Shown here: piece by piece, positions 1-64,000 of the stretch | Layout: each line of letters opens with the position of its first letter | Position numbering within the stretch: position 1 is the first letter of the stretch | NCBI RefSeq assembly: GCF_014652355.1 | Contig: NZ_BMYQ01000009.1 | Location: 62,001-126,000, forward strand | Direction: 5' to 3' | From: Gemmobacter lanyuensis | Lineage (GTDB): Bacteria; Pseudomonadota; Alphaproteobacteria; Rhodobacterales; Rhodobacteraceae | DNA length: 64,000 bases | Position numbers and translations under genes: made by a program | Notes under the pieces: generated by a model | The model's input: only the letters and a program-made list of their open reading frames with translations | Told to the model about the DNA's origin: nothing | The model's database searches: none

Positions 1-105
1 AAGATGATCATCGTCAAACGGGTCATGTGAACCTCACAGGGTCAGCGCGTCCGTGGAACAGATTGGCACAGGCCGCCCTGCCCCGCCTTGATCGGCATCA
101 AACGG

Positions 106-141
106 CAGAAAAGAAAAGGCGCGCCACGATGGGCGCGCCTT
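106..141 (-). terminator. Intrinsic terminator of ychF
   Basis: A perfect 10-bp inverted repeat (116-125 with 132-141) lies just downstream of the ychF stop codon. Read on the minus strand it is followed by TCTTTTCTG, a usable U-tract. The GC-rich stem with A/T closing pairs is typical of a Rho-independent terminator. Confidence 0.85.
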
Positions 142-166
142 GATCCTTGGGCCTGCGGGCTGTCGA

Positions 167-1264
167 TCAGCCATTGAACAGGAAGTGCAGCACGTCGCCG
201 TCCTTGACCTCATAGGTCTTGCCCTCGACGCGGAACTTGCCCGCTTCTTTGGCGCCCGCCTCGCCATTGCCGGCGATGTAATCGTCATAGGCCACGGTTT
301 CGGCGCGGATGAAGCCCTTTTCGAAATCCCCATGGATGACGCCAGCGGCCTGCGGGGCCAGCGTGCCACGGGTGATGGTCCAGGCGCGGGCCTCTTTCGG
401 GCCAACGGTGAAATAGGTCTGCAGCCCCAGCAGCTGATAGCCCGCACGGATCAGACGGTCGAGCCCGGCCTCGGTCAGCCCCATTTCCTCAAGGAACATC
501 GCGGCTTCGTCATCGGGCAGCTGGCTGATCTCTTCCTCGATCTTGGCGGAAATCACCACCGAAGCCGCACCCTGCCGCGCCGCCATTTCGGCCACGCGGG
601 CCGACTGGCTGTTGCCTTCGGCGGCTTTCGATTCCTCGACGTTGCAGACGTAAAGCACGGGCTTTGCCGTCAACAGCTGCAGCATCCGCCACTGCTTTTC
701 ATCATCCGCCGAAACCTTCACGGTGCGGGCCGGTTTGCCCGCATTCAGCACCTCTTGCGCGAGGGCAAGCAGACGGTCCTGATCGGCGCTTTCCTTATCC
801 CCGCCCTTGAGCTTGCGGGCCAGGTTCGCGCGGCGGCGTTCGATTGATTCCAGATCGGCGAGCATCAGCTCGGTCTCGATGGTTTCGGCATCGGCGACGG
901 GATCGATCCGGCCTTCCACATGGGTGATGTCGCCATCTTCAAAGCAGCGCAGCACATGGGCGATGGAATCGCATTCACGGATATTGGCCAGGAACTGGTT
1001 GCCCAGACCTTCGCCCTTGGACGCGCCGCGCACCAGACCGGCGATATCGACAAAGGTCATGCGCGTCGGGATGATCTGCTTCGACCCGGCAATCTCGGCC
1101 AGTTTGTTCAGACGCGGATCGGGCACCGCAACCTCGCCCACATTGGGTTCGATCGTGCAGAAGGGGAAGTTGGCCGCCTGCGCCGCCGCCGTGCGCGTCA
1201 GCGCGTTGAAGAGCGTCGATTTGCCCACGTTCGGCAGCCCGACGATGCCCATCTTGAAGCCCAT
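167..1264 (-). CDS. ychF: Redox-regulated ATPase / GTPase YchF (Obg family)
   Basis: This 365-residue protein has the full length of bacterial YchF. The P-loop GLPNVGKS is at residues 9-16, the DIAG switch motif at 73-76, and the NVEE nucleotide-specificity motif at 208-211. That last motif replaces the usual NKxD of GTPases and accounts for the ATP preference known for this family. The C-terminal TGS-like region ends in [10 protein letters not shown]. YchF proteins bind ribosomes and act in stress and redox responses in the cytoplasm. The ATG at 1264 follows an AAGGGGAA ribosome-binding site. It is transcribed alone and ends at the terminator at 106-141. Confidence 0.95.
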
Positions 1265-1375
1265 GGCATTCCCCTTTGCAAATTCCCGCCGCTTCTAGGG
1301 CCGGGCGCGCGGAATCGCAAGCGTGGCTTGGGAAAACGTGCCAACCTTGCGGAACAGAGCGCATGAGGGGCCACC

Positions 1376-1780
1376 ATGACCACACATCCCTATCTGCATT
1401 TTCAGGGCTGCTGCGCCGAGGCGATGGCGGCCTATGCCGAAATCCTGGGCGGAACCGATCTGCGGATGCTGCCCTATTCCGCCATGCCGGGGGGCGACGC
1501 GCGACCGGGGGCCGACGGACGCATCATGCATGCCGAGCTTTCGCTGGGTTCAGGCCGCCTTATGGCCTCGGACTTTCCGCCGGGCATGGAAGGTGACGCC
1601 CAGGCGGCCGTGTCGATCATGCAGGCCGCGCCCGATGTCGGCACCGCCTCGGGCTGGTTCGACCGTCTGGCCGAAGGGGGCGCCGTGATCCAGCCCTTTG
1701 GCCCCACGTTCTTTTCGCCGGGCTTTGGCATGGTGAAAGACCGCTTCGGCACCCATTGGATCATCTCGACCCCGGCCTGA
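1376..1780 (+). CDS. VOC-superfamily (PhnB/glyoxalase-like) protein
   Basis: A 134-residue protein with the two beta-alpha-beta-beta-beta halves of the vicinal-oxygen-chelate fold. It opens TTHPYLHFQGCCAEAM and closes with a KDRFGTHWIIS segment, both typical of PhnB/YjdN-type proteins (3-demethylubiquinone-9 3-methyltransferase-like family in older annotation). The substrate cannot be told from sequence. The start ATG follows GAGGGGCC. It is divergent from ychF, with about 110 bp between them for both promoters. Confidence 0.8.
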   Translation: MTTHPYLHFQGCCAEAMAAYAEILGGTDLRMLPYSAMPGGDARPGADGRIMHAELSLGSGRLMASDFPPGMEGDAQAAVSIMQAAPDVGTASGWFDRLAEGGAVIQPFGPTFFSPGFGMVKDRFGTHWIISTPA

Positions 1781-1879
1781 CCGGATTTTCGGGGCGATTT
1801 TCCGAGGCGCAGCGCGGGGTCTGTTGATTTCTGCGCCGCTTCACGGCACACCGGGCAGGACCGAGAGAGAGGACGCCCG

Positions 1880-2683
1880 ATGACCTGCCCCGCCACCCGC
1901 ATTGATGCAAAATTCGCCGCGCTGAAGGCCGAAGGCAAAAAGGCCTTCGTGGCCTATATCATGGGCGGCGACCCGGATTTCGACACCTCTCTGGCGGTGA
2001 TGAAGGGGATGCCCGCAGCGGGTGTCGACGTGATCGAACTGGGCATGCCCTTCACCGATCCGATGGCCGATGGCCCCACCATCCAGCTGGCCGGTCAGCG
2101 GGCGCTGGATCAAGGCATGACCATGGACAAGGTGCTCGAGATGGTGCGCGCCTTCCGTGCGGGCGATGCGACCACGCCGATCGTGCTGATGGGCTATTAC
2201 AACCCGATCTATTCGCGCGGCGTCGACCGTTTCCTGACCGAGGCGAAAGAGGCCGGGATTGACGGTCTGATCGTAGTGGACCTGCCGCCCGAGGAAGACA
2301 GCGAGCTCTGCATCCCCGCACAAGCCGCCGGGATCAACTTCATCCGTCTGGCCACCCCCACGACCGATGGCAAGCGCCTGCCCAAGGTGCTGCAGAACAC
2401 CAGCGGCTTTGTCTATTACGTCTCGATCACCGGGATCACCGGCGCCGCCGCGGCGCAGGCCGGCGATGTCGCGCCCGAGGTCGCACGCATCAAGGCCGCG
2501 ACCGATCTGCCGGTGATCGTGGGCTTCGGCATCTCGACCCCCGACAATGCCAAGGCGATTGCGGGGATCGCGGATGGCTGCGTGGTGGGGTCCGCCATCG
2601 TGAAAGAGATCGGCGCCGGCAAACCCGTGGCCGAAATCCTGTCCGGCGTGGCGGCCCTTGCTGCCGGGGCGCATAGCGCCTGA
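1880..2683 (+). CDS. trpA: Tryptophan synthase alpha subunit
   Basis: TrpA splits indole-3-glycerol phosphate into indole and glyceraldehyde-3-phosphate and passes the indole to TrpB. The 267-residue protein is a complete TIM barrel. The signature [15 protein letters not shown] contains E53 and D64, which correspond to the catalytic Glu49 and Asp60 of the enterobacterial enzyme. The C-terminal phosphate-binding loops (VGFGIST and VVGSAIV) are intact. A GAGAGAGGA ribosome-binding site precedes the ATG. No trpB or trpF is adjacent, so trpA is on its own here and must pair with TrpB made elsewhere. It ends in a strong terminator at 2709-2737 and converges on mraY. Confidence 0.96.
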
Positions 2684-2708
2684 CCGCACGACCCAAGGTG
2701 AACAGAAT

Positions 2709-2737
2709 GCGGCCCCGGGCGGGCCGCTTTTTTCTTT
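2709..2737 (+). terminator. Intrinsic terminator of trpA
   Basis: Stem GCGGCCC/GGGCCGC (2709-2715 with 2721-2727), 5-nt loop, then TTTTTTCTTT. It is a textbook Rho-independent terminator 25 bp after the trpA stop. Confidence 0.92.
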
Positions 2738-2797
2738 GCGCGCGGGCTTAAAAAACGGGGCCCGAAGGTCCCGCCGTCCTGCCCTGACGCGCCCGGA

Positions 2798-3880
2798 TCA
2801 GCGCACCTTCAGCGTCGCAAGTCCGATCAGCGCAAGGATGAGCGAGATGATCCAGAAGCGGATCACGATCTGCGGTTCAGCCCAGCCCTTCTTTTCGAAA
2901 TGGTGATGGATCGGCGCCATCAGGAAGACCCGCCGCCCCGTGCGCTTGAAGTAGAGCACCTGAATGATCACCGATAGCGCCTCGACCACGAACAGCCCGC
3001 CGACAATGGCAAGCACGATCTCGTGCTTGGTGCAGACCGCAATCGCCCCCAGCGCGCCACCCAAGGCCAGCGACCCGGTGTCGCCCATGAAGACCGCGGC
3101 AGGCGGCGCATTATACCACAGGAAGCCCAGCCCCCCGCCCACCAGCGCGGCGGTGAAGATCAACAGCTCGCCCGTGCCCGGCACGAAATGCACACCCAGA
3201 TATTCGGTAAAGTCCGCCCGGCCCACGGCATAGGCGATCACCCCCAGCGTGGCGGCCGCGATCATCACCGGCATGATGGCCAGCCCGTCCAGACCATCGG
3301 TCAGGTTCACCGCATTGGCGGCGCCCACGATCACGATCATGCCGAAGGGCACGAAGAACCAGCCCAGGTTCAGCAGCGCATCCTTGAACAGCGGCAGCGC
3401 CAGCTGGTTCGTCAGATCCGCGGGATGGAAGCTCGCCGCCGCATAAGAGGCCAGCGCCGCGATCAGCAGCCCCAGCGCCATCCGCACGCGCCCGGACACG
3501 CCCTTGGTGTTCTGCTTGGTCACCTTGGCATAGTCATCGGCGAACCCGATCAGGCCGAAACCGATGGTCACCAGCAGCACGATCCAGACATAAGGGTTGT
3601 CGAGCCGCGACCACAGCAGCGTGCTGACCAGCAGCGCCGAAAGGATCAGCAGCCCCCCCATCGTCGGCGTCCCCGCCTTGGAGAAATGCGAGGCCGGGCC
3701 ATCATCGCGGATCGGCTGACCCTTGCCCTGCTTGCGGCGCAAGAGGTTGATCAGCGGCCGCCCGAACAGGAACCCGAAAACCAGCGCGGTAAAGAACGCT
3801 GCACCCGCCCGGAAGGTGATGTAGCGGAACAGGTTGAACAGGTCGCCGCCGTCCGAAAACTGCGTGAGGATATACAGCAT
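2798..3880 (-). CDS. mraY: Phospho-N-acetylmuramoyl-pentapeptide transferase MraY
   Basis: MraY is the multi-pass membrane enzyme that moves phospho-MurNAc-pentapeptide onto undecaprenyl phosphate to give lipid I. The 360-residue protein has about ten hydrophobic segments. The catalytic and Mg-binding residues are visible: D115-D116 (ADDYAK), the NLTDGLDG loop (N192, D195, D198), D267 (FMGDTGS), and the HHH motif at 325-327. The ATG directly abuts the murF stop (TGAATG), so translation is probably coupled. It is the last gene of the dcw segment here: downstream is convergent trpA rather than murD. Confidence 0.97.
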
Positions 3881-5323
3881 TCACTCTGCCCCTTTGTCTT
3901 GTTGGGGGCTGGCCTGCCCCAATTTCCGCAGGGCGTCAACGATCAGACTGACCTTGATGCCCTTTGATCCTTTCACCAGCACAACATCGCCGGCATCGAC
4001 CAGAGCGCCCGCGCGGGGCAGCAGTTCAGCGGCGGTTTCGGCCCATTCGCCGCGTTTTTTCATGGGCAGCGCAGCATGCAGCGCCTTCATGCGCGGGCCG
4101 ACGCAATGCACCACCGCCACCGAGGTCAGCGCCGGGTGATCGGCAATGGCGGCATGCAGCGCCAGTTCGGTTTCACCCAATTCCAGCATGTCGCCCAGAA
4201 TGGCGATGCGGCGGCCGGGCTGGATGCGCCCCACATTGTCCTGCGGCCGCAAGAGCGAGAGGACCTCAAGGCTCGCCGCGACCGAGGCAGGGTTCGCGTT
4301 GAAGGCGTCGTCGATCAGGTCAAAGCCGATGTCATCCACCGGATCCGTGATGATGCGCTCGCGCTGGCCGCGGCCCGCAGGCGGCACCCAGCGGCCAAGC
4401 CCCTGCGCCGACAGCGCGGGATCAAGCCCCAGCGCATCCGCCGCCGCCAGCACCGCCAGAGCGTTGACCGCAAAATGCCGCCCCGGCGATTGCACGCGGA
4501 AAAGCCGGGCACCTTTGGGTGTTGCGGCCTGCACCGCGCTGGCCTCTTCGCCCCATTGGCCGCTGGCAATGGTCCAGTCGGCGCCGCTGTCGGCAAAGGT
4601 CACGGCGCGCAGGCCCAGCCGGGCGGCGGTATCGGTCAGGATGCCGGACACGCCAAGGCCCAGCGGCAGAATGGCCGTGCCCCCTGCCCGCAGCCCTTCG
4701 AGGATCGAGGCCTTTTCCCGCGCGATGCCTTCGATGCTCTCGAAGGAAAACAGATGTGCGGGCGCGACGGTGGTGATGATCGCCACATCCAGATCGGCCA
4801 TACGCGCCAGCGGCGCAATTTCGCCGGGGTGGTTCATGCCGATCTCGATCACCGCAATATCGGTATCCGCAGGCATCCGGGCCAGCGTCAGCGGCACGCC
4901 CCAGTGGTTGTTATAGCTCGCCTCGGCGGCATGGACGCGGCCCTGCCCGGCCAACATGGCACGCAGCATTTCTTTGGTTGAGGTCTTGCCCACCGATCCG
5001 GTCACGCCGATCACCCGCGCGGCCGTGCGGGCGCGGGCGGCGCGCCCCAGCGCCTCCAGCCCTTTCAGCACGTCGGGAACGATCAGCAGCGGGGCATCGG
5101 GGGCCACGCCCTCGGGCACCCGGCTGACCAGCGCGGCCGCCGCGCCCTTGGTCAGGGCCTGCGCCACGAAATCATGCCCGTCACGCACGTCCTTCAGCGC
5201 GACGAACAGGTCGCCCGGTTGCAGCGTGCGCGTGTCGATCGACACGCCGTGGGCCTGCCAGTCGCAGGGGGTCTGCCCCCCCGTGGCCGCAACCGCGGCG
5301 GCCGAGGTCCAAAGAGCCGTCAT
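3881..5323 (-). CDS. murF: UDP-MurNAc-tripeptide:D-Ala-D-Ala ligase MurF
   Basis: MurF adds D-Ala-D-Ala to UDP-MurNAc-tripeptide, the last cytoplasmic step of peptidoglycan precursor synthesis. The 480-residue protein has the three Mur-ligase domains: an N-terminal UDP-substrate domain, a central ATPase domain with P-loop GVTGSVGKTS (106-115), and a C-terminal domain with the DDAFNANPAS motif typical of MurF. Its ATG overlaps the murE stop by one base, which implies translational coupling within the dcw operon. Confidence 0.96.
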   Translation of the reverse strand: MTALWTSAAAVAATGGQTPCDWQAHGVSIDTRTLQPGDLFVALKDVRDGHDFVAQALTKGAAAALVSRVPEGVAPDAPLLIVPDVLKGLEALGRAARARTAARVIGVTGSVGKTSTKEMLRAMLAGQGRVHAAEASYNNHWGVPLTLARMPADTDIAVIEIGMNHPGEIAPLARMADLDVAIITTVAPAHLFSFESIEGIAREKASILEGLRAGGTAILPLGLGVSGILTDTAARLGLRAVTFADSGADWTIASGQWGEEASAVQAATPKGARLFRVQSPGRHFAVNALAVLAAADALGLDPALSAQGLGRWVPPAGRGQRERIITDPVDDIGFDLIDDAFNANPASVAASLEVLSLLRPQDNVGRIQPGRRIAILGDMLELGETELALHAAIADHPALTSVAVVHCVGPRMKALHAALPMKKRGEWAETAAELLPRAGALVDAGDVVLVKGSKGIKVSLIVDALRKLGQASPQQDKGAE

Positions 5324-6798
5324 CAGATCACCCCATCCAGTGCGGCCACGGCGATAGAGGCTTGTTCGACATCGTCAAAGGGGAAAATGTCACCCTTGAT
5401 GACCTGCCCCGTCTCATGCCCCTTGCCCGCGATCAGCAGCGCATCGCCCGGCTGCAGCGCATCGACGCCGCGCAGGATCGCCTCGGCCCGGTCGCCGACC
5501 TCGGTCGCCTCGGGGCAGGCTTGCAGAATTTCTGCACGAATGGCCGCCGGATCCTCGGATCTGGGGTTATCGTCTGTCACAAACAGAACATCGGCGTGGT
5601 CACGCGCAGCGGCCCCCATCAGCGGGCGCTTTGTCCGATCCCGGTCACCGCCCGCACCAAAGACCACCACCAGACGCCCCATGACATGCGGGCGCAGCGC
5701 CTGCAGCGCGGTGGCGATGGCATCGGGCGTATGGGCGTAATCGACAAAGACCGAGGCGCCATTGGCCCGCGTCGCCGCCAGCTGCATCCGCCCGCGCACG
5801 CCCGAAAGCTGCGGCAGCGCACGGAAGACATCGCCGGGCGGTTCGCCCGCGCCAATGGCAAGCCCCGCCGCCAGCGCCACGTTTTCCGCCTGAAAGCCCC
5901 CGATCAGCGCAAGCCGCACCTGATGCGGCTGCCCCTGCCAGAGATAGCGCACATCCTGCCCCGTCGCATCGAAGCGCTGCCCGGCAATGCACAAATCGCA
6001 ACCCGCATCATGGCCCACGGTGATCACCCGCTGCCCATGGGCGGCGGCAATCCGGGCGATCTCGGCCCCCTTGGCGTCGTTCATATTGACGACCGCCGCC
6101 GCATCGGGCGTCAGCACGCGGGTGAAAAGACCCGCCTTCGCGCCAAAATAGGCCTCGAAAGTGCCGTGATAATCCAGATGGTCCTGGGTGAAGTTTGTGA
6201 ACCCACCCGCGCGCAGCCGCACGCCATCCATGCGGAACTGGTCAAGCCCATGGGACGAGGCCTCCATTGCGGCATGGGTTACACCTGCCCCCGCGGCCTG
6301 CGCCAGCATGGAATGCAGGGTGATCGGGTCGGGCGTGGTATGCGCCGAGGGCGCGACCCAGGCGCCTTCCACTCCGGTCGTGCCGATATTGATCGCGGCA
6401 TGGCCAAGCGCCATCCAGATCTGCCGGGTGAAGGTGGCCACGCTGGTCTTGCCGTTGGTCCCGGTCACGGCCACCATGGTCTCGGGCTGCGCCCCGAACC
6501 AAAGCGACGCCGCCATCGACAGCGCCGCCCGTGGCTCTTCGGCAATTACCAGCGCGACGTGATCGGGCAGATCGCCTGCAAGGCGTGCACCCTCGGCATC
6601 GGTCAGGATCGCCACGGCCCCCTGCGCCAGCGCGGTGGCGATATAGCTTGCCCCATGGACCCGCACCCCCGGCATGGCCGCAAAGAGGAAGCCGGGCCTC
6701 ACTGCCCGGCTGTCCACCGCAAGCCCGGTGATCTGTGCCTCGGCCCCGCCCCGGGCGGTCAGGCCCAGCTGCGCCAGCGTTGCGATCCGATCGGCCAT
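5323..6798 (-). CDS. murE: UDP-MurNAc-L-Ala-D-Glu:meso-diaminopimelate ligase MurE
   Basis: MurE attaches the third residue of the peptidoglycan stem peptide. This 491-residue protein has the P-loop TGTNGKTS at 112-119 and, in its C-terminal domain, DNPR at 410-413 within a DDNPRSEDP context. That motif marks meso-diaminopimelate specificity rather than lysine, as expected for a Gram-negative cell wall. The ATG lies 30 bp downstream of the ftsI stop in the same operon, and the stop overlaps the murF start. Confidence 0.96.
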   Translation of the reverse strand: MADRIATLAQLGLTARGGAEAQITGLAVDSRAVRPGFLFAAMPGVRVHGASYIATALAQGAVAILTDAEGARLAGDLPDHVALVIAEEPRAALSMAASLWFGAQPETMVAVTGTNGKTSVATFTRQIWMALGHAAINIGTTGVEGAWVAPSAHTTPDPITLHSMLAQAAGAGVTHAAMEASSHGLDQFRMDGVRLRAGGFTNFTQDHLDYHGTFEAYFGAKAGLFTRVLTPDAAAVVNMNDAKGAEIARIAAAHGQRVITVGHDAGCDLCIAGQRFDATGQDVRYLWQGQPHQVRLALIGGFQAENVALAAGLAIGAGEPPGDVFRALPQLSGVRGRMQLAATRANGASVFVDYAHTPDAIATALQALRPHVMGRLVVVFGAGGDRDRTKRPLMGAAARDHADVLFVTDDNPRSEDPAAIRAEILQACPEATEVGDRAEAILRGVDALQPGDALLIAGKGHETGQVIKGDIFPFDDVEQASIAVAALDGVI

Positions 6799-6828
6799 GT
6801 CATCCCACCTTGCCCGTCCGCCGGGCGT

Positions 6829-8625
6829 TTACTGATTTTGGCTGACGGCTGTTACCCCATCGACGGCAGGAAGTTCAATCTCGGGACGCAGGCCCAGCAG
6901 GGGGGCGGTGCGGCGCACGACCTCTGCCGCCACCGGCACGGCGGTGTAACCGGCGGTGCGGCGCGGCTCGGTGCTCGAGGTGTCGACCGGTTCGTCCAGC
7001 GTCACGATCAGCACATAGCGCGGGTCATTGGCCGGGAACATGCTGGCGAAGGTGTTGATGACCTTGTCCTTGTAATAGCCGCCTGCACGGTTCGGCTTGT
7101 CGGCGGTGCCGGTCTTGCCGGCGATGGCATAGCCCGGCACCTGCGCGTATGAGGCCGTACCATGTTCCACCACGCCGCGCAGCATGGCGACAGACTGTCG
7201 CGCCACCCGCTCGGACAGCATCCGCGTGCCTTCCGGCGGGCCGGACCGCCGCAAGAGCGTGGGCTGCACGGCCATGCCGCCATTCGCGATGGTGGCGTAG
7301 GCGGTCGCCAGATGCATCGGGCTTGCCGAGATGCCGTGGCCATAAGAGGCGGTGATCGTCACGATATCGGGCCATTTCGCGGGCACCAGCGGCTTGGAGC
7401 TGCGCGCCTCGACCAGTTCGATCGGGGTGGGTTCGAAAAAGCCCAGCGATTTCAGGAAGGCCTGCTGCCGCAGCCCGCCCACCATCAGCGCAATATGCGC
7501 CGTGCCGACGTTCGAGGATTTTGCGATCACATCGCTGACCGACAGCAACGGGCCGTAGTTCTTGTTCTGGAATTCCTTGATCCGGTATTTGCCCCAGACC
7601 ATCGGGGCATTGGCATCGACCATGCTTTCCGGGTTCACGAGCCCCAGTTCCAGCGCCTGCGCCACCGCAAAGATCTTGAAGGTCGAGCCAAGCTCATAAA
7701 CCCCCTGAACCGCGCGGTTGAACAGCGGGCTGTCCGCCGGATCGCCCTTGACCAGCGGGTTCGGGCGGTCGTTCGGGTCGAAGTCGGGCAGCGAGACAAG
7801 GCTGATGATCTCTCCGGTCCGCACGTCCATCATGATGGCGGCGGCACCTTTGGCGTTCATCATCTTCATGCCGGTGTCGAGCACCTCGGTCACGGCGGCC
7901 TGCACGGTCAGGTCAATCGACAGCGCCAGCGGCTCGCCCGCCTGGGCCGGATCGCGCAGCCGCGCATCGAGAAATTTCTCAAGCCCGGCCGTGCCGATCA
8001 CCTCGGCGCTATGCACCCCTTCGGCGCCAAAGCTCGATCCGCCCAGAATATGGGCGGCAAGACGGCCATTGGGGTAAAGCCGCATTTCGCGCGGGCCGAA
8101 CAGCAGGCCGGGGTCACCGATCTCATGCACCTTCTGCATCTGTTCGGGCGAGAGTTTCTTCTTGATCCACAGGAAGCTTCGCCCATCGGTGAAGCGACGG
8201 TACAGCTCTTCCTCTTTCAGATCGGGGAAAATGGCGACCAGTTCCCGTGCCACCTTGCGCGGGTCCACCATGTCGCGGGGCTGCGCGTAAAGCGCATGGG
8301 TCATCAGGTTCGTCGCCAGCACGCGGCCGTTACGGTCGGTGATATCCGCCCGTTGTGCGAGGATCTGCGCGCCCGGCGCGGCCGAGCGCGGCTCCATCGG
8401 CTCTGATGCGGCCAAAAGCCCCATCCGCGCCCCGATCACCGTGAACGACACGAAGAAGGCAAGCCCCAGGAACAGCAGCCGCAATTCCGCGCGATGACGG
8501 GTCTTTTCGCGGATCGCCTCATGCCGGGCGCGCAGGTTTTCACGCTCGATATGATCAGGGTTTTCCCCGGCGGCGCGGGCCGACAGGATCCGGGCAAGGG
8601 GGCGCAGGGGGGTGCGGGCGGTCAC
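6829..8625 (-). CDS. ftsI: Division-specific peptidoglycan transpeptidase FtsI (PBP3)
   Basis: FtsI is the septal class B penicillin-binding protein. The 598-residue protein has a cytoplasmic N-terminus, one membrane segment near residues 48-68, a PBP dimer domain, and a transpeptidase domain. Its catalytic motifs are STFK (nucleophile S314), SSN (370-372) and KTG (504-506). Translation starts at a GTG that overlaps the ftsL stop (GTGA), so the two are coupled. FtsL, encoded just upstream, is its partner in the divisome. Confidence 0.95.
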   Translation of the reverse strand: MTARTPLRPLARILSARAAGENPDHIERENLRARHEAIREKTRHRAELRLLFLGLAFFVSFTVIGARMGLLAASEPMEPRSAAPGAQILAQRADITDRNGRVLATNLMTHALYAQPRDMVDPRKVARELVAIFPDLKEEELYRRFTDGRSFLWIKKKLSPEQMQKVHEIGDPGLLFGPREMRLYPNGRLAAHILGGSSFGAEGVHSAEVIGTAGLEKFLDARLRDPAQAGEPLALSIDLTVQAAVTEVLDTGMKMMNAKGAAAIMMDVRTGEIISLVSLPDFDPNDRPNPLVKGDPADSPLFNRAVQGVYELGSTFKIFAVAQALELGLVNPESMVDANAPMVWGKYRIKEFQNKNYGPLLSVSDVIAKSSNVGTAHIALMVGGLRQQAFLKSLGFFEPTPIELVEARSSKPLVPAKWPDIVTITASYGHGISASPMHLATAYATIANGGMAVQPTLLRRSGPPEGTRMLSERVARQSVAMLRGVVEHGTASYAQVPGYAIAGKTGTADKPNRAGGYYKDKVINTFASMFPANDPRYVLIVTLDEPVDTSSTEPRRTAGYTAVPVAAEVVRRTAPLLGLRPEIELPAVDGVTAVSQNQ

Positions 8626-8987
8626 GGCACTTGCTCCTCTCCAGCGGGCAGTTCGCCCGAAACATCGACGGGGGCGTTGATGTCAGGCAGGGGCAGGTCA
8701 GGCATCGGATAGGCAATCTGGCTGGACTGGCCGAATTGCTCCGGCTCCAGCGGCAAAAGGCCCAGACGGTCGAAATTGATGGTCGAAAGTTCGCGCAGCC
8801 GGTCGGGGCGGTTCAGATAGGCCCATTCGGCGCGCTGGATCGACAGCGCATCGCGCAGATCTGCGATTTCGGCATTCAGCCGGGCCACATCCTTCAGCGC
8901 CTGCTGGGTGGCGTAGTTTTCGGTATAGGCCCAGAATCCCAGCCCGATCACCGAGGCAAAGGTCAACAGATAGACGAGCGCACGCAT
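8622..8987 (-). CDS. ftsL: Cell-division protein FtsL
   Basis: A 121-residue bitopic membrane protein. One hydrophobic segment lies at about residues 4-21, followed by a short coiled-coil-like stretch (ALKDVARLNAEIADLRDAL) and a periplasmic tail. Size, topology and position between rsmH and ftsI identify FtsL, which forms a complex with FtsB/FtsQ and helps activate FtsWI. Sequence conservation in this family is low, so context carries much of the call. The ATG overlaps the rsmH stop by one base. Confidence 0.88.
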   Translation of the reverse strand: MRALVYLLTFASVIGLGFWAYTENYATQQALKDVARLNAEIADLRDALSIQRAEWAYLNRPDRLRELSTINFDRLGLLPLEPEQFGQSSQIAYPMPDLPLPDINAPVDVSGELPAGEEQVP

Positions 8988-9967
8988 CAGCGGCGTCCTC
9001 CTTTCTGGCGTAGCAGCGGCACGTCAATGGCCGCAAAGTCGAGCTTGTGCGCGGGCGCGGTGGTGCGAAGCCCCACCCGCAGCTTGGCCGAACGCGAGCG
9101 CGGGTTTTCGGCCAGTTCCACATCATCCGGGCCGACGGCGCGGCGGGTCAGCAGGGTGAAGCTCGGCGCAGGGCCGGCCTGCGTGGGCGCATAGCGGTTG
9201 CCCTGCGATTCCGTGGTGCGAGTTTGGAAGAACCGTTTGACGATGCGGTCTTCCAGGCTGTGGAAAGTCACGACCGCCAGCTTTCCGCCCGGTTTCAGCG
9301 CACGCTCCGCCGCGGCAAGCCCCTGTGCCAGCTCATCAAATTCGGCGTTCACCGCGATACGAATCGCCTGGAAGCTGCGGGTGGCAGGGTGGCTCTGACC
9401 AAATTTCGGGCGCGGCAAGCAGCTTGCCACGATCTCGGCCAGTTGCAGGGTGGTGGCGATGGGTCCGGCCTTGCGGGCCTCGACAATCGCCCGCGCGATG
9501 CGGCGCGAGGCGCGTTCCTCGCCGTAAAGATACAGGATGTCGGCCAGCACGGCCTCATCGGTTTCGTTGACCAGATCAGCGGCGGATCGGCCTTCCTGGC
9601 TCATCCGCATGTCAAGCGGGCCGTCCTTCTGAAAGGAAAAGCCGCGCTCGGCCTGATCCAGCTGCATCGAAGATACGCCCAGATCCAGCACGATCCCGTC
9701 CAGATCCTGCGCATAGGTATCAAGCTGCGAGAAGGTCCCCGCCACCAGCTGCAGCCGGTCGCCATAATCACCTGCCCAGGCCGCTGCCATCTGAAGCGCC
9801 AGCGGATCCCGGTCCACCCCGATCACCAGATCAGCACCTGCGGTCAAAAGGCCCCGCGTATAGCCCCCTGCCCCGAAGGTGCCATCCAGCCAGCGCCCCG
9901 TTACGGGCGCGCAGGCATCGAGCAGCGGCCGCAAGAGCACCGGAATGTGCGGTGCGCGTTCGGCCAT
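8987..9967 (-). CDS. rsmH: 16S rRNA (cytosine1402-N4)-methyltransferase RsmH
   Basis: RsmH (MraW) methylates N4 of C1402 in the ribosomal P site using S-adenosylmethionine. The 326-residue protein begins [12 protein letters not shown] and has the SAM-binding [11 protein letters not shown] loop. The [10 protein letters not shown] motif and the conserved [16 protein letters not shown] block near the C-terminus are also present. It starts 3 bp after the mraZ stop and overlaps ftsL by one base, the usual second place in a dcw cluster. Confidence 0.96.
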
Positions 9968-9970
9968 GGC

Positions 9971-10492
9971 TTACTCCTCGGGATCGTGGGGCAGAAGGGA
10001 CAGAAGGTCGGCGCCATCCGGCAGGTCGAGCGCGATCTCTTCCTGCGCGGCCATTTCGGCGTCGTAATCCTCGCGTCGCCAGATCTGGAAGGTATCGAGA
10101 GTGCCTGCAAAGGTCGCCTCGGCCCCATCCTTCAGAGCGTCGGAATCCAGCCCCACGCGTTCGCGCACCTTGGGCGGCAGCACGATCCGGCCATCGTCAT
10201 CGACCTCGACCAGCTGCGACAGGGTGATGTAATTGCGTTCCAGCGCCTTGCGCTGCGGGCTGCCTGCGGGCAGGCGGCGGATGCGCGCCTCAAGGCGCTT
10301 CATCTCGGCGATGGTATAGCATTCGACGAACTGGCGCGCAGCACCCCCGCCGTAGACCATCACGAATTTCGGGCGGCTGCCGTCAAAGGCGGGGTCGCCA
10401 GCTTCGAGGACGCGCCGGAACGACGCCGGGATCGAAACCCGCGCCTTCCCGTCAACCTTTTGGTTGAACTCGCCTCTGAATGCTTCTGACAC
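9971..10492 (-). CDS. mraZ: Transcriptional regulator MraZ
   Basis: MraZ is an AbrB/SpoVT-fold DNA-binding protein that forms ring oligomers and represses its own dcw operon in other bacteria. I start it at the GTG at 10492 (VSEAFRGEFNQK), preceded by AGAGGG, giving 173 residues. A longer in-frame reading exists but would run through the terminator hairpin at 10583-10616. Both swapped-hairpin repeats are visible, each with the DxxxR signature: FNQKVDGKARVSIP near residue 7 and LVEVDDDGRIVLPP. It heads the operon; possible targets are the TGGGA repeats at 11106-11173. Confidence 0.93.
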   Translation of the reverse strand: MSEAFRGEFNQKVDGKARVSIPASFRRVLEAGDPAFDGSRPKFVMVYGGGAARQFVECYTIAEMKRLEARIRRLPAGSPQRKALERNYITLSQLVEVDDDGRIVLPPKVRERVGLDSDALKDGAEATFAGTLDTFQIWRREDYDAEMAAQEEIALDLPDGADLLSLLPHDPEE

Positions 10493-10572
10493 GACCCTCT
10501 GTCCCAGTCCGGCCTGTTTTTGCCTGCCCCGGCCCCCAAGCCGCGGCGTTTTGTTTGTTTGCTTGCCGACCC

Positions 10573-10616
10573 GAATGAAAACGGCGGACCGGGCGGCTGC
10601 CACTGCCCGATCCGCC
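10573..10616 (-). terminator. Intrinsic terminator inside the mraZ leader
   Basis: On the minus strand a 12-bp stem (10605-10616 with 10583-10594, one G-U pair) closes a 10-nt loop and is followed by GTTTTCATTC. It lies about 80 nt upstream of the mraZ start codon and inside the presumed transcript. It would therefore release a short RNA and lower read-through into the dcw genes. Confidence 0.82.
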
Positions 10617-10866
10617 GACTGTCCCATCGCTGGGTCGGCCCGGCTGCGCGTGCCACCTGGGGGAGATGTCTGCTCGCCCGCGCGCCGGTCGTATTTGGGA
10701 TGACAGAGGGGCCTGTATGAAACCTGCTTTTCGCCTGTGGGGTCTTAGCGCCCCGTGTTTTCAATTTCCCGCCGTCATCCGGTAAGACAGGGATGCCACG
10801 GGAAATCATGGGACGCAACGGTTTTTTCTGGACCACATTGGGGCAGAGCGGCCGCAAATCAGGCGC
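10578..10866 (-). ncRNA. UpsM-like small RNA from the dcw 5' leader
   Basis: The segment upstream of mraZ looks like a structured leader that ends in an intrinsic terminator (10573-10616). Inside it are a hairpin with 8-bp arms ATTTCCCG/CGGGAAAT (10764-10771 and 10799-10806) with a nested CATCC/GGATG stem, and a GGGG/CCCC stem near 10738-10755. With the candidate promoter at 10873-10900 the RNA would be about 290 nt. From memory, Rhodobacter sphaeroides makes an abundant sRNA, UpsM, from exactly this position. Homology is inferred from position and architecture, not from an alignment. The 5' end is approximate. Confidence 0.6.
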
Positions 10867-10872
10867 TGACAC

Positions 10873-10900
10873 AGTATATAGTCCGCCTTCGGCCATTAAG
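10873..10900 (-). promoter_or_regulatory. Candidate promoter of the dcw leader
   Basis: On the minus strand a TATACT -10 (10873-10878) and a weak CTTAAT -35 (10895-10900) are separated by 16 bp. Transcription would start near 10866, about 375 nt before the mraZ start codon. The -10 is good and the -35 is poor. Confidence 0.4.
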
Positions 10901-11052
10901 CCGCCTAATTGTGGCGAAACACGGCTTCGTGATACACTAGATATAGGTCAGCCAAAAGATTGGCCCGGGCACCCATAAGATCCCGGTGAAACGCCTGAAG
11001 ATCGCCCGGCAACTGCCGGAAACTGTGAATAAACCCGAAATCACGCCCATTT

Positions 11053-11080
11053 CCCGTGAAATCCCGGCGAAATTCACGGG
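11053..11080. repeat. Inverted repeat CCCGTGAA/TTCACGGG
   Basis: Two perfect 8-bp arms (11053-11060 and 11073-11080) separated by 12 bp sit between mrp and the dcw leader. No gene covers them. The symmetry suits a dimeric DNA-binding protein, or a hairpin if transcribed. The rest of 10901-11105 shows no gene. Confidence 0.5.
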
Positions 11081-11105
11081 CCGGTGATTCGGCGCGATCC
11101 GCCGC

Positions 11106-11173
11106 TCCCACCGGATTCCATGGCGGACCATGCGGGCCGTCCCATGCATTCCCAGCCGTCCCATCCGATCCCG
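11106..11173 (-). promoter_or_regulatory. 10-bp-phased TGGGA repeats, possible MraZ boxes
   Basis: On the dcw coding strand TGGGA occurs at 11159-11163, 11150-11154, 11140-11144 and 11106-11110, with CGGGA at 11169-11173. Steps are 10, 9, 10 and then 34 bp, with weaker TGGAA and TGGTC at 11116-11120 and 11126-11130 in 10-bp phase. Enterobacterial MraZ is known to bind TGGGN repeats separated by 5 bp, which this matches. The array is far (over 600 bp) from mraZ, so the promoter it serves is unclear. Confidence 0.45.
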
Positions 11174-11180
11174 TGGCCCC

Positions 11181-11217
11181 AATAGAAAGCGCCGCGCCCC
11201 GGGTGGGGACGCGGCGC
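11181..11217 (-). terminator. Intrinsic terminator of mrp
   Basis: On the minus strand a stem of GCGCCGCG plus CCCC pairs with GGGG plus CGCGGCGC (11189-11217, one bulged T) and is followed by TTTCTATT. It lies 22 bp after the mrp stop and separates mrp from the dcw control region. Confidence 0.75.
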
Positions 11218-11239
11218 CGGGGCCGTCTGGCCCTGTGGA

Positions 11240-12310
11240 TCAGGCCATGCCACCTTCAACCATGCGGCGGGCAAGGCGGGCATAGGCATCGGACATGGCG
11301 CCCGCCCCCGCGGCAATCGGGGTGCCGGCATCGCCTGCAAGGCGGGTCTCAAGATCCAGCGGCAGTTCCCCGAGGAAGGGCACGCCCATCTTTTGCGCCT
11401 CGGCCGCGACACCGCCATGGCCGAAGAGATGCGCCTCATGTCCGCAATTGGGGCAGACATAGGTGGACATGTTCTCGATCAGGCCCAGCACCGGCACCTT
11501 CAACTTGCCGAACATATCCAGCGCCTTGCGCGCGTCCAGCATCGCCACGTCCTGCGGGGTGGACACGACCACCGCCCCGGTCAGCGCGAACCGCTGCGCC
11601 AAGGTCAGCTGAATGTCGCCCGTGCCCGGCGGCAGGTCGATCAGCAGGACATCCAGCTCGCCCCATTGCACCTGTTCGATCAGCTGTTGCAGCGCGCCCA
11701 TCAGCATCGGGCCGCGCCAGATCACCGCCTCATCCTCTTTCAGCATGAAGCCGATGGACATGACGGTCACGCCATGGGCCTGGAGCGGGATGATGGTCTT
11801 GCCGTCCGGGCTGGCGGGGCGCTTGTTCACACCCATCATGCGCGGCTGGCTGGGGCCATAGATATCGGCATCCAGCAGCCCGACGCGCCGCCCCTGCCGC
11901 GCGAGCGCGACCGCAAGGTTGGACGAGACGGTCGATTTCCCCACCCCACCCTTGCCCGAGCCGATGGCGATGATGCGGTCGATCCCGCTTACCCGTTTCG
12001 GCCCGCCCTGATGTGGTGTCGGATGCCCGCCCACCTTCAGGCTGGGGGCTGCCGGTTTCGCGCCACCATGCGCGGTCATGACGATCTGCACGCGCGAAAC
12101 ACCCGGCAGCGCCTTCAGTGCAGCCTCGGCCTGGGCCTGCGCCGGGGCCAACGACCGCGCCGCATCCGCGCTTTCGGCCTCAATCACGAAGCTGATGGTG
12201 CCATCCTCAACCCGCAGCGCCCGAATCAAATCGCGCGACACCAGCGTCCCCCCACCCGGGAGGCCAAGGTCCGACAGCGTTTTCAGAACGGTTTCGCGCG
12301 TGATATCCAT
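11240..12310 (-). CDS. mrp: Fe-S cluster carrier ATPase Mrp (ApbC family)
   Basis: Mrp/ApbC is a P-loop ATPase that binds and delivers [4Fe-4S] clusters to target enzymes. I start it at the ATG at 12310 (MDITRETVL), preceded by GGAGA, giving 356 residues; an upstream in-frame start adds 26 residues unlike the family. An N-terminal MIP18-like domain (about 1-90) is followed by the deviant Walker [11 protein letters not shown] (117-126) and the cluster-binding CPNC pair (C286, C289). It is transcribed alone, divergent from the DUF1127/sRNA locus. Confidence 0.93.
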
Positions 12311-12473
12311 GTTTCGATCTCCGATCTTTGGGCGCCAAACTTCCGCAGCCACCGCGAAAGGGCAAGGGGCGGTTGACCAGATGTACAAAATTTGGGCAGA
12401 TCGCCCAATGACGCTACCGGCAGTCGTGATTAGTTATGCGTCATCCGCATAGCCGCAATGCGGCGAGTCCGGA

Positions 12474-12501
12474 TTGTGCAGGTGCAGCAAATGCCCCATT
12501 T
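12474..12501 (+). promoter_or_regulatory. RpoH-type (heat-shock sigma) promoter of the DUF1127/sRNA locus
   Basis: A TTGTGC -35 (12474-12479) and a CCCCATTT -10 (12494-12501) are 14 bp apart. The -10 matches the sigma-32 consensus CCCCATNT exactly. It lies about 80 bp before the DUF1127 start. From memory, the homologous Rhodobacter sphaeroides locus is driven by RpoHI/RpoHII, which fits. Confidence 0.6.
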
Positions 12502-12582
12502 TGGGTTCAACGAAACGGCGCGGGTCGGACGACAGACCGAAACAGCCCCAGCCGATCATCGAACGACACAAGGCAAACCGAA

Positions 12583-12798
12583 ATGGCTTTTGTAAACACG
12601 ACCCGCATCGCACAAGACAGCTTCGGCGACCGCGCCGAACGCTTCTTCGCCTCGATCCGCAAATCGCTGGCACAGCGCGCGATCTACCGTCAAACCGTGC
12701 GTGAACTGAACGCGCTTTCGGCCAAGGAACTGGAAGATCTGGGCATGCACCGCTCCATGATCACCGACCTGGCCCGCGAAGCCGCCTACGGGAAATAA
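12583..12798 (+). CDS. DUF1127 small protein, CcaF1-like
   Basis: A 71-residue basic protein. Its C-terminal half (YRQTVRELNALSAKELEDLGMHRSMITDLAREAAY) is the DUF1127 domain: a helical, arginine-rich segment with the conserved L-x-x-L-xx-KEL-x-DLG pattern. I take the ATG at 12583; an in-frame start about 150 bp earlier would read through the promoter. The RNA hairpin array follows 10 bp after the stop, so the array probably lies in its 3' region and shares its promoter. In R. sphaeroides the matching protein, CcaF1, is described as an RNA-binding factor in sRNA processing and stress responses. That function is transferred by synteny and family, not shown here. Confidence 0.85.
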   Translation: MAFVNTTRIAQDSFGDRAERFFASIRKSLAQRAIYRQTVRELNALSAKELEDLGMHRSMITDLAREAAYGK

Positions 12799-12808
12799 GA
12801 TTTCCTGC

Positions 12809-12875
12809 CTGGCCCTCTCCTCCTCCCTGGGGCCAGCAGCGAGAGCGACGATGCCACTCCTCCCGGTGTCGTCGC
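12809..12875 (+). ncRNA. Cuckoo/CcsR-like RNA, pair A
   Basis: Two hairpins with pyrimidine loops. The first (12809-12836) has a 7-bp stem CTGGCCC/GGGCCAG around a loop holding CTCCTCCTCCC. The second (12845-12875) has GCGACGA/TCGTCGC with an inner CAC/GTG and the shorter loop motif CTCCTCCC. The exposed CCUCC matches the anti-Shine-Dalgarno sequence of 16S rRNA, so the RNA could pair with ribosome-binding sites. A linker with a small GGAAG/CTTCC hairpin (12884-12899) follows. The two-hairpin form and position after DUF1127 match the cuckoo/CcsR family as I recall it. Confidence 0.75.
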
Positions 12876-12906
12876 AAGAATAGGGAAGTCCCGGCTTCCA
12901 GACAGA

Positions 12907-12977
12907 TTGCGCGGCTCCTCCTCCTCCCTGAGCCGGACGCAAAGCGGCGGTCCCCTCCTCCTCCCTGGGATCGTCGC
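12907..12977 (+). ncRNA. Cuckoo/CcsR-like RNA, pair B
   Basis: The first hairpin (12907-12942) pairs TTGCG and CGGCTC with GAGCCG and CGCAA, with a 2-nt bulge. The second (12944-12977) has an 11-bp stem, GCGGCGGTCCC with GGGATCGTCGC, including two G-U pairs. Both loops are CTCCTCCTCCCT. The G-U pairs and the covariation with other units argue for RNA structure rather than chance repeats. The linker after it carries a GGGGC/GCCCC hairpin (12987-13000). Confidence 0.78.
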
Positions 12978-13013
12978 GAGCCTACAGGGGCAGAAGCCCC
13001 GAACTGGATCCTC

Positions 13014-13078
13014 GGCCCCTCCTCCTCCCTGGGCCTTGGGTTCTGCGGCGGCCCCCTCCTCCTCCCTGGGGTCGCCGC
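13014..13078 (+). ncRNA. Cuckoo/CcsR-like RNA, pair C
   Basis: First hairpin 13014-13035, stem GGCCC/GGGCC. Second hairpin 13045-13078, an 11-bp stem GCGGCGGCCCC with GGGGTCGCCGC, one G-U pair. Both loops are the 12-nt CTCCTCCTCCCT. The following linker holds a GGGCGC/GCGCCC hairpin (13091-13105) and then GAACnnGATCC, the same arrangement as in the linker before this pair. Confidence 0.78.
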
Positions 13079-13114
13079 CCTCCCCTTTCCGGGCGCCAAG
13101 CGCCCGAACAAGAT

Positions 13115-13181
13115 CCTTGGCCCCTCCTCCTCCCTGGGTCATGGAACCTGCGAAGCCCCCTCCTCCTCCCTAGGGCGACGC
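13115..13181 (+). ncRNA. Cuckoo/CcsR-like RNA, pair D
   Basis: First hairpin 13115-13144: GGCCC/GGGTC extended by CC and GG with one T-T mismatch. Second hairpin 13150-13181: GCG and GCCC pair with GGGC and CGC across an AA/GA internal loop. The loops again carry CTCCTCCTCCC. Stems are weaker than in pairs B and C, but the loops are unchanged, so selection seems to act on the loop. Only 10 nt separate it from pair E. Confidence 0.75.
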
Positions 13182-13191
13182 GCAAGACAGA

Positions 13192-13270
13192 TGCCGCCCC
13201 TCCTCCTCCCTGGGCGGTCACTGACGGAACGGCGGCCCCCCTCCTCCTCCCTGGGTGCCGCCGTTTTCCG
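13192..13270 (+). ncRNA. Cuckoo/CcsR-like RNA, pair E, with terminator
   Basis: First hairpin 13192-13219, stem CCGCCC/GGGCGG extended by TG/CA around a T bulge. Second hairpin 13229-13264, ACGGCGGC/GCCGCCGT plus an inner CCC/GGG. Both loops hold CTCCTCCTCCCT. The second hairpin is followed directly by TTTTCCGTTTC, so it doubles as the Rho-independent terminator of the whole locus. This gives a transcript of roughly 760 nt from the promoter at 12474-12501. Confidence 0.78.
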
Positions 13271-13376
13271 TTTCGGGGACCGGTTTTCACCCCCGCTTGC
13301 CCCTTGCATCACCGCCGCCGCGCGGCCAAGGTCCGGCCAAACCGCGACCAAAGCCAGACTGCGACCGAAGGATGTG

Positions 13377-14519
13377 ATGCGCCTTTCCCTGATTTCCGCC
13401 GCCCTTGTTGCCGCCCTGGTGGGCTATGGCTCGACCATCGCGCTGGTGCTGGCTGCCGCGCAGGCGGTGGGGGCCACGCCTGCACAGACCACAAGCTGGG
13501 TGCTGGCGATCTGCCTGGGCAAGGCACTGGGGTCGGCGGTGCTGAGCTGGCAGACCCGCGTGCCGGTGGTGCTGGCCTGGTCCACCCCCGGGGCCGCGCT
13601 CATTGCAGCAACCCACGGCATCACCATGCCGCAGGCGGTGGGGGCCTTTGTGCTTGCCGGGGTGCTGGTCGCATTGACCGGGGCGCTGCGCCCGCTGGGG
13701 CGGCTGGTCGCACTGATCCCCGATGGCATCGCGGGGGGCATGCTGGCCGGGGTGCTGCTGCCGTTTTGCCTGAAACTGCCAGCCAGCGCGGGCGCCCTGC
13801 CCCTGCTGATTCTGCCCGTGGCGCTGCTCTTCGCGCTGGTGCGTCTGAAGAACCCGGCGATTGCGGTGCTGGTGGCGCTGGCGGCCGGGGTTGCCGGGGC
13901 CTTTGCGCTGGGGCTGGCGGGTCCGGTGGATCTGACCCTGCCCTGGCCCAACCTGACCTTCATCGCGCCCGCGTTTGACCCCGCCGTGCTGGCGGGCCTC
14001 GCGCTGCCGCTCTACCTTGTCACCATGGCTTCGCAGAACCTGCCGGGCTTCGCCACGCTGCGCGCCGCAGGGTATGAACCGCCTGTGCGCGCGGGGCTGG
14101 GTGTCACCGGGGGGATTTCCGCGGTGATCGGGCTGTTTGGCGCGCATACGATTTCGATGGCCGCAATTACGGCCGCGATCTGTCTGGGCGATGATGTCCA
14201 CCCCGACCGCAATCGCCGCTGGGTGGTGGGGCTGGTCTATGCCGGGGTCTGGGTTGGGCTGGGCGTGCTAAGCCCGCTGATCCTGGCCATGCTTTCCGCG
14301 CTTCCGACTGAATTGATCACCGCCATCGTGGCCTTGGCGCTGCTTGGCCCCTTCATGGGGGCCGCGACAGGGGCCTTCGGCGCGGCGGAAACCCGCTTTC
14401 CCGCCGCGATCACGCTGGCCGTCACCGCATCGGGCACCCCCGCACTGGGGATCGGCGCGGCGTTTTGGGGGCTGATAGCGGGGCTTCTGGTTCATGCACT
14501 GAACCGCCTGCCCCGCTGA
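13377..14519 (+). CDS. BenE-family benzoate/H+ symporter-like transporter
   Basis: A 380-residue integral membrane protein with about eleven to twelve hydrophobic segments, the length and pattern of BenE transporters. Conserved parts include PVVLAWSTPGAAL early and the NLPGFATLRAAGY loop near the middle. No benzoate catabolic genes are nearby, so the substrate is uncertain. I start it at the ATG at 13377; longer readings run into the RNA hairpin array. It converges on the uvrD-like gene with no gap between stop codons. Confidence 0.85.
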   Translation: MRLSLISAALVAALVGYGSTIALVLAAAQAVGATPAQTTSWVLAICLGKALGSAVLSWQTRVPVVLAWSTPGAALIAATHGITMPQAVGAFVLAGVLVALTGALRPLGRLVALIPDGIAGGMLAGVLLPFCLKLPASAGALPLLILPVALLFALVRLKNPAIAVLVALAAGVAGAFALGLAGPVDLTLPWPNLTFIAPAFDPAVLAGLALPLYLVTMASQNLPGFATLRAAGYEPPVRAGLGVTGGISAVIGLFGAHTISMAAITAAICLGDDVHPDRNRRWVVGLVYAGVWVGLGVLSPLILAMLSALPTELITAIVALALLGPFMGAATGAFGAAETRFPAAITLAVTASGTPALGIGAAFWGLIAGLLVHALNRLPR

Positions 14520-16952
14520 TCAGAAGGGCACGTCGCCGGCCTCGGTCGCGGGGGTCACGAACCCTGCGACCACCTTCTTGACCCCGGCCTTTTCGAAATC
14601 GACATCCAGCTTGTCGCCCTCGATCCCGGCGACGGTGCCATAGCCGAATTTCTGGTGGAACACGCGGTCCCCTTCGGTGAACCGCGCCACGGCATTCAGG
14701 TCGATCACGCTGGAGCGGCTTTCGCGCGGCTGCGCAATGGGGCGCGTGGTGCTGCGATCCTGCAGACGCTTCCATCCGGGTGAATTGTAGACATCCGCCC
14801 GGGTCGCGCGCTCTTCGATCCGCGATCCGCCGCCAAAGCCCGCCCCCATGCCCGCCGCGCCATAGCCACCGCCATAAAGACCGGGCGGCGTCAGCACATC
14901 GACATGACGGTCGGGCAGTTCATCAATGAAGCGCGAGGGCAGCTGGCTTTGCCATTGCCCATAGACCCGACGGTTCGCCGCAAAGCTTATGGTGCAAAGC
15001 GTTTCGGCCCGCGTGATCCCGACATAGGCCAGCCGCCGCTCCTCCTCGAGGCCCTTGAGACCGCTTTCATCCATGCTGCGCTGACTGGGGAACAGCCCGT
15101 CCTCCCACCCCGGCAGGAAGACCACCGGAAATTCGAGCCCCTTGGCCGCATGCAGGGTCATGATGCTGACCTTTTCGGTCGCATCCTGCGAATCGTTGTC
15201 CATGATCAACGAGACGTGTTCGAGAAACCCCTGCAGCCCGTCGAACTGTTCCAGCGCCTTGACGAGTTCCTTGAGGTTTTCCAGACGGCCCGGTGCCTCG
15301 GGCGTCTTGTCGTTCTGCCACATCGAGGTGTAGCCCGATTCCTCAAGGATGGTTTCGGCCAGCCGCACATGGCTGTGGTCGCGGTTCGGCGCCGTGTCGG
15401 GCAGCATCGGTTCGATCACCGCATCCGCAAGCTCGGGCCGGGTGTTCAGCACCGCAGCGTGCCACCGGTCGATCCCTTCGACAAAGGCGCGCAGCTGCCC
15501 CGCCCCCTTGCCGCCGATCCCGCCCTTGGCCAGCAATTCGCGCGCACCTTCCAGCAGGCTGACGCCGCTGCTGCGGGCCATGCGCTGAATTTCCTGCTGC
15601 GCCTTGTCACCAAGGCCGCGCTTGGGCGTGTTCACCACACGTTCAAAGGCCAGATCATCATCGGGGCTGACGGCGAGGCGGAAATAGGCCATCGCATCGC
15701 GGATTTCGAGCCGTTCATAGAACCGCGGGCCGCCGATGACGCGATAGGGCAGGCCGATGGTCAGGAACCGGTCTTCGAACGCGCGCATCTGATGGCTGGC
15801 GCGCACCAGAATCGCCTGATCATTCAGGCTGACCGGCGCCAGCTGCCGGGTGCCGCGTTGCAGGGCCTCGATCTCGTCCCCGATCCAGCGGGCTTCTTCC
15901 TCGCCGTCCCAATGGCCGATGAGGCGGACCTTCTCTCCCCCGCGCGCCTCGGTCCAGAGCGTCTTGCCCAGACGGCCCGAATTCGCCTCGATCACGCCCG
16001 AAGCGGCGGCAAGGATATGTTCGGTCGAGCGGTAGTTCTGTTCGAGGCGAATCACCTCGGCCCCGGGGAAATCCTTTTCGAACCGCAGGATGTTGCCCAC
16101 CTCGGCCCCGCGCCAGCCGTAGATCGACTGATCGTCATCCCCCACGCAACAGATGTTGCGATGGCCCTGCGCCAGAAGCCGCAGCCACAGATACTGGGCC
16201 ACGTTGGTATCCTGATATTCATCCACCATGATGTAGCGCAGCCAGCGCTGATACTGTTCGAGGATATCGGGATAGGTCTGGAAGATGGTGACGCAATGCA
16301 GCAGAAGGTCGCCGAAATCGCAGGCGTTCAGGCTGCGAAGCCGTTCCTGATAACGGTCGTAAAGCTCGGTCCCGCGGTTGTTGAACCCCGCCGCCTCGGA
16401 GCTGGGCACCTTGGCAGGCGTCCAGGCGCGGTTCTTCCAATGGTCGATCAGCCCGGCGAGCTGCCGCGCGGGCCAGCGCTTTTCATCCATATTGGCCGCA
16501 ACGATCAGCTGCTTGAGAAGGCGAAGCTGATCATCGGTATCCAGAATGGTGAAGTTCGACTTCAGCCCCACCAGTTCGGCATGGCGGCGCAGGATGCGCA
16601 CGCTGATCGAATGGAAAGTGCCCATCCAGGGCATCCCTTCAACCGCCGCGCCCAGCATGCGGCCGACGCGCTCTTTCATTTCGCGCGCGGCCTTGTTGGT
16701 GAAGGTCACGGCCAGAATCTCATTCGGGCGGGCCTTGCCCGTCATCAGCAGATGCACGATGCGCGAGGTCAGCGCCTTGGTCTTGCCCGTGCCCGCCCCG
16801 GCGAGCATCAGGACCGGCCCGTCCGTGGCCAGCACCGCCGCGCGTTGCGCCGGGTTCAGATCATCCAGATAGGGCGCAGGCCGCGCCGACATGGCACGTT
16901 GCGACAGGGGGATTGCGGCCTCGAAGGCGTCCGATTCATCATATCCGCTCAT
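14520..16952 (-). CDS. uvrD: UvrD/PcrA-type 3'-5' DNA helicase
   Basis: An 810-residue superfamily 1A helicase used in nucleotide-excision and mismatch repair. Motifs in order: LNPAQRAAV (Q motif), Walker A GAGTGKT (52-58), DEYQDTN (Walker B), DDQSIYGWRGA, QNYRS, TLHAAKGLEF and VGITRAE. The C-terminal tail has a Gly-rich linker and a final module with a basic-aromatic pattern (RVFHQKFGYGTVAGIEGDKL), as in PcrA/UvrD tails that contact RNA polymerase. I use the ATG at 16952; an equally placed start 20 codons later (MSARPAP) cannot be excluded. It is transcribed alone. Confidence 0.92.
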   Translation of the reverse strand: MSGYDESDAFEAAIPLSQRAMSARPAPYLDDLNPAQRAAVLATDGPVLMLAGAGTGKTKALTSRIVHLLMTGKARPNEILAVTFTNKAAREMKERVGRMLGAAVEGMPWMGTFHSISVRILRRHAELVGLKSNFTILDTDDQLRLLKQLIVAANMDEKRWPARQLAGLIDHWKNRAWTPAKVPSSEAAGFNNRGTELYDRYQERLRSLNACDFGDLLLHCVTIFQTYPDILEQYQRWLRYIMVDEYQDTNVAQYLWLRLLAQGHRNICCVGDDDQSIYGWRGAEVGNILRFEKDFPGAEVIRLEQNYRSTEHILAAASGVIEANSGRLGKTLWTEARGGEKVRLIGHWDGEEEARWIGDEIEALQRGTRQLAPVSLNDQAILVRASHQMRAFEDRFLTIGLPYRVIGGPRFYERLEIRDAMAYFRLAVSPDDDLAFERVVNTPKRGLGDKAQQEIQRMARSSGVSLLEGARELLAKGGIGGKGAGQLRAFVEGIDRWHAAVLNTRPELADAVIEPMLPDTAPNRDHSHVRLAETILEESGYTSMWQNDKTPEAPGRLENLKELVKALEQFDGLQGFLEHVSLIMDNDSQDATEKVSIMTLHAAKGLEFPVVFLPGWEDGLFPSQRSMDESGLKGLEEERRLAYVGITRAETLCTISFAANRRVYGQWQSQLPSRFIDELPDRHVDVLTPPGLYGGGYGAAGMGAGFGGGSRIEERATRADVYNSPGWKRLQDRSTTRPIAQPRESRSSVIDLNAVARFTEGDRVFHQKFGYGTVAGIEGDKLDVDFEKAGVKKVVAGFVTPATEAGDVPF

Positions 16953-17012
16953 GCCCGTCAGGATAGAGCCTTCGCCCGGGGTTGGAAAGACCGCGTTCTT
17001 TGAATGTTCCAG

Positions 17013-17042
17013 GTTAGCGCAATCATTTGCGTTAGCGCTAAC
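17013..17042. promoter_or_regulatory. LacI-family operator pair upstream of pyc
   Basis: GTTAGCGCTAAC at 17031-17042 is a perfect 12-bp palindrome with the central CG step typical of LacI-family operators. A related degenerate copy, GTTAGCGCAATC, lies at 17013-17024. They sit between uvrD and pyc, about 150 bp before the pyc start. Alphaproteobacterial LacI-type regulators of central carbon metabolism (CceR/PckR) have similar sites, and pyruvate carboxylase would be a sensible target. The regulator is inferred. Confidence 0.55.
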
Positions 17043-17188
17043 AGATAAAACTTAGCTGGCCGAGTTTGCAGTCGCAAATCTGTCCTGAATATTTCGCAAA
17101 ACTTTGCAATTAGGTCGTCGGCTGCCCTTGCGCCGCACCGCAGCGCCCCTAAAGTGGCGCCGCAAATGCCGCATTCGGGGAGGGTGTC

Positions 17189-20100
17189 ATGACCGAGTTC
17201 CGCAAAATTCTGATCGCCAATCGGGGCGAGATCGCCATTCGCGTGATGCGCGCCGCGAACGAGATGGGCAAGAAGACCGTCGCCGTCTACGCCGAGGAAG
17301 ACAAGCTCTCGCTGCACCGCTTCAAGGCCGATGAGGCCTATCTGATCGGTGAGGGGCTGTCACCGGTGGGCGCCTATCTCTCGATCCCGGAAATCATCCG
17401 GGTGGCCAAGCTTTCGGGGGCCGACGCGATCCACCCCGGCTATGGCCTTCTGTCGGAAAACCCTGATTTCGTGGAAGCCTGCGAAAATGCCGGCATCACC
17501 TTCATCGGCCCCAAGGCCGAAACCATGCGCGCCCTGGGCGACAAGGCCAGCGCCCGCCGCGTGGCGATCCAGGCCGGGGTGCCGGTCATCCCCGCGACCG
17601 AGGTGCTGGGCAATGATTTTGCGGCCATCAAGGCCGAGGCCGAACAGATTGGCTATCCGCTGATGCTCAAGGCCTCCTGGGGCGGCGGCGGGCGCGGGAT
17701 GCGCCCGATCCTCGGCCCTGATGAGCTTGAGGCCAAGGTTCTGGAAGGCCGCCGCGAGGCCGAGGCCGCCTTTGGCAATGGCGAAGGCTATCTGGAAAAG
17801 ATGATCCAGCGCGCCCGCCACGTCGAAGTGCAGATCCTGGGCGACAAGCATGGTCAGATCTACCACCTGTATGAGCGGGACTGCACCGTGCAGCGCCGGA
17901 ACCAGAAGGTCGTCGAACGCGCGCCAGCCCCCTATTTGACCGACGAACAGCGCGCCGAAATCTGCGAGCTGGGCCGCAAGATCTGCGCCCATGTGAATTA
18001 CGAATGCGCAGGCACCGTCGAATTCCTGATGGATATGGATTCGGGCAAGTTCTACTTCATCGAAGTGAACCCCCGCGTTCAGGTGGAACATACCGTCACC
18101 GAACAGGTGACCGGCATCGACATCGTGCAGGCCCAGATCAAGATCGCCGAGGGCGCGACCCTGGCCGAAGCCACCGGCGCCCGTTCGCAGGCCGATGTGC
18201 GCCTGATGGGCCACGCGCTGCAGTGCCGCGTGACCACCGAAGACCCGCAAAACAATTTCATTCCCGACTATGGACGCATCACCGCCTATCGTTCGGCCAC
18301 GGGGAATGGCATCCGCCTCGATGGCGGCACGGCCTATGCCGGTGCGGTCATCACCCGTTACTATGACTCGCTTCTGGTGAAAGTGACCGCCTGGGCGCAG
18401 ACGCCCGATCTGGCGATTGCCCGGATGAACCGCGCGCTGCGCGAATTCCGTATCCGCGGCGTATCCACGAACATCGATTTCGTGATCAACCTGCTGCAGC
18501 ACCAGACCTTCCTCGACAACAGCTGCACCACCAAGTTCATCGACACCACGCCCGAGCTGTTCCAGTTCAAGAAGCGCCGCGACCGTGCGACGAAAATCCT
18601 GAACTATATCGCCGACATCACGGTGAACGGGCATCCCGAAACCGCAGGCCGTCCGAAGCCCGCGGCCGAGGTGCGCGCGCCCAAGCCCCCGGCCCAGAAG
18701 GCCGATCCGGCCTACGGCACCCGCAACCTGCTGGAACAGAAGGGACCGCAGGCCGTGGCCGACTGGATGAAGGCCCAGTCGAAGGTGCTGATCACCGACA
18801 CCACCATGCGCGACGGCCACCAGTCGCTTCTGGCCACCCGGATGCGCTCGATCGACATGATCCGCGTGGCTCCGGCCTATGCCGCGAACCTGCCGCAGCT
18901 TTTCTCGGTCGAATGCTGGGGTGGGGCCACCTTCGACGTGGCCTACCGCTTCCTGCAGGAATGCCCCTGGCAGCGCCTGCGCGACCTGCGCGCCGCCATG
19001 CCGAACCTGATGACGCAGATGCTTCTGCGCGCCTCGAACGGCGTGGGCTATACGAACTACCCCGACAATGTGGTGCAGGCTTTCGTCAAGCAGGCGGCCG
19101 AAACCGGGGTCGACGTATTCCGCGTGTTCGACAGCCTGAACTGGGTCGAAAACATGCGCGTCGCGATGGATGCGGTGATCGAGGCCAACAAGGTCTGCGA
19201 AGGCACGATCTGCTATACCGGCGATCTGCTCGATCCCGTACGGTCGAAGTATGACCTGAAATACTATGTCTCGATGGCGAAGGAACTGAAGGCCGCAGGC
19301 GCCCATGTTCTGGGCCTGAAGGATATGGCGGGTCTGCTGAAACCGGCAGCGGCGCGTGTTCTGGTCAAGGCACTGAAGCAAGAGGTCGGCCTGCCGATCC
19401 ATTTCCACACCCATGACACCAGCGGGGCTGCCGCGGCCACCATCCTTGCAGCCTGCGATGCGGGCGTGGATGCGGTGGATGCGGCGATGGACGCCTTCTC
19501 GGGCGGGACTTCGCAGGCCTGCTTGGGGTCGATCGTCGAGGCGCTGCGCCATACCGACCGCGACACCGGGCTGGATATCGCGGCGATCCGCGACATCTCG
19601 AACTATTGGGAACATGTCCGCGCACAATATGCGGCCTTCGAATCGGGCCTGCAGGCCCCGGCCTCCGAGGTCTACCTGCACGAAATGCCCGGCGGCCAGT
19701 TCACCAATCTCAAGGCCCAGGCCCGCAGCCTTGGCCTGGAAGAGCGGTGGCCCGAAGTGGCGCAGGCCTATGCCGATGCGAACCAGATGTTCGGCGATAT
19801 CGTTAAGGTCACACCGTCATCGAAGGTCGTGGGCGACATGGCGCTGATGATGGTGGCGCAGGGCCTGACCCGTGCGCAGGTCGAGGACCCTTCGGTCGAT
19901 GTGGCCTTCCCGGAATCGGTCGTCGACATGATGAAGGGCAATCTGGGCCAACCCCATGGCGGCTGGCCGGCTGGCATCCAGAAGAAGGTGCTGAAGGGCG
20001 AAGCCCCGATGACCGCGCGTCCGGGCGAAGGCATGGCCCCGGTCGATCTGGAAGCCACCCGGGCCAAGCTTTCGGCCGAGCTGAACGGCTATGCCGTCGA

Positions 20101-20629
20101 TGACGAGGATCTGAATGGCTATCTCATGTATCCCAAGGTCTTCCTGGATTACATGGGCCGCCACCGCGCCTATGGCCCGGTCCGCACCCTGCCGACCCGC
20201 ACCTTCTTCTACGGGATGGAACCGGGCGAGGAGATCGCGGTCGAGATCGACCCCGGCAAGACACTTGAAGTGCGTCTGCAGGCCGTGGGCGAAACCGGCG
20301 ATGATGGCGATGTGAAGGTCTTTTTCGAACTGAACGGCCAGCCCCGTGTGGTCCGCGTGCCGAACCGCGCCGTCAAGGCCAAGACCGCCGCCAAGCCGAA
20401 GGCTGCCGAGGGCAACCCCAACCACATCGGCGCTCCGATGCCGGGGTCGATCGCCAGCGTTGTCGTCTCGGTCGGGCAGAAGGTGCGCGCGGGCGACCTG
20501 CTGCTGACCATCGAGGCGATGAAGATGGAGACCGGCCTGCATGCCGACCGCGAAGCCACGATCAAGGCGCTGCATGTCCATGCGGGCACGCAGATCGATG
20601 CCAAGGATCTGCTGATCGAGCTGGAATGA
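17189..20629 (+). CDS. pyc: Pyruvate carboxylase
   Basis: Pyc is the biotin enzyme that carboxylates pyruvate to oxaloacetate, refilling the TCA cycle. The 1146-residue chain has all domains of the single-chain form. Biotin carboxylase (about 1-460) includes the glycine-rich WGGGGRGM loop and EVNPRVQVEHTVTE. The carboxyltransferase domain begins near TDTTMRDGHQSLLATRMR. An allosteric/tetramerisation linker follows, then a C-terminal biotinyl domain with EAMKMET, biotin on K1112. It starts at an ATG after GGGGAGGG. It is monocistronic, with a terminator at 20638-20661 and LacI-type operators upstream. Confidence 0.97.
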   Translation: MTEFRKILIANRGEIAIRVMRAANEMGKKTVAVYAEEDKLSLHRFKADEAYLIGEGLSPVGAYLSIPEIIRVAKLSGADAIHPGYGLLSENPDFVEACENAGITFIGPKAETMRALGDKASARRVAIQAGVPVIPATEVLGNDFAAIKAEAEQIGYPLMLKASWGGGGRGMRPILGPDELEAKVLEGRREAEAAFGNGEGYLEKMIQRARHVEVQILGDKHGQIYHLYERDCTVQRRNQKVVERAPAPYLTDEQRAEICELGRKICAHVNYECAGTVEFLMDMDSGKFYFIEVNPRVQVEHTVTEQVTGIDIVQAQIKIAEGATLAEATGARSQADVRLMGHALQCRVTTEDPQNNFIPDYGRITAYRSATGNGIRLDGGTAYAGAVITRYYDSLLVKVTAWAQTPDLAIARMNRALREFRIRGVSTNIDFVINLLQHQTFLDNSCTTKFIDTTPELFQFKKRRDRATKILNYIADITVNGHPETAGRPKPAAEVRAPKPPAQKADPAYGTRNLLEQKGPQAVADWMKAQSKVLITDTTMRDGHQSLLATRMRSIDMIRVAPAYAANLPQLFSVECWGGATFDVAYRFLQECPWQRLRDLRAAMPNLMTQMLLRASNGVGYTNYPDNVVQAFVKQAAETGVDVFRVFDSLNWVENMRVAMDAVIEANKVCEGTICYTGDLLDPVRSKYDLKYYVSMAKELKAAGAHVLGLKDMAGLLKPAAARVLVKALKQEVGLPIHFHTHDTSGAAAATILAACDAGVDAVDAAMDAFSGGTSQACLGSIVEALRHTDRDTGLDIAAIRDISNYWEHVRAQYAAFESGLQAPASEVYLHEMPGGQFTNLKAQARSLGLEERWPEVAQAYADANQMFGDIVKVTPSSKVVGDMALMMVAQGLTRAQVEDPSVDVAFPESVVDMMKGNLGQPHGGWPAGIQKKVLKGEAPMTARPGEGMAPVDLEATRAKLSAELNGYAVDDEDLNGYLMYPKVFLDYMGRHRAYGPVRTLPTRTFFYGMEPGEEIAVEIDPGKTLEVRLQAVGETGDDGDVKVFFELNGQPRVVRVPNRAVKAKTAAKPKAAEGNPNHIGAPMPGSIASVVVSVGQKVRAGDLLLTIEAMKMETGLHADREATIKALHVHAGTQIDAKDLLIELE

Positions 20630-20637
20630 CACAGGGG

Positions 20638-20670
20638 AAGGGGGGCCAGACGGCCCCCCTTCGCATTTCC
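20638..20670 (+). terminator. Terminator hairpin of pyc
   Basis: A 10-bp stem AAGGGGGGCC/GGCCCCCCTT (20638-20647 with 20652-20661) follows the pyc stop by 8 bp. The downstream CGCATTTCC is a weak U-tract, so termination may be partial. Confidence 0.7.
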
Positions 20671-20736
20671 CCCTGCCCCGCGCTGCGGCGCCTTTCGGGC
20701 CGGTGCGAAAATTTTACGGTCCCGCCGTTTTCCCCC

Positions 20737-20764
20737 TTGCGCCCCCCGGCGCGATCCCATAAAT
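20737..20764 (+). promoter_or_regulatory. Candidate promoter of the first tRNA-Gly pair
   Basis: TTGCGC (20737-20742) and ATAAAT (20759-20764), 16 bp apart, lie just upstream of the first tRNA-Gly. The same CCCCTTGCG-like -35 context recurs before the third copy, which supports both. Confidence 0.45.
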
Positions 20765-20785
20765 CCGCTCCACCGAACCGGTAGC

Positions 20786-20860
20786 GCGGGCGTAGCTCAG
20801 GGGTAGAGCATAACCTTGCCAAGGTTAGGGTCGTGAGTTCGAATCTCATCGCCCGCTCCA
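20786..20860 (+). tRNA. tRNA-Gly (GCC), copy 1
   Basis: A 75-nt cloverleaf with acceptor GCGGGCG/CGCCCGC, discriminator T and encoded CCA. The anticodon arm AACCT/AGGTT encloses GCC at 20818-20820, and the T-loop is TTCGAAT. It reads GGC/GGT glycine codons. It is 33 bp from copy 2 and probably shares its transcript. Confidence 0.97.
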
Positions 20861-20893
20861 GTTCGGACCCACGTCGCAAGACGGCCACAGGAT

Positions 20894-20968
20894 GCGGGCG
20901 TAGCTCAGGGGTAGAGCATAACCTTGCCAAGGTTAGGGTCGTGAGTTCGAATCTCATCGCCCGCTCCA
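20894..20968 (+). tRNA. tRNA-Gly (GCC), copy 2
   Basis: Identical in sequence to copy 1, with anticodon GCC at 20926-20928 and encoded CCA. It is followed 12 bp later by an intrinsic terminator that would end the two-tRNA transcript. Confidence 0.97.
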
Positions 20969-20980
20969 TGTGACGACAGC

Positions 20981-21005
20981 AAGGCGCCCCTTCGGGCGCC
21001 TTTTG
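20981..21005 (+). terminator. Intrinsic terminator after tRNA-Gly copy 2
   Basis: Stem AGGCGCCC/GGGCGCCT with a short CTTC-like loop (20982-21001), followed by TTTTGTC. Confidence 0.85.
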
Positions 21006-21065
21006 TCATCTCCGCTCCCCATCAAAGCACCGCCAAGCCCATGAAAAGAAAACCGGATTCCCCTC

Positions 21066-21093
21066 TTGCGGTCCGTTTTCCAAAGGGCTAGAA
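21066..21093 (+). promoter_or_regulatory. Candidate promoter of tRNA-Gly copy 3
   Basis: TTGCGG (21066-21071) and CTAGAA (21088-21093), spacer 16 bp, end 15 bp before the mature tRNA. The preceding CCCCTC resembles the region before copy 1. Confidence 0.45.
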
Positions 21094-21108
21094 GTCCGCT
21101 TACGGAGT

Positions 21109-21183
21109 GCGGGCGTAGCTCAGGGGTAGAGCATAACCTTGCCAAGGTTAGGGTCGTGAGTTCGAATCTCATCGCCCGCTCCA
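21109..21183 (+). tRNA. tRNA-Gly (GCC), copy 3
   Basis: Third identical 75-nt tRNA-Gly, anticodon GCC at 21141-21143, CCA encoded. It has its own apparent promoter and terminator, so it is a separate transcription unit from copies 1 and 2. Confidence 0.97.
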
Positions 21184-21190
21184 GTCTGAA

Positions 21191-21215
21191 AAGGCAGCCT
21201 TGCGGCTGCCTTTTT
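21191..21215 (+). terminator. Intrinsic terminator after tRNA-Gly copy 3
   Basis: Stem AAGGCAGCC/GGCTGCCTT (21191-21199 with 21204-21212) followed by TTTGG, making five T in a row. Confidence 0.88.
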
Positions 21216-21308
21216 GGTTTTCAGACCCCCACCCTTCTTTTTCCCGCCCCGCATTGCCGTTTGGTCCGCAGTTGCTATAACGCAGCCGAACATCCAGCGG
21301 AGAGCCCC

Positions 21309-21896
21309 ATGCGCAAGGCAGACATCACCCGCCGCACCTCGGAAACCGAGATCTCGATCGCCATCGATCTGGACGGCACCGGCCGCTACGACATGCAATC
21401 GGGGGTGGGTTTCTTCGATCATATGATGGATCAGCTGTCGCGCCATTCGCTGATCGACATGACGCTGCGCGCCAAGGGCGATCTGCATATCGATGATCAC
21501 CACACGGTCGAAGACACCGGCATCGCGCTGGGTCAGGCGCTGGTCAAGGCGCTTGGCGACAAGAAGGGCATCCGCCGCTATGGCGAATGCAGCCTGCCGA
21601 TGGATGACGCGCAGGTGCATTGCGCGCTCGATCTCTCCGGGCGGCCGTTCCTGGTGTGGAACGTGACCTTCCCCAGCCAGAAGATCGGCACCTTCGACAC
21701 CGAACTGGTGCGCGAATTCTTCCAGGCGCTGGCCACCCATGGCGGCATCACCCTGCATATCGACATGCGCCACGGCGTGAACAGCCACCACATCGCCGAA
21801 GCCGCCTTCAAGGCCGTCGCCCGGGCGCTGCGGCAGGCGGTTGAAACCGATCCGCGCAAGGCCGATGAAATCCCCTCGACCAAGGGCGCGCTCTGA
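21309..21896 (+). CDS. hisB: Imidazoleglycerol-phosphate dehydratase
   Basis: HisB dehydrates imidazole-glycerol phosphate to imidazole-acetol phosphate in histidine synthesis. The 195-residue protein is the monofunctional form without a phosphatase domain. Metal-binding motifs are visible: [22 protein letters not shown] and the C-terminal [12 protein letters not shown]. The ATG at 21309 has GGAGAG upstream; an earlier in-frame reading would run through tRNA-Gly copy 3. hisH follows after 27 bp. Confidence 0.96.
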
Positions 21897-21923
21897 CCGC
21901 AAGCCCCAAGGAAAGGACAGACC

Positions 21924-22565
21924 ATGGCTTTGACCGTCCTCGTCGATTACGACAGCGGCAATCTCCATTCGGCGGAAAAGGCGTTTCAGCGCATGGCCGC
22001 CGAGGTGGACGCGGGCGAGATCCTCGTCTCCGGCCGCCCCGAGGATGTAGCCCGCGCCGACCGGATCGTGCTGCCCGGTGACGGCGCCTTCCCAGCCTGC
22101 CGCACCGCCCTTGGCGAACACGGCGGGCTGTTCGAGGCCATTGAAGAGTCCGTCCGCCGCCAGGGCCGCCCCTTCATGGGCATCTGCGTCGGCATGCAGA
22201 TGATGGCCAGCTGGGGCCGCGAATATACCGACACCCCCGGCTTTGACTGGGTCGGCGGCGAGGTCACGCGCATCACCCCCAGCGACAGCGCGCTGAAGGT
22301 GCCGCATATGGGCTGGAACGATCTGGTGATCGACAACCCCCACCCGGTGCTCGACGGCGTCCAGACGGGCGATCACGCCTATTTCGTCCACTCCTATGCC
22401 TTCCGCGTGGCAAACCCGGTGGAACGGCTGGCGCATGTTGACTATGGCGGCGACATCACCGCCATCATCGGCACCGCCAATATGGTCGGCACCCAGTTCC
22501 ACCCGGAAAAATCGCAGGCCACCGGCCTGCGGATCATCGCAAACTTCCTGCGGTGGAAGCCCTGA
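21924..22565 (+). CDS. hisH: Imidazole glycerol phosphate synthase, glutaminase subunit HisH
   Basis: HisH is a class I glutamine amidotransferase that supplies ammonia to HisF. The 213-residue protein has the nucleophile C88 in GICVGMQMM and the catalytic H193-P-E195 in TQFHPEKSQ, so the triad is complete. It is preceded by AAGGAAAGG and lies in one direction with hisB, but is separated from its partner gene hisF by an antisense DUF2147 gene and hisA. Confidence 0.96.
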   Translation: MALTVLVDYDSGNLHSAEKAFQRMAAEVDAGEILVSGRPEDVARADRIVLPGDGAFPACRTALGEHGGLFEAIEESVRRQGRPFMGICVGMQMMASWGREYTDTPGFDWVGGEVTRITPSDSALKVPHMGWNDLVIDNPHPVLDGVQTGDHAYFVHSYAFRVANPVERLAHVDYGGDITAIIGTANMVGTQFHPEKSQATGLRIIANFLRWKP

Positions 22566-22573
22566 TCGCCGCA

Positions 22574-22598
22574 CATGGCCCCGGCCTTCGGGGCCATG
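22574..22598. terminator. Bidirectional terminator hairpin between hisH and the DUF2147 gene
   Basis: A 9-bp stem CATGGCCCC/GGGGCCATG (22574-22582 with 22590-22598) sits in the 42-bp gap between two convergent genes. There is no U-run on either side. Confidence 0.5.
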
Positions 22599-22607
22599 CG
22601 GGCAGGC

Positions 22608-22997
22608 TTACTTGACCCGTGTCCAGGTGCCGCCATCGCGGCAGATACCCAGCACACAGCCCTTGACCGCCAGCCCGTCCCCCGAAAGCTGCAACTTGGA
22701 ATTATAGGTCTTGTCCCGATCCGGCGACCAGACCTTGCCGTCGCCATAGGCCCCCTCACCCTTCGGCACCATATCCCAGATGATGCGCTTGCCGATATTC
22801 TCGCTCGCCATCTCCTTGCCTTCGGCACCAAAGGCGCGCACCAGCGTGCCACAGTAGGCGGAACCACAGGGCTTCACCTCGACATGGCCGTAATGGCCAT
22901 TGTCATCGGGCTTGGTCTTCCACAGCCCCTCCACCGGGTCCGCCACCGCCGCCCCGGCCAATAGGCTCAGCGCTGCCGCCATCCAGATCATCCGCAT
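22608..22997 (-). CDS. Exported DUF2147 protein
   Basis: A 129-residue protein with a signal peptide (about 1-19, ending AGAAVA-DP). The DUF2147 body has VEGLWKTKPDDNGHYGHVEV near the start and the conserved W-SPD-DKTY block later. Cysteines pair as CGSAYCG and a C-terminal CVLGIC. DUF2147 proteins are lipocalin-like periplasmic proteins of unknown role. It lies antisense between hisH and hisA, and histidine synthesis does not need it as far as known. Confidence 0.85.
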   Translation of the reverse strand: MRMIWMAAALSLLAGAAVADPVEGLWKTKPDDNGHYGHVEVKPCGSAYCGTLVRAFGAEGKEMASENIGKRIIWDMVPKGEGAYGDGKVWSPDRDKTYNSKLQLSGDGLAVKGCVLGICRDGGTWTRVK

Positions 22998-23158
22998 CCG
23001 TCATCCTCCCTGCCGCCCGGCCCCAAAGGCCGAACCTCTGCGCCCGGATGATCGGCCCAGCCACCAGAGTCCCGCAAGCGTGACGTTGCGGCCCGATCCA
23101 CCCTTGCCCCGCGCCCGCCCGCATGCGAAACGGCCCCAAGCGATGAAGGAGCAAGCCG

Positions 23159-23878
23159 ATGATCCTCTACCCCGCCATCGATCTGAAAGACGGCCAATGC
23201 GTGCGCCTGCTGCGCGGCGAAATGTCCGCTGCCACCGTCTTCGGTGACGACCCCGCCGCCCAGGCCGCCAAATTCGAGGCCGCAGGCTGCGAATGGCTCC
23301 ATCTCGTCGATCTGAACGGCGCCTTCGCAGGCCAGCCGGTGAACGGCGCCGCAGTCGAAGCGATCCTCGCGCGCTGCACAGTCCCCGCCCAGCTCGGCGG
23401 CGGCATCCGCGACATGGCCACCATTGAAATGTGGATCTCCAAAGGCCTCGCCCGCGTCATCCTCGGCACCGTCGCCGTCGAAAACCCCGATCTCGTGCGC
23501 GAAGCCGCCCGCGCCTTCCCCGGCAAGGTTGCCGTGGGCATCGACGCCCGCAAGGGCTTCGTCGCGACCAAGGGCTGGGCCACCGAGACCACCGTGCAGG
23601 CGACCGATCTTGCCCGCAGCTTTGAAGATGCCGGCGTCGCCGCCATCATCTACACCGACATCGACCGCGACGGCGCCATGCAAGGCCCCAATATCGACGC
23701 GACCGAGGCCCTCGCCCGCGCCGTCTCGATCCCGGTCATCGCCTCGGGCGGCGTCAGCCGCATGGAAGACCTGATCGCCCTGCGCGACACCGGCATCATC
23801 GCGGGCGCCATCTCGGGCCGCGCGCTCTACGACGGCGCGATCGACCTGACCACCGCCCTCCAGGCGCTCAAGGCCTGA
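23159..23878 (+). CDS. hisA: Phosphoribosylformimino-5-aminoimidazole carboxamide ribotide isomerase
   Basis: HisA isomerises ProFAR to PRFAR. The 239-residue TIM barrel starts [16 protein letters not shown], with catalytic D8 on strand 1. The matching half-barrel aspartate is in [10 protein letters not shown], and the phosphate loops LGGGIRD and ASGGVS are intact. AAGGAG precedes the ATG. Confidence 0.96.
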
Positions 23879-23904
23879 TCCATTTTCTGTCCGGAAATAT
23901 CCTG

Positions 23905-23941
23905 GGGGTGAGCCGCTTGCGGCGAGGGGGCAAAGCCCCCT
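23905..23941 (+). repeat. Two-hairpin intergenic element between hisA and hisF
   Basis: The 96-bp hisA-hisF gap contains GCCGC-TT-GCGGC (23912-23923) and AGGGGGC-AAA-GCCCCCT (23925-23941) back to back. The second ends in TATCTTTCC, so it could act as a weak terminator or processing site. Only one copy occurs in this window. It looks like a dispersed rhodobacterial intergenic element, but I cannot confirm that. Confidence 0.4.
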
Positions 23942-23974
23942 ATCTTTCCCCCGAAGCGACCCCGAGGCCACGCC

Positions 23975-24736
23975 ATGCTGAAAACCCGCATCATCCCCTG
24001 CCTCGACGTGGCCGATGGCCGCGTGGTCAAGGGCGTGAACTTCGTGAACCTGATCGACGCGGGCGACCCGGTCGAGGCCGCCAAGGCCTATGATGCCGCG
24101 GGGGCGGACGAACTCACGTTCCTCGACATCCATGCCACGCATGAAAACCGCGGCACCATGTTCGATCTGGTCACCCGCACCGCCGAACAATGCTTCATGC
24201 CGCTGACCGTAGGCGGCGGTGTCCGCACGCCCGAAGACGTGCGCGCCCTGCTCCTCGCCGGGGCCGACAAGGTCAGCTTCAACTCGGCTGCCGTGGCTGA
24301 CCCCGATGTCGTGGCCCGCAGCGCCGATCGCTTCGGCAGCCAGTGCATCGTCGTGGCGATTGACGCCAAGACCGTCTCGCCCGGAAAATGGGAGATTTTC
24401 ACCCATGGCGGGCGCAAACCCACCGGGGTCGACGCGATCGAATTTGCCCGCACCGTGGCGGCCAAAGGGGCGGGGGAAATCCTGCTCACCTCGATGGACC
24501 GTGATGGCACCAAGGGCGGCTACAATCTGCCCCTGACCCGCGCCATCGCGGATGCCGTCTCCATCCCAGTCATCGCCTCTGGCGGGGTCGGCACGCTCGA
24601 CCATCTGGTGGAAGGCGTGACCGAAGGCCATGCGAGCGCGGTGCTTGCCGCTTCGATCTTCCATTTCGGCACCTACACCATCGGCGAGGCCAAGGCCCAT
24701 ATGGCTGCCGCCGGCATCCCCATGAGGCTGACATGA
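23975..24736 (+). CDS. hisF: Imidazole glycerol phosphate synthase, cyclase subunit HisF
   Basis: HisF joins PRFAR and HisH-derived ammonia to form imidazole-glycerol phosphate and AICAR. The 253-residue barrel has the paired catalytic aspartates: D11 in [16 protein letters not shown] and the one in [13 protein letters not shown]. Its ATG follows a weak site (GAGGCCACGCC). The stop overlaps the hisE start (ATGA). Confidence 0.96.
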
Positions 24737-25044
24737 GCGTGCTGCACGATCTCGCCGCGACCATCCAGTCGCGCAAGGGCGCCGACCCGGACACAAGCTG
24801 GACGGCCAAGCTCTTTGCCAAGGGCCCGGAAAAATGCGCCGAGAAATTCGGGGAAGAGGCCATCGAGGCGATCATCGAGGCCGTCAAGGGTGACCGCCAA
24901 AAGCTCGCCTCCGAGGCGGCCGATGTGCTTTACCACCTGCTGGTGATGCTGGCCGCGCGCGATGTGACGCTGGCCGATGTCGAGGCGGAACTGGCCCGGC
25001 GCGAAGGCACCTCGGGCATTGCGGAAAAGGCCGCGCGCGGCTGA
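24733..25044 (+). CDS. hisE: Phosphoribosyl-ATP pyrophosphatase
   Basis: A 103-residue all-helical enzyme of the MazG-like fold that removes pyrophosphate from phosphoribosyl-ATP, the second step of histidine synthesis. The conserved [13 protein letters not shown] and [11 protein letters not shown] motifs carry the metal-binding acidic residues. hisI is not fused to it. It overlaps hisF by 4 bp. Confidence 0.95.
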
Positions 25045-25063
25045 CGCGCCCGGCCCCTGCCCT

Positions 25064-25483
25064 TTACAACCCCAGCCGCGGGATTTCGATTGCGGGGCAG
25101 CGGTTCTGCACAACCCTGATACCCTGGGCCTCGGCCAGTGCCGCGGCTTCGGCGTTTTCCACACCCAGCTGCATCCAGACTGCTGTCAGCCCCGGCAGCG
25201 CCGCCAGCGCCTCTTCCACCACGGGCAGCACCTCTTCCGAGCGGCGGAAGATATCGACCATATCCACCGCGCCACCAATATCGGACAGCGAGGCGCGGAC
25301 CGTTTCCCCCAACGCGTTTTGCCCGGCCACGCCCGGATTGACCGGGATCACATGATAGCCCTGCTGGTGCAGAAAGGCCGCGACACGGTGGCTCGGCCGG
25401 TCAGGCTTGGGCGACCAGCCCACCACTGCAATCGTCTTCACCCCGGTCAGAATCTCGCGGATTTCGGCATCGGTTTCCGCCAT
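25064..25483 (-). CDS. CoA-binding-domain protein (YccU-like)
   Basis: A 139-residue Rossmann-like protein of the succinyl-CoA-ligase CoA-binding type. TIAVVGWSPKPDRPSHRVAAFL near the N-terminus is the nucleotide-binding loop, and GYHVIPVNPGVAG and VDMVDIFRRSEEV follow. Stand-alone members of this family bind CoA in some cases but have no settled function. It converges on hisE with 19 bp between stops. Confidence 0.85.
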   Translation of the reverse strand: MAETDAEIREILTGVKTIAVVGWSPKPDRPSHRVAAFLHQQGYHVIPVNPGVAGQNALGETVRASLSDIGGAVDMVDIFRRSEEVLPVVEEALAALPGLTAVWMQLGVENAEAAALAEAQGIRVVQNRCPAIEIPRLGL

Positions 25484-25495
25484 GACCTATCCTTT

Positions 25496-25531
25496 CGCAG
25501 AAAAAGGCGCCCAGGACAGGGTCCGGGCGCC
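25496..25531 (-). terminator. Intrinsic terminator of rlmB
   Basis: On the minus strand GGCGCCC/GGGCGCC plus an inner GGAC/GTCC form one long stem (25506-25531), followed by TTTTTCTGCG. It lies about 115 bp after the rlmB stop and just before the CoA-binding gene, separating the two transcripts. Confidence 0.82.
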
Positions 25532-25646
25532 AGGTGTGGAACGAGGGACAGTAAAGGAAGGGACGGGAGTTCCAGGCCCGCGCCTTGCCACCTTGATATG
25601 GGCAGCTTGCGAAAGCGTTAAAGACGCGGTCGCAAATTTGTGAGCG

Positions 25647-26435
25647 TTACCGCTGGCTGACCGCATAAAGCGCCACCGCCGCAGCGTTCGAGACATTGAG
25701 CGACCCGAATTCCCCCTGGAACGGGATCCGCACCAGCCGGTCGCAGGTCTCGCGCGTCTTTTCGCGCAGCCCCGGCCCCTCGGCGCCCATCACCAGACCG
25801 ATGGGCCGCGATCCGGCCTCGGCCACCGCTTCGGCCACCGTGGTTTCGGCCTCGCCATCCAGCCCCAGCAGCACGAACCCCATCTCGCGCAGCTCGTCCA
25901 TCGCCTCGGCAAGGTTTGTCACGCGCAGATAGGGCTGGCGCTCCAGCGCGCCGCTTGCGGTCTTCGCCAGTGCCCCGGTTTCCGGCGCGGAATGATGGCG
26001 CGGCGCGATCACGGCCCGGGCGCCGAAGACCTCGGCCGAACGCAGCACCGCCCCCACGTTATGCGGATCGGTCACCCGGTCCAGCAGCACGACCAGCGGC
26101 GCCCCCTCACCCGAGATCGCCACATCGGCCAGACGGCCCCAGTTCAGCGGCTTGACCTCAAGCGCCGCACCCTGATGAACCGAACCCTCGTCAATCGGCA
26201 CGCTGAATTTGCGCGGATCTACGATTTCCGGCTCGATCCCCGCCTGTTCCACCGCTTCGGCCAGCTTGTCATAGGCGTTTTTCGTCAGCACAAGACGCAG
26301 CTTCACCCGGTTCGGATTGACCAGCGCATCGCGCACCGCATGCAGACCGAACAGCCAGACGGTTTCCGCCGCCGCCGCGCGTTTCGCGCGTTCCTTGTCG
26401 ATCACCCATGTCGGTTTCTTCGCGCCGCCGCTCAT
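25647..26435 (-). CDS. rlmB: 23S rRNA (guanosine2251-2'-O)-methyltransferase RlmB, TrmH family
   Basis: A SPOUT-class methyltransferase of 262 residues from the ATG at 26435; a longer in-frame reading would overlap the tRNA on the other strand. The N-terminal L7Ae-like substrate domain (WLFGLHAVRDALVNP) is followed by the trefoil-knot domain. Its three motifs are DPHNVGAVLRSAEVFG, GLVMGAEGPGL and FGSLNVSNAAAVALY. By family it methylates G2251 in 23S rRNA, though a close TrmH-type tRNA role cannot be excluded. Confidence 0.9.
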   Translation of the reverse strand: MSGGAKKPTWVIDKERAKRAAAAETVWLFGLHAVRDALVNPNRVKLRLVLTKNAYDKLAEAVEQAGIEPEIVDPRKFSVPIDEGSVHQGAALEVKPLNWGRLADVAISGEGAPLVVLLDRVTDPHNVGAVLRSAEVFGARAVIAPRHHSAPETGALAKTASGALERQPYLRVTNLAEAMDELREMGFVLLGLDGEAETTVAEAVAEAGSRPIGLVMGAEGPGLREKTRETCDRLVRIPFQGEFGSLNVSNAAAVALYAVSQR

Positions 26436-26553
26436 CTTCGCACCTCTTTGATATGGCGCGGACAATGCGCCGGGGCGGCAGAAGGGTGCAAGCAAAAAAC
26501 CTTCACTTTGTCCCTTGACGCCTCCGACGCCCCCACATATACCCCCCGTCAGT

Positions 26554-26637
26554 GGGCGACGTGCTGCAAGGTGCGGCAGCGGACTGTAACTCCGCCGAGG
26601 CGACTCGTGCCTGGTTCGATTCCAGGGTCGCCCACCA
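26554..26637 (+). tRNA. tRNA-Tyr (GTA), atypical core
   Basis: A class II tRNA of 84 nt. The acceptor GGGCGAC/GTCGCCC is perfect, with discriminator A and encoded CCA. The anticodon stem GCGGA/TCCGC has loop CTGTAAC with GTA at 26586-26588. A long variable arm CGAG/CTCG and T-arm CCTGG-TTCGATT-CCAGG follow. G1-C72 and A73 agree with bacterial tyrosine identity. The D-arm is odd: a G occupies the place of the near-universal U8 and the D-stem can be drawn more than one way. It is divergent from rlmB. Confidence 0.75.
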
Positions 26638-26736
26638 TCTTCCTGAAAAGACAGACAAAACCGACGCGCGATGTCGCGTTGAGGCGCTTTGCCTTGGGTT
26701 TGCCGCGCTAGCCTTTCGCACAACAGGAGGCTTCCC

Positions 26737-27534
26737 ATGTCAGACCGGTCCTACCGCTTTTCCCATGCCATCACGCGCAAGCCCTCGGCCTCGATCGTGG
26801 CCGGGTTGCGCGCTGTCGATACCGGCGCGCCGGACCTGCAGCTGATGCTGGCCCATCACGCAGCCTATGTCGCCACGCTGCGCGACACCGGCGCCACGGT
26901 GATCGAGCTGGAGCCGCTGGAGGCCTATCCCGATTCCGTCTTTGTCGAGGATACGGCGCTCTGCCTGCCCAAGGGGGCGGTGGTCATGCGGCCCGGTGCG
27001 CCCTCGCGTCTTGGTGAGGCGGCAGAGATGGCCCCGCATCTGGAAGCCCTTTATGGCGAGGTGCGCCGAATCAGCGGGACCGACAGTTTCATCGAAGGTG
27101 GCGATATCCTGATGACCGAATCCGAAATTCTGGTCGGCCGTTCCGCCCGCACCAATGCCGTCGGCATCGCCGAGCTTGCGCGCCTGACCGCCGACTGGGG
27201 CGAGGTGGTGCGCGAAGTGCATACCCCGCCGGGCGTTCTGCATTTCAAGACCGATTGCTCGCTGCTCGATGCCGAGACGATTCTCTCGACCGTGCGGCTG
27301 TCCTCCTCGGGCTGCTTCAAGGGCTATCGCCTGATCGACGTGGCCGAGGGCGAAGAGGCTGCGGCCAATACCATCCGCTTCAATGATCTGGTGCTGATGC
27401 CCGCAGGCTTTCCGCGCACGCGCGACCGTCTGCTGGCGGCGGGCTATACGGTGCGCGAAATCGGCAATAGCGAATGTGCGAAACTGGATGGCGGCATGTC
27501 CTGCCTGTCGCTGCGGTTTACGCCCAAAGCCTGA
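26737..27534 (+). CDS. Dimethylargininase-like hydrolase (DDAH, amidinotransferase superfamily)
   Basis: A 265-residue member of the pentein fold starting at the ATG at 26737 after AGGAGG. The catalytic residues of N-omega,N-omega-dimethylarginine dimethylaminohydrolase are in place: H169 in GVLHFKTDC and the nucleophile C256 in GGMSCLSL. The substrate-pocket acid is in SVFVEDTAL. Such enzymes convert methylarginines to citrulline. An arginine-deiminase-like activity on another guanidine compound is possible. It stands alone. Confidence 0.88.
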   Translation: MSDRSYRFSHAITRKPSASIVAGLRAVDTGAPDLQLMLAHHAAYVATLRDTGATVIELEPLEAYPDSVFVEDTALCLPKGAVVMRPGAPSRLGEAAEMAPHLEALYGEVRRISGTDSFIEGGDILMTESEILVGRSARTNAVGIAELARLTADWGEVVREVHTPPGVLHFKTDCSLLDAETILSTVRLSSSGCFKGYRLIDVAEGEEAAANTIRFNDLVLMPAGFPRTRDRLLAAGYTVREIGNSECAKLDGGMSCLSLRFTPKA

Positions 27535-27612
27535 GGGCGGCATGGCTTTCGCATCCGCAGCACCCGCCCTATAGTCGCGCACAGGGTGTAACGGGGTAGC
27601 AGGGTCTTGGGC

Positions 27613-28608
27613 ATGGCAGCGACATCGGGGCAGACGTTCAACATCGTCGCAGTGATCCAGCAGGGCCGTCTCCAGTATGAGGGGGTCTTGCTCGTGGCCT
27701 CGTTTCGGGCCGCAAACCCTGACTTTGCCGGGCGAATCTTTCTGGCCGAACCACAGCCGGGGCCGCGCTGGTCCGGCGATCCGCGGGCCGATGATGCGGC
27801 CGCGCGCGATCTGCTGCTGTCGCTCGGCGCCGAAATCCTGCCCTTCCAGAACACCACCTTCGGCGAGGCCTATCCCCACGGCAACAAAATCGAGGCGCTG
27901 CTTGCCCTGCCCGATGAGCCGTTCCTGTTTCTGGATACGGATACGCTGGTCATCGGCGATTTCGGCAGAGTGGCGTTTGATTTCGACCGCCCCTCGGCCT
28001 CGATGCGGCGCACGGCAACCTGGCCGCAGATCGAACTTTATGGGCCGGGATACACCCAGATCTGGGGGGCACTTTATGATCGCTTCGGGCTGGATATGGC
28101 CCCGACGCTAGATCTGTCGCAGCCCGACGAATACTGGCAGCGTTACATGTATTTCAACGCGGGCTGGTTCTTTCACCGCAGCCCCCGCATCTTCGGGCAG
28201 CGCTACCTCGATTACGCGCGCAGCATCCGCGATGACCGGCCCGCGGCGCTGGTCTGCCAAGAGCTGAACCCCTGGCTTGATCAGGTGGCGTTGCCGCTGG
28301 TGATCCATTCGCTGGGCGGCGGGCGGCCGGGGCCCGAACTCGCAGGGCTGGATGGCGATGTGACCTGCCATTACCGCAGCCTCTCGCTGCTTTATGCGCG
28401 CGAAAGCGATGCGGCAGTCGCGATGCTGGAAACCATCTGCGCCCGCAAAGAGGTGAAGGCCGCCCTGAAGCGGCATCAGCCGGTCAAGAAGCTGGTCTAT
28501 CAGGGGCACGGGGCCGAGGCGCGCGCGCTCTTTGACCGTGCCGATCTGCCGCGCAAGGAACAGGTGATCCGCAACACCCTGAAACGGCAGGATCTCTGGT
28601 TCCGCTGA
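27613..28608 (+). CDS. GT-A-fold-like protein, function unknown
   Basis: A 331-residue soluble protein that I cannot assign to a named family. It begins with a Rossmann-type strand (FNIVAVIQQGRLQYEG). Its key feature is FLFLDTDTLVIGDFG with D108-T-D110, the kind of DxD metal site used by GT-A glycosyltransferases to bind nucleotide sugars. Trp- and Tyr-rich segments follow (YGPGYTQIWGALYDRFG and DEYWQRYMYFNAGWFFHRS), the latter like the product-side motif of such enzymes. No sugar-synthesis genes are adjacent. I use the ATG at 27613; a TTG two codons earlier is possible. Confidence 0.65.
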   Translation: MAATSGQTFNIVAVIQQGRLQYEGVLLVASFRAANPDFAGRIFLAEPQPGPRWSGDPRADDAAARDLLLSLGAEILPFQNTTFGEAYPHGNKIEALLALPDEPFLFLDTDTLVIGDFGRVAFDFDRPSASMRRTATWPQIELYGPGYTQIWGALYDRFGLDMAPTLDLSQPDEYWQRYMYFNAGWFFHRSPRIFGQRYLDYARSIRDDRPAALVCQELNPWLDQVALPLVIHSLGGGRPGPELAGLDGDVTCHYRSLSLLYARESDAAVAMLETICARKEVKAALKRHQPVKKLVYQGHGAEARALFDRADLPRKEQVIRNTLKRQDLWFR

Positions 28609-28746
28609 CGGGGAAATAATCCTCTCTTTCGGGGGGCTGCGACAGCATGGCCCGCACAAAAGCGGCTGCAGGCGCACTCGGCCATTGCGGCGCCCCTTCG
28701 GCATGGCCTAGCCTTCACCCATCGCGTTTTCCGGGGAGGATAAACC

Positions 28747-30039
28747 ATGACCGAGACCCGCCCGATGGGCTTTGACACGCTGGCCATTCACGCAGGCGCC
28801 CACCCAGACCCGGCGACCGGCGCCCGGCAGGTGCCGATCTATCAGACCACCGCCTACGTTTTCAAAGACGCCGATCACGCCGCGCGTTTGTTCAACCTGC
28901 AAGAGGTTGGCTATATCTATTCCCGCCTGACGAACCCGACCGTGGGCGCGCTGGCCGAACGCGTTGCGGCGCTGGAAGGCGGCGCGGGCGCGGTCTGCTG
29001 TTCATCGGGCCATGCCGCGCAGATCATGGCGCTGTTCCCGCTGATGGGGCCGGGCTGCAATGTCGTCGCCTCGACCCGGCTTTATGGCGGCACCATCCAG
29101 CAGTTCTCCAACACCATCCGCAAATTCGGCTGGTCGGCCAAATTCGTCGATTTCGATGATGCCGCAGCAATCGAGGCCGCGATCGATGACAATACCCGCG
29201 CGATCTTCTGTGAAACCATAGCCAATCCGGGCGGGGTGATCACCGATCTGGATCTTGTGGCCGGGGTGGCCAACAAAGCCGGCCTGCCGCTGATCGTCGA
29301 TAACACCACCGCCACACCCTATCTGTGCAAGCCCATCGAACATGGCGCGACACTGGTCGTGCATTCGGCCACGAAATACCTGACCGGGAATGGCACGGTG
29401 ACCGGGGGTGTCGTGGTGGATTCGGGCAAGTTCGACTGGTCCGCCTCGGGCAAGTTCCCCTCGCTTGCGGCGCCGGAACCGGCCTATCACGGGCTGAACT
29501 TCCATGCGGCGCTGGGGGGCATGGCCTTCACCTTCCACTCCATCGCCGTGGGTCTGCGCGATCTGGGCATGACGATGAACCCGCAGGGCGCGCATTACAC
29601 CCTGATGGGGATCGAGACGCTGGGCCTGCGGATGCAGCGCCATATCGAAAACGCCCGCAAGGTCGCCGAATGGCTTGAGGCCGATCCGCGCGTCGATGTG
29701 GTGACCTATGCGGGACTGGCGTCTTCGCCCTATCACGACCGCGTGGCCCGCATCGTGCCCAAGGGGGCCGGGGCGCTGTTCACCTTTGGGGTCAAGGGCG
29801 GGTATGAGGCCTGTGTGAAGCTCGTCGACAACCTCAAGCTCTTCAGCCATGTGGCCAATCTGGGCGATACGCGGTCCCTGATCATCCATCCGGCCTCGAC
29901 CACCCACCGTCAGCTGCCGCCCGACCAGCAGGTCCGTGCCGGGGCCGCGCCGAATGTGGTGCGTGTCTCGATCGGGATCGAGGATGCCGCCGACATTATC
30001 GCCGATCTGGATCAGGCGCTGGCAAAAGCGACGGCCTGA
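28747..30039 (+). CDS. metY: O-acetylhomoserine sulfhydrylase (Cys/Met metabolism PLP enzyme)
   Basis: A 430-residue fold-type I PLP enzyme of the cystathionine gamma-synthase family. The opening GFDTLAIHAGAHPDPATGARQVPIYQTTAYVF is typical of O-acetylhomoserine aminocarboxypropyltransferases. PLP would bind K210 in VVHSATKYLTG, and D185 in VDNTTATP would hold the pyridine nitrogen. The reaction makes homocysteine from O-acetylhomoserine and sulfide. A strong GGGGAGGA precedes the ATG. No SAM riboswitch is apparent in the 138-bp upstream gap. Confidence 0.93.
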   Translation: MTETRPMGFDTLAIHAGAHPDPATGARQVPIYQTTAYVFKDADHAARLFNLQEVGYIYSRLTNPTVGALAERVAALEGGAGAVCCSSGHAAQIMALFPLMGPGCNVVASTRLYGGTIQQFSNTIRKFGWSAKFVDFDDAAAIEAAIDDNTRAIFCETIANPGGVITDLDLVAGVANKAGLPLIVDNTTATPYLCKPIEHGATLVVHSATKYLTGNGTVTGGVVVDSGKFDWSASGKFPSLAAPEPAYHGLNFHAALGGMAFTFHSIAVGLRDLGMTMNPQGAHYTLMGIETLGLRMQRHIENARKVAEWLEADPRVDVVTYAGLASSPYHDRVARIVPKGAGALFTFGVKGGYEACVKLVDNLKLFSHVANLGDTRSLIIHPASTTHRQLPPDQQVRAGAAPNVVRVSIGIEDAADIIADLDQALAKATA

Positions 30040-30049
30040 ATGAGGACGC

Positions 30050-30072
30050 GGGGGAAGGATAATCCTTCCCCC
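30050..30072. terminator. Bidirectional terminator between metY and the SIMPL gene
   Basis: A 9-bp stem GGGGGAAGG/CCTTCCCCC (30050-30058 with 30064-30072) around ATAAT lies between two convergent stop codons. It can fold on both strands; neither side has a strong U-run. Confidence 0.6.
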
Positions 30073-30080
30073 GTCTGCCA

Positions 30081-30806
30081 TCAGGGCGCCAGCGCCCAGA
30101 TGATGGTGACCTGCGCCGCGGTGGTGACAGACCCCGCCGCCATAGGCACGCCCCCCTTGGCCTCGGCCGCCATGCTCATCATCGGCATCGGGGGTTGATA
30201 GCCGCCACTCTCGGTGATCGATCGGATCGGCCCCAGCGTCACCCCGGCTGCCCCGGCAAGCAGCGCGGCGCGGTGCTGGGCGTCCGCGACAGCCCGTTTG
30301 CGCGCCTCATCCAGCGCGGGATCGGGGTCCTGCAAGGTGAACTCGACCCCGTTCAGTGTATTCGCACCATCGCGCACTGCCGCATCCAGCACCGCCCCCA
30401 AGCCCTCCAGCGCACGCACCTGAACCGAGACTGAATTCGAGGCGACATAGCCCACGATCCGGTTGGTGCCATCGTCCATGTTGCTTTGCCAGTTGGGATT
30501 CAGCGCCAGCCCGGTCGTTTGCAAATCGGCCGGGGCTACGCCGGCCGCCTTCAGATTTTCGATGACTTTCGCGATCTCGGCCGAGTTGGCGGTCAGGGCC
30601 TCGGCAGCGGTAGGTCCTTCCGTCGTGACGCCCAGTGTGATCCGCGCCATATCGGGGGCTTGGTCCACGCGGCCCTCCCCCATGACGGTCAGGGTGGCCG
30701 CGGCCAGCGAACCGGCCGCCGGATCGGACACCTGCGCAAAGGCCGGTCCCGCAAGCGCCGCGACCAGAACACCCGCCGCCATCCGCTGCCGTAAACGCAT
30801 CTGCAT
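30081..30806 (-). CDS. Exported SIMPL (DUF541) domain protein
   Basis: A 241-residue protein starting at the ATG at 30806, 6 nt after AGGAGG. A signal peptide (about 1-24, ending GPAFA) precedes a SIMPL domain with ATLTVMGEGRVDQAPDMARITLGV, GYVASNSVSVQVRAL, and the conserved DEARKRAVADAQHRAALLAGAAGV helix. SIMPL proteins are periplasmic or outer-membrane proteins of unclear role, linked to oxidative stress in some species (YggE). Confidence 0.9.
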   Translation of the reverse strand: MQMRLRQRMAAGVLVAALAGPAFAQVSDPAAGSLAAATLTVMGEGRVDQAPDMARITLGVTTEGPTAAEALTANSAEIAKVIENLKAAGVAPADLQTTGLALNPNWQSNMDDGTNRIVGYVASNSVSVQVRALEGLGAVLDAAVRDGANTLNGVEFTLQDPDPALDEARKRAVADAQHRAALLAGAAGVTLGPIRSITESGGYQPPMPMMSMAAEAKGGVPMAAGSVTTAAQVTIIWALAP

Positions 30807-30979
30807 CTTCTGCCTCCTTGACAATTTCGCACATCCTACACGCTTGACGTGCATCGAAACCGGTTCATTTCGCCGCTCACAGGTCTTTTTCTTTCTTTCG
30901 GCGGAAAGCTGCTATACTGACGCGGGCACAAGGCGTCTGCCACTCCCGTCCGCGCCCACAGCCGTGTTAGACCTGTGCA

Positions 30980-33900
30980 ATGAAACCGAATTTTGCCCTC
31001 AACTTCTCCCATGACACCATCAGCCTGTTGCACCGCACGGCGCGGGGCTGGCTGGAGATCGGTGCCACACCAATCGACGCCCCCGATCTGGGAGAGGCGC
31101 TGAGCTATCTGCGCCGGTCCGCTCTGGGCCTTGCGCCGCATGGCGTGACGACCAAGCTGATCATCCCCGATGACCAGATCCTGTATCTGGAGCTTCCGGC
31201 GCCGGGGCCGACGGATGTGCATCGTGACGCGCAGATCCGCGCCGCATTGGAGGGCCGTACGCCCTATGCGGTCGAAGATCTGGTGTTCGACTGGGCGGGC
31301 GAAGGTCCGGTGGTGCAGGTTGCGGTGATTGCCCGCGAAACGCTGCAAGAGGCCGAGAGCTTTGCCCAGCAATACCGCTTCAACCCGGTATCCTTTGTGG
31401 GTCTGCCGGATCCGGCCAGTTTTGACGGCGAGCCGTGGTTCGGTCCCAGCGAGGCTGCGGCGCAGCTGCTGCCAGAGGGTGAATTTGTCGAACGCGACAG
31501 CGCGCCCGTGGTGATCATCAGCCGCGAACCGACCTCGCGCGGCCGCACTCCGGCGGCGGATGACGCCCCCGCCGCGGCAGAACCGACCCCGATGATCGCA
31601 GAGACGGTGGAAGAACCCGCTCCCGCTACAGAGGTGGCCGAGGCCGAATTTCCTGCGCCCGAAACCATCGAGGTCGAACCTGACGCGCCGGAGCAAGCAC
31701 CAGTGGTTGCAGCCGAACCGGAACCCGCGCCCGAGGCCCCGGCGCTGTCGATCCTTTCCGACACGAACCTGACCTTGCCCGAGGATGTGGCGCTTTATCC
31801 TGCGCCGCCCATGACCGACGCCGGGCCACCACCGGTCGAGATCTCCGCGCCGGTCCGCCCGGCCGGGCCAGAGGTCATTCCCCCGGTCATCGCCGGGTTC
31901 CGACGCCCGCCCGCAGCCAAGCGGGCCGCGCCCCCGCCGCCGGTCGCGATCGCTGTGCCCGAGGAAGTGTCGCCTCCTGCACCAGTGACTCCTGCCCTGC
32001 CGCCCGAGATTGTCGCGTCGCAGGAGGCAAGTTTTGTTGCGCCGATGCCCACGGACCTGCCGCCGCCGGATCTGGTCCTGCCCGCCGATGCGCCCGCCGC
32101 CCCCGCGGCGCCGCGCGGCAAACTGAGCGTGACGTCCGTCACCTCGCATCGCCGGGCCCCGGCTGCGCCGCTGACACCGCCGCAGTTGACGCCGGCCGCG
32201 GGGACTGCCCGTGTCTACGATCCGGATCCCGCCGAAGCCGAAGGCGATCTGCCCCCGCCGGTGCCCGCCGCTGTGCGACAAGCACGGGCCAACGCTGGCG
32301 CGGCACCGCTGGCGGCACCGCAACGGGCGGTGAAAGACGCCAAGGCGGCCAAGGGGCTTGGCAGTCTGGTAACGGCGCCCGGCATCGCCGGTTTGCGCGG
32401 CAAGGCTGCGAAACCGACCAAACCTGCCAAAGCCGTCCCACCCGAAGTGACCCTGGTTGCACCGCCACCGACCACCGAGGGGGACCTTCCCTTTGCGAAG
32501 GTTCGTCCCAGCACGCGCGGCAAACCGCGCTATCTCGGCCTGGTCCTGACGGGTCTTCTGCTTCTGGCCCTTGCGATCATCGCGGCCTGGTCGTCTTTCT
32601 CTGCCAGCACCGAGACCCCGGCCGTGATCGAGGCGACGGATGCCGACACTGCAGGCCAGCCTGCCGCGGCGACAGACCCGCAGGCTGCGCCCGCGACCGC
32701 CGACCCGGTGGTCGAGACGCCTGCGCCGCAAACCGACCCGAGCATCGAAGACGAGGCCGCGGCCGACGGTCAGCCGACCGACGCCCCGGCCGCCGCGCCT
32801 GCGGAGGAAACCATCGCCCCCGCCACGCCGGGCGATAGCGGCGCAGCGGCCCCTGCCCCCCCGGCTGCAGGTCAGGATGAGATCATCCTTTCGACCACGG
32901 ACACGCCGCCTGCCGCCGCAGATGCGCTGGCGCTCGTGCCGCCGCAGGCCGCGGCCGATGCCCCCCCGCAGGCCCCGGCCCCGCCGCCGCCCTTTGGCAC
33001 CCAGTACGAATTCGACGCCAATGGCCTGATCCGTCCGACCGAAGCCGGTATCGTGACACCCGAAGGGGTGCGCCTCGTTGCCGGGCCGCCGCCGATCGTG
33101 CCGCCGGCACGGCCCGCATCTGTCGTCGAAAAGGCCCGGGCGCTCGCCCCAGCCACTGCTGAAGTGCCCGAAGCGGCACCCCCGGCAGCTGCCCCCTATG
33201 CTGACCCGGCCCTGGAAGGGTTCCGGCCGCGCCCGCGCCCGGAAACGCTTCAGGTTCCGTCTCCCCCGGCGACAGTCGATGACGCAGCCCTGACCATCCC
33301 GGCCGAAAGCCAGATGGTCAGCCTGCGCCCGCAGCCGCGTCCGGCCTCGGTCGCCTCGGCATCCCAGGCTGCGGCAGACCAGCAGCGTCAGGATGAAGAG
33401 GCGCAACGTGTGGCCGAGGCCGCCTCCCTTTCCGCCACGGCCGCCGCAGAGGCGCTTGCGACCGTGCCGCAAGGGGAGCTTGGCCCGCGCAGCCCGCTGG
33501 CGGTGCCGATCTCGCGCCGCCCACCGCCCAAGCCCAGCAATTTCGATGCGACGATCCAGACGGCCGTCGCCGCCGCGATCAGCCCACAGCCCATCGCCCC
33601 CACGCCCGAGCCCGAGGTGATCCCGGCCCCGGTCGCGGCACCCGTTCCGGCCCCCGAACCTGTGCCGGAACCTGCGCCGCGCCGCACCCGGACCCCGGCA
33701 CCGGAACCGACGATCATGCCCTCGCCCAAGGACATCGAGCCGGGCGATGATGAACAATACGCCCCCGCCGCCAAGACGGACCGCATTACCACCAGCGGCT
33801 CGGTTGCCAAGAACGCGACCTTTGCCAATGCGATCAACCTCGGCAAGACGAACCTGATCGGGGTCTATGGCACGCCCTCCAAACGCTATGCGATGATCCG

Positions 33901-34036
33901 CACCAGCAATGGGCAATACAAGAAGGTGCGCGTAGGCGACCGGGTTGATGGCGGCACGGTGGCTGCGATCACCGAAAGCGAGCTGCGCTATCAGAAGGGC
34001 GGGCGCATGCTGACGCTGGCCCTGCCCCGCGGCTGA
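30980..34036 (+). CDS. Large Pro/Ala-rich bitopic membrane protein with PilM/GspL-like and GspC/PilP-like ends
   Basis: A 1018-residue protein in three parts. Residues 1-170 (MKPNFALNFSHDTISLLHR, LIIPDDQILYLELPAPG, RAALEGRTPYAVEDLVFDW) resemble the cytoplasmic actin-like domains of PilM/GspL. A long acidic Pro/Ala/Glu linker leads to one transmembrane segment at about 516-538. A second Pro/Ala-rich stretch, presumably periplasmic, ends in a folded C-terminus (about 935-1018) with LIGVYGTPSKRYAMIRTSNGQYKKVRVGDRVDGGTVAAI. This is the pattern of GspC/PilP homology regions. No other pilus or secretion genes adjoin it. Older annotation sometimes calls such proteins translation initiation factor 2 because of low complexity; that is not supported here. 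Confidence 0.7.
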   Translation: MKPNFALNFSHDTISLLHRTARGWLEIGATPIDAPDLGEALSYLRRSALGLAPHGVTTKLIIPDDQILYLELPAPGPTDVHRDAQIRAALEGRTPYAVEDLVFDWAGEGPVVQVAVIARETLQEAESFAQQYRFNPVSFVGLPDPASFDGEPWFGPSEAAAQLLPEGEFVERDSAPVVIISREPTSRGRTPAADDAPAAAEPTPMIAETVEEPAPATEVAEAEFPAPETIEVEPDAPEQAPVVAAEPEPAPEAPALSILSDTNLTLPEDVALYPAPPMTDAGPPPVEISAPVRPAGPEVIPPVIAGFRRPPAAKRAAPPPPVAIAVPEEVSPPAPVTPALPPEIVASQEASFVAPMPTDLPPPDLVLPADAPAAPAAPRGKLSVTSVTSHRRAPAAPLTPPQLTPAAGTARVYDPDPAEAEGDLPPPVPAAVRQARANAGAAPLAAPQRAVKDAKAAKGLGSLVTAPGIAGLRGKAAKPTKPAKAVPPEVTLVAPPPTTEGDLPFAKVRPSTRGKPRYLGLVLTGLLLLALAIIAAWSSFSASTETPAVIEATDADTAGQPAAATDPQAAPATADPVVETPAPQTDPSIEDEAAADGQPTDAPAAAPAEETIAPATPGDSGAAAPAPPAAGQDEIILSTTDTPPAAADALALVPPQAAADAPPQAPAPPPPFGTQYEFDANGLIRPTEAGIVTPEGVRLVAGPPPIVPPARPASVVEKARALAPATAEVPEAAPPAAAPYADPALEGFRPRPRPETLQVPSPPATVDDAALTIPAESQMVSLRPQPRPASVASASQAAADQQRQDEEAQRVAEAASLSATAAAEALATVPQGELGPRSPLAVPISRRPPPKPSNFDATIQTAVAAAISPQPIAPTPEPEVIPAPVAAPVPAPEPVPEPAPRRTRTPAPEPTIMPSPKDIEPGDDEQYAPAAKTDRITTSGSVAKNATFANAINLGKTNLIGVYGTPSKRYAMIRTSNGQYKKVRVGDRVDGGTVAAITESELRYQKGGRMLTLALPRG

Positions 34037-34127
34037 GGCCGCTGTCACACATACTGTAACATATTCGCGCAAACTGTGACCGCGCCCGAGGTTGCGCGCC
34101 CCTGCGCTGCATCCGATAGTCGGGGCC

Positions 34128-35990
34128 ATGGAAAACCTACTTTTGCAAGCGACCTATTATCTTGGGGCGGCGGTTCTGCTGGTGCCGCTGACGGTGCGCT
34201 TTGGTCTGGGGTCGGTGCTCGGGTATCTGGCGGCGGGGCTGCTGCTGGGGCCGGTGCTTGGCCTTGCCGGGCAGGAATCGCACGATCTGCAACATTTTGC
34301 CGAATTCGGCGTGGTGGTCATGCTGTTCCTGATCGGTCTGGAACTGCAGCCCCGCGCGCTGTGGGATATGCGGCACCGACTTCTGGGCCTTGGGGGCGTG
34401 CAAGTCGTGCTGACCACTGCAGCCATCGCGGGAATCCTGATCGGCATCGGGGAAAAATGGCAGATTGCGCTGACGCTGGGCGCGCTGTTTTCGCTGTCAT
34501 CCACCGCCATCGTGCTGCAGACGCTGACGGAAAAGGGCCTTTTGCGGTCGCCCGGCGGGCGGTCTGTGTTTTCGGTGCTGCTGGCGCAGGACATTGCCGT
34601 GGTGCCGATGCTGGCGCTGATCCCGTTGATGGCCACCCGCAGCGCCGCCCCCAGTACCGCCGAAAGCGGCGCGGCTGAACCGTTGCTGTCGATCGTGCAA
34701 TCTTTGCCCGGCTGGGCCGTGACGGCGCTGACGCTGGGCATTGTCGCGGGCATCGTGCTGACCGGGCACTTCCTGACGCGGCCAGTGTTCCGCTTTGTCC
34801 ATGCCGCGCGCCTGCCGGAAATGGGCACCTTCATTTCACTGCTGATGGTGATCGGCATCGCCTTTCTGATGATGCTGGTGGGGCTTTCGCCCGCACTTGG
34901 CACCTTCATCGCCGGGGTGGTGCTGGCCAATTCCGAATTCCGCCATCAGATCGAGGCCGATCTGAAACCCTTCAAGGGCATCCTGCTGGGCCTCTTCTTC
35001 ATGACGGTCGGGGTCAGCATTGATGTCGGCGTGCTGAGCAGCCAGCCGCTCCGCATCCTTGGGCTGACGCTGGCGCTGATTGCCACCAAGGCACTGGTTC
35101 TGCTGGGGCTGGCCCTGTTGTTCCGCATGAAGGGGAAGGAGCGGACGCTCTTTACCCTCTCGCTCGCCCAGGGGGGGGAGTTCGGGTTCCTGATCGTCAG
35201 CTTCGCCGTGGCGCAGGGCATTCTGCCGCAGATCGAGGCGCAGCGGGCGCTGCTGGTGATCAGCCTTTCCATGCTACTGACGCCCTTGCTGTTCAGCATC
35301 CATGACTGGCTTGCCCGGCACCACGCCCGCCGCAGCAAGGACAAGGACGCCCCCCCGGATGAGATCGACGAACAGGGCGATGTGATCATCGCGGGCATCG
35401 GGCGATTTGGGCAGGTGGTCAACCGCATGGCGCGGTCGGCCGGGCTGTCCACCGTGGTGCTGGATGCCGATGCCGCCACGGTCGACCGGATGCGCCGCTT
35501 CGGGGTGAAGGGCTATTTCGGCGATCCCTCACGCCCGGATCTGCTGCTGGCGGCGGGGTTGAAGACGGCACAAGTGTTGGTGGTGGCGGTGGACAATCCC
35601 GCCAATGCCATCCGCATCGTGGAATTCGCGCGGCAGCTGCGCCCCGACCTGCATATCGTGGCCCGCGCCTATGACCGCGTGAATGTCTATGAGCTCTATC
35701 GCGTCGGCGCCAATGACATCGTGCGCGAAACCTTTGACAGCTCGATCCGCGCGGGGCGGTATGTGTTGGAAAACATGGGCTTTACGGAATATGAGGCCGC
35801 GCAGTTCAGCCAGACCTATTTCCGCGTGGATCGCGCCGCGATGCGCGATCTGGCCGAGCTGTGGGAGCCGGGAAAACCCGTCCATCTGAACGAGGCATAT
35901 ATCGCCCGCGCCCGCCAGCTGGATGAGGATCTGCGGACCGCCCTGCTGGATGATCAGGACGAAATCAGCGCGAACAAGGCCGCGCAATAA
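34128..35990 (+). CDS. Kef-type monovalent cation:proton antiporter (CPA2 family)
   Basis: A 620-residue protein starting at the ATG at 34128. The N-terminal two thirds hold about 12-13 membrane segments of the CPA2 fold, including GLSPALGTFIAGVVLANSEFRHQIE. The C-terminal third is a cytoplasmic RCK/TrkA-N domain with the nucleotide-binding IIAGIGRFGQVVNRMA. This is the KefB/KefC architecture for potassium efflux, regulated in enterobacteria by glutathione adducts. No KefG/KefF-like partner is adjacent, so the exact ion and regulation are uncertain. Confidence 0.9.
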   Translation: MENLLLQATYYLGAAVLLVPLTVRFGLGSVLGYLAAGLLLGPVLGLAGQESHDLQHFAEFGVVVMLFLIGLELQPRALWDMRHRLLGLGGVQVVLTTAAIAGILIGIGEKWQIALTLGALFSLSSTAIVLQTLTEKGLLRSPGGRSVFSVLLAQDIAVVPMLALIPLMATRSAAPSTAESGAAEPLLSIVQSLPGWAVTALTLGIVAGIVLTGHFLTRPVFRFVHAARLPEMGTFISLLMVIGIAFLMMLVGLSPALGTFIAGVVLANSEFRHQIEADLKPFKGILLGLFFMTVGVSIDVGVLSSQPLRILGLTLALIATKALVLLGLALLFRMKGKERTLFTLSLAQGGEFGFLIVSFAVAQGILPQIEAQRALLVISLSMLLTPLLFSIHDWLARHHARRSKDKDAPPDEIDEQGDVIIAGIGRFGQVVNRMARSAGLSTVVLDADAATVDRMRRFGVKGYFGDPSRPDLLLAAGLKTAQVLVVAVDNPANAIRIVEFARQLRPDLHIVARAYDRVNVYELYRVGANDIVRETFDSSIRAGRYVLENMGFTEYEAAQFSQTYFRVDRAAMRDLAELWEPGKPVHLNEAYIARARQLDEDLRTALLDDQDEISANKAAQ

Positions 35991-35995
35991 AGGGG

Positions 35996-36019
35996 GGCGC
36001 CGGGGGCTTCCCCGGCGCC
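35996..36019. terminator. Bidirectional terminator between the kef-type gene and cobT
   Basis: A perfect 10-bp stem GGCGCCGGGG/CCCCGGCGCC (35996-36005 with 36010-36019) with loop GCTT lies in the 36-bp convergent gap. No U-run. Confidence 0.6.
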
Positions 36020-36026
36020 TGCCCGA

Positions 36027-37037
36027 TCAGCTGTCCGAAACGCCCGCTTCGGCAAAGGTCGCCATGCCGGAGTGGCAGGCAATCGCACCTTTCAGCACAC
36101 CAATCGCCAGCGCAGCACCGGACCCTTCGCCCAGACGCAGACCCAGTTCCAGAAGCGGCTGCTTGCCCAGCTTCGAGAGCAGCGCGCGATGCGCGGCCTC
36201 GGCGCTCGCATGGCCCGCGACACAGTGGTCGATTGCACCTTCCGCCGAAAGCGCCAGCGTCGCCGCCGCGGCCGAGCAGATGAACCCGTCCAGAATCACC
36301 GGGATACGGCGGGCATGGGCACAGGCGATGGCCCCCGCCATGGCCGCGATCTCGCGCCCGCCAAGGCAGCGCAGCACCTCAAGCGGGTCACGGTCGGGGT
36401 TGGCGGCCAGCCCCTCGGCCACGACCTGCGTCTTGATCGACAGGCCGTGGTCATCCACCCCGGTGCCACGGCCCGTCCATTCCCCCGGCTGCCCACCAAA
36501 CAGCGCGCAGGCGATGGCGGCGGCGGCGGTGGTATTGCCGATCCCCATTTCGCCCACGACCAGCAGGTCGGCCTCCGGGTTCACGGCGGCCCAGCCGGTC
36601 GCTAGGGCTGCGACCACCTCGGCCTCGGACATGGCAGGCCCGACCGAGAAATCGGCGGTCGGGCGATCAAGGTCCAGCTCATGCACCGACATTTCGGCGC
36701 CAAAGGCCTTGGACAGCTGGTTGATCGCCGCGCCGCCCGCCCGGAAATTCGCCACCATCTGCACCGTCACCTCGGCCGGGAAGGCCGAAACGCCGCGCGC
36801 CGTAACGCCGTGGTTCCCCGCGAAAACAATGACCTGCGGCCGTTCCAGCGCGGGGCGCGCATTGCCACGCCAACCTGCATACCAGATCGCCAGATCCTCA
36901 AGCCGCCCCAGCGCCCCCGGCGGCTTGGTCAGCTGCCCGTTGCGGTCCCGCGCGGCCGCCTCGGCCGCGGCATCCACGCGCGGCAGCCCCTGCAACTGGG
37001 CGCGAAAGTCAGAGAGCGTGGAGAAAGGCGCAGTCAT
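36027..37037 (-). CDS. cobT: Nicotinate-nucleotide:dimethylbenzimidazole phosphoribosyltransferase CobT
   Basis: CobT (CobU in the Pseudomonas naming) activates the lower ligand of cobalamin by forming alpha-ribazole phosphate. The 336-residue protein begins [17 protein letters not shown], with [15 protein letters not shown], the [17 protein letters not shown] block, [14 protein letters not shown], and the C-terminal [12 protein letters not shown] that holds the catalytic glutamate. I take the ATG at 37037, preceded by GAGGA, over an upstream in-frame start. It is divergent from cobS across 80 bp. Confidence 0.95.
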
Positions 37038-37117
37038 GGTCAGTCCTCGATTGATCCGCGATTGCACCTTGGCTAGCGAGTATCCAAATGGAAAACCATC
37101 CCGGAAAGGTCATCCTG

Positions 37118-37885
37118 ATGCCAGAGACCGACTCGCGCGGCGACCTGTCGCGGCTGATTGGCGATTTTCGCGCAGGGCTGAGCCTGCTCAGCCGCCTGCC
37201 GCTTCCGCCTCCTGCCAGCTTCCCCACCCCGCCCGCCGTATGGGCCTGGCCCTTGGCCGGGCTGGTGCTGGGCAGCCTTGCCGTGGTGCTGGCGCAGCTG
37301 GCCCTTGGCCTCGGGCTTTCGGCGGGCCTTGCGGCAGGGGTGTTTCTGGCATTCGGGGCACTGACCACCGGCGCCATGCATGAAGACGGGCTGGCCGATA
37401 CCTGCGACGGCTTCTGGGGCGGGTGGGACAAAGCCCGCCGCCTCGCCATCATGAAGGACAGCCATATCGGCAGCTATGGGGTGATGGGGTTGATCCTTGT
37501 GACCCTCTCGCGCTGGAGCGCGGTTTCCGCGCTTCTGGCGGTGGGGGCCTGGCCCGCGCTGATCGCCGCCGCGGTGCTGAACCGCGCGCCCATGGCCGCG
37601 CTGTTGGCGCTGATGCCCAATGCCCGCGGCACCGGGCTGAGCCAGAGCGTCGGCCGCCCTGCCCCGCTGGCCGCAGCTGTGGCGGTGCTGGTCGCGCTGG
37701 CGTTGGCGCTGATCTTCACAGGATTCGCGGCCCTGCCCATGGCCTTGGCCGTGCTGGGCAGCACCGGGGCGCTGGCGGCGGTGGCGCATGCCAAGATCGG
37801 TGGGCAGACAGGGGATGTGCTGGGGGCAAGCCAGCAGCTGGGCGATCTGGCGGCGCTGGCCGCAGCGGTGGCCCTGCTGACATGA
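37118..37885 (+). CDS. cobS: Adenosylcobinamide-GDP ribazoletransferase CobS
   Basis: CobS (CobV in the Pseudomonas naming) joins adenosylcobinamide-GDP and alpha-ribazole to make cobalamin at the inner membrane. The 255-residue protein has several membrane segments and the metal-binding signature [18 protein letters not shown], followed by [15 protein letters not shown]. The ATG at 37118 is preceded by GGAAAGG; the earlier in-frame ATG at 37088 lacks a site. Together with divergent cobT it completes nucleotide-loop assembly. Confidence 0.94.
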
Positions 37886-37911
37886 CAAAGGCCGCGCCCT
37901 GCGGCGCGGCC
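37884..37911 (-). terminator. Intrinsic terminator of carD
   Basis: Stem GGCCGCGCC/GGCGCGGCC (37890-37898 with 37903-37911). On the minus strand it is followed by TTTGTCA, so it ends carD transcription 22 bp after its stop. It may also slow transcripts from cobS. Confidence 0.72.
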
Positions 37912-37933
37912 CCGTCCTAGGCTTCAACCGAAA

Positions 37934-38443
37934 TCAGGCTGCGCGCGAGGTCAGCACCGAATCGACGGTCTTTTGCGCCTGCGCCTCATCCGCGCCCGAA
38001 ACGGCGGCCACTTCGCGGGTCAGCCGTTCCAGCGCCGCTTCATAAAGCTGACGTTCGGAATAGGATTGTTCGCGCTGGTCATCACTGCGGTGCAGGTCAC
38101 GGACCACCTCGGCGATCGACAGCAGGTCGCCCGAGTTGATCTTCTGTTCATATTCCTGCGCGCGGCGCGACCACATGGCGCGCTTCACCCGGGCCTTGCC
38201 CTTGAGCGTATCCAGCGCCTTGTTCACGATATCGGGGGTCGAGAGCTGACGCATGCCGATCTCGGTCGCCTTGTGGGTCGGCACCCGCAGCGTCATCTTG
38301 TCTTTCTCGAAATGGATGACAAAAAGTTCCAGCTTGAACCCGGCGATTTCCTGTTCTTCGATGGAGACGATCTTGCCGACGCCATGGGCCGGATAGACGA
38401 CGAACTCGTTGGGACGGAACTCGGGCTTCTTGGTCTTGGTCAT
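37934..38443 (-). CDS. carD: CarD-family transcription regulator
   Basis: CarD binds the RNA polymerase beta subunit and stabilises open promoter complexes; in alphaproteobacteria it is an abundant global regulator. The 169-residue protein starts at 38443 (MTKTKKPEFRPNEFVVYPAHGVG). The RNA-polymerase-interacting Tudor-like domain spans about residues 9-60 (GVGKIVSIEEQEIAGFKLELFVIHF). It is followed by a helical DNA-binding domain with the MWSRRAQEYEQKINSGD block. An upstream in-frame extension of 36 residues is not family-like. A good promoter lies at 38609-38636. Confidence 0.94.
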   Translation of the reverse strand: MTKTKKPEFRPNEFVVYPAHGVGKIVSIEEQEIAGFKLELFVIHFEKDKMTLRVPTHKATEIGMRQLSTPDIVNKALDTLKGKARVKRAMWSRRAQEYEQKINSGDLLSIAEVVRDLHRSDDQREQSYSERQLYEAALERLTREVAAVSGADEAQAQKTVDSVLTSRAA

Positions 38444-38608
38444 TCCAGCAGCTTCCTCATGTGCAGAAACACCGGCCCCTGCGACAACAAAACCCCCCGA
38501 CCGGAGCGTTTGCACCGGACGTGAGCGCCGCGCTGTCACAAAGAAATCCATCCCAGGTTACTGTTCCTGAGATGGCGATCAGGCATCCATGCTTTGTTTA
38601 TGGCATCT

Positions 38609-38636
38609 GTATAACACAGAATCACCCCGATTCCAA
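38609..38636 (-). promoter_or_regulatory. Candidate sigma-70 promoter of carD
   Basis: On the minus strand TTGGAA (38631-38636) and TTATAC (38609-38614) are 16 bp apart, giving a leader of about 160 nt. It is one of the better vegetative promoter matches in the window. Confidence 0.55.
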
Positions 38637-38645
38637 CTGCATCAA

Positions 38646-38661
38646 GGGGGCTATCGCCCCC
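38646..38661 (-). terminator. Hairpin downstream of fdxA
   Basis: GGGGGC-TATC-GCCCCC (38646-38651 with 38656-38661), 50 bp after the fdxA stop and just upstream of the carD promoter. On the minus strand only TTGATG follows, so termination strength is doubtful. Confidence 0.45.
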
Positions 38662-38712
38662 CGGATCCTTGCGGAACACGCTCAGGTGATGACGCAGCCC
38701 TTGGGCGCGCGC

Positions 38713-39051
38713 TCAGCTGCCCTCGCCGGGGTTGGGCGAGAAGTATTTGGTCAGCTTGTCCTTCTCGCCGTCGCGCTCTTTGGCTTCGGGCAGAGGATCA
38801 CGTTTCTGGGTGATCACGGGCCAGAGTTCCGCATATTTGCGGTTGAATTCGACCCATTTGTCCATGTCCGGCTCGGTATCCGGGCGGATCGCGTCAGCGG
38901 GGCATTCCGGTTCGCAGACGCCACAGTCGATGCATTCATCCGGATGGATGACCAGCGTGTTTTCACCTTCGTAGAAGCAGTCCACGGGGCAGACTTCCAC
39001 GCAATCGGTGTATTTGCAGGCGATGCAGTTGTCGGTCACCACATAGGTCAT
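38713..39051 (-). CDS. fdxA: Seven-iron ferredoxin FdxA
   Basis: A 112-residue ferredoxin of the 7Fe ([3Fe-4S][4Fe-4S]) type. Cysteines at 9, 12, 17, 21, 40, 43, 46 and 50 lie in [16 protein letters not shown] and [12 protein letters not shown]. The C-terminal half after residue 58 is the acidic extension typical of the Azotobacter FdI-like group. It acts as a low-potential electron carrier; the partner is not shown by the context. It stands between carD and the S4-protein gene, with 56 bp to the latter. Confidence 0.95.
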
Positions 39052-39107
39052 GGGTCAGTCCCGGTCTTGTCGGTTTCTAGGGGGCTTAGCTAGTGCAAGC
39101 CGCCCGG

Positions 39108-39458
39108 TCATTCAAGCGGGGAAACGTCCCCGGCGAGGCCCTGATCCTTCGGCGCGTCCAGATCAAGGTAGAGCGTCTGCGCCTCGGTGGCCGGACCACG
39201 GCGGGTGCCGACGGCAAGCACCCGGATCAGGCGGATGCGGCCGCCCTGCGGGAAGGTCAGCGTATCGCCCGCCCCGACGGAATGGCCGGGTTTCAGGGTG
39301 CGCTGGCCGTTCAGGCGAATATTGCCCGCGGCAATCTCCTCGCAGGCGATAGGGCGCGATTTGAAGAAGCGCGCCTGCCAGAGCCATTTGTCGAGCCGGA
39401 TGGTGGCGCGGGGCGCCACCACCTGTTTTACGGGCGAATCAGGCCGATATTTCGCCAA
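39108..39458 (-). CDS. S4-domain RNA-binding protein (Hsp15/HslR-like)
   Basis: A 116-residue basic protein with an S4 RNA-binding domain, TIRLDKWLWQARFFKSR at residues 19-35 and AAGNIRLNGQRTLKPGHSV after it. The Hsp15 group recycles free 50S subunits that carry nascent chains. No ATG fits, and the likely start is a TTG one base past the helicase stop (TGATTG). Translation probably depends on ribosomes finishing the helicase gene. Confidence 0.85.
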   Translation of the reverse strand: MAKYRPDSPVKQVVAPRATIRLDKWLWQARFFKSRPIACEEIAAGNIRLNGQRTLKPGHSVGAGDTLTFPQGGRIRLIRVLAVGTRRGPATEAQTLYLDLDAPKDQGLAGDVSPLE

Positions 39459-42356
39459 TCAGACTTTGCCCTTCAGAGCGAGCAGCGCCGCGAACGGATT
39501 GTCCGGGTCGATCGGCTTGTCGGCCTTGGGCGGACGGGCTTCATAGGATTTGGCCTTGTTGCCGCCCTGATCTTTGTCACGGCGATGGTCCGACTTGCCG
39601 CCCTTGCGGTGGTCATCCCGCTTGCCGCCCTCGGGGCGGTCGCCGCGCGGACGATCACCACGGGGTTTGCCGCCCTCGGGACGGTCGCCACGCGGGGCCT
39701 GCTCCCCTTCGCGAGGGCCGCGATTCGGACGGTCGCCACGGGGTTGACCGGTGTCGCCGCCCTCACGGCGCGGACCACGGGGGGCCTGCCCTTCGCGGCG
39801 CGGACCGCGACCTTCATTGCGCGCGCGGGGCGCCCAGGTGAAGGTGTAGAACACTTCCATCTCGGGCGCGGCTTCGGCCTCTGCCTCGGCGGCAGGTTCG
39901 GCGTCCGGCGCGGGGGCCAGAACCGAAACCTCTTCCGGGATCGGCGCGGTGCTGTCGGTCGCCGCGGGGGCGACAGCGTGACGCACCTTCGCACGTTCGC
40001 CTTTCTCGCCCTTATAGCCCAGACCGCCCATCAGATCGGCAAACTGTTCCAGCGTCATACCGGTGATCGAGAGCATCTCGGGCGCGGCTTCAAAGCCTGC
40101 ACGGCTGTCCTTGGCGCGCAGCAGATCGGCCAGACGTTCCAGCATGTCGATGCGGATCGCGCGGCTGCCGGCCGGACGATAGCCCGCCAGCGTGTAATGA
40201 TCCTTCGGCACATCCGGGATGTTCGGGATCGTGACCAGACCCGGCGGCGGGCTTTCCGGGAATTCCTGCAGACCCTTGGCCAGCGACCACAGCACCAGAC
40301 GCAGGCGCGTCGGCGCGGGTTTCAGCAGCAGCGGCAGGAACACGGTGTATTGGCCAAAGCGCACGCCATGTTTGCGCAGGCTCGACCGGGCTTCCTGATC
40401 CAGCGCCTTCACGTCATCGGCCACGCTTTCGCGGGTGACGATGCCCAGACCTTCCACCAGACGGAAGGCAAAGCCGCGGGCCAGCCCCTGCAGGTTTTCA
40501 TCGCGGCCAAGGTTCAGCAGCGGTTCGAACTGCGCGGCGATCTTGCGATCGATGAAATGCTGCAGGCGCCGACGGACCTTTTCGGCCACGTCATGCCCGG
40601 CTTCCTCATCGACGAAGGCCTCGACCTGCGGTTTCATCGCCTCGGACCCGGCCACGAGCTTGCCTACCGCCGAGCCACCCCACATCAGACCACCCTGTTC
40701 GGTGAAGTCCATTTCGGTATCAGGGGCGTTATAGAATTTGTCCGCCCGCAGGTGGAATTCCGGCCGCAGCGCCTGCACGGCAGCCTGGCGCATCACCTTG
40801 GCTTCCTCGCCCGTTGCCGCAGGATCCTGACGGAAGCGGAACCCCTCCAGACGGCCGACGAATTCGCCCTCGACCGTCACTTCACCCTTGTCATTCACCT
40901 CAGCCACAAGGCTCTCCTTCTGTTTCAATCGGCGCATCAGCACAGATGTGCGCCGATCGACAAATCTTTGCGTCAGCCGCGCATGCAGCGCATCCGACAG
41001 GCGGTCTTCTACAGCGCGCGTCTCGTCGCGCCAATGGGTTTCGTCCTCGACCCACCCTTTGCGTTGCGCAACATAGGTCCAGGTGCGGATATACGCCAAC
41101 CGTTTGGAGATGGCGTCAATATCTCCATCCGCACGGTCGATGCGCGCAATGGCTTTTGCGAGCCAATCGGTCGGAATCCGCCCATCCTGCAAGAATCCGA
41201 AGAGGCGTTGCAGAAGATGCACATGGTCCGCCCCCCCGTTCGACCGGAAATCGGGTATTCGGCACACATCCCACAAAAGCCGAACCGCCTGCGGGTTGCG
41301 CAGCCGGTCGCGCAATTCGGGCATGTCGGACAGCGCCTTCAGTGCCATGAGGTCATCGGATTCGCGGGTCCGCAGCAGCCATTCGTTCTGCGTCGGCGCC
41401 TCAAGCGAGGCGATCAGCCGTTCGGGCGTGCCGAAATCCAGATGGTCATTGCGCCACATCAGCTTGCGGACCGGGGCGAAACGATGTTCCTCGATCGCCT
41501 CGACCAGATCCTCGTCGAGCGGGCTGGCCTCGCCCGTCACGCCGAAGGTGCCGGGCTCCATGTGGCGGCCCGCGCGGCCCGCGATCTGGGCAAGCTCATG
41601 CGGGAAAAGCGGGCGCATCCGCCGGCCGTCAAACTTGTGCGTGCCCGAAAAGGCCACATGCTTGATGTCGAGGTTCAGACCCATGCCGATGGCATCGGTC
41701 GCCACCAGAAAATCCACATCGCCATTCTGGTAAAGCGCCACCTGCGCGTTGCGGGTGCGGGGCGACAGCGCCCCCATGACCACCGCACAGCCGCCCTTTT
41801 GCCGCCGGATCAGTTCGGCGATGGCATAGACATCATCGACCGAGAACCCCACGATGGCCGACCGCGCCGGCATCCGGCTGATCTTTTTCGACCCGGTATA
41901 GGTCAGGGTCGAAAACCGGTCGCGCCGCACGAATTGCGCGCCGGGGATCAGCGCCGCAATCGCCGGGCGCATGGAATCGGACCCGAGGAACATCGTCTCG
42001 ACCAGCCCGCGCGCGCGCAGAAGACGGTCGGTGAAGACATGGCCCCGCTCGGGGTCGCCGCAAAGCTGGATCTCGTCCACCGCGACGAAGTCGGCGCCAA
42101 TCTCTTGCGGCATCGCCTCGACGGTGCAGACCCAATATTGCGTGCGTTCGGGAACGATGCGCTCCTCACCCGTGACCAGCGCCACGACCGACGGCCCGCG
42201 CGCCTTAACGATCCGGTCATAGACCTCGCGCGCCAGAAGGCGCAGCGGAAAGCCGATCACCCCGGTGCGGTGGCCCAGCATCCGTTCAATGGCATAATGG
42301 GTCTTGCCGGTGTTGGTCGGCCCCAGAACCGCCGTCACCCGTCCTTGCAGTGCCAT
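39459..42356 (-). CDS. Suv3-like DEAD/DEAH-type RNA helicase with RG-rich tail
   Basis: A 965-residue superfamily 2 helicase. The N-terminal domain has Walker A GPTNTGKT (12-19), Walker B DEIQ (94-97) and LGSDSMRP. The second RecA domain has LVATDAIGMGLNLDI and motif VI QIAGRAGRHMEPG. This is the order seen in Suv3, the mitochondrial RNA-decay helicase, and alphaproteobacteria carry relatives. The last 170 residues are low-complexity RG, GPRRE and GGKRDD-type repeats that probably bind RNA. A basic C-terminal KADKPIDPDNPFAALLALKGK follows. An S4 RNA-binding gene follows at once, suggesting a joint RNA or ribosome role. Confidence 0.88.
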   Translation of the reverse strand: MALQGRVTAVLGPTNTGKTHYAIERMLGHRTGVIGFPLRLLAREVYDRIVKARGPSVVALVTGEERIVPERTQYWVCTVEAMPQEIGADFVAVDEIQLCGDPERGHVFTDRLLRARGLVETMFLGSDSMRPAIAALIPGAQFVRRDRFSTLTYTGSKKISRMPARSAIVGFSVDDVYAIAELIRRQKGGCAVVMGALSPRTRNAQVALYQNGDVDFLVATDAIGMGLNLDIKHVAFSGTHKFDGRRMRPLFPHELAQIAGRAGRHMEPGTFGVTGEASPLDEDLVEAIEEHRFAPVRKLMWRNDHLDFGTPERLIASLEAPTQNEWLLRTRESDDLMALKALSDMPELRDRLRNPQAVRLLWDVCRIPDFRSNGGADHVHLLQRLFGFLQDGRIPTDWLAKAIARIDRADGDIDAISKRLAYIRTWTYVAQRKGWVEDETHWRDETRAVEDRLSDALHARLTQRFVDRRTSVLMRRLKQKESLVAEVNDKGEVTVEGEFVGRLEGFRFRQDPAATGEEAKVMRQAAVQALRPEFHLRADKFYNAPDTEMDFTEQGGLMWGGSAVGKLVAGSEAMKPQVEAFVDEEAGHDVAEKVRRRLQHFIDRKIAAQFEPLLNLGRDENLQGLARGFAFRLVEGLGIVTRESVADDVKALDQEARSSLRKHGVRFGQYTVFLPLLLKPAPTRLRLVLWSLAKGLQEFPESPPPGLVTIPNIPDVPKDHYTLAGYRPAGSRAIRIDMLERLADLLRAKDSRAGFEAAPEMLSITGMTLEQFADLMGGLGYKGEKGERAKVRHAVAPAATDSTAPIPEEVSVLAPAPDAEPAAEAEAEAAPEMEVFYTFTWAPRARNEGRGPRREGQAPRGPRREGGDTGQPRGDRPNRGPREGEQAPRGDRPEGGKPRGDRPRGDRPEGGKRDDHRKGGKSDHRRDKDQGGNKAKSYEARPPKADKPIDPDNPFAALLALKGKV

Positions 42357-42371
42357 CTGCTTTCCGCCGCC

Positions 42372-42944
42372 TCAGATATCCTGCCCGGCGATCTTGGCCT
42401 CCAGGCGTTTCACCGCATCCTGTATCCCTTGCAGATGCGGATGTATAGCAAGCGCGGCGCGATAGACCTCCAGCGCCTGTTCGGGGCGCTCCAGCGCCTC
42501 AAGGATGGCCCCAAAGCCGCCAAGCGCCCCGAAATGCCGGGGATTGAGCGCAAGGGTCCGCCGGATATCCGACACCGACTGACCAAAGCGCCCCATCTGA
42601 AACCAGACAATCGCCCGCGTGTTCCAGCCTTCGGCGAAATCGGGGGCATGGTCGGTCAGCGCGGTCAGGTGATCCAGCGCCGCCTCATAATCGCCCTGTT
42701 CCAGCGCCTTGCGCCCGCGTTCCAGTAAAAGGTCCATCGAGGGCGACCCGGAATGTGACCAGAGGCGCCAGATCTCGTCCTCGATCCGGCTGGCCTCTTC
42801 GGCATCGGCGGCGCGCAATTCGGTGTAAAGCTTGTCCAGCTGCGCGGTTTCTTCGGCGGGGGTAGCCCATGCCGCAGCGTCACACCCCGCCCAGACGAGG
42901 AATGCCGCAACGACAAACTTGTGGAAATGAAACGCAGCTTTCAT
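42372..42944 (-). CDS. Exported TPR-repeat protein
   Basis: A 190-residue protein from the ATG at 42944; a GTG three codons earlier is also possible. A signal peptide or anchor (about 1-27) precedes a helical region and three tetratricopeptide repeats: GRKALEQGDYEAALDHLTAL, TRAIVWFQMGRFGQSVSDI and ILEALERPEQALEVYRAAL. TPR proteins are periplasmic adaptors, and no partner can be named. It lies 15 bp upstream of the helicase gene on the same strand and may share its transcript. Confidence 0.82.
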   Translation of the reverse strand: MKAAFHFHKFVVAAFLVWAGCDAAAWATPAEETAQLDKLYTELRAADAEEASRIEDEIWRLWSHSGSPSMDLLLERGRKALEQGDYEAALDHLTALTDHAPDFAEGWNTRAIVWFQMGRFGQSVSDIRRTLALNPRHFGALGGFGAILEALERPEQALEVYRAALAIHPHLQGIQDAVKRLEAKIAGQDI

Positions 42945-43018
42945 GTTTTGCACTGTAACTCAGGGAAGGCGAAATGCCATAACCCTAAGCTCACATTCCG
43001 GGGATGAAGGAGAAACCC

Positions 43019-43303
43019 ATGAGCGACGTGATCACTGCCGCCGTCACGGCCCTGTCGGCCCGCGTCTCCAGCTTTGACGGGGTGGCGAAATTCGTGATCC
43101 CCGGTGAAGGCGCCATCATGATCGATGCCGATGGCGTGCGCGCGGGCGATGACCCGGCCGATGTTACGCTGACCGCCTCGACCGAGGTGTTCCGCGCGAT
43201 TCTGGAGGGCGAGATGAACCCGACCGCCGCCTTCATGACAGGCAAGCTTTCGGTCGACGGGAACATGGGCATGGCCATGCAGCTCGGATCCGTGCTGGGC
43301 TGA
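43019..43303 (+). CDS. SCP2 sterol-binding-domain protein
   Basis: A 94-residue stand-alone SCP2 domain. It starts at the ATG at 43019 with AAGGAG upstream. The family core is present: an amphipathic N-terminal helix, GAIMIDADGVRAGDDPADVTLTAS, and the C-terminal TAFMTGKLSVDGNMGMAM hydrophobic-pocket segment. Such proteins bind lipids or fatty acyl groups. It shares one base with the next gene (TGATG), so the two are translated together. Confidence 0.88.
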   Translation: MSDVITAAVTALSARVSSFDGVAKFVIPGEGAIMIDADGVRAGDDPADVTLTASTEVFRAILEGEMNPTAAFMTGKLSVDGNMGMAMQLGSVLG

Positions 43304-44241
43304 TGGAGGCCGCCCCTTTTTACGCCGAGGCCGCCCGTGGCCCGGACGGGGGGCAGGCCGTCTGGTGGACCGCACCGGATGGCGCAAAGCTGCGGCTGGG
43401 CCATTGGCCCGCCGCGGGACGGGCGCGCGGGACCGTGCTTTTATTCCCCGGCCGGTCGGAATATCTTGAGAAATACGGGCCGACCGCCGCGGTGATCTGT
43501 GCTGCGGGTTGGCATATCGTCACCGTCGATTGGCGGGGTCAGGGGCTGTCTGGGCGCGGACTTCCCGACAGGATGCTGGGCCATATCGAGGATTTTGCCG
43601 ATTATCAGCATGATGTCGCGGCGCTTCTGGCCTTTGTCGCGGCCCTTGGCCTGCCGGAGCCGCTGAACCTTATCAGTCACTCGATGGGTGGCTGCATCGC
43701 GCTGAGGTCGCTGCTGGCGGGGCTGGATATCCAGTCTGCGGTGTTTTCCGCGCCGATGTGGGGGATCCGGCTGTTCCCGACTGTCACGCCCATGGCGGTC
43801 AATCTGGCGGCGGTCATGCACCGGTCGGGGCAGGGCCACCGCCTGACCCCGACCACCACGCGGGCAAGCTATGTCCTCCATGCCGGGTTTCGCGGCAATA
43901 TGCTGACCCGCGACCACGAGATGTGGGGCTGGATGCGGCAGCATCTGATCCGCCACCCCGATCTCGCGCTTGGGGGGCCATCGCTGACCTGGCTTCACGC
44001 CGCCTTTACCGAAATGCGCGCGCTGGACGGCCTGGCCAGCCCCGCCTGTCCCGTGCTGACCGTCGTTGGATCGGCCGAGCGGATCATCTGCACCCGCGCC
44101 ATCCGCCGCCGCATGGCGCGCTGGCCCGGCGCCCGGCAAGAGATCTACGCCAATGCCGAACATGAGGTGATGATGGAGGTGCCGCGCCATCGCGACCGCT
44201 TTTACCAAAGCTGTCTGGCAATGTTTGATCGCGCCCCCTGA
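43303..44241 (+). CDS. Alpha/beta hydrolase, lysophospholipase-like
   Basis: A 312-residue cytosolic hydrolase. The oxyanion region is LLFPGRSEYLEKYG, the nucleophile is S127 in LISHSMGG, and a C-terminal His lies in NAEHEVMMEVPRHRD. The order matches monoacylglycerol lipase/PldB-type lysophospholipases. Coupling to the SCP2-domain gene suggests it handles the lipid that protein carries, which is inference. It converges on the Anbu gene with 12 bp between. Confidence 0.85.
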   Translation: MEAAPFYAEAARGPDGGQAVWWTAPDGAKLRLGHWPAAGRARGTVLLFPGRSEYLEKYGPTAAVICAAGWHIVTVDWRGQGLSGRGLPDRMLGHIEDFADYQHDVAALLAFVAALGLPEPLNLISHSMGGCIALRSLLAGLDIQSAVFSAPMWGIRLFPTVTPMAVNLAAVMHRSGQGHRLTPTTTRASYVLHAGFRGNMLTRDHEMWGWMRQHLIRHPDLALGGPSLTWLHAAFTEMRALDGLASPACPVLTVVGSAERIICTRAIRRRMARWPGARQEIYANAEHEVMMEVPRHRDRFYQSCLAMFDRAP

Positions 44242-44253
44242 CAGCGCGCGGGG

Positions 44254-44979
44254 CTATAGCGAAATCTGGGTAAACCCGTCGCGCAGCGCCTTGGACCAGG
44301 CCTCGCTCATGGCGCGGAACTGTTTGTCCCCGGCCTCGATCCGGCGGCGCAGCGTCACCTGACAGGCGTCACGCGCGATGACCGCAAGGTCCAGCGGCAT
44401 CCCCACCGAGAGGTTCGACCGCAGCGTCGAATCCATGCTCAGCAGCACGGCCTTCTGCGCATCGGCAAGGCTGGTTTCGGGGCGCACCACCCGGTCAAGG
44501 ATCGGCTTGCCGTATTTGTGTTCACCGATCTGCAGGAAGGGCGTGTCCTCGGTCGCCTCGATGAAATTGCCCTCGGGGTAGATGAGGAACAGGCGCATCG
44601 CCCCGCCCTTGCGCTGCCCTGCAACGATCATGCTGGCCGAGGCGTGCTGACGCATGGCCGACAGCTTCTCGTCGATCTCGCCGCGCACCTGCGCGAGCAT
44701 GCTGCCGACGATCTCGGCCACCTGAAGCATGGTGGGGGCCTTGAGGATCGAAGTCGTGCCATCGGCATCGGGGTCTTCGATGGCCTGCCGCAGACGCGCG
44801 ATGGTGGTCTGCGTGATGCTGAGGCTGCCCGCCGTCATGATCGCGATGACACGCTCGCCCGGCTCTTCAAAGGTGAACATCTTGCGATAGGTCGAGATAT
44901 TGTCGAGCCCCGCATTGGTGCGAGTATCCGACAAAAGCACGATGCCTTCGTTCAACAGCAGGCCGACGCAATAGGTCAT
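44254..44979 (-). CDS. Anbu peptidase (ancestral proteasome-like beta subunit)
   Basis: A 241-residue T1-family protein of the Anbu/BPH group. It begins MTYCVGLLL; removal of Met exposes the catalytic Thr, and D18 (LLSDTRTNAG) and K33 complete the proteasome-type site. The body follows the beta-subunit fold with MTAGSLSITQTT and FGEH-like loops. Anbu assembles into helical or lock-washer particles. It is the last gene of the conserved four-gene cluster with a transglutaminase-like, an alpha-E and an ATP-grasp gene, seen at 45013-48190. Confidence 0.9.
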   Translation of the reverse strand: MTYCVGLLLNEGIVLLSDTRTNAGLDNISTYRKMFTFEEPGERVIAIMTAGSLSITQTTIARLRQAIEDPDADGTTSILKAPTMLQVAEIVGSMLAQVRGEIDEKLSAMRQHASASMIVAGQRKGGAMRLFLIYPEGNFIEATEDTPFLQIGEHKYGKPILDRVVRPETSLADAQKAVLLSMDSTLRSNLSVGMPLDLAVIARDACQVTLRRRIEAGDKQFRAMSEAWSKALRDGFTQISL

Positions 44980-45012
44980 CTTCAGGTCCGTATGGGCGAT
45001 TGCGAAGCAAGA

Positions 45013-45822
45013 CTATTGCTGTGCCGCCAGCACCGCAACCGTGACATCCAGCTTTTCCTGCCCCGGACCGCGCGCAATTCCCTTGATCGGGGCGGCATCC
45101 TGCGCGTCGAACCCCGACCCGAGGCGAATGTAGCGCGCATCCGGGCAACAACGATTCGCCGGATCGAAACCCACCCAGCCCAGCCCGGGCACCCAAAGCT
45201 CAGCCCAGGCATGGGCGGCCTCATGCGCGCGGCCCTCGGCATCGGCGAAAAGATAGCCCGCCACATAGCGCGCCGGGATCTCTCGGTGCCGCGCAATGGC
45301 AATCAGCACATGGGCATGGTCCTGACAGACCCCCTCCCCAAGTGCGAGCGCCTCGGCCGCGGTGGTATGGGCGGCGGTGGTGCCGGGCCGATAGGCAATG
45401 GCATCGGCCACCGCAGCGGCAAGCCTGTGCGCGGCCTCAAGCGGGTTGGCGCTGCCCTCGGCCGCAGCCGACAGGGTTTCCAAGGCGCCATCCATCTGCG
45501 TGGCCGGGGTGTCGCGCAGATAGAGCGCCGGTTTCACCGTCTCGCGATGGCCCTTCAGCACCCCGGCGGTATCGGTCGTCTCTACCGTGCCGCGCACCCG
45601 CACGGTGATTTCCGTCACCGGACCCTGCACCGACCAGCTCTGGATACGGTCACCCGCACCGCAGCGGAACTGCCCCCCGGCCAGCCCGTCGCTGACATCA
45701 ATGCGCCAATCGAGCACAGTCTGGCCCTCGAACGAACTGGGGGTGAGGCGGTGGCTTTGCACCACCCCGCGCACCGGCTGGTCATAGGTGTATCGCGTCA
45801 CATGATCGACCGTCAGCCGCAT
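45013..45822 (-). CDS. Transglutaminase-like cysteine protease-fold protein (Anbu cluster)
   Basis: A 269-residue protein with an N-terminal beta-rich domain (MRLTVDHVTRYTYDQPVRGVVQSHRLTP) and a transglutaminase-like core. The triad is C166 in GEGVCQDHAH, H204 in HAWAELW and D220 in GWVGFDPAN. Proteins of this type (bacterial transglutaminase-like N-domain family) accompany Anbu and probably hydrolyse or transfer amide bonds. It overlaps the alpha-E gene by one base. Confidence 0.92.
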   Translation of the reverse strand: MRLTVDHVTRYTYDQPVRGVVQSHRLTPSSFEGQTVLDWRIDVSDGLAGGQFRCGAGDRIQSWSVQGPVTEITVRVRGTVETTDTAGVLKGHRETVKPALYLRDTPATQMDGALETLSAAAEGSANPLEAAHRLAAAVADAIAYRPGTTAAHTTAAEALALGEGVCQDHAHVLIAIARHREIPARYVAGYLFADAEGRAHEAAHAWAELWVPGLGWVGFDPANRCCPDARYIRLGSGFDAQDAAPIKGIARGPGQEKLDVTVAVLAAQQ

Positions 45823-46772
45823 CAGCGCACATCTCCGCTCAGGTAGGATTCATGGATCAGCGTGCCCAGATCGGCGGATTCGCCGATGAACCGCGTCAGG
45901 AATTCGTGCAGCCCCTCATCCACGATGGCATCGACGGTCGTCGTCTCCAGCTCATCCAGGATGGCGGCGGCCTTGCCCTGCGCCCGCGTCACCCGCCCAT
46001 AGGCCTTGGCCAGCCGTGACAGATGGTTGTTGACCCCCGCTACGCAGGTGATGAGCGAGCGCGGACTTTGCGGGTTCAGGATCAGGAAATCGGCGATCTT
46101 GGCCGCCGTCACCTCGCCGCCATAGGCCCAGTGGAAGGCCCGCTGCGCGCCCATCGCGCGCAGAAGCGTGGTCCATTGGTAGTTGTCCAGCCCCGATCCG
46201 ACGAAATCGACGCTGGGCAGCAGGACGTAATACTTCACATCCATCAGGCGGGCGGTGTTGTCGCCCCGCTCCAGATAGAACCCGATGTTGAGAAAGTTGT
46301 AGCCGTCATTCCGCAAGAGGGTAGCATCAATCGCGCCGCGCACCATGGCCGCATGGCGCATGACCCAATCGGTCAGGCGGCTCAGTTCCAGCTCGGATCG
46401 CGGGGTCCGTTCCAGCTGGCGCAGCTCCTGAAAGGCGGTGTTCAGCGCATCCCAGACCTGACTGGTCAGCGCCGTCCGCACGATGCGGGCATTTTCCCGC
46501 GCCGCGGTGATGCAGCTTGCGACCGAGGAAGGATTGTCCCGATCGAAGAACAGATAGCTTTCAATATTGCGCTGGACCGGGTCACCGTATTTGTGCGCGA
46601 ACCCGTCCGCCGTGCCTGAGGCCTGCAGCAGACTGTCCCATTCGCTGCGATAGCCATGGGCGGAAGGCAGAAGGGAAATGCGTGAGCCGACCTCCAGCAG
46701 GCGGGCGGCAATGTCGGCGCGCTCCATGTAGCGCGCAATCCAGTAGAGGTTGTCGGCGGTTCTGCTCAGCAT
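45822..46772 (-). CDS. Alpha-E domain protein (DUF403)
   Basis: A 316-residue all-helical protein starting MLSRTADNLYWIARYMERADIAARLLEVG, the hallmark of the alpha-E family. NDGYNFLNIGFYLERGDNTARLMDVKYYVLLP and DEGLHEFLTRFI are further conserved blocks. No activity is established for the family. It sits between the ATP-grasp and transglutaminase genes, with 5 bp to the former, in the usual Anbu-associated order. Confidence 0.93.
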   Translation of the reverse strand: MLSRTADNLYWIARYMERADIAARLLEVGSRISLLPSAHGYRSEWDSLLQASGTADGFAHKYGDPVQRNIESYLFFDRDNPSSVASCITAARENARIVRTALTSQVWDALNTAFQELRQLERTPRSELELSRLTDWVMRHAAMVRGAIDATLLRNDGYNFLNIGFYLERGDNTARLMDVKYYVLLPSVDFVGSGLDNYQWTTLLRAMGAQRAFHWAYGGEVTAAKIADFLILNPQSPRSLITCVAGVNNHLSRLAKAYGRVTRAQGKAAAILDELETTTVDAIVDEGLHEFLTRFIGESADLGTLIHESYLSGDVR

Positions 46773-46777
46773 GTGTC

Positions 46778-48190
46778 TTACTCCGCCAGCACCCAGGTAT
46801 CCTTGACCCCACCCCCCTGGGAGGAGTTCACCACAAGGCTGCCCTCTTTCAGCGCGACGCGCGTCAGGCCGCCCGGCACCAGATCAATCTGTTCCCCCAC
46901 CAGACAATAGGGCCGCAGGTCCACATGGCGGGGCGCGATGCCTTCGGCCACGAAGGTCGGCGTGGTCGAAAGCGCCAGCGTGGGCTGGGCGATATAGTTG
47001 CCGGGGTCTTTCAGGATCTTCACCCGGAAGGATTCGATCTGTTCTGCGGTGGATTTCGGCCCCACCAGCATCCCGTAGCCGCCGGAGCCATGCACCTCTT
47101 TCACCACCAGCTCGGGCAGTTTCTCCAGCACATATTTCAGGTCATCGGCCTTGCCGCATTGCCAGGTCGGCACGTTCTGCAGGATCGGCTCTTCCCCCAG
47201 ATAAAAGCGCACCATTTCCGGCACGAAGGTGTAGACCGCCTTGTCATCGGCCACCCCTGCCCCCGGCGCCGAGCAGATGCTGACCCCGCCGGACCGATAG
47301 ACATCCATCAACCCCGGCACGCCCAGCATGCTGTCGGGCCGGAAGCAGAGCGGATCGATGAAGGCATCATCGATGCGGCGGTAAATCACATCCACGCGGC
47401 GCGGGCCTTCGGTGGTCCGCATATAGACGAACTCACCCTCGACGAACAAATCCTGCCCCTCGACCAGCTCCACCCCCATCAGGTCGGCCAGAAAGCTGTG
47501 TTCGTAGTAGGCGCTGTTGAAATGGCCCGGGGTCAGGATGACGATGCAGGGGTCGCCCTTGCATTTCATCGGCGCGACCGAGGCCAGCGTCCGCCGCAGC
47601 CGGTCACTGTAGCTGTCCACCGGCTGGATGCGGTTTTCGCGGAACAGGTCGGGGAACATCCGCATCATGATTTCGCGGTTTTCAAGCATGTAGCTTACCC
47701 CCGAAGGGGTGCGGCAATTATCTTCCAGCACGAAAAACTCATCCGGGCCGGTGCGGACCAGATCGATGCCCACGATATGCGAATAGACCCCCTTGGGCGG
47801 AACAAAGCCGACGACGGCCTTTTCGTAGGCCTCGTTCTGATAGACCAGCCGCGCTGGAATACGGCCTGCCTTCACGATCTCGCCCCGGCCATAGACATCG
47901 GCCAGAAAGGCATTGAGCGCGCGCGCACGCTGTTTGATGCCGCGCTCCAGCCGCGCCCATTCCTGCCCGGTGAACACGCGGGGAAACATGTCGAAGGGGA
48001 TCAGCCGGTCGGGATCGCCGCCTTCGCCATAGACCGCGAAAGTGATGCCGATGCGGCGGAACAGGGCCTCGGCCTCGGCCTGTTTCATCTGGCGGAATTC
48101 GGATGGCATAGTCTTCATCCAGTCTTCCAGCCGCAGATAGGGCGGGCGCACCAACCCATCCTGATACATCTCATTGAAATAGACGGTCAC
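46778..48190 (-). CDS. Circularly permuted type 2 ATP-grasp protein (Anbu cluster)
   Basis: A 470-residue protein of the circularly permuted ATP-grasp group (DUF404/DUF407). It has MYQDGLVRPPYLRLEDWMKT near the N-terminus, GIDLVRTGPDEFFVLEDNCRTPSGVSYMLENR with the acid-rich metal site, KEVHGSGGYGMLVGPKST as the nucleotide lid, and the C-terminal LVPGGLTRVALKEGSLVVNSSQGGGVKDTWVL. By fold it ligates a carboxylate to an amine with ATP. As first gene of the cluster it probably makes a peptide-like bond that the other members handle; the product is unknown. Confidence 0.93.
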   Translation of the reverse strand: MTVYFNEMYQDGLVRPPYLRLEDWMKTMPSEFRQMKQAEAEALFRRIGITFAVYGEGGDPDRLIPFDMFPRVFTGQEWARLERGIKQRARALNAFLADVYGRGEIVKAGRIPARLVYQNEAYEKAVVGFVPPKGVYSHIVGIDLVRTGPDEFFVLEDNCRTPSGVSYMLENREIMMRMFPDLFRENRIQPVDSYSDRLRRTLASVAPMKCKGDPCIVILTPGHFNSAYYEHSFLADLMGVELVEGQDLFVEGEFVYMRTTEGPRRVDVIYRRIDDAFIDPLCFRPDSMLGVPGLMDVYRSGGVSICSAPGAGVADDKAVYTFVPEMVRFYLGEEPILQNVPTWQCGKADDLKYVLEKLPELVVKEVHGSGGYGMLVGPKSTAEQIESFRVKILKDPGNYIAQPTLALSTTPTFVAEGIAPRHVDLRPYCLVGEQIDLVPGGLTRVALKEGSLVVNSSQGGGVKDTWVLAE

Positions 48191-48537
48191 CTACAGCCCC
48201 CCCCCGCACCAACGACCGGACTTGCGCCAGCCCGGTTTCCGTCAGTTAAGCAGCGCCTTTTGGGCGTGAAAAGCGACAGCCCGCATTTGCGCGCTCCGGA
48301 CGGGCGTTTTCGCCCAAGGGCTACGCAGGCGCACAAAATTTATGCAGAACACACCGCCGTTGCGGGGCGACGGGGCCAACCTGCACGGATTTGCGGCACA
48401 ACCGGCGCGGGTTTGTCCTTGCTGCAACGCGCCAATTTCAGCCCGCGCGGCCCCCGCGCCGCAATTCCGCACCCGCCAAGCCTTGCGCCCGCCCCGACCC
48501 GCCCCCTAGATGAAGCCAAACAGATGCGAGGTTCCCG
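48191..48537. other. Gene-free divergent region between the ATP-grasp gene and pepF
   Basis: I see no gene in these 347 bp. It must hold the promoters of two divergent genes. An AT-rich patch, ACAAAATTTATGCAG near 48332-48346, could supply a -10 on either strand, but no convincing -35 stands out. A GGGCGTTTTCGCCC inverted repeat near 48302-48315 is present. The final GCGAGGTTCCCG serves as the pepF ribosome-binding site. Confidence 0.5.
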
Positions 48538-50364
48538 ATGACGCTTCCCCTGCCCGCCCCGGTTTTCGACGCCATTGCCAGCGGCGGCGGCCTTGGCAGC
48601 CTGCCCGAATGGGATCTGACCGATCTCTACCCCGCGCCGGATGCGCCCGAATTCGACCGCGACATGGAATGGCTGCAAAAGGCCTGCGCCGATTTCGCCG
48701 CCGCTTATGAAGGCAAGCTGGCAAGCCTTGATGCCGCGAGCCTCTTGAAATGCGTTGAGGACTATGAGGCCATCGACATCGTCGCGGGCCGGATCATGTC
48801 TTACGCAGGGCTGCGCTATTACCAGAACACGATGGACAGCGAACGCGCCAAGTTCATGGCCGACGCGCAGGATGAGGTGACCGAATTCACCACCCCGCTC
48901 GTGTTCTTCAGCCTCGAATTCAACCGTCTGGAGGAGGCGCATCTGGCGGACCTGCTGGAGCAGAACGCCGATCTGGCCCGCTACAAGCCCGTGTTCGACC
49001 GCATGCGCGCCATGCGGCCCCACCAGCTGTCGGACGAACTTGAACGCTTCCTGCATGACGAAAGCGTCGTGGGCGCCAGCGCGTGGAACAAGCTCTTTGA
49101 TGAAACCATGGCAGGCCTGATGTTCAAGGTCGCGGGGGAAGAGGATGAGCTGAACCTCGAATCCACCCTGAACCTGCTGACCGATGCCGACCGCAGCCGC
49201 CGCGAGGCCGCAGCCCGCGCACTGGCCGAGGTGTTTGACCGCAACATCAAGCTGTTTGCGCGCATCCACAACACGCTGGCCAAGGAAAAGGAAATCCATG
49301 ACCGCTGGCGCAAGATGCCCACGCCGCAGCATGGGCGCCACCTGTCCAACCATGTCGAGCCCGAGGTGGTGCAGGCCCTGCGCGATGCCGTGGTCGCGGC
49401 CTATCCCAAACTCTCGCACCGCTATTACCGGCTGAAAGCGAAATGGATGGGGCTTGATCGTCTGCAGGTTTGGGATCGCAACGCCCCCCTGCCCATCGAA
49501 CAGCCCAAGACGGTCGATTGGGACACCGCGCGCAAGACCGTATCAGACGCCTATGCCGCCTTCTCGCCCAAGCTGGCGGAACTGGCCGAACCCTTCTTCA
49601 CCAAGGGTTGGATCGACGCGGGCGTGAAGCCCGGCAAGGCGCCGGGGGCCTTTGCCCATCCGACGGTGACAACCGTCCACCCCTATGTGATGCTGAACTA
49701 CCTCGGCAAACCGCGCGACGTGATGACGCTCGCGCATGAGCTGGGCCATGGCGTCCACCAGCGGCTGGCGGCGGCACAGGGCGAATTGCTGGCCTCGACC
49801 CCCCTGACCCTTGCGGAAACCGCAAGCGTGTTCGGCGAGATGCTGACCTTCCGCAAGCTGCTGGACGGTGCCAAGACCAAGGCCGAACGCAAGACCCTGC
49901 TCGCCGGCAAGGTCGAGGACATGATCAACACGGTCGTCCGCCAGATCGCCTTCTATGATTTCGAATGCAAGCTGCACGCCGCCCGCGCCGATGGGGAGCT
50001 GACGCCCGACGGCATCAACGCCCTGTGGATGAGCGTGCAGGCCGAATCCCTTGGCGATGCCTTCGACTTCATGGACGGGTATGAGACCTTCTGGGCCTAT
50101 ATCCCGCATTTCGTGCATTCGCCCTTCTACGTCTATGCCTATGCCTTCGGGGATGGCCTCGTGAATGCGCTTTACGCGGTCTATGCAAGCGGCCTGCCGG
50201 GCTTTGAAGAAAAGTATTTCGATCTTCTGAAAGCGGGCGGGTCGAAGCACCACAAAGAGCTTCTGGCCCCCTTCGGGCTGGATGCCAGCGATCCGCAGTT
50301 CTGGGACAAGGGCCTGTCGATGATCGCAGGCTTCATCGATGAACTGGAGGCGATGGAGGACTGA
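48538..50364 (+). CDS. pepF: M3-family oligoendopeptidase (PepF-like)
   Basis: A 608-residue zinc metallopeptidase that cuts short peptides in the cytoplasm. The active site HELGHGVHQ has zinc ligands H400 and H404 and catalytic E401, with the third ligand downstream in TLAETASVFGEM. The N-terminal helical lobe (WDLTDLYPAPDAPEFDRDMEWL) is typical of the PepF group. It is monocistronic and precedes a convergent LysR gene. Confidence 0.94.
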   Translation: MTLPLPAPVFDAIASGGGLGSLPEWDLTDLYPAPDAPEFDRDMEWLQKACADFAAAYEGKLASLDAASLLKCVEDYEAIDIVAGRIMSYAGLRYYQNTMDSERAKFMADAQDEVTEFTTPLVFFSLEFNRLEEAHLADLLEQNADLARYKPVFDRMRAMRPHQLSDELERFLHDESVVGASAWNKLFDETMAGLMFKVAGEEDELNLESTLNLLTDADRSRREAAARALAEVFDRNIKLFARIHNTLAKEKEIHDRWRKMPTPQHGRHLSNHVEPEVVQALRDAVVAAYPKLSHRYYRLKAKWMGLDRLQVWDRNAPLPIEQPKTVDWDTARKTVSDAYAAFSPKLAELAEPFFTKGWIDAGVKPGKAPGAFAHPTVTTVHPYVMLNYLGKPRDVMTLAHELGHGVHQRLAAAQGELLASTPLTLAETASVFGEMLTFRKLLDGAKTKAERKTLLAGKVEDMINTVVRQIAFYDFECKLHAARADGELTPDGINALWMSVQAESLGDAFDFMDGYETFWAYIPHFVHSPFYVYAYAFGDGLVNALYAVYASGLPGFEEKYFDLLKAGGSKHHKELLAPFGLDASDPQFWDKGLSMIAGFIDELEAMED

Positions 50365-50406
50365 TCCTTCGCCGCAAGACCGAGGGGGCGGGTTCAGCCC
50401 GCCCCG

Positions 50407-51255
50407 TCACGAGCCATATGCCAGACGCAGCTCTGCCAGCAGCGCCTCGGCCGCCTCGCCCCCCACCGTGGGCGCCGCATAAAGACAGATCGACAGCCCG
50501 CCCAGATCAGGCAACCCCGCCCCCGACACTTCGGCCGTTCCCGGCGGAAAGCGCCCGCGGATACGCGCCGAAATTGCCAGATCAGCGGCCACCAGCGCCT
50601 CGGCCGCCTGTTCGCTTTCCCCTTCGATCGCCTGTTCCCATGGCAAGCCCGCCTGATCCAGCGCCGCCTGTGCCGTGGGGCGGAACACGCAGGTATCCTT
50701 GAAGGCCAGCCGCAGCGGCAGCCGCGTCCATGCCGCCCCTTCCGTCGCACCCACCCAGACCAGGGGTTGCTGCGACAGGATCTGCCCCTCTGGCCCGGGG
50801 CGGTCCTCGGTGGTCAGGATCACATCCACCTCACCGCGCGCGAAGGATTCCTTCAGCAGCAGCGTGAAGGATGAGGTCAGGTTGACCCGCAGCCGCGGAT
50901 ATTGCGCCGCCAGTCGCTTCAGGATGCCGGGGATCGCGGGATAGACGATGTCATGGGGCACCCCCAGCCGGATCTCCCCCTCATAGGCGGATGAGGTCAG
51001 CCGGGCCAGCGCCTCATCATTCAGGGCCAGCATCTTGCGGGCAAAGCTCATCAGCTGTTCCCCCTCGGCCGTCAGCGACAGACGCCGCGCCGCGCGGAGG
51101 AACAGATCGGTGCCGATGTTTTCTTCCAGCCGCTTCAGCTGCATCGAGACGGCACTTTGCGTCAGGTTCAAAAGCCCCGCCGCCCGGGTCACGCCACCCG
51201 CATCCGCCACGGCAACGAAGGCGCGCAGCGCCGTCAGGTCAAGGTTTCGCGCCAT
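50407..51255 (-). CDS. LysR-family transcriptional regulator
   Basis: A 282-residue regulator starting at the ATG at 51255. The winged helix-turn-helix spans residues 1-60 (LDLTALRAFVAVADAGGVTRAAGLLNLTQSAVSMQLKRLEENIG), followed by the effector-binding domain with YPRLRVNLTSSFTLLLKESFARGEVDVILTTE. The ligand is unknown. It is divergent from a small DUF1127 gene (51373) with 117 bp between, so that gene is a natural candidate target. Confidence 0.93.
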   Translation of the reverse strand: MARNLDLTALRAFVAVADAGGVTRAAGLLNLTQSAVSMQLKRLEENIGTDLFLRAARRLSLTAEGEQLMSFARKMLALNDEALARLTSSAYEGEIRLGVPHDIVYPAIPGILKRLAAQYPRLRVNLTSSFTLLLKESFARGEVDVILTTEDRPGPEGQILSQQPLVWVGATEGAAWTRLPLRLAFKDTCVFRPTAQAALDQAGLPWEQAIEGESEQAAEALVAADLAISARIRGRFPPGTAEVSGAGLPDLGGLSICLYAAPTVGGEAAEALLAELRLAYGS

Positions 51256-51372
51256 ATCACATTTCCTGATGAAGCAGCCAACAATCATTCATTTTCATTA
51301 ATCATCGCGCTGCGTCAAGATCACAACATGGAATGAAGCCCTGAAACTCCATCACATTTCATGAGGTCACAA

Positions 51373-51585
51373 ATGTCTTTCCCGCTCTCGCTGCGTCGTG
51401 CTGCCGCCCGCCCGCGCCTTCGCCTTCTGCCGCTGCTTTTGTCCCGTCTGGGGCTTGGACGCAGCCGCAGGCGGCTGGCCGAACTTGATACGCATCTGCT
51501 GCGTGACATCGGGCTGTCGCGCGCCCAGGCCGATGCCGAATCCGAACGTCCGATCTGGGATGCCCCCAGCCATTGGACGCGTTGA
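51373..51585 (+). CDS. Second DUF1127 small protein (YjiS-like)
   Basis: A 70-residue, very arginine-rich protein with a C-terminal DUF1127 motif (RRLAELDTHLLRDIGLSRAQADAESERPIWDA). I prefer the ATG at 51373, 7 nt after GAGG; a start four codons earlier is possible. The N-terminal half, LRLLPLLLSRLGLGRSRRR, is amphipathic and basic. Unlike the copy at 12583 it is not followed by CCUCCUCC hairpins. Family members affect phosphate or carbon metabolism and RNA turnover in other alphaproteobacteria. Confidence 0.8.
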   Translation: MSFPLSLRRAAARPRLRLLPLLLSRLGLGRSRRRLAELDTHLLRDIGLSRAQADAESERPIWDAPSHWTR

Positions 51586-51728
51586 ATTCATTCGGCGAAA
51601 TCATCCCTTGTCAGATGCCGGATTTTGCCCCGAAGTCCTTGAAACCGTGTCGGCCAATCCCGATATTGCCGACATAAGGTCGGTTCCGCATCGGGGGGCC
51701 GACCCGCAGCAGTCTGACGGAGGCACTT

Positions 51729-52511
51729 ATGGCTGAATACAACACGATGCGAAGCACCGCGGGCCTGGGTGCCCGGACGGCACAGATCGACGCCGGGCTT
51801 CGTGCCCATATGAACAAGGTCTACGGCCTGATGTCCGTGGCCATGCTGATCACCGGCGCCGCCGCCTGGGCGATTGCCGGCCTTGCTGTGACGGCAGACC
51901 CGGCCGGTTCGGCCATGCAGATCGGTCAGGGCGAATACCTGACCCAGTTCGGCGCGCTGCTCTATACCTCGCCGCTGAAATGGGTGGTGATGTTCCTGCC
52001 GCTGGTGATGGTCTTCGCGCTGTCGGCCATGATCAACCGCCTGTCGGCCCCGGCCGCGCAGCTGTTCTTTTACGTCTATGCCGTGGCGATGGGCCTGTCG
52101 CTCAGCTCGATCTTCCTGGTGTTCACCGGCGCCTCGATCGCGACGACCTTCCTTGTGACGGCCATCGCCTTCGCCTCGCTCAGCCTTTATGGCTATACCA
52201 CCAAGAAAGACCTGAGCGGGATGGGCACCTTCCTGATCATGGGTCTGGTGGGCATCCTGATCGCCTCGCTGGTCAACCTGTTCATGGAATCGAGCGCGCT
52301 TCAGTTCGCCATCTCGGTGATCGGTGTGCTGGTCTTCGCGGGCCTGACCGCCTACGATACCCAGAACATCAAGACCAGCTACATCCAGCACGCCCAGTAT
52401 GGCGATCAGGAATGGCTGGCGAAGTCGGCGATCATGGGGGCGCTGAACCTCTACCTCGACTTCATCAACCTGTTCATGTTCCTGCTGCAGTTCCTCGGCA
52501 ACCGCGAGTGA
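51729..52511 (+). CDS. Bax inhibitor-1 family membrane protein
   Basis: A 260-residue protein with seven hydrophobic segments and the BI-1/YccA pattern, including TAYDTQNIKTSYIQHAQYG, whose acidic residues belong to the calcium/pH-sensing site of the family. The C-terminus GALNLYLDFINLFMFLLQFLG is the family signature. Enterobacterial YccA-like proteins modulate FtsH. The ATG follows CGGAGG. A strong terminator follows. Confidence 0.92.
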   Translation: MAEYNTMRSTAGLGARTAQIDAGLRAHMNKVYGLMSVAMLITGAAAWAIAGLAVTADPAGSAMQIGQGEYLTQFGALLYTSPLKWVVMFLPLVMVFALSAMINRLSAPAAQLFFYVYAVAMGLSLSSIFLVFTGASIATTFLVTAIAFASLSLYGYTTKKDLSGMGTFLIMGLVGILIASLVNLFMESSALQFAISVIGVLVFAGLTAYDTQNIKTSYIQHAQYGDQEWLAKSAIMGALNLYLDFINLFMFLLQFLGNRE

Positions 52512-52531
52512 CCCCTGCACAGCGCATGAAG

Positions 52532-52561
52532 AAAGGGCCGGGATTTCCCGGCCCTTTTCTT
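52532..52561 (+). terminator. Intrinsic terminator of the BI-1 gene
   Basis: An 11-bp stem AAAGGGCCGGG/CCCGGCCCTTT (52532-52542 with 52547-52557), loop ATTT, then TTCTTTT. Confidence 0.92.
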
Positions 52562-52605
52562 TTGCGCCCAGACCTTTGCATGAACGCATGCCCGCCTTGG
52601 AAGGC

Positions 52606-52644
52606 GCCGCAAATGACAAGGGCCGCATCTTGCGATGCGGCCCT
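52606..52644 (-). terminator. Intrinsic terminator of rpmG
   Basis: An 11-bp stem AGGGCCGCATC/GATGCGGCCCT (52619-52629 with 52634-52644). Read on the minus strand it is followed by TGTCATTTG, 26 bp after the rpmG stop. Confidence 0.78.
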
Positions 52645-52669
52645 GCCGGATGCCTGTGATCGACAGATC

Positions 52670-52837
52670 TTACTTGATCTTGCCTTCACGGTATTCCACG
52701 TGCTCCCGCTTGACGGGGTCGTATTTCTTGACAACCATCTTCTCGGTCATGGTGCGGGCATTCTTCTTGGTCACATAGAAGTGCCCGGTGCCCGCCGTCG
52801 AGTTCAGACGGATCTTGATCGTCGTCGGCTTCGCCAT
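52670..52837 (-). CDS. rpmG: 50S ribosomal protein L33
   Basis: A 55-residue ribosomal protein, [20 protein letters not shown] followed by [13 protein letters not shown] and a [18 protein letters not shown] tail. It is the zinc-free (C-minus) form: the CxxC pairs of the zinc-binding paralogue are absent. The gene is shorter than a typical ORF cut-off but is unambiguous. AGGAGAG precedes the ATG at 52837. Confidence 0.96.
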
Positions 52838-52961
52838 AGTCGTCTCTCCTGCATCCGGGGAAACAACATCGCCCGGTCAAATCTCTTGAGACCTGCCTTT
52901 TAAGGATGCAGGCCGCAGAGTCAACACCGAAAACCCCTGCAACCCCTGCTTTTCTTGCGTT

Positions 52962-53672
52962 TCAGGGCTGCGGCTTGCCGGCCCCTACATGGATCGTCGC
53001 CACCGTTGCCGCATCAAGGCCAAGGGCCGTCGCAAGGCCCCGCAGATAGGCCTTTTCCGCCTCGGTATCCACCGTAATCGCCATCAGCGCAGCGGAATAG
53101 ACCTGCGCGCGGGCGGTATCCCCGACGGCAGCAGCCAGCCCTGCGATATCCGAAGGCGCGTCCAGCTCGGCTGTCACAAAGGCGATCTCCTCTTCGCTCG
53201 CATCCGTCAGGTGCGAGAGAATCGTTTCCCGTTCTGCCGCGTCGATCGCGCCATCGGCCTTGGCGGCCTGAATCATCGCGCGGATCATCAGACGGGCGTT
53301 TTCCTCGGCCAGCGGTCCGGCGGGGGTGGCGCCAGCCAGGGTGCCCAGCATATCGCCCATATTGCGCGCACCCGCGGCTGCGGCGCCGGTCATGCTGGCC
53401 ATCAGGGCGGACATGCCCAGTTCGGCCTGTTCGGTGGCCTGTGCAGCGGTGCTGCCGAACCGGCCCATCATGTCGCGCACCGCCCCTGCCCCGCCCGGCA
53501 GGCCCAGCTTTTCGGCCATGGCGCCCATCTGATCGGCCATGCCGCCCGGCTGGCCCGCACCGCGCAGCGCATCCTTCATCGTGGCAAGGCCCCCGGCCTT
53601 CTGGAACCGCTCCACCCCCTTGGCGGCGGCAAAGCCCACGGCAAGCGTGGCAAGCGTGCGGACGAAACTCAT
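52962..53672 (-). CDS. DUF533/TerB-like inner-membrane-associated protein
   Basis: A 236-residue protein from the ATG at 53672; the longer reading adds a basic leader unlike the family. The N-terminus SFVRTLATLAVGFAAAKGVERFQKAGG and a Gly/Ala/Met-rich middle are followed by a C-terminal TerB-like helical bundle (ENARLMIRAMIQAAKADGAIDAAERETILSHL). That is the YebE/DUF533 layout. Function is unknown; enterobacterial YebE is an envelope-stress gene. Confidence 0.87.
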   Translation of the reverse strand: MSFVRTLATLAVGFAAAKGVERFQKAGGLATMKDALRGAGQPGGMADQMGAMAEKLGLPGGAGAVRDMMGRFGSTAAQATEQAELGMSALMASMTGAAAAGARNMGDMLGTLAGATPAGPLAEENARLMIRAMIQAAKADGAIDAAERETILSHLTDASEEEIAFVTAELDAPSDIAGLAAAVGDTARAQVYSAALMAITVDTEAEKAYLRGLATALGLDAATVATIHVGAGKPQP

Positions 53673-53803
53673 CAGCGACCTCCCTCTATCCGAGTCGCCC
53701 GAAGGATAGCGCATCCGCCGCGGTGGTCGCGGGAAAATCCATGCCGGCACGGATTTCGCTTTCGCACGCCTCGCCGGGCAGCAACATGGGAAACAGGGAA
53801 TTT

Positions 53804-54218
53804 GCGCGGATGGCCTGTAAGCCGGATTCTGTCCGGGGTGTTGCCACCCCTAGATGACCATTCCTCTGGTCCCGCCATTACTGACGGGCTCTAGCTGCCA
53901 ACCCGGGCTCTCTTGGGCTGAAGTCTCCCTTGCGGAGGTCTCCGACAGCCTTGCGGCTGAACGTCGGACCTTTCCGCGCGAGGCCCCTATTCGGCATTGC
54001 TCCGGGTGGGGCTTGCCATGCCGTCCCTGTTGCCAGGTCCGCGGTGGGCTCTTACCCCACCTTTTCACCCTCACCGACGCCGAAGCGGCGGCAGACTGTT
54101 CTCTGTGGCGCTTTCCCTGGGGTTGCCCCCGCCGGGCGTTACCCGGCACCCTTACTTCATGGAGTCCGGACTTTCCTCGCACGTCTTGCGACGCACGCGG
54201 TCATCCAGCCATCCGCGC
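53804..54218 (-). ncRNA. rnpB: RNase P RNA (class A)
   Basis: The catalytic RNA of RNase P, which trims tRNA 5' leaders. On the minus strand the P1 helix GCGCGGATGGC (5', 54208-54218) pairs with GCCATCCGCGC (3', 53804-53814). The universal core GAGGAAAGTCCGGACTCC is at 54161-54178, and the conserved 3' portion GAATCCGGCTTACAGGC lies just before P1 closes. The length of about 415 nt fits alphaproteobacteria. Exact ends are set by P1 and may be off by a few bases. No protein is encoded here. Confidence 0.95.
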
Positions 54219-54227
54219 GGGCCGGGC

Positions 54228-54917
54228 TTACGCTGCGGGGGGCGGCAGGTCAACCGGAAAGCGGGCGGCCAGATCGGCGATCAGCGCAAGGTCGGTCGCA
54301 TCAAGCGGCCCATGTGCCCAGGGGCGAAAGCGCAAGCGGAAGGCCGGCAGAATCTGATCCACCGGCAGATCAGGGTAGCCGAAGGCACGGGCATGGGTAA
54401 CGAAATCCCCTTCTGCCGCCGTCGCATCCGCGGCAGGCCAGACTGACAGGCCCTGCCGCGCCAGCCGCGCCCAGTCAAACCGGCGGCCGGGGTCGGCCTT
54501 GCGGGTGGGCGCCATGTCGCTATGCGCGATCACGCGGGCGGGCGGAATTTCCCAGCGGTGCAGCAGATCGGCCAGCAGCCGCTCCAGCGCCGCCATCTGC
54601 GGTTCGGGAAAGGGATCATCGCCACGATTGGCAAGCTCGATTCCGATGGCGCGCGAATTGACATCGTGGCACCCGCCCCAGGACCCGGCCCCGGCATGCC
54701 AGGCGCGCAGCTCCTCGGGGACAAGGGCCTGTACCACGCCCAGTTCGGAAATCAGGTAATGGGCCGACACCTCGGCCGCGGGGTCGCAGAGGCGTGCGAA
54801 GGCCTCGGCACAGGTTGGCATGGCAGTGTAATGGATCACCACCAGATCGGGCAACGCACCATGGCGGCGCGGCCCGAAATTGGGCGAGGGGTAGGCGGAC
54901 AGGCCGCCCATCCTCAT
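54228..54917 (-). CDS. N-acetylmuramoyl-L-alanine amidase, AmpD family
   Basis: A 229-residue amidase_2 enzyme. Zinc ligands H29 (VVIHYTAM), H132 (IAHSDMAP) and D142 (KADPG), and catalytic E94 (AIGIELANRG), are all present. AmpD recycles 1,6-anhydro-muropeptides in the cytoplasm, and no signal peptide is seen, in line with that. A C-terminal extension (FGYPDLPVDQILPAFRLRFRPW) fits the longer AmpD group. Its ATG overlaps the upstream lipoprotein stop (ATGA). RNase P RNA begins 10 bp after its stop. Confidence 0.93.
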   Translation of the reverse strand: MRMGGLSAYPSPNFGPRRHGALPDLVVIHYTAMPTCAEAFARLCDPAAEVSAHYLISELGVVQALVPEELRAWHAGAGSWGGCHDVNSRAIGIELANRGDDPFPEPQMAALERLLADLLHRWEIPPARVIAHSDMAPTRKADPGRRFDWARLARQGLSVWPAADATAAEGDFVTHARAFGYPDLPVDQILPAFRLRFRPWAHGPLDATDLALIADLAARFPVDLPPPAA

Positions 54918-55648
54918 TTCACCGCATTGCGGAAGGGGGTCGGATCCCAGCTGCAGGCGAAACCGTCGCCATCGGGATCAAGCCCCTTGCGGTCCTTGTC
55001 GGGCCCACCCGCGTCAAGGAAGGCCGCCTGCGCCTGATCGGGCGAGGCGTAAGAGGCACAGGCCTTTTCCGGGCTGCGCAACTGCAGCGACGAACGTTCA
55101 TACATCGGCGTGCCAACGGCATGGTTGGTGGCCAGCGCGTATTGCACCACATTCGCCTTGTCCCCGGCGCGGGCGGGAAGCTGCGCAGGCGGCACGGGCG
55201 GCTGCGCCACAGCGGCGACCGGCTGCATCGGCGCGGCGGCTGGCGCCATCGGAGCCATCGGCGTAGCGGCAGCCACGGTCCCCATCGGCGCCCCCACGTT
55301 CGACCCGATCACGGCCCCCTGCCCGCCCATCGCGGGCGACATCGGCGCCATGGTCGGTGCAAGGGGCGCACCCGTCCCGGCGGCCTGATCCAGCACCGCA
55401 CCGATCCGGTCGGTCGAGAAGCCGCTGGTCGGCGTGCCGATCGCCCCCGAGGTCACACCGCCCCCCATGATCGGCTGCGCGCCCTGCGGCACCATCGGCG
55501 TGCCATTTGTCAACGAGGCTTCGCGCTGTGCGTTGTAGCTGTTGTAATCCTGAAAGCCGACGCCCTGCCCCGAATCTGGCACGCTTGAACTGCAGGCCGC
55601 GAGGGCCAGGGGCGAAAGGATCGCAAAAGGCAAAAGCACACGGCGCAT
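54914..55648 (-). CDS. Lipoprotein with excalibur-like C-terminal motif
   Basis: A 244-residue protein starting at the ATG at 55648; longer readings lack a signal peptide. A lipobox LALAAC (C19) predicts a lipid anchor. A long Met/Pro/Ala/Gly-rich segment follows. The C-terminus has KACASYASPDQAQAAFLDAG and GLDPDGDGFACSWDP, which matches the calcium-binding excalibur motif (DxDxDGxxC). The function is unknown. It overlaps the amidase gene, so a peptidoglycan link is possible. Confidence 0.8.
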   Translation of the reverse strand: MRRVLLPFAILSPLALAACSSSVPDSGQGVGFQDYNSYNAQREASLTNGTPMVPQGAQPIMGGGVTSGAIGTPTSGFSTDRIGAVLDQAAGTGAPLAPTMAPMSPAMGGQGAVIGSNVGAPMGTVAAATPMAPMAPAAAPMQPVAAVAQPPVPPAQLPARAGDKANVVQYALATNHAVGTPMYERSSLQLRSPEKACASYASPDQAQAAFLDAGGPDKDRKGLDPDGDGFACSWDPTPFRNAVK

Positions 55649-55660
55649 GACGGTCATCCT

Positions 55661-55688
55661 GAAAACGGAACCGGCCCCGCAGGGCCGG
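55661..55688 (-). terminator. Intrinsic terminator of gatA
   Basis: Stem CCGGCCC/GGGCCGG (55671-55677 with 55682-55688); on the minus strand TTCCGTTTTC follows. It lies 25 bp after the gatA stop and just ahead of the lipoprotein gene. Confidence 0.78.
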
Positions 55689-55712
55689 CAGTGTCTTGGG
55701 TTCAAGTGGGCC

Positions 55713-57194
55713 TTACCACCATTTTTGCGGTTTGGCCACAAAGCCCGCCGCACGTTCCAGCACATAGGCGTGATTGAGAAGATCGCCTTCTTCCCACGGG
55801 CGGCCGATCAGCTGCAGGCCCAGCGGAAGGCCATCGGCATCAAGGCCGACCGGCACGGCAACCCCCGGCAGACCGGCCAGGTTCAGCGTCACGGTGAACA
55901 CGTCGTTCAGATACATCTCGACGGGATCGGCGCTCTGCATCTCGCCCAGGCCGAAGGCCGGGGTGGGGGTGGCGGGCGTGAGGATCGCATCGACCCCGGC
56001 CGCAAAGGCCTGTTCGAAGTCGCGCTTGATCAGGGCGCGGACCTTGCGGGCGCGGTTGTAATAGGCGTCGTAGAAGCCCGCCGACAGCACATATGTGCCG
56101 ATCATGATTCGGCGCTGCACTTCGGCGCCAAAGCCTTCGGCGCGGGTCTTTTCATACATCTCGGTGATGCCGTCACCCGCGCCCAGCTTTGCGCGGTGGC
56201 CATAGCGCACGCCATCATAACGGGCGAGGTTCGAGGACGCCTCGGCCGGGGCAATGACGTAATAGGCGGGCAGCGCGTATTTGGTATGCGGCAGCGAGAC
56301 ATCGATAATCTCGGCCCCGGCGTCGCGCAGCATCTCGGCCCCGCGGGTCCAGATGCGGTCAATCTCGGGGCGCAGGCCCGGCACGCGGTATTCGCGCGGG
56401 ATGCCGATCTTCTTGCCACGGATGTCACCGGTCAGCGCGGCTTCGAAATCCGGCACCGGCAGGTCGGCGCTGGTCGAATCCTTCGGGTCATGCCCGGCCA
56501 TCGAGCGCAGCATGATCGCCGCGTCGCGCACCGATTTGGTCATCGGCCCGGCCTGATCCAGCGACGAGGCATAGGCGATGATGCCCCAGCGGCTGACCCG
56601 GCCATAGGTCGGCTTGATGCCGACGATGCCGCAGAAAGCCGCAGGCTGGCGGATCGACCCGCCGGTATCGGTGCCGGTGGCCGCGATGCACAGATCCCCC
56701 GCCACGGCAGCGGCCGAGCCGCCCGAAGACCCGCCGGGGGTCAGTTCGCGGTCATCCACGCGCCAGGGGTTCACCGCAGGCCCGTAGCAGGACGATTCGT
56801 TGGACGAGCCCATGGCGAATTCGTCCATGTTCAGCTTGCCCAGCATCACCGCGCCATCGCCGAACAGCTTGGAGGTCACAGTCGACTCGTATTCGGGCTT
56901 GAAGCCGCGCAGAATGTTCGACGCGGCCTGGCTTTCCACACCCTTGGTGCAGAACAGATCCTTGATCCCCAGCGGGATGCCGCACATGTCGGGGGCATCC
57001 CCGGCCTTCAGACGGGCATCGGCGGCACGCGCCTGCTCCAGCGCCATTTCGGGGGTCTTGTGGACATAGGCGGTCAGCGCATCGCCCGCGTCCATCGCCG
57101 TGAGGCAGGACATCGTCAGATCCACGGCCGACAGTTCGCCCTTGCGCAGCGCGTCGCGCGCCGCGGCGATGGTCAGTTCGTTCGCGTTGGTCAT
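55713..57194 (-). CDS. gatA: Asp-tRNA(Asn)/Glu-tRNA(Gln) amidotransferase subunit A
   Basis: GatA is the amidase subunit that releases ammonia from glutamine for tRNA amidation. The 493-residue protein has the Ser-cisSer-Lys triad: K78 ([10 protein letters not shown]), S156 in the [10 protein letters not shown] loop, and S180 in [12 protein letters not shown]. gatC lies upstream and overlaps (ATGA). gatB is not in this window. Confidence 0.97.
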
Positions 57195-57478
57195 TCCACC
57201 ACCTTCGGCACGGCAAAGAACCCTTCACGGGCATCGGGGGCGTTCTTCAGCACCAGGTCCTGAATATTGCCATCGGTCACTTCATCCTTGCGACGCTTGA
57301 GCCGCATCGGCGTGACCGAGGTCATGGGTTCGACCCCATCGACATTCACCTCGTTCAGCTGTTCCATGAACCCGAGGATATTGGAGAGTTCCACCGCCAG
57401 CGCCGGCAGGTCACCCTGATCCACCTGGATGCGCGCGAGCTTGGCCACCCGGCGCGCGGTTTCGACGTCGATCGACAT
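57191..57478 (-). CDS. gatC: Asp-tRNA(Asn)/Glu-tRNA(Gln) amidotransferase subunit C
   Basis: A 95-residue helical clamp protein that joins GatA to GatB. Family blocks are [47 protein letters not shown] and the C-terminal [18 protein letters not shown]. It is cotranscribed with gatA by a 4-bp overlap and is divergent from a UPF0173 hydrolase. Confidence 0.96.
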
Positions 57479-57671
57479 GGGCTCGATCCCCCTTCAAGAT
57501 TTGCTCCCGTTTAACGGGGCAAGGGGTTGGACGCAAGGCGCGCGGCTGGGGCACCCTGCCGGGCGCGGCGCAGGCCTTGACGCAGCGGCACCCGGTGCGG
57601 CGCCGGACCGGGGCTTTCCTTTCCCGCCCCGCGCCTTACCCTTTGGCACGGAACCAGCGAGAGGACATCTG

Positions 57672-58367
57672 ATGAAAATCACCTGGCTTGGCCATTCCGG
57701 CTTTCGCATCGAAATCGAACAGGCGGTGCTGCTGATCGACCCCTGGCTTGACGGGAACCCGATGTTCCCCGCCGACCGCCGCGCCGAGGCGCTGGCAGGT
57801 GTGACCCATGTGCTGCTGACCCACGGCCATGGCGACCATACCGGCAGCGCGCTGTCCATCGCCAAGGAATGCGATGTGCCGCTGGTCGGGATCTATGACA
57901 TGATCAGTTTCTGGGAAGGCGATGCCGGTGTGAAGGGCATCGGTTTCAACAAGGGCGGCACGGTCGATCTGGCCGGGGCAAAGGTGACGATGGTGAATGC
58001 CAGCCACTCGTCCTCGATCTCAGGGGCGCAAGGGCCGATCTATGCCGGGGGCGAGGCGGGCTATATGATCGCGGGCGAAGGCCATACGATCTATCTGTCC
58101 GGCGACACCGATATCATGGCCGACATGGCCTGGATGGCCGAATATCACCAGCCCGATATCGGCATCCTGTCGGCTGGCGGGCATTACACGATGGACATGG
58201 CCCGTGCGGCCTTTGCCGCACGCAAGTATTTCAACTTCTCGACTATCATCCCCTGCCATTACCGCACCTTCCCGGTGCTTGAGCAGGACGCCAAGGCCCT
58301 GCGGGCAGGCGTGTCGCCCAATGTGCAGGTCCTTGAACCCGAGGTGCTGGAGCCGATCATCCTGTGA
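57672..58367 (+). CDS. Metal-dependent hydrolase, UPF0173 (metallo-beta-lactamase fold)
   Basis: A 231-residue protein from the ATG at 57672. The N-terminus MKITWLGHSGFRIE and the metal site LLTHGHGDHTG (HxHxDH) are family hallmarks. Further ligands lie in VNASHSSS and YLSGDTDI, and the final IIPCHYRTFP. Substrate is unknown; UlaG-like lactonases are distant relatives. Confidence 0.92.
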   Translation: MKITWLGHSGFRIEIEQAVLLIDPWLDGNPMFPADRRAEALAGVTHVLLTHGHGDHTGSALSIAKECDVPLVGIYDMISFWEGDAGVKGIGFNKGGTVDLAGAKVTMVNASHSSSISGAQGPIYAGGEAGYMIAGEGHTIYLSGDTDIMADMAWMAEYHQPDIGILSAGGHYTMDMARAAFAARKYFNFSTIIPCHYRTFPVLEQDAKALRAGVSPNVQVLEPEVLEPIIL

Positions 58368-58391
58368 TCGGCCTGCCGCGAAGCCGGGCGC

Positions 58392-58751
58392 TCAGGCGCC
58401 CGTCTTGCATTCCCCATTGCCGAATTTCGCCTGACAGGCCTTGGCCGCGCAGGCCTTGATCTGCACATCCCGGCGGCTTTCGTTCACGTCAACGGTTTCA
58501 ACAGCAGTATAGGGCACGTCCTCCAGCCGGGTTTCGGCGGTGCAATGCTGGACATTGCCATTGGTCACGCAGGTCGTGCGCCCGGTGGGCACTTCGATAT
58601 ACTTCACCCGCTCCACGATCTGCTTTTCATAGCGCGGGGGGATCTTCTGCATCCACTCCGCCTCGCAGATCGACCGTTCCGCGCGGTATTCCGGCGTGCC
58701 GCAGGACACGAGCATGAGGGCAGCGGGCAAGAGGAAAAGGGAACGGCGCAT
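58392..58751 (-). CDS. Small cysteine-rich lipoprotein
   Basis: A 119-residue protein starting at the ATG at 58751. A lipobox LMLVSC (C17) predicts a lipid anchor. The mature part has pairs of cysteines: RSICEAEW, TTCVTNGNVQHC and CAAKACQAKFGNGEC. I do not recognise the family; it recurs as a hypothetical lipoprotein type. It lies 55 bp upstream of the tadA stop's far side on the same strand and may be cotranscribed with tadA. Confidence 0.75.
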   Translation of the reverse strand: MRRSLFLLPAALMLVSCGTPEYRAERSICEAEWMQKIPPRYEKQIVERVKYIEVPTGRTTCVTNGNVQHCTAETRLEDVPYTAVETVDVNESRRDVQIKACAAKACQAKFGNGECKTGA

Positions 58752-58806
58752 GGGTCTATCCGATTGCGAAAATACCATCCCACCAAGCGCGCCCGCCAGG
58801 GATTCG

Positions 58807-59277
58807 TCAAGCCTGACCGCCCGATCCACGCCGCCCGGCAAAGAAATCCCGCAGCAGGCGGGCGGATTCGGTTTCCGCCAGACCGTCATAGATTTCCGGC
58901 ACATGGTGGCATTGCGGATGGGCAAAGACCCTTGCCCCCACCGTCACCCCGCCCGATTTGGGATCGGCTGCCCCGAAGTAAAGCCGCCCGATCCGCGCCG
59001 CCGAAATTGCCGCCGCGCACATCGGGCAGGGTTCCAGCGTGACATAAAGGTCATGGCCCGTCAGCCGTTCCTGCCCCAGCGCCGCGCAAGCCCCCCGGAT
59101 GGCAAGCATTTCCGCATGGGCGGTCGGATCGGTCAGTTCCCGCGTGCGGTTCCCGGCCTGCGCCACGATCCGCCCCGAGGGCGCTACAATGACCGCGCCC
59201 ACCGGCACCTCGCCCCGGGCGGCGGCGGCCCGTGCCTCGGCCAGGGCGACCTGCATATAGGACCGGAAGCGGCTCAC
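58807..59277 (-). CDS. tadA: tRNA adenosine(34) deaminase TadA
   Basis: TadA converts A34 of tRNA-Arg(ACG) to inosine. With the GTG at 59277 the protein has 156 residues; an internal ATG at 59256 is an alternative. The zinc site is H54-A-E56 in TAHAEML and C84/C87 in PCPMC. The FGAADPKSGGVTVGARVFAHPQCHH segment matches the tRNA-binding part. The GTG is preceded by AAGGG. It is divergent from the pseudouridine-synthase gene. Confidence 0.92.
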   Translation of the reverse strand: MSRFRSYMQVALAEARAAAARGEVPVGAVIVAPSGRIVAQAGNRTRELTDPTAHAEMLAIRGACAALGQERLTGHDLYVTLEPCPMCAAAISAARIGRLYFGAADPKSGGVTVGARVFAHPQCHHVPEIYDGLAETESARLLRDFFAGRRGSGGQA

Positions 59278-59401
59278 CGTTGCCCTTTCCCGCGCAAGGC
59301 AATACCCTTGCGCCTTGATAAACACTTCTCGGGGGTACCCGGGGCGCCTTCGGCCCGCGGGGTCGCGTCCCCTGCCACTCCCCTTTCATGCCGGGAAACC
59401 C

Positions 59402-60676
59402 ATGCCAGAACAAGCGCCGCCCAAAGGCCCCAAACCCACCGCCCCCAAGGCCGAGGGCGAACGCATCGCCAAGGTCCTGTCCCGGGCCGGGGTCGCCTCG
59501 CGCCGCGAGGCGGAGCGGATGATCGAGCTGGGCGAGGTCAAGGTCAACGGCAAGGTCATCACCTCGCCCGCGCTGAACGTGACCGATCAGGACCGCATCA
59601 CCGTGAACGGCCAGCCGCTGGCGGAAAAGGAGCCGGCGCGGCTGTGGCTTTACTACAAGCCCGAAGGGCTGGTGACGTCCGCCTCGGATGAAAAGGGCCG
59701 CGAGACGGTCTTTGACATGCTGCCCGAAGACATGCCGCGTGTGATGTCGGTGGGGCGGCTTGACCTCAATTCCGAAGGTCTGCTGCTGCTGACCAATGAC
59801 GGCGGGCTGAAGCGGCAGCTGGAACTGCCCTCGACCGGCTGGCTGCGGAAATACCGCGTCCGCGTGCATGGCAACCCGACCGACCCGGATCTTGAGCCGC
59901 TGCGGAAGGGCATTGTCGTTGATGGCGAGAAGTTTCAACCAATGCAGGTGGTGCTGGACCGTGTGCAGGGTGCCAATGCCTGGCTGACGGTGGGCCTGCG
60001 CGAAGGCAAGAACCGCGAAATCCGCCGCGCCATGTCGGAAATCGGGCTGACGGTGAACCGGCTGATCCGTATCTCCTACGGCCCGTTCCGGCTCAATGAA
60101 CTGCAACCGGGCCAGGTGGAAGAGGTCAAGGGCCGCATCCTGCGCGATCAGCTGGGCTTTGATCCCGACAGCGGCGAGGCCCCCGGCCCCCGCACCGCGC
60201 CCACCCGGTCGATGAAGACGCGCAGCGTGACCCGCTCGGGCAGCAGCCCCCGCCCGCCCAAGGTAGAGGGCGACGCCCCGGCACGTCCGCGCAGCTTCGG
60301 CACCCGCGCCGCGCGCGAGGCTGAGGGCGGCGCCCCGCGCAAACCGCGCAGCACCCCTGCCGCGGACCGCCCGCGCGCCACGGGTGAGCGTTTTGGCGAT
60401 ACTGCGGCCAAGCCCAAGGCGCGCAGCACCACCGCCCCGCGCCCTGACCGCGCGCGCCCGGCGATGGATGATTTCGATCCGGCCCGCGGCCCCGGCCGGC
60501 CATCCCGCGCGAAACCTGCGCCCGGCAAATCGGCCCCTGGAAAACCAGTGGGCGCGAAACCGACGGGGGCAAAACCTGCGGGCGGCAAGACCTTCGGCGC
60601 CAAACCCGCACGCCCCGCAGGGGATGGCCCCCGCCGCCCCGAAGGCCCGCGCGGCCCGGCCAAACCCCGCCGCTGA
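59402..60676 (+). CDS. 23S rRNA pseudouridine synthase, RluB family, with disordered tail
   Basis: A 424-residue protein from the ATG at 59402. An S4 domain (ERIAKVLSRAGVASRREAERMIELGEVKVNG) precedes a RsuA/RluB-type catalytic domain with D121 in GRLDLNSEGLLLLTNDG and the LREGKNREIRRAM motif. Family members convert U2605 (RluB) or nearby uridines. The last 170 residues are a Pro/Ala/Lys/Arg-rich low-complexity tail with repeats such as PGKSAPGKPVGAKPTGAKP, much longer than in enterobacteria. The tail is likely disordered and RNA-binding. Confidence 0.9.
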   Translation: MPEQAPPKGPKPTAPKAEGERIAKVLSRAGVASRREAERMIELGEVKVNGKVITSPALNVTDQDRITVNGQPLAEKEPARLWLYYKPEGLVTSASDEKGRETVFDMLPEDMPRVMSVGRLDLNSEGLLLLTNDGGLKRQLELPSTGWLRKYRVRVHGNPTDPDLEPLRKGIVVDGEKFQPMQVVLDRVQGANAWLTVGLREGKNREIRRAMSEIGLTVNRLIRISYGPFRLNELQPGQVEEVKGRILRDQLGFDPDSGEAPGPRTAPTRSMKTRSVTRSGSSPRPPKVEGDAPARPRSFGTRAAREAEGGAPRKPRSTPAADRPRATGERFGDTAAKPKARSTTAPRPDRARPAMDDFDPARGPGRPSRAKPAPGKSAPGKPVGAKPTGAKPAGGKTFGAKPARPAGDGPRRPEGPRGPAKPRR

Positions 60677-60792
60677 TCGGCAATTGCGGGTAATTGGTCA
60701 GAAAATTTCCACCCCCACCACCTCTGGCAAGCGGGCGCGGCCTCACCTATAGTTGAAGGTGAAGGCCGCAAGGCCCATCCTCCGGAGGCCCG

Positions 60793-60876
60793 ATGTCCGC
60801 ATCCGCCCTGCAGACCCTGAGCTTCGTGCTGCTGGTCGCGCTCGTCATTTACACGGCTTTTGGCGGGGGTCTGTGA
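60793..60876 (+). CDS. 27-residue single-span membrane microprotein
   Basis: A tiny ORF, MSASALQTLSFVLLVALVIY then TAFGGGL, with an ideal CGGAGG site 5 nt before the ATG. Residues 8-21 are hydrophobic, giving one transmembrane helix, and a Gly-rich tail. The stop is one base before the ATG of the XpaC-like gene, so the two form one operon. The length and the strong site argue for translation. It may associate with the membrane-bound XpaC-like protein. No family is recognised. Confidence 0.6.
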   Translation: MSASALQTLSFVLLVALVIYTAFGGGL

Positions 60877-60877
60877 C

Positions 60878-61768
60878 ATGGCGCAACGCTTTGGCGGCAA
60901 ATATTCCCCCAATGGTGACAGCGGCCCCGCGCCCACCGCACCGCAGCCCCCCAATCTTTTTGACGGCAAGCGTCCGGCCAAGGCTGGCGCGCGGTCAAAC
61001 CTGCTGTTCCTGCTGCCGGTGATCTTTGCCGTGCAGGCCTTCCGCGCCGATGCGGGCGGGCTTGCGCTGGGTCTGGGGGCGGCGGGCCTGATGCTGGGGG
61101 CGGCGATCCTGACGCGCGAAGGACTGAAGGCCGAACAGGCCTATGAGCTGCGCCGCGTCGCGCGTCGCCCGGCCATCCCACGCAAGATCTTTGCCGCGTT
61201 GCTGATGGCGGCGGGGCTTTTCGCGGGCGCAATGCTGACCAATGGCAATCCGCTGACCGCGGCCCTGCTGGGGGGGCTTGGCGCGCTGTTCCATCTGGGC
61301 GCCTTCGGCCTTGATCCGCTGCGCGACAAGGGGGCCGAGGGCGTTGATGCCTTTCAATCCGACCGCGTGGCCCGCGCCGTGGATGAGGCCGAGGGCTACC
61401 TGACCGGCATGAAGGACGCCATCCTGCGCGCCCGCGACCGGGCGCTGGAAACCCGCGTCGACCGATTTGCCACCGCCGCCCGCGCGCTCTGCCGTCGGAT
61501 CGAGGAAGACCCCGGCGACCTTTCGGCCGCGCGAAAGTATCTTGGCGTCTATCTGATGGGCGCCCGGGACGCGACGGTCAAGTTTGCAGACCTTTACGCC
61601 CAGACCCGCGATGCGCGCGCCCGCAGCGATTATGAGGCGCTGCTGAGCGATCTGGAAACCACCTTTGCCGCGCGCAGCCAGCAATTCCTGACCAATGATG
61701 CCGGGGCGCTGGATGTGGAAATTCAGGTCCTGCGCGACCGCCTGCAATTTGAAACGCCGCGCCACTAG
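60878..61768 (+). CDS. XpaC-like (5-bromo-4-chloroindolyl phosphate hydrolysis family) membrane protein
   Basis: A 296-residue protein starting at 60878, one base after the microprotein stop. A disordered N-terminus is followed by four hydrophobic stretches (about 40-60, 60-82, 105-122 and 125-142). A long helical cytoplasmic region holds VDAFQSDRVARAVDEAEGYLTGMKDAILRARDRALETRVDRFATAAR and an acidic C-terminus. That fits the XpaC family. XpaC and TelA are often neighbours, as here, and are implicated in envelope stress or toxic-ion tolerance without a proven biochemical role. Confidence 0.85.
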   Translation: MAQRFGGKYSPNGDSGPAPTAPQPPNLFDGKRPAKAGARSNLLFLLPVIFAVQAFRADAGGLALGLGAAGLMLGAAILTREGLKAEQAYELRRVARRPAIPRKIFAALLMAAGLFAGAMLTNGNPLTAALLGGLGALFHLGAFGLDPLRDKGAEGVDAFQSDRVARAVDEAEGYLTGMKDAILRARDRALETRVDRFATAARALCRRIEEDPGDLSAARKYLGVYLMGARDATVKFADLYAQTRDARARSDYEALLSDLETTFAARSQQFLTNDAGALDVEIQVLRDRLQFETPRH

Positions 61769-61831
61769 GCCCGGCACCGTGCCCCCGTTCCTGTTTTCCG
61801 CCGAAAGGCCCGTCTCTCGGAGTGACCCGCC

Positions 61832-63016
61832 ATGACCGACACCACCCGTCAAGAAGCCGCCGCCGCCCTTGCAGAGGTTGAGCAGATCAACGCCGTCGTC
61901 CTTCCGAAACCCGAAGCCGCCGTCGTGCCGCTGGCCGCGGCCTCCGCCCCGCAGGCCGAAGAGATCCGCCGCCGCATGGCCGAGCTGGACATGGCCAATA
62001 CCCAGTCGATCATCCAGTTCGGGTCGGCCGCCCAGGCCGAGCTGCAGGTGATCAGCCAGCAGATGCTGCAGGATGTGAAGAACAAGGATGTCGGCCCCGC
62101 GGGCGATACGCTGCGCAACATGGTCTCGACGCTCAAGGGTTTTTCCGTGTCCGAGCTGGACGTGCGCCGCGACCGCAGCTGGTGGGAAAAGCTTCTGGGC
62201 CGCACCGCGCCCTATTCGAAATTCGTGGCGAAATACGAAGAGGTCCAGTCCCAGATCGACCGCGTGACCGCGAACCTGATGCAGCATGAACACAAGCTGC
62301 TGAAGGATATCAAATCGCTCGACATGCTCTATGTGAAGACGCTCGATTTCTACAATGAACTCGCGCTCTATATCGCGGCAGGCGAGGCCAAGCTGGCCGA
62401 GCTGGACGCGACCGACATTCCCGCGAAAGAGGCCGCCGTGGCCGCAGCCCCCGAGGCCGATCAGGTGCTGCGCGCGCAAGAGCTGCGCGACCTGCGCGCC
62501 GCGCGCGATGATCTGGAACGCCGGGTCCATGACCTCAAACTCACCCGGCAGGTGACGATGCAGTCGCTGCCCTCGATCCGGCTGGTGCAGGAAAACGACA
62601 AGTCGTTGGTGACCAAGATCAACTCGACGCTGGTCAATACCGTGCCACTGTGGGAAACCCAGCTGGCACAGGCCGTGACCATCCACCGTTCGCGCGAGGC
62701 GGCGGAATCGATCAAGGCCGCCAATGATCTGACGAATGAATTGCTGACCGCCAACGCCCGCAACCTGCAGGAAACCAACCGCATCGTCCGCACCGAGATG
62801 GAGCGCGGCGTCTTTGACATCGAGGCGGTGAAACAGGCCAATGCCACGCTGATCGCCACGATCAACGAAAGCCTGGCCATTGCGGATGAGGGCAAGGCCA
62901 AACGCGCCGCCGCCGAGGCCGATCTGACCCGGATGGAGGCCGAGCTGCGCGACACCCTGTCGGCAGCCCGCTCGCGGCGCGATGGTCTGGGCACGGCAAC
63001 AGGCACAGCCGTCTGA
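61832..63016 (+). CDS. Toxic anion resistance protein (TelA/KlaA family)
   Basis: A 394-residue mostly coiled-coil cytoplasmic protein. The TelA core is visible: MQHEHKLLKDIKSLDMLYVKTLDFYNELALYIAAGE, the DLERRVHDLKLTRQVTMQSLPSIRLVQENDKSLVTKI block and LAQAVTIHRSREAAESIKAANDLTNELL. Members are linked to tellurite, nisin and other envelope stresses. It is 63 bp after the XpaC-like gene and probably in the same operon. Confidence 0.93.
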   Translation: MTDTTRQEAAAALAEVEQINAVVLPKPEAAVVPLAAASAPQAEEIRRRMAELDMANTQSIIQFGSAAQAELQVISQQMLQDVKNKDVGPAGDTLRNMVSTLKGFSVSELDVRRDRSWWEKLLGRTAPYSKFVAKYEEVQSQIDRVTANLMQHEHKLLKDIKSLDMLYVKTLDFYNELALYIAAGEAKLAELDATDIPAKEAAVAAAPEADQVLRAQELRDLRAARDDLERRVHDLKLTRQVTMQSLPSIRLVQENDKSLVTKINSTLVNTVPLWETQLAQAVTIHRSREAAESIKAANDLTNELLTANARNLQETNRIVRTEMERGVFDIEAVKQANATLIATINESLAIADEGKAKRAAAEADLTRMEAELRDTLSAARSRRDGLGTATGTAV

Positions 63017-63033
63017 ACGGACAGGAGACGCGG

Positions 63034-63990
63034 GTGAACGCTGGATGGGTTGCACGGGGCCGCAGGGCCATGACGCTCATGGTGGCCGTGGCGCTGGCGG
63101 GATGCTCGGCCGCGCCCGTCACCTCGCCCGCGCCCCAGCCGCGTCCCCGCCCCAAGGCCGAGGTGCAGACCCCGCCGCCCGTGTCGGCCGAAAGCCGCGC
63201 GCTGGTCGATTATTATGCCCGCGTGCAGGCCGATCTGCTGGCGCAGGGCCTGTTGCGGACGGATGGCGCGGCCAAGGATGCGCCCTTCACCGATACAATG
63301 CTGGCGGAAAACTTCATCCGGGTCGCGCTGTTTGATGAATACCGCCGGAGCCCCACGGGCCTTGTGGCGCAGCAGACCCAAAGCCGCTTGCGCCGGTGGG
63401 AGGCCCCGGTCCGCGTGGGCCTGACCTTCGGCGCCTCGGTTCCGGCCGACCGCCGCGCGACAGACCGCGCGCGCATCGCCTCCTACCTTGCGCGGCTGTC
63501 CTCGATCACCGGCCATCCCATCGCACTGGTGGACCGGGACGCGAACTTCCACCTTCAGATCGTGAATGAGGATGAACGCCGCGCCCTTGGCCCGGAAATC
63601 GCCGCGCGCCTGCCCGACCTCAGCCCGGCAGAGATCCAGGGGCTGACGAACCTGCCGCGCTCCACCTATTGCATCGTCTATGCGCTCTCCGAGGGCAGTT
63701 CCTCGACCTATGCCCGCGCCTTCGCGGTGGTGCGGGCCGAACACCCGGATCTGCTGCGCCTTTCCTGCATCCATGAAGAGATTGCCCAGGGCCTGGGCCT
63801 TGCCAATGACAGCCCGCTCGCCCGCCCGTCGATCTTCAACGACGATGAGGAATTCGCCCTGCTAACCCATCAGGACGAGCTGATGCTGAAGATGCTTTAT
63901 GACCCGCTCTTGCAGCCCGGCATGGGCGCAGCCGAGGCCCGCCCCCTGATCCACGAGCTTGCGACCCGCCTGATCGGCGGCAATAGCTGA
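63034..63990 (+). CDS. DUF2927 lipoprotein
   Basis: A 318-residue protein starting at the GTG at 63034, preceded by GGAGA. A lipobox VALAGC (about C24) follows an Arg-rich n-region. The mature body matches DUF2927: DAPFTDTMLAENFIRVALFDEY, FGASVPADRRATDRARIASYLARLSSITGHPIAL and the C-terminal CIHEEIAQGLGLANDSP with a His-Glu-Glu-containing HEEIAQ motif. The family is of unknown function. It trails the TelA gene by 17 bp. Confidence 0.87.
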   Translation: MNAGWVARGRRAMTLMVAVALAGCSAAPVTSPAPQPRPRPKAEVQTPPPVSAESRALVDYYARVQADLLAQGLLRTDGAAKDAPFTDTMLAENFIRVALFDEYRRSPTGLVAQQTQSRLRRWEAPVRVGLTFGASVPADRRATDRARIASYLARLSSITGHPIALVDRDANFHLQIVNEDERRALGPEIAARLPDLSPAEIQGLTNLPRSTYCIVYALSEGSSSTYARAFAVVRAEHPDLLRLSCIHEEIAQGLGLANDSPLARPSIFNDDEEFALLTHQDELMLKMLYDPLLQPGMGAAEARPLIHELATRLIGGNS

Positions 63991-64000
63991 GAACCATTCT

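Follow-up and report, generated by a model that had tools for sequence, protein, structure and literature searches.

A ten-hairpin anti-Shine-Dalgarno RNA array of the CcsR/cuckoo kind that follows a DUF1127 gene in Gemmobacter lanyuensis

The closest described relatives of this locus, cited throughout for the passages that concern them, come from Rhodobacter sphaeroides and from Rhizobiales. In R. sphaeroides, four CcsR RNAs lie behind the DUF1127 gene ccaF1, a CIN1-type locus being a short DUF1127 gene accompanied by CcsR-like sRNAs (PMC10253847). There, ccaF1 and CcsR1-4 (RF02791) form one transcript that starts from an RpoHI/RpoHII promoter and is cut by RNase E with the involvement of CcaF1 (PMC10253847, PMC8625941, PMC7866481). 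CcsR RNAs interact with Hfq in this species, and they target the FlhR mRNA (PMC8307010). The cuckoo RNAs of Rhizobiales, including SmelA075, SmelA099 and NfeR1 (ar14, RF02344), have two to four adjacent hairpins each (PMC4504443), with CCUCCUCCC in every loop and variable stems (PMC3927594, PMC10746234). NfeR1 of S. meliloti silences mRNAs at the start site through three redundant anti-Shine-Dalgarno (anti-SD) loops, a mode of action that works there without Hfq (PMC10746234).

Anatomy and classification of the array

We analyzed a window of 64,000 nucleotides from the G. lanyuensis genome, in which an initial annotation had placed ten hairpins with anti-SD-type loops at positions 12809-13270, directly behind a DUF1127 gene. 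All ten hairpins are present, each closed by its stem, which confirms a real ten-hairpin array with CUCCUCCC-type loops; its true extent is about 12800-13271 (Table 1). The preceding ORF is indeed a DUF1127 gene, with its stop codon at 12796-12798 and the array following from 12800. Nine of the ten loops contain CTCCTCCTCCC, CUCCUCCUCCC and the cuckoo loop CCUCCUCCC, while the loop of hairpin 2 has CUCCUCCC and, of CTCCTCCTCCC, only CTCCTCCC; the array loops contain CCUCC, the anti-SD core. Across the window, CTCCTCCTCCC occurs nine times on the plus strand, always within the array, and never on the minus strand, and the eight copies of CCTCCTCCTCCCT in the G. lanyuensis genome all lie inside the array. 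Hairpin 10, with a T-rich tail after it, is probably the terminator of the transcript, judging from its sequence; it was not flagged by a simple terminator scan, which took loops of 3-8 only. The neighbors of the array include an Mrp-like ATPase gene (PF10609) on the minus strand, a BenE-type transporter gene (13377-14519) and a UvrD-type helicase gene.

Table 1. Positions of the hairpin array, its DUF1127 gene and the predicted upstream elements in the window
Feature	Position	Strand	Evidence
LysR-type (VtlR/LsrB-like) box, candidate: half-site ATGC 12436-12439, 15-mer CGCATAGCCGCAATG 12446-12460	12436-12460	+	11/15 to TGCATGGCTGCATTG
RpoH-like promoter: TTGTGC 12474-12479, CCCCATTTT 12494-12502	12474-12502	+	conserved spacing; predicted function
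DUF1127 protein gene, 71 aa, CcaF1-like	12583-12798	+	PF06568, E 5.9e-11
Unit 1: hairpins 1 (12801-12844) and 2 (12845-12875)	12800-12880	+	fold z -4.28; Rfam CcsR1 52.2 bits
Linker mini-hairpin 1	12884-12899	+	RNAalifold consensus, eight same-genus arrays; alone z -1.00
Unit 2: hairpins 3 (12907-12942) and 4 (12944-12977)	12907-12977	+	arm swap, covariation; fold z -1.75
Linker mini-hairpin 2	12987-13000	+	RNAalifold consensus; z -3.15
Unit 3: hairpins 5 (13006-13043) and 6 (13045-13078)	13006-13078	+	z -4.23; arm swap, covariation
Linker mini-hairpin 3	13090-13106	+	RNAalifold consensus; z -3.69; outside covariation-counted pairs
Unit 4, four hairpins without long linker	13114-13271	+	gaps 24, 28, 29; ar14 48.6 bits over 13144-13267
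Unit 4 members: hairpins 7 (13114-13145), 8 (13149-13182), 9 (13188-13223), 10 (13224-13271)		+	

At gathering scores, an Rfam scan of the whole window returned no entry in the array. The covariance-model check proposed in the initial annotation fell short: the best CcsR1 match, over unit 1 (52.2 bits, 12800-12880, E 1.1e-11), lies below the gathering score of 65.3, with further CcsR1 matches of 39.7, 36.2, 30.5 and 21.7 bits. For ar14 the best score (48.6 bits, gathering 58.8) falls on hairpins 8-10, and others reach 40.5 and 32.9 bits. Since these scores are below gathering, formal membership of either family is rejected. The 6C RNA (RF01066) has, as does the array, hairpins with C-rich loops, two in its case; it belongs to different bacteria, has a different loop and gave a weak 28.8 bits (E 0.16), far below its gathering score of 47.

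By anatomy, locus and structure, the array is of the CcsR/cuckoo kind, as had been annotated, and stands at a CIN1-type locus, where a short DUF1127 gene is found together with CcsR-like sRNAs. As in R. sphaeroides, RNAs of two hairpins with CCUCCUCCC loops come after a DUF1127 gene, and an RpoH-like promoter sequence is common to both; unlike the four pairs of that species, it comprises ten hairpins as 2+2+2+4 and scores below gathering. The rhizobial RNAs share with it the loop, the variable stems and two to four hairpins per RNA (2, 2, 2 and 4 by spacing, with RNA ends predicted), whereas the hairpins here are part of one array behind DUF1127, with an ar14 score below gathering. The array therefore belongs to a known kind, to which it adds a well-supported, differently laid-out case.

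Pairing and grouping of the hairpins

The stems were examined by exchanging their arms and by covariation. Summed over the ten hairpins, own arms give an energy of -173.2, whereas permuted arms average -100.4 (sd 12.4), and none of 20000 permutations was as low; own arms rank 1 of 120 in the first-hairpin class and likewise in the second-hairpin class. Over 63 arrays with 596 hairpins (selection described below), the own-arm mean is -16.8 against -8.4 for swapped arms, own arms being better in 63 of 63 arrays. For covariation, 118 pairs from the ten hairpins and linker mini-hairpins 1 and 2 were named in an alignment of eight same-genus arrays (A1). Compensatory stem changes among relatives, whose absence the initial annotation had named as counting against it, are found: both sides have changed in 24 of the 118 pairs, against 11.2 in shuffles, with as many in none of 500. 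Paired cells amount to 88.7%, against at most 52.4% for a slid structure, a comparison that is biased toward the structure, drawn from the window itself, and that uses eight related sequences. The weakest covariation measure, further pair types, was equalled by 20 of 500 shuffles. Given no structure, RNAalifold returned from the eight arrays ten hairpins and three small linker hairpins, the latter absent from the initial annotation; one pair of mini-hairpin 2 is C-G in three sequences, G-C in three and unpaired in two. Support varies along the array. Hairpin 8 is weak, with just 4+4 pairs and an outer helix paired in 53.3% of cells, and for the unit 13111-13190 the fold does not surpass that of shuffles (z -0.59); the fold of 12901-12983 is also weak (z -1.75), while the other three units have z from -4.15 to -4.28.

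These results show that the stems of the array pair in reality, with compensatory changes among the eight same-genus arrays. As in cuckoo RNAs, the stems keep their pairing but not their sequence, as seen in the arm swap, the covariation and the 63-array swap.

The loops form a short-period C/T repeat, and we considered whether they are due to chance or to low-complexity CTC repeats that form no RNA structure. The arm-swap and covariation tests refute this, and the constant place behind a DUF1127-like ORF speaks against it as well; we reject it, its probability being practically nil.

The loop-to-loop gaps, in order, are 29, 52, 25, 52, 25, 56, 24, 28 and 29 nt, a spacing that groups the hairpins 2+2+2+4 with three long linkers (52-56 nt), each holding a mini-hairpin. 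Of the five pairs originally annotated, the first three fit; the fifth has no linker of its own, and the last four hairpins appear to form one unit. Ten other genomes of the genus were searched: seven have 2+2+2+4 (L133-L139, the diverged first loop of L135 having been missed by the first hairpin caller), one has 4+2+4 (L140), one shows three hairpins only (L148, genome 87% complete) and one gave no match (G401, 82% complete). Three of these loci are identical in every 40-mer sampled to loci of Gemmobacter serpentinus (L134/L009), G. caeruleus (L135/L013) and a Gemmobacter MAG (L140/L014), in line with a Gemmobacter origin of the window. Linkers of 45 nt or longer number 107 in the 63 arrays; 88 of them (82%) contain a stem of five or more, compared with 31% after letter shuffling. 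Because there are only three long linkers, mini-hairpins lie in them and the layout recurs in the genus, we regard three predicted two-hairpin RNAs plus a four-hairpin terminal RNA as a better reading than five equal pairs.

Five separate two-hairpin RNAs, with a cut between hairpins 8 and 9 that would release a fifth CcsR pair from the fourth, seem rather unlikely to us. Pairs are the common unit of such arrays, the layouts 2+2+2+2, 2+2 and 2+2+2 totaling 12 of 63, and Cereibacter johrii (L010), a close relative of R. sphaeroides, has eight hairpins as 2+2+2+2; moreover, AAGACAGAUG before hairpin 9 resembles the end of linker 1. However, the gap between hairpins 8 and 9, at 28 nt, is like those within pairs and not like the three linkers, it has no mini-hairpin in the consensus fold, and the terminal quartet is kept in eight of the ten other genus genomes. 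An RNase-E-like RNWUU word occurs in 39 of 107 long gaps and in 70 of 426 short gaps, counts that are uncorrected for gap length.

Arrays and their upstream region across the family

Two copies of CUCCUCCC spaced 18-48 nt apart occur at least once in 340 of 395 genomes of the family, a rough count, as a reversed-pattern control also matches some. A stricter pattern, applied to a sample of the class, matched 17 of 289 genomes: four of the five family members (G. lanyuensis included) and 13 of 284 others. The 63 arrays of at least four hairpins were selected as the window, 20 of 23 loci retrieved by DUF1127 similarity and 42 of 59 retrieved by loop pattern. The similarity loci excluded were L011 (from a strain already represented by another contig), L020 (three hairpins) and L021 (none); many of the loop-pattern loci come from the genomes with the highest counts, and the other 17 show fewer than four hairpins in the stretch examined. 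Arrays in this sample have 4 to 26 hairpins, with a median of 10. The "expanded set" of the initial annotation is thus a relative term: ten hairpins are ordinary for the family.

A DUF1127-like ORF lies upstream of 63 of 63 arrays, including all 42 retrieved by loop pattern alone. A regular expression recognized 58 of them, and the five misses were found by a profile at E 2.1e-18 or better, a search that is partly circular, as the profile was built from up to 40 of the same ORFs. Such arrays are common and variable in the family. In the largest array (L046, G146:C1:334949-336118), with 26 hairpins, a 140-base unit is repeated 6.5 times at 97% identity, from which we conclude that it grew by tandem duplication, evidently recent. 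A second, smaller locus in G. lanyuensis (L171, G000:C6:87406-87449 region) combines a DUF1127 ORF with a single pair of anti-SD hairpins and with a hairpin that resembles a terminator, and a smaller second locus is also present in two other genomes of the genus (L158, L159).

Upstream of the DUF1127 gene, a conserved 15-mer resembles the reverse complement (TGCATGGCTGCATTG) of the VtlR motif CAATGCAGCCATGCA (PMC12595884) and the LsrB consensus GCAT-N3-TG-N3-T (PMC8844928); VtlR control of DUF1127 genes is known in Brucella. The alignment of this region has 14 sequences, three of them out of register (L136, L137, L012), and the box and spacing counts that follow are independent of it. The best upstream match reaches at least 12/15 in 72 of 79 nonredundant arrays and at least 11/15 in 78, of which 76 have it on the plus strand, against 0 and 6 of 79 letter shuffles and 1 and 8 of 77 stretches of array-downstream DNA. 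With L049 and L143 excluded, a plus-strand box scoring 10 or more is present in 77 arrays, of which 66 have the ATGC half-site and 72 have TTG.G[CA]..[GT]CAG, an expression found in 0 shuffles. Box and TTG are separated by 12-13 nt in 70 of these 72 arrays, and C[CT]AT.T follows 21-22 nt after TTG in 43, the other 29 having no match to the expression. This latter distance agrees with the RpoH1 consensus CTTGAA-N16-CCTATAT given in PMC8844928. If TTG is taken as -35, the box would lie at roughly -64 to -50, close to the LsrB box at PabcR1 (-61 to -49; PMC8844928).

The box in the window itself, at 11/15, is non-significant alone (22 matches against 16.1 expected, with 9 of 100 shuffles reaching 22), so that the case for a LysR box rests on conservation in the family. 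At the second loci, the box is TGCATGGCGGCATTG in G. lanyuensis (14/15), 13/15 at L159 and only 11/15, at another place, at L158. A narrower expression for the promoter was present in 49 of 86 arrays of the redundant set and missing from 37, against 24 matches in 1110 random stretches; a sigma-70 scan found no promoter.

As far as searched, in literature that left the founding cuckoo/CcsR/CcaF1 papers outside its scope, a promoter module of such rigid spacing, kept throughout the family in front of the DUF1127 gene, is new, and no paper joined LysR and CcsR. For LsrB together with CcaF1, the only paper among the matches listed was PMC12501420, where LsrB appears once, in the reference list. 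The VtlR/LsrB regulon of Rhizobiales (AbcR sRNAs and DUF1127 genes) shares a LysR-type box upstream of DUF1127 plus anti-SD RNA; in the sources cited for it, sRNAs and DUF1127 genes are separate VtlR targets, whereas here the regulator is a candidate only. The organization of vtlR beside trxB is described as well conserved in Alphaproteobacteria (PMC7486931). In G. lanyuensis, no LysR gene stands beside trxB (L173), where the translations read as Lrp/AsnC-like and Hsp20-like ORFs. The trxB-neighbor search in ten genomes gave a LysR gene in one only, a GcvA-like gene in convergent order in Paracoccus caeni (L175), and a VtlR/LsrB-type regulator was not found by it. AbcR (RF02345) matched 0 of 193 genomes, an uninformative result because no control matched either.

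We consider it an even call whether the DUF1127-anti-SD arrays of Rhodobacteraceae share one ancient RpoH and VtlR/LsrB LysR module, with hairpin number as a dosage setting made by tandem duplication. If so, the redox-linked regulator that in Rhizobiales activates DUF1127 genes and anti-SD sRNAs would control the same functions here, fused in one transcript, and hairpin number (4 to 26) would be a dosage that evolves through tandem duplication. The promoter box offers a testable link from the R. sphaeroides CcaF1-CcsR operon to the rhizobial VtlR/LsrB circuits, and it is relevant to the question of why anti-SD RNAs and DUF1127 proteins occur together.

Proposed mode of action and candidate targets

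Taken as a whole, the explanation that we favor, and hold to be likely, is a stress-induced DUF1127-anti-SD transcript, driven by RpoH and probably a LysR regulator, that is processed and lowers translation. A single transcript would contain the CcaF1-like DUF1127 mRNA with the ten anti-SD hairpins in its 3' part, and would start from the RpoH-type promoter, probably aided by a VtlR/LsrB-like LysR regulator. RNase E, aided by the DUF1127 protein, would cut the long linkers, releasing three RNAs of two hairpins each and a terminal RNA of four. Through their CCUCC loops, these RNAs would pair with the Shine-Dalgarno regions of many mRNAs, probably those of transport and metabolism genes above all, and so lower translation of the targets in heat or oxidative stress, the hairpin copies being redundant and raising the dose. 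We infer this mode of action by analogy, carrying it over from R. sphaeroides and S. meliloti. The DUF1127 family has RNA-binding members, as CcaF1 binds RNA, while Salmonella YjiS, another DUF1127 protein, shows no RNA binding; CcaF1 also complements an Agrobacterium phenotype that depends on protein-protein contact (PMC12501420). By this analogy, DUF1127 proteins may also act by protein contacts instead of RNA, which counts against the favored explanation.

It is unlikely, in our view, that the array works as a multivalent sponge, comparable in its logic to CsrB, whose many identical loops would titrate another RNA or a protein, such as the DUF1127 protein or Hfq, and would not pair with mRNAs. 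Near-identical loops on diverged stems, in up to 26 copies per array, would suit a sponge, as would the RNA binding of CcaF1 (PMC12501420) and the rarity of the full loop complement in the genome; yet RNAs with the same loop have mRNA targets in R. sphaeroides and S. meliloti (PMC8307010, PMC10746234), NfeR1 needs its loops (PMC10746234), and CCUCC is the anti-SD core. General damping of translation, with loops covering the SD sites of most mRNAs and no specific targets, appears less likely still: the loop is complementary to a generic SD and its copy number is high, but relatives have named targets in the sources cited.

For the preferred pairing with SD regions, complements of the loop were sought in the G. 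lanyuensis genome. The full 11-base complement GGGAGGAGGAG occurs 11 times, fewer than its reversed control (13): nine copies come from the opposite strand of the array, one from that of the second locus, and one lies elsewhere. Since the full complement is found once outside anti-SD loops, target pairing must use shorter matches, that is, the SD core and its neighbors. This sole copy (L109/L091, G000:C4:6905-6915) immediately precedes the start codon of an ORF that has no Pfam match. The sequence GGGAGGAGG, which is complementary to the whole CCUCCUCCC loop, has 29 sites, namely nine in the array, two in second-locus loops (other strand) and 18 elsewhere; its reversed control has 37, but contains GGAGG and is hence not neutral. 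At nine GGGAGGAGG sites, all among these 18, an ORF of 60 codons or more has its start codon 2-15 nt downstream. Of five of the nine ORFs compared with Pfam, three have apparent true gene starts (aldehyde dehydrogenase, periplasmic binding protein and TPP enzyme), one has an apparent internal start (UTRA domain from profile position 27) and one has no match. The genes at GGGAGGAGG sites are weak leads as targets, predicted from complementarity. Two of them, encoding an aldehyde dehydrogenase and a periplasmic binding protein, lie about 1.7 kb apart (L127 and L128, G000:C14:46160 and 47848), both with GGGAGGAGG at the ribosome-binding place.

For 16S rRNA, RF00177 and GGATCACCTCCTTTCT both gave no match in the G. 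lanyuensis genome. A 16-base match to the 16S 3' end, TGGATCACCTCCTTTC, occurs once (L131, G000:C6:124299-124314), in a stretch that is not 16S-like.

Elsewhere in the window, three tandem tRNA genes lie at 20786-21180, with equal scores of 68.7 bits each. At 8987-10627 and upstream, rsmH-like and mraZ-like ORFs, recognized by eye in the translations, mark the start of a dcw cluster. The UpsM sRNA of R. sphaeroides derives from the 5' UTR of the dcw cluster (PMC8625941); an UpsM relative may therefore sit near 10470-10900.
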